From positions 1 through 6,441 of the forward strand of contig JABIQT010000687.1 of the NCBI GenBank assembly GCA_018667995.1: 6,441 bases of DNA, written 5' to 3'. Within the stretch, counting starts at the first letter, position 1, and every line of letters starts with the position of its first letter. This document shows, in pieces, positions 1-6,441 of the stretch. The stretch comes from Candidatus Latescibacterota bacterium. GTDB taxonomy: Bacteria > JAAXHH01 > JABIQT01. Both the position numbers and the translations under genes were made by a program. The notes beneath the pieces were generated by a model. It saw nothing but the letters and a program-made list of their open reading frames with translations, did no database searches and had not been told where the DNA came from.

Positions 1-1212
1 GATGAACAGGCCCTGTCCCGCAGTCGACAACCATGCCAATAGGTATCCCCAACCGCCGATGACGCCCAACAGAGCGGTTCGATAGCTGAACATGTGCTCG
101 ATTGGATCTCTGGTGCGATCTCTGTCGAAAGCTCGCTGCCATACTTCACGGAGGTGCGGCCGGGCAATCCAGATAGACCAGAGTGACAGCGCGATCAACG
201 CTCCATGACTTTCGAAACTGATGATTTCGGGCGGTGCGGCCTGCTGCCCCTGTAGGCCAACTGATACCCCCAGAGTGTTCATTGCGCCAATCTTAAGTAT
301 GGCCAGAAGTCCAAACACCCAGAAGCTGAGTAGGATGTCCAGGCTGCAGAAATAAGTGAAGGCGATCAGCGAGGGAAGTATACGGAAGGCATAGGTGGGA
401 AATTGGTTGGCAAAGATAAAGGCCTTGCTCGTATATGAACCGAACAATTGAATTCGTTCGATCCCTTCATTAAAGTAGCCGTTGATATTCCATACAATAA
501 CCACCGCCGGGATGGCAAAGCCCAACCAGAACCACCCGTTCTTGAACAACTCCGGGACAGCGCGTCCCGGAGCATCAAAACCCGAAACCAGTGCTTGCGG
601 CAAGGCGACCAGAGGAAAGGTCAGCTTCTCGTGATCGATCCATTGCCGCCTGAATATCACGGTCATGCAAATACCCATCCAGATCATGACAGCGGCGACG
701 CTGAGCCACCACAGCAGGGGCGATAGCCAGGCGCTCCATGGCACTGATGCCCCCTGTGGAAGTCCGTTGTAGAATGATGGAACGACGGCATCTGGAGGAA
801 ACAGCCATTCGGGCAGGCTGCCAACGAAGGAGGCGTTCCAGCCGTTCTCCTGCGTGGCATAGTAAGCGGGCGCGGTCATAATACCGGCCCAATAGCCCGT
901 CCATCCGATGGCTGGCACGTTGCCGACAATCCATCCCATACACAGAATAACTAGCAACTCCGTACCGGACAGCGCGACGCGTGGCACGAACTTTCGAAGG
1001 GCTACATTGATGCCCATCCAGAGCACGAAAGGGATGAATGCCGACATGGGAAGATTGCTCATGACCAGGGCGGCAGAATGCATTACAAATTCGGTGTAAT
1101 TGGTCCAGACGCAGAGCGCTGCAGCTGTGAGCGCGCCCAAGATCACGGATCGTACAGTGATGCCGTGACGTGAGTGAGATCCGGTGGAATCAGGTCTTTC
1201 ATGTAGGGGCAT
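1..1212 (-). CDS. Polytopic membrane protein, DUF6785/OPT-like family (C-terminus beyond window)
   Basis: The minus strand is open from about 1266 down to position 1 without a stop, giving 404 visible residues from the ATG at 1212. I see about eight hydrophobic segments, roughly residues 20-40, 54-74, 84-104, 163-186, 226-243, 284-306, 334-350 and 380-400, so it is an inner-membrane protein. Charged or polar blocks include RRQW at 188-191, followed by DHEKLTFP, and an aromatic-rich loop at about 105-165. This pattern resembles the large DUF6785-type membrane proteins, which are related to oligopeptide-transporter-like permeases and usually exceed 600 residues, so about a third is missing. The start is uncertain: the frame continues upstream to a GTG at 1254 (14 more residues), and neither site has a strong Shine-Dalgarno. 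Divergent placement beside an enzyme cluster suggests substrate transport, which is inference. Family recognition is from memory and no transport substrate can be named. Confidence 0.72.
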   Translation of the reverse strand, partial: MPLHERPDSTGSHSRHGITVRSVILGALTAAALCVWTNYTEFVMHSAALVMSNLPMSAFIPFVLWMGINVALRKFVPRVALSGTELLVILCMGWIVGNVPAIGWTGYWAGIMTAPAYYATQENGWNASFVGSLPEWLFPPDAVVPSFYNGLPQGASVPWSAWLSPLLWWLSVAAVMIWMGICMTVIFRRQWIDHEKLTFPLVALPQALVSGFDAPGRAVPELFKNGWFWLGFAIPAVVIVWNINGYFNEGIERIQLFGSYTSKAFIFANQFPTYAFRILPSLIAFTYFCSLDILLSFWVFGLLAILKIGAMNTLGVSVGLQGQQAAPPEIISFESHGALIALSLWSIWIARPHLREVWQRAFDRDRTRDPIEHMFSYRTALLGVIGGWGYLLAWLSTAGQGLFI

Positions 1213-1446
1213 CAGGCTAAGATATCTGTCCAACGGATCAAAATCAACTGCCACGGATCCGATGTCGCTTTAGATACGAGATTGCGTCGAAATGAATTGC
1301 CGGATCTTTCGCAGAACCGAGCCGCGGAATGCGACCTGCTTCTGAGCCCTGTATTGGTGGATATTTCACTTGCTATTTATAGGCTCGAGACTTATCGTGG
1401 AGCTGCATTCAATCGAGCCGAAAATAGAGCAAAATGGGAGCCGTAT
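1213..1446. promoter_or_regulatory. Divergent intergenic region between membrane protein and cupin genes
   Basis: About 190-235 bp (depending on the start of the leftward gene) separate two divergent genes, so promoters in both directions are expected here. A poor plus-strand candidate is TTGGTG at 1354-1359 with TTTATA at 1376-1381, spacer 16. I found no good consensus for the leftward gene and no convincing inverted-repeat operator. The cupin frame stays open upstream to 1282, but that translation lacks a cupin-like pattern and has no ribosome-binding site, so I read it as non-coding. Confidence 0.4.
1436..1440 (+). promoter_or_regulatory. Ribosome binding site that fixes the cupin start
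   Basis: GGGAG sits six bases before the ATG at 1447. This strong Shine-Dalgarno favours the 117-residue product over the longer reading from a TTG at 1282. Confidence 0.7.
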
Positions 1447-1800
1447 ATGCCCGTTCACAGAGGTTTATCTGCGGATAATCGTCCCGCATGGTGTGATGTT
1501 ACGAGTGCCGGAATATTCAGCGTGCCACGTAACGGACGATTTGACCGGCACTATCACGATTTCGAGGAGTACTGGTTAGTCTTCAAGGGGCGAGCCAAAG
1601 TTGTGACCGAAGATGTGGAATTCATAGTCGAGCCTGGAGACATTGTGTGCACTCAGGCCGGGGACGAGCATGACGTAGTCGAGGTCTACGAGGACCTGGA
1701 GGCGTTCTACTTCGAAGGTGCTTGCCCCGATGGTGGCCGCCTGGGGCACCTCCACAGGACTCCGGAACTGGCGCAGGGGCACGACGTGCCCGGTAAATAG
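1447..1800 (+). CDS. Small single-domain cupin protein
   Basis: The 117-residue product is a one-domain cupin, a metal-binding beta-barrel. Cupin motif 1 is clear: G30, H35, H37, E41 and G48 in the spacing G-x4-H-x-H-x3-E-x6-G. Motif 2 follows as P63-G64-D65 and then G72 and H75. H35, H37, E41 and H75 would be the four ligands of a divalent metal (Fe, Mn, Ni or Zn in the superfamily), so the protein is likely catalytic or metal-dependent rather than a degenerate sugar binder. The C-terminal 25 residues (GGRLGHLH onward) are polar with three more histidines. No DNA-binding domain or signal peptide is present, so it is cytoplasmic. The next gene starts 38 bp downstream and probably shares its transcript. 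The reaction cannot be told from sequence; an isomerase, dioxygenase or decarboxylase are all possible. Confidence 0.82.
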   Translation: MPVHRGLSADNRPAWCDVTSAGIFSVPRNGRFDRHYHDFEEYWLVFKGRAKVVTEDVEFIVEPGDIVCTQAGDEHDVVEVYEDLEAFYFEGACPDGGRLGHLHRTPELAQGHDVPGK

Positions 1801-1824
1801 ATTAGTTGTTTCGTCTGAGCTGTT

Positions 1825-1830
1825 AGGTGG
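1825..1830 (+). promoter_or_regulatory. Ribosome binding site of the amidotransferase-like gene
   Basis: AGGTGG lies eight bases before the ATG at 1839. It overlaps the alternative in-frame GTG at 1827, which argues that 1839 is the real start. Confidence 0.6.
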
Positions 1831-1838
1831 CGTTAACC

Positions 1839-2537
1839 ATGATAGTCTGGGTACGTGTAGAGACGCCGGAAAAGTATGAACTGAAACAAGGCGACTTCCA
1901 TCTCAAACGTCGCTTCGAGGAGTTATCCGGTGATCTGTGCCTGGTGATCCATCTGTCGCAGATGGATCCGGGTGTCTTGCAGGCCTTGAAACCACGGGCT
2001 CTGCTATTGAGCGGTTGCGGAACATTTTTTCGGCATTTTAAGCCTGAATCGCTTTATCCCTTTGAGGATACACTCCATGCCATGCCCGATGTGCCCACGA
2101 TTGGATTCTGTGGGAGTCACCAATTTCTGGGCATAATGTTTAAAGACGGTTTCAGGAATCTCACAGAGCTGGACGACGAAATGATGAGACCCCTCAAGCC
2201 GGGGGAACCGGACCCCCAGTCTGATCCTAATCCGGACGCCGCCGGGTTTTACTCAGAAGAAGGATTTCACTCCGTCCAAGCCTTGTCGACCGATCCGCTT
2301 TTTGATGGACTGCCCGAGAGATTCGTAGTTCGTGAGTCTCACTACGCCGAGGTAAAGCGTCTGCCACCGGATTTCAACCTCATTGCCTCAAATGAGAACT
2401 GCCGCATTCAGGCGATGAAACATAGAACACGCCCTCTGTATGGAACTCAATTTCATCCCGAGGCATGGGTAGAAACGTATCCCCACGGACGGGAGATCCT
2501 TCAAAACTTCTTCCGCATCGCGGGCATTCTGCCTTAA
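1839..2537 (+). CDS. Free-standing class I glutamine amidotransferase-like protein
   Basis: This 232-residue protein has the class I (triad) glutamine amidotransferase fold with no attached synthetase domain. The nucleophile elbow is GFCGSHQ with C91, and the His-Glu pair is in QFHPE with H206 and E208, so the Cys-His-Glu triad is complete. A block at about residues 53-60 (RALLLSGC) matches the strand that in this family usually ends in SGGP; here Gly-Pro is replaced. The elbow is also atypical: the usual Gly two residues after Cys is Ser93. Family members hydrolyse glutamine to pass ammonia to a partner, or act as gamma-glutamyl hydrolases. No ammonia-accepting synthetase is visible in the window, so a stand-alone hydrolase or amidase role is as likely. 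It follows the cupin closely and probably shares its transcript. An in-frame GTG at 1827 would add four residues. The stop overlaps the stop of a minus-strand gene remnant. Confidence 0.8.
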   Translation: MIVWVRVETPEKYELKQGDFHLKRRFEELSGDLCLVIHLSQMDPGVLQALKPRALLLSGCGTFFRHFKPESLYPFEDTLHAMPDVPTIGFCGSHQFLGIMFKDGFRNLTELDDEMMRPLKPGEPDPQSDPNPDAAGFYSEEGFHSVQALSTDPLFDGLPERFVVRESHYAEVKRLPPDFNLIASNENCRIQAMKHRTRPLYGTQFHPEAWVETYPHGREILQNFFRIAGILP

Positions 2538-2550
2538 GCATGATACATGC
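2538..2550 (+). other. Short perfect hairpin right after the amidotransferase-like stop codon
   Basis: GCATG, a three-base loop ATA, then CATGC form a perfect 5 bp stem immediately after the TAA. No T-tract follows and the stem is short, so it is at best a weak transcription end or an RNA-stabilising 3' structure. Confidence 0.2.
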
Positions 2551-2684
2551 ATATAACTGACCTTTCCAGGGCAGAACCAATCGACGACTTGATTTCGTAT
2601 TGAAGTTCATGGGTAGTCAAAGACCCTGGCAACAGACCTGGGGTGTATGCCTGGGCACAATAGGGTAAGCCGACCGATCCGGCG

Positions 2685-2713
2685 TTGATGCGTAGTGAGT
2701 AGCTATTCATAAT
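2685..2713 (+). promoter_or_regulatory. Candidate sigma70-type promoter of the NicO-led operon
   Basis: TTGATG at 2685-2690 (four of six matches to the -35 consensus) and CATAAT at 2708-2713 (five of six to the -10) are separated by an ideal 17 bp. Transcription would start near 2720, only about eight bases before the GTG start at 2728, implying a nearly leaderless message. The boxes lie inside the putative phosphoesterase remnant. Genome-specific promoter consensus is unknown. Confidence 0.4.
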
Positions 2714-2727
2714 ATCTGGGGCTGATC

Positions 2728-3450
2728 GTGACCGATGCGTTGCTGTTTTACTATCCAACTGCCTTTATTCTGGGCGCGCTGCACTCGTTTGAACCCGCCC
2801 ATGGAAAGGCTGTGTTGGTGGCCTATGTGGTCGGTAATAACCGCAGCTACGTGCATACACTGCTATTCGGGGTGACCATAGCGGTGGCGCACACATTCAG
2901 TATTATGTTGCTTGGAATAGGAACCTGGCTTGCGGCAGACCAATACGGCATTCCAATCGAAGGTCCCATAATCGGTATTGTGGGAGGATTGGTGGTGTTG
3001 TTCGTTGGGTTCTGGATGCTGCTCCGTTGGCGTGTCGGCGCGTGCCCGCATCCTGGACACGGGCACCACGATCATTCTTCCGAAAGCGGTAGTGGACACC
3101 AGAACGGACGAGAGAGCAGTGCTCCGTCTTTAAAGCAACTACTTGTCATAGGAGTCGGTGGTGGTCTGATACCTTGCCCGTCTGGTGTGGCTATGTTGAT
3201 GACCGCCGTAGCTGCTGGTAATCTGGGCGAGGGACTTGGCCTCGCCGCGGCCTTCAGCCTGGGGGCTGGTGCGGTAGTTATCGTATTGAGTACTGTGATG
3301 ATGCGTGCTTCCGGATGGACTAGTCGGTGGATCTCGCAGACGGGATCCCTGGCCGACCATATGCCCATGGTAGGCAGCCTGCTTGTGATATGCGTCGGCG
3401 TGTGGCTATCCGGTAGCGCCTTTCTGGACATTATGAATCAAAGCCCATAG
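2728..3450 (+). CDS. NicO/RcnA-type nickel/cobalt transporter
   Basis: The 240-residue product is a six-segment inner-membrane protein of the NicO (RcnA-like) family, whose members move Ni2+ and Co2+, in the best-studied case outward. The N-terminal signature GALHSFEPAHGKA places H19 and H25 in the first membrane helix. A second signature, GGGLIPCPSG, lies at 144-153 (P149, C150, P151). Membrane segments fall at roughly 10-35, 43-68, 80-100, 137-163, 168-192 and 213-232. Between the third and fourth is a hydrophilic loop (about 101-135) rich in histidine (H108, H111, H113, H114, H116, H124), typical of metal capture. The start is a GTG; ctgggg at 2716-2721 gives a weak Shine-Dalgarno, and no later in-frame start would spare the H19 motif. 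It is followed after 14 bp by the oxygenase gene. Export versus import cannot be decided from sequence, and related proteins with other substrates are possible. Confidence 0.87.
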   Translation: MTDALLFYYPTAFILGALHSFEPAHGKAVLVAYVVGNNRSYVHTLLFGVTIAVAHTFSIMLLGIGTWLAADQYGIPIEGPIIGIVGGLVVLFVGFWMLLRWRVGACPHPGHGHHDHSSESGSGHQNGRESSAPSLKQLLVIGVGGGLIPCPSGVAMLMTAVAAGNLGEGLGLAAAFSLGAGAVVIVLSTVMMRASGWTSRWISQTGSLADHMPMVGSLLVICVGVWLSGSAFLDIMNQSP

Positions 3451-3464
3451 ACACGAGGTGACGT

Positions 3465-4292
3465 ATGACTGACAAGTTCAGCAACTACGAAACCAGGTTG
3501 GATCAGGAAATGAGCGACCTGGAGGCTAATGCGTTTATGGAAACCGGCTACGTGAGGCTTGGAAGGATCGCATCATCGAGTGAACTGGTGGCGCTTCGCA
3601 GCAGAATTGACGACATCATGCTGGGAAATGTGAAATACGATCAGATGCCTATGCAGCTTGACTCCGAAACCGGAAAGTACGGCGACGTTCCGGGTCAGAC
3701 TCTGGCAGACGCTCCATCCACGCTTGCCTATCGTAGAATTGACGAACTGTGGCGCGATCCGGTATTTCTCGGCTATATGCAGCAGCCACTATTCAAGAGC
3801 ATCGCCGCCAGATTTATCGGTACCGAGGTATCCGTGTTTCGGGCTATGTTCATGAACAAACCCGCCCATAGAGGTACGGAACTGCCGTGGCACCAGGATG
3901 TGGGGGCCGGCTGGGGACTGGATGCCAATCCAATTACTACGATCTGGACAGCCATGGACGATGCGACCAGGGACAGCGGCTGTATGCAACTCGCCCCCGG
4001 CAGCCATAAAGCAGGTGTCTTGAGCGAGCGGCACTTTCCGACGGAGGAGCAAATCACACGACACGCCCCTCCCGCAGGCTGTATTCATCTGGAAGCTGTC
4101 GCGGGGGAAGCCATTCTTCTGCACAACTTTCTGCTGCACCGTTCCCCGGTAAATACAAGTGACCAGCCTCGCCGCGCTTTCAGTGTGCCCTATATGAATG
4201 CCAGTGTAAAAGATGTGCAGAGCGGAAGGACCTTTCCCGTGGTATTCGGTGAGCAGGCACTCATTCCAGAGGAACAGGTAGCGAATTCATGA
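3465..4292 (+). CDS. Phytanoyl-CoA dioxygenase (PhyH) family Fe(II)/2-oxoglutarate oxygenase
   Basis: The 275-residue cytoplasmic protein belongs to the PhyH family of non-haem iron oxygenases, which couple 2-oxoglutarate decarboxylation to hydroxylation (or, rarely, halogenation) of a substrate. The iron triad is visible as H143-Q-D145 in LPWHQD and H225 in LLHRSPVN; R236, eleven residues after the distal His, is placed to bind the 2-oxoglutarate carboxylate. The presence of Asp145 fits a hydroxylase rather than a halogenase. The segment at 158-181 (TTIWTAMDD to LAPGSH) is the usual core strand pair and SGCMQLAPGSHK block of the family. Length is normal. A ribosome-binding site (GAGGTG, 3455-3460) precedes the ATG. 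The stop overlaps the next ATG by four bases, so the oxygenase and the dehydrogenase are translationally coupled. The substrate is unknown; the family spans acyl-CoAs, amino acids, ectoine and secondary metabolites. Confidence 0.9.
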   Translation: MTDKFSNYETRLDQEMSDLEANAFMETGYVRLGRIASSSELVALRSRIDDIMLGNVKYDQMPMQLDSETGKYGDVPGQTLADAPSTLAYRRIDELWRDPVFLGYMQQPLFKSIAARFIGTEVSVFRAMFMNKPAHRGTELPWHQDVGAGWGLDANPITTIWTAMDDATRDSGCMQLAPGSHKAGVLSERHFPTEEQITRHAPPAGCIHLEAVAGEAILLHNFLLHRSPVNTSDQPRRAFSVPYMNASVKDVQSGRTFPVVFGEQALIPEEQVANS

Positions 4293-5038
4293 AGCTAGAG
4301 GGCAAAGTCGCCATCGTCACGGGCGGTGGCACGGGTATCGGTTCCGCCGCGGCGCTTCTTATGGCCGCTGAAGGTGCCAGAGTCTGCGTTTCGGGGAGAA
4401 GGCCATCGCCACTAGCCGCTACAGTGGATGCGATCACGTCGGCAGGAGGCCAGGCAATGGCGGTATCTGGAAACGTCGCTTCCGCAGAAGATACCCAAAG
4501 GTTAGTGCAAGACACGCTTTCGACATTTGGCCGATTGGATATTCTCGTAACGAGTGCTGGTACGGCGAACCTGACGGCGGTGGCTGATATGACCGAGTCC
4601 GAATGGGATGAAACGCTCGAAACGAACCTCAAGGGCACTTTTCTGGCCGTGAAAGCCGTACTACCTACAATGGTTTCCCAGGCGTCCGGAACCATTGTTA
4701 CCGTCAGCTCTATTCTGGGTCAACGTGGTATGAAGGGGGCTGCAGCCTATGGTGCGTCTAAGGCGGGTATTGAACAGTTCACGAAGGTGGTAGCCCTTGA
4801 ACACGCCGGACAGGGAATTCGGGCAAATACTATCGCGCCAGGATGGGTTGAGACGCCCATGACCGATACGCTTCCCAAGGATTCAGGGCTGCGCAAATTT
4901 ATCTCATCGAGGATACCAGCAGGTCGCTTCGGAGAGCCTGAAGAGATCGCTCACGCCGTACTCTACCTGGCCAGCGATGAGGCCTGTTGGATAACGGGTA
5001 CCGTCTTAACGATCGACGGCGGATGGAAAGCGCAATGA
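4289..5038 (+). CDS. Short-chain dehydrogenase/reductase (classical SDR)
   Basis: The 249-residue product is a complete classical SDR with a Rossmann fold. The cofactor loop TGGGTGIG is at residues 11-18. The NNAG-type block reads SAG at 89-91, and the catalytic residues are N113, S141, Y154 and K158 (Y-GAS-K). Further family marks are PGWVETPM at 184-191 and the C-terminal ITGTVLTIDGG at 235-245. Arginines R37 and R38 after the second strand, with no Asp there, suggest NADP(H) rather than NAD(H). It would interconvert an alcohol and a ketone, and closest in style are FabG-like and sugar or steroid alcohol dehydrogenases. The start overlaps the oxygenase stop (ATGA at 4289-4292), making a functional pair likely: hydroxylation followed by oxidation of the new hydroxyl. 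The substrate is not readable from sequence. Confidence 0.9.
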   Translation: MKLEGKVAIVTGGGTGIGSAAALLMAAEGARVCVSGRRPSPLAATVDAITSAGGQAMAVSGNVASAEDTQRLVQDTLSTFGRLDILVTSAGTANLTAVADMTESEWDETLETNLKGTFLAVKAVLPTMVSQASGTIVTVSSILGQRGMKGAAAYGASKAGIEQFTKVVALEHAGQGIRANTIAPGWVETPMTDTLPKDSGLRKFISSRIPAGRFGEPEEIAHAVLYLASDEACWITGTVLTIDGGWKAQ

Positions 5039-5072
5039 TCTCTGGTGCACCCACTGGAGACGCAATTGAGAT

Positions 5073-5076
5073 GGAG
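5073..5076 (+). promoter_or_regulatory. Ribosome binding site of the flavoprotein gene
   Basis: GGAG lies seven bases before the ATG at 5084 and selects it over upstream in-frame GTG (5045) and TTG (5066) codons. The ATG at 5071 is in another frame. Confidence 0.65.
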
Positions 5077-5083
5077 TTCAAAA

Positions 5084-6441
5084 ATGGGACTTAGAACAGC
5101 CGAGCAGTATCTGGAAGGATTGAATGACGGTCGCATCGTCTATTTTCGCGGAGAGGCCGTTCCCAATATTCTTGACAATCCGGAACTCCGTGCCGGAGCG
5201 GAACATACAGCGTTGGATTATCACCTCGCCGAGAATCCGAAATATGCAGACCTCTTCACAGCTGCAATGCCGGACAGCGGTGAACGCGTGAGTCGGTACT
5301 ATATCCCACCGACAAATACGGAAGATCTGCTAAAGCGTCGGGAGATGATTGAGACGAGTACCCGAGAGGCAAGCGGGGTTGTGCTTCTCATCAAAGAGAT
5401 TGGGACAGATGCCCTCTTTGCAATGACGCTCAACGCCAGGAAGGTAGACGAGAAATACGGTACAGACTATCTGGACCGGGTTCGAAAATACCACGCCGAG
5501 TGTCGATCACGAGACCTGAGCCTCGCCGTTGCCCAGACTGATGCCAAGGGAGACAGGAGTCTCCTGCCTTCACAGCAGGAGCATCCAGACTACTATGTAC
5601 GTATCGTCGAACGCCGACCCGACGGCATTGTCGTTCGTGGTGCCAAAGCCCATACGACCGGAACGGCCTTTGTGGATGATGTCGTCGTGCTGCCCACCCG
5701 GGCCATAGGTGAGGAGGACCGGGATTATGCTGTTGCCTTCTCGATTCCTGTCAATACGCCGGGTGTCAAGCTGATAGCCAGTCCTTTTGGGTTCACGGGA
5801 GACAGTGAATATCATCACCCGGTGAGCAGCCGTCATCATCTAGTCGAGACACTGACTATTTTCGACGACGTTTTCGTTCCGAACGACCGTGTGTTTCTTG
5901 CCGGTGAGTGGGATTTTGCCGGGCCTCTGGCAAACGGATTCGTGGAGTTTCATCGATATACGGCTGTATCCTACAAGCCGCCTCTCCTGGATCTCTTCAT
6001 CGGCGCGGCCGCACTCGTAGCCGTCCATAATGGAGTCGAGAAAGCTAGTCACATCCGTGAAAAGGCTACGAGACTAATTACCTACACTGAAACGGTGCGC
6101 GCCCTCACACGCGCTGCCGCCATGGACTGCACCGTCGTTGATGGTATTGCAGTACCGAACACCATGACGACGAACATTGCCAAGTACCACTTTGCGACCC
6201 ACTACCATGAGGCCGTGCGTGACGTTCAGGACATAGCTGGGGCACTATTGGTTACCGGTCCCGCTGAAGCAGATTGGCTAAATCCCGAAACCGGTGAGTT
6301 GCTGGACTACTATCTTGGGGGACGCAAAGGCATCGCGACCATGGATCGTATGAAAGCCATGAACCTGATTCGTGACCTCACAGCTTCCGACTTTGGCGGC
6401 TACCATGAATTGCTTGCCATTCATGCTGAAGGATCATTAGA
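5084..6441 (+). CDS. HpaB / 4-hydroxybutyryl-CoA dehydratase superfamily flavoprotein (C-terminus beyond window)
   Basis: The frame is open from the ATG to the window edge, giving 452 residues of a family that is usually near 480-520. It has the acyl-CoA-dehydrogenase-like fold of the 4-hydroxyphenylacetate 3-hydroxylase family: N-terminal RTAEQYLEGLNDGRIVYF, a mid block TDAKGDRS (152-159), VVRGAKAHTTG (183-193), IFDDVFVPNDRVF (259-271) and a C-terminal helical region with FATHYHEAVRDVQDIAG (370-386). The TDAKGDRS and GAKAH blocks look more like the 4-hydroxybutyryl-CoA dehydratase branch (AbfD) than HpaB monooxygenases. However, the cysteines that ligate the AbfD [4Fe-4S] cluster (C99, C103 and C299, with H292, in the Clostridium enzyme) align with L101, I105 and Y297; only the His is kept (H290). 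HpaB's Arg/Tyr pair (GRSPDY) is also missing, reading GTDALF at 107-112. It is therefore likely an FAD enzyme without an iron-sulfur cluster. No flavin reductase (HpaC-like) gene is visible nearby. It starts 45 bp after the dehydrogenase, last visible gene of the operon. Confidence 0.85.
   Translation, partial: MGLRTAEQYLEGLNDGRIVYFRGEAVPNILDNPELRAGAEHTALDYHLAENPKYADLFTAAMPDSGERVSRYYIPPTNTEDLLKRREMIETSTREASGVVLLIKEIGTDALFAMTLNARKVDEKYGTDYLDRVRKYHAECRSRDLSLAVAQTDAKGDRSLLPSQQEHPDYYVRIVERRPDGIVVRGAKAHTTGTAFVDDVVVLPTRAIGEEDRDYAVAFSIPVNTPGVKLIASPFGFTGDSEYHHPVSSRHHLVETLTIFDDVFVPNDRVFLAGEWDFAGPLANGFVEFHRYTAVSYKPPLLDLFIGAAALVAVHNGVEKASHIREKATRLITYTETVRALTRAAAMDCTVVDGIAVPNTMTTNIAKYHFATHYHEAVRDVQDIAGALLVTGPAEADWLNPETGELLDYYLGGRKGIATMDRMKAMNLIRDLTASDFGGYHELLAIHAEGSL

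Follow-up and report, generated by a model that had tools for sequence, protein, structure and literature searches.

The window analyzed here, an entire contig of 6,441 bp, belongs to a MAG of 6.06 Mb (85% complete), and most of the named close relatives of this genome are Candidatus Latescibacterota. Its features are listed in Table 1. The gene of main concern encodes a flavoprotein, and its open reading frame (5045/5084–6439, plus strand) runs open to the contig end. The ATG at 5084 is the likely start because relatives begin at a conserved MGLRT, and the 452 residues present, out of about 479, leave some 27 C-terminal residues missing relative to those proteins. The Pfam domains HpaB_N (2.2e-84) and HpaB (2.5e-48) together span the whole of the sequence and were the only ones reported, with no acyl-CoA dehydrogenase (ACAD) domain called. 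Scores against the NCBIfam models HpaB-1 (183.9 bits) and HpaB-2 (116.1 bits), which truncation of the protein lowers a little, compare with curated cut-offs of 480.2 and 885.2, respectively. The glutamine-amidotransferase-like gene farther upstream keeps its place near the PhyH, SDR and flavoprotein genes. The PhyH protein matches EvdO2, PHYHD1 and phytanoyl-CoA dioxygenase most closely, all with modest scores, which makes it a weak pointer to phytanoyl-CoA alpha-oxidation, and we did not use it as one.

Table 1. Features of the 6,441-bp window, with residue numbers counted from the methionine at 5084.
Feature	Coordinates	Strand	Basis
DUF6785 membrane protein, cut by contig start	1..1254	-	7.3e-85
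Glutamine-amidotransferase-like protein	1827..2537		65–68% identity to marine relatives
PhyH-type Fe(II)/2-oxoglutarate dioxygenase; overlaps SDR start by 4 bp	3465..4292	+	domain match
SDR oxidoreductase directly upstream of flavoprotein	4289..5038	+	domain match; gene-order comparison
HpaB/AbfD-fold flavoprotein, cut off by contig end	5084..6441	+	HpaB_N and HpaB; same Met as relatives
L101, at AbfD ligand C99	5384..5386	+	HMMER, profile-profile alignment
E105, at AbfD ligand C103	5396..5398	+	HMMER, profile-profile alignment
TDAKGDRS block, residues 152–159, common to AbfD-type enzymes	5537..5560	+	alignments
GAKAHTTG block, residues 186–193	5639..5662	+	alignments
FDDVFVPNDRVFLAGEW block, residues 260–276	5861..5911	+	alignments
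H290, at AbfD ligand H292, kept	5951..5953	+	HMMER, profile-profile alignment
Y297, at AbfD ligand C299	5972..5974	+	HMMER, profile-profile alignment
HAEG motif, residues 447–450; E449 (6428–6430) is the proposed catalytic base	6422..6433	+	clade invariance, ACAD alignments

The predicted fold is that of a known superfamily. AlphaFold models of the window protein and of a full-length relative have pLDDT values of 91.9 and 92.8. AbfD-type structures, including that from N. maritimus (6vjr), share the fold (Z 47–49, rmsd 1.6–1.9 Å, about 33% identity); against an AbfD structure the window model gives Z 47.0 and an rmsd of 1.7 Å over 447 residues, and the FAD-domain blocks match, among them TD.KGDR and GAKAH. 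HpaB-type monooxygenases (2yyg, 6qyh, TftD, HadA) likewise share the fold and the Pfam domains. The fold of ACADs and oxidases (MCAD, SCAD, glutaryl-CoA dehydrogenase) is related (Z about 22–24), but identity is about 15%, there is an extra N-terminal region, and the window protein has no match to the ACAD Pfam models.

A genome scan yielded 71 loci and a search for relatives about 30, the two sets partly overlapping. Trees were built from 93 and 54 sequences; three Rhodococcus proteins were aligned but left out of the tree. In the IQ-TREE analysis the window protein falls in a third clade on one side of a well-supported branch (UFBoot 100, SH-aLRT 95), apart from the Fe-S dehydratases, whose side is supported at 100/99, and from the HpaB enzymes, at 100/100. 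An earlier note on this DNA, made from the sequence alone, had proposed that the protein belongs to a third group and catalyzes another reaction, and had named placement within an HpaB clade as one result that would speak against it. The tree puts the protein outside the HpaB side and bears out the separate group; the different reaction is something we infer. The clade comprises 29 related sequences, mainly from Latescibacterota, Binatota and allied MAGs (members in the tree also include proteins from MAGs labelled Gemmatimonadota and Myxococcota, and from other MAGs), together with no fewer than three proteins from Rhodococcus plasmids. In the phylum of the window, a clade protein is encoded by 14 of the 16 genomes examined and by 9 of 9 among those of good quality. 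Because the Rhodococcus relatives (44–45% identity) are encoded on plasmids of that genus, cultivated hosts exist. We found no published description of a cluster-free, Glu-bearing HpaB/AbfD clade in a search outside which most subscription journals lay. The fold and superfamily are already known, and the window flavoprotein belongs to an uncharacterized branch, without the cluster ligands and with a Glu.

The sequence blocks TDAKGDRS, GAKAHTTG and FDDVFVPNDRVFLAGEW lie where the earlier note had placed them. Its statement that residues 1–139 and the stretch from His290 to Tyr297 hold no cysteine is also accurate, as C140 and C349 are the only two among the 452 residues present and positions 290–297 read HRYTAVSY. 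AbfD (4-hydroxybutyryl-CoA dehydratase) binds its [4Fe-4S] cluster through C99, C103, H292 and C299. HMMER and profile-profile alignments match these sites to the residues given in Table 1 (MAFFT instead sets V99 against C99), and three of the four ligands are gone, H290 alone being kept. The mapping by hand in the earlier note was one residue off at the second site, where it had I105, and right at the other three, and its conclusion about the cluster site stands. For the HpaB catalytic residues R100, Y104 and H142 (Thermus numbering) it had given T108, F112 and V149; we obtain K104, A110 and V149, and the catalytic set is missing either way. The cluster cysteine sites are occupied by other residues in every third-clade member covering them, Rhodococcus proteins included, while all four AbfD-type ligands are kept in 48 sampled relatives, so the pattern is not one of chance. 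Without the cluster cysteines, the cluster-dependent mechanism described for AbfD is not open to these proteins. Other active-site positions have also changed: AbfD Y296 is replaced by A294, and the Glu of the AbfD motif ESMHGAGSP, which we take to be E455 by inferred numbering, aligns with L444 or a gap. The equivalent of AbfD K300, K298, is kept, as is H290.

Altered cluster sites were also seen elsewhere among the sampled sequences. Four proteins (L052, L054, L055, L056) have a second kind of broken site, with Cys 99, Tyr 103, Cys 296, Ala 299 and Arg 300, and carry GGGS, with no Glu, at the E449 position. Two distant relatives (L028, L097) have all three cluster cysteines, with Tyr in place of the ligand His292.

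At the C-terminal end, every third-clade member that extends this far has HAEG[SG] at 447–451. E449 is present as well in L017 (41% identity) and in the three Rhodococcus proteins, and no other sampled row covering that position has Glu there. The Fe-S enzymes read HGAG or HGGG, with Ala or Gly at this site (profile-profile alignment sets E449 on that Ala), and the HpaB enzymes have neither motif. When the family is aligned globally with ACAD profiles, HAEGSLEAQK falls on the ACAD motif YEGT.., with low column confidence; the local profile alignment ends at residue 387, and the global one alone reaches the motif. Structural alignment of the window model, whose truncated final residues are of low confidence, ends at the pair 450/377 in the MCAD entries 1t9g, 1udy and 4p13, at 450/393 in SCAD 2vig, and at 450/368 in glutaryl-CoA dehydrogenase 3mpi. 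The first of these pairs would put residue 449 beside MCAD 376 if no gap lies between. MCAD Glu376, the catalytic base, is located on a loop that connects two helices (PMC11153573); the full-length relative is modeled with E449 likewise in a loop (448–451), flanked by helices 436–447 and 452–462. As judged by motif, profile and predicted structure, E449 matches the position of the ACAD catalytic base, and the two families share an EG[ST] motif there.

Genes around the clade loci mostly point to CoA thioesters. An SDR gene lies near the flavoprotein gene in most of them, and in the marine/sponge group a PhyH gene precedes it, as does the SDR gene except in G001. The seven loci called freshwater (L039–L045) bear that name for convenience, some records being from Baikal, a deep-lake cast or groundwater. 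In all seven, a fusion of 3-hydroxyacyl-CoA dehydrogenase and enoyl-CoA hydratase ends 12–21 bp upstream of the flavoprotein gene; the best NCBIfam model for this FadN/FadB-like protein is Staph_FadB (1.7e-124). We tried the SDR and FadN-like neighbors as a guide to chain length, which neither of them fixes. Six of these loci have, ahead of the FadN-like gene, a conserved Pfam-less protein of about 500 residues that is probably exported (L043:4038–5786; also L040, L041, L042, L044 and L045). In G046 an acyl-CoA ligase gene is directly upstream of the flavoprotein gene; this genome has a second copy (L107:7372–8823), between a gene with a bioD-like start and an aminotransferase class I/II gene, which is possibly biotin-related. 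The R. opacus plasmid carries, in order, genes for an NDMA-dependent alcohol dehydrogenase, an aldehyde dehydrogenase, the flavoprotein (WP_025433939), a CaiB/BaiF CoA-transferase, an acyl-CoA ligase and a biotin-dependent carboxylase, and a 31-kb stretch there yielded no ACAD gene. Genes for SDR, thiolase and enoyl-CoA hydratase lie near the one in Rhodococcus sp. BH4, and in R. pyridinivorans an acyl-CoA synthetase gene is upstream and an ACAD gene downstream.

Genome content differs between groups of hosts. ETF-alpha was found in none of the seven freshwater-type genomes, which are MAGs of unstated completeness; that seven joint absences are mere gaps is unlikely. Five of the seven also lack an ACAD domain, and in each of the others a single divergent ACAD-like protein was found. 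These proteins (L123:690–2300 and L124:965–2191), the sole ACAD-domain proteins found in those two ETF-less genomes, are nearest to FadE16/SfnB and score far below every family cut-off. A strong thiolase, resembling acetoacetyl-CoA thiolases, is present in five of the seven. The sponge relatives encode ETF and two ACADs, and the window's own genome encodes ETF-alpha and two ACADs.

Taken with the missing cluster ligands, the ACAD-type Glu and the CoA-thioester neighbors make alpha,beta-dehydrogenation of an acyl-CoA the simplest reading, and both the order of genes in R. opacus (acid, CoA ester, flavoprotein, carboxylase) and the adjacency of the FadN-like gene suit it. The substrate is very likely a CoA thioester, a firmer conclusion than any about the net reaction. 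The earlier note had given oxidation, isomerization and C-N/C-O cleavage as an open list of candidate reactions; the Glu and the neighboring genes narrow it to CoA-thioester chemistry. We suggest that the window flavoprotein is probably an acyl-CoA oxidase/dehydrogenase. The specific proposal that an iron-free FAD enzyme converts an acyl-CoA thioester to the enoyl-CoA, with E449 as the base, seems to us to have slightly less than an even chance of being right. As in acyl-CoA dehydrogenases, the substrate would lie against the flavin; E449 would take the alpha-proton from the acyl-CoA, and the beta-hydrogen would pass to flavin N5, giving the alpha,beta-unsaturated acyl-CoA. The reduced flavin might then be re-oxidized by ETF where the genome encodes it and by O2, as in an acyl-CoA oxidase, in the ETF-less freshwater lineages, and the hydratase/3-hydroxyacyl-CoA dehydrogenase would act next on the enoyl-CoA product. 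Several observations count against an oxidase/dehydrogenase: no ACAD Pfam domain is called, the sponge genomes already own two ACADs and ETF, an ACAD gene adjoins the one in R. pyridinivorans, and the acetoacetyl-CoA-type thiolase of the freshwater genomes fits a redox-neutral route with four carbons no less well.

The serious rival is such a redox-neutral enzyme, a flavin lyase, dehydratase or isomerase whose acyl-CoA substrate would be 4-substituted or beta,gamma-unsaturated, and which would amount to an iron-free analogue of AbfD. The nearest solved structures are AbfD-type, H290 and K298 are retained, and the product would feed the adjoining FadN-like enzyme and the acetoacetyl-CoA thiolase; as ETF would not be needed, its absence from seven genomes fits just as well. 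There is also a precedent in BbuA, a flavin-dependent gamma-butyrobetainyl-CoA lyase that eliminates trimethylamine from gamma-butyrobetainyl-CoA (PMC8364193). BbuA resembles the enzyme of this rival reading in its redox-neutral flavin chemistry on an acyl-CoA, but as a protein it is like the acyl-CoA dehydrogenases and shares about 10% identity with AbfD (PMC8364193). We regard the redox-neutral route as somewhat less likely than the oxidase/dehydrogenase, given the further changes to the AbfD active site at Y296 and the ESMHGAG Glu, and E449 itself, an ACAD-type base that the Fe-S dehydratases lack.

A two-component monooxygenase of the HpaB kind, its substrate site altered and its reduced flavin supplied by an unlinked reductase, is improbable. 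The fold would allow it (Z about 44–46 to HpaB), and an HpaC-like reductase is encoded in 17 of 17 relatives tested, about 75 kb from the gene in several genomes. No such reductase was found in the window's own genome (85% complete); we dropped this absence as an argument on account of the 17 relatives and used gene adjacency as the test instead. No flavin reductase was found adjoining any clade locus; L024, a true HpaB that served as the control, does have one beside it. The loss of the R100/Y104/H142 set, the separation of the clade from the HpaB side and neighbors that are CoA-thioester genes all argue in the same direction. Weakest by far is a 4-hydroxybutyryl-CoA dehydratase with a [4Fe-4S] site rebuilt from H290, C140 and C349, which we consider scarcely credible: both cysteines are invariant across the MAG members of the clade and H290 is kept, but there are only two of them, they align with AbfD I138 and G351, neither a cluster ligand, and the Rhodococcus members do not retain them, so we rejected them as substitute ligands. 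The earlier note had allowed that these or cysteines beyond the window might occupy the cluster site; the alignments place none there, and the single additional cysteine in the C-terminus of the close relative L032, a region absent from the window, is distant in sequence from the ligand positions.

These assignments bear on annotation. The gene abfD (K14534) serves metagenome studies as the main indicator of CO2 fixation by the archaeal hydroxypropionate/hydroxybutyrate cycle (for example PMC8139981). One clade member, encoded on an R. opacus plasmid, carries the annotation 4-hydroxybutyryl-CoA dehydratase although the protein, as given in record NZ_CP080955, is without cluster ligands, and clade proteins are easily misnamed in databases. 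A simple residue rule separates the groups: Cys at 99, 103 and 299, versus Glu at the MCAD-base position. The clade also makes it testable whether C4 elimination in the AbfD/HpaB fold needs the cluster.

It is possible, though we hold this more tentatively than the proposed reaction itself, that a new type of acyl-CoA oxidase/dehydrogenase has arisen inside the HpaB/AbfD fold and replaces the missing ACAD and ETF in freshwater Latescibacterota-like bacteria. Should the reaction be as proposed, a single fold would have given rise to radical dehydration, to monooxygenation and to acyl-CoA desaturation by a handful of changes at the active site, and lineages lacking ETF would have a route through the first step of beta-oxidation.
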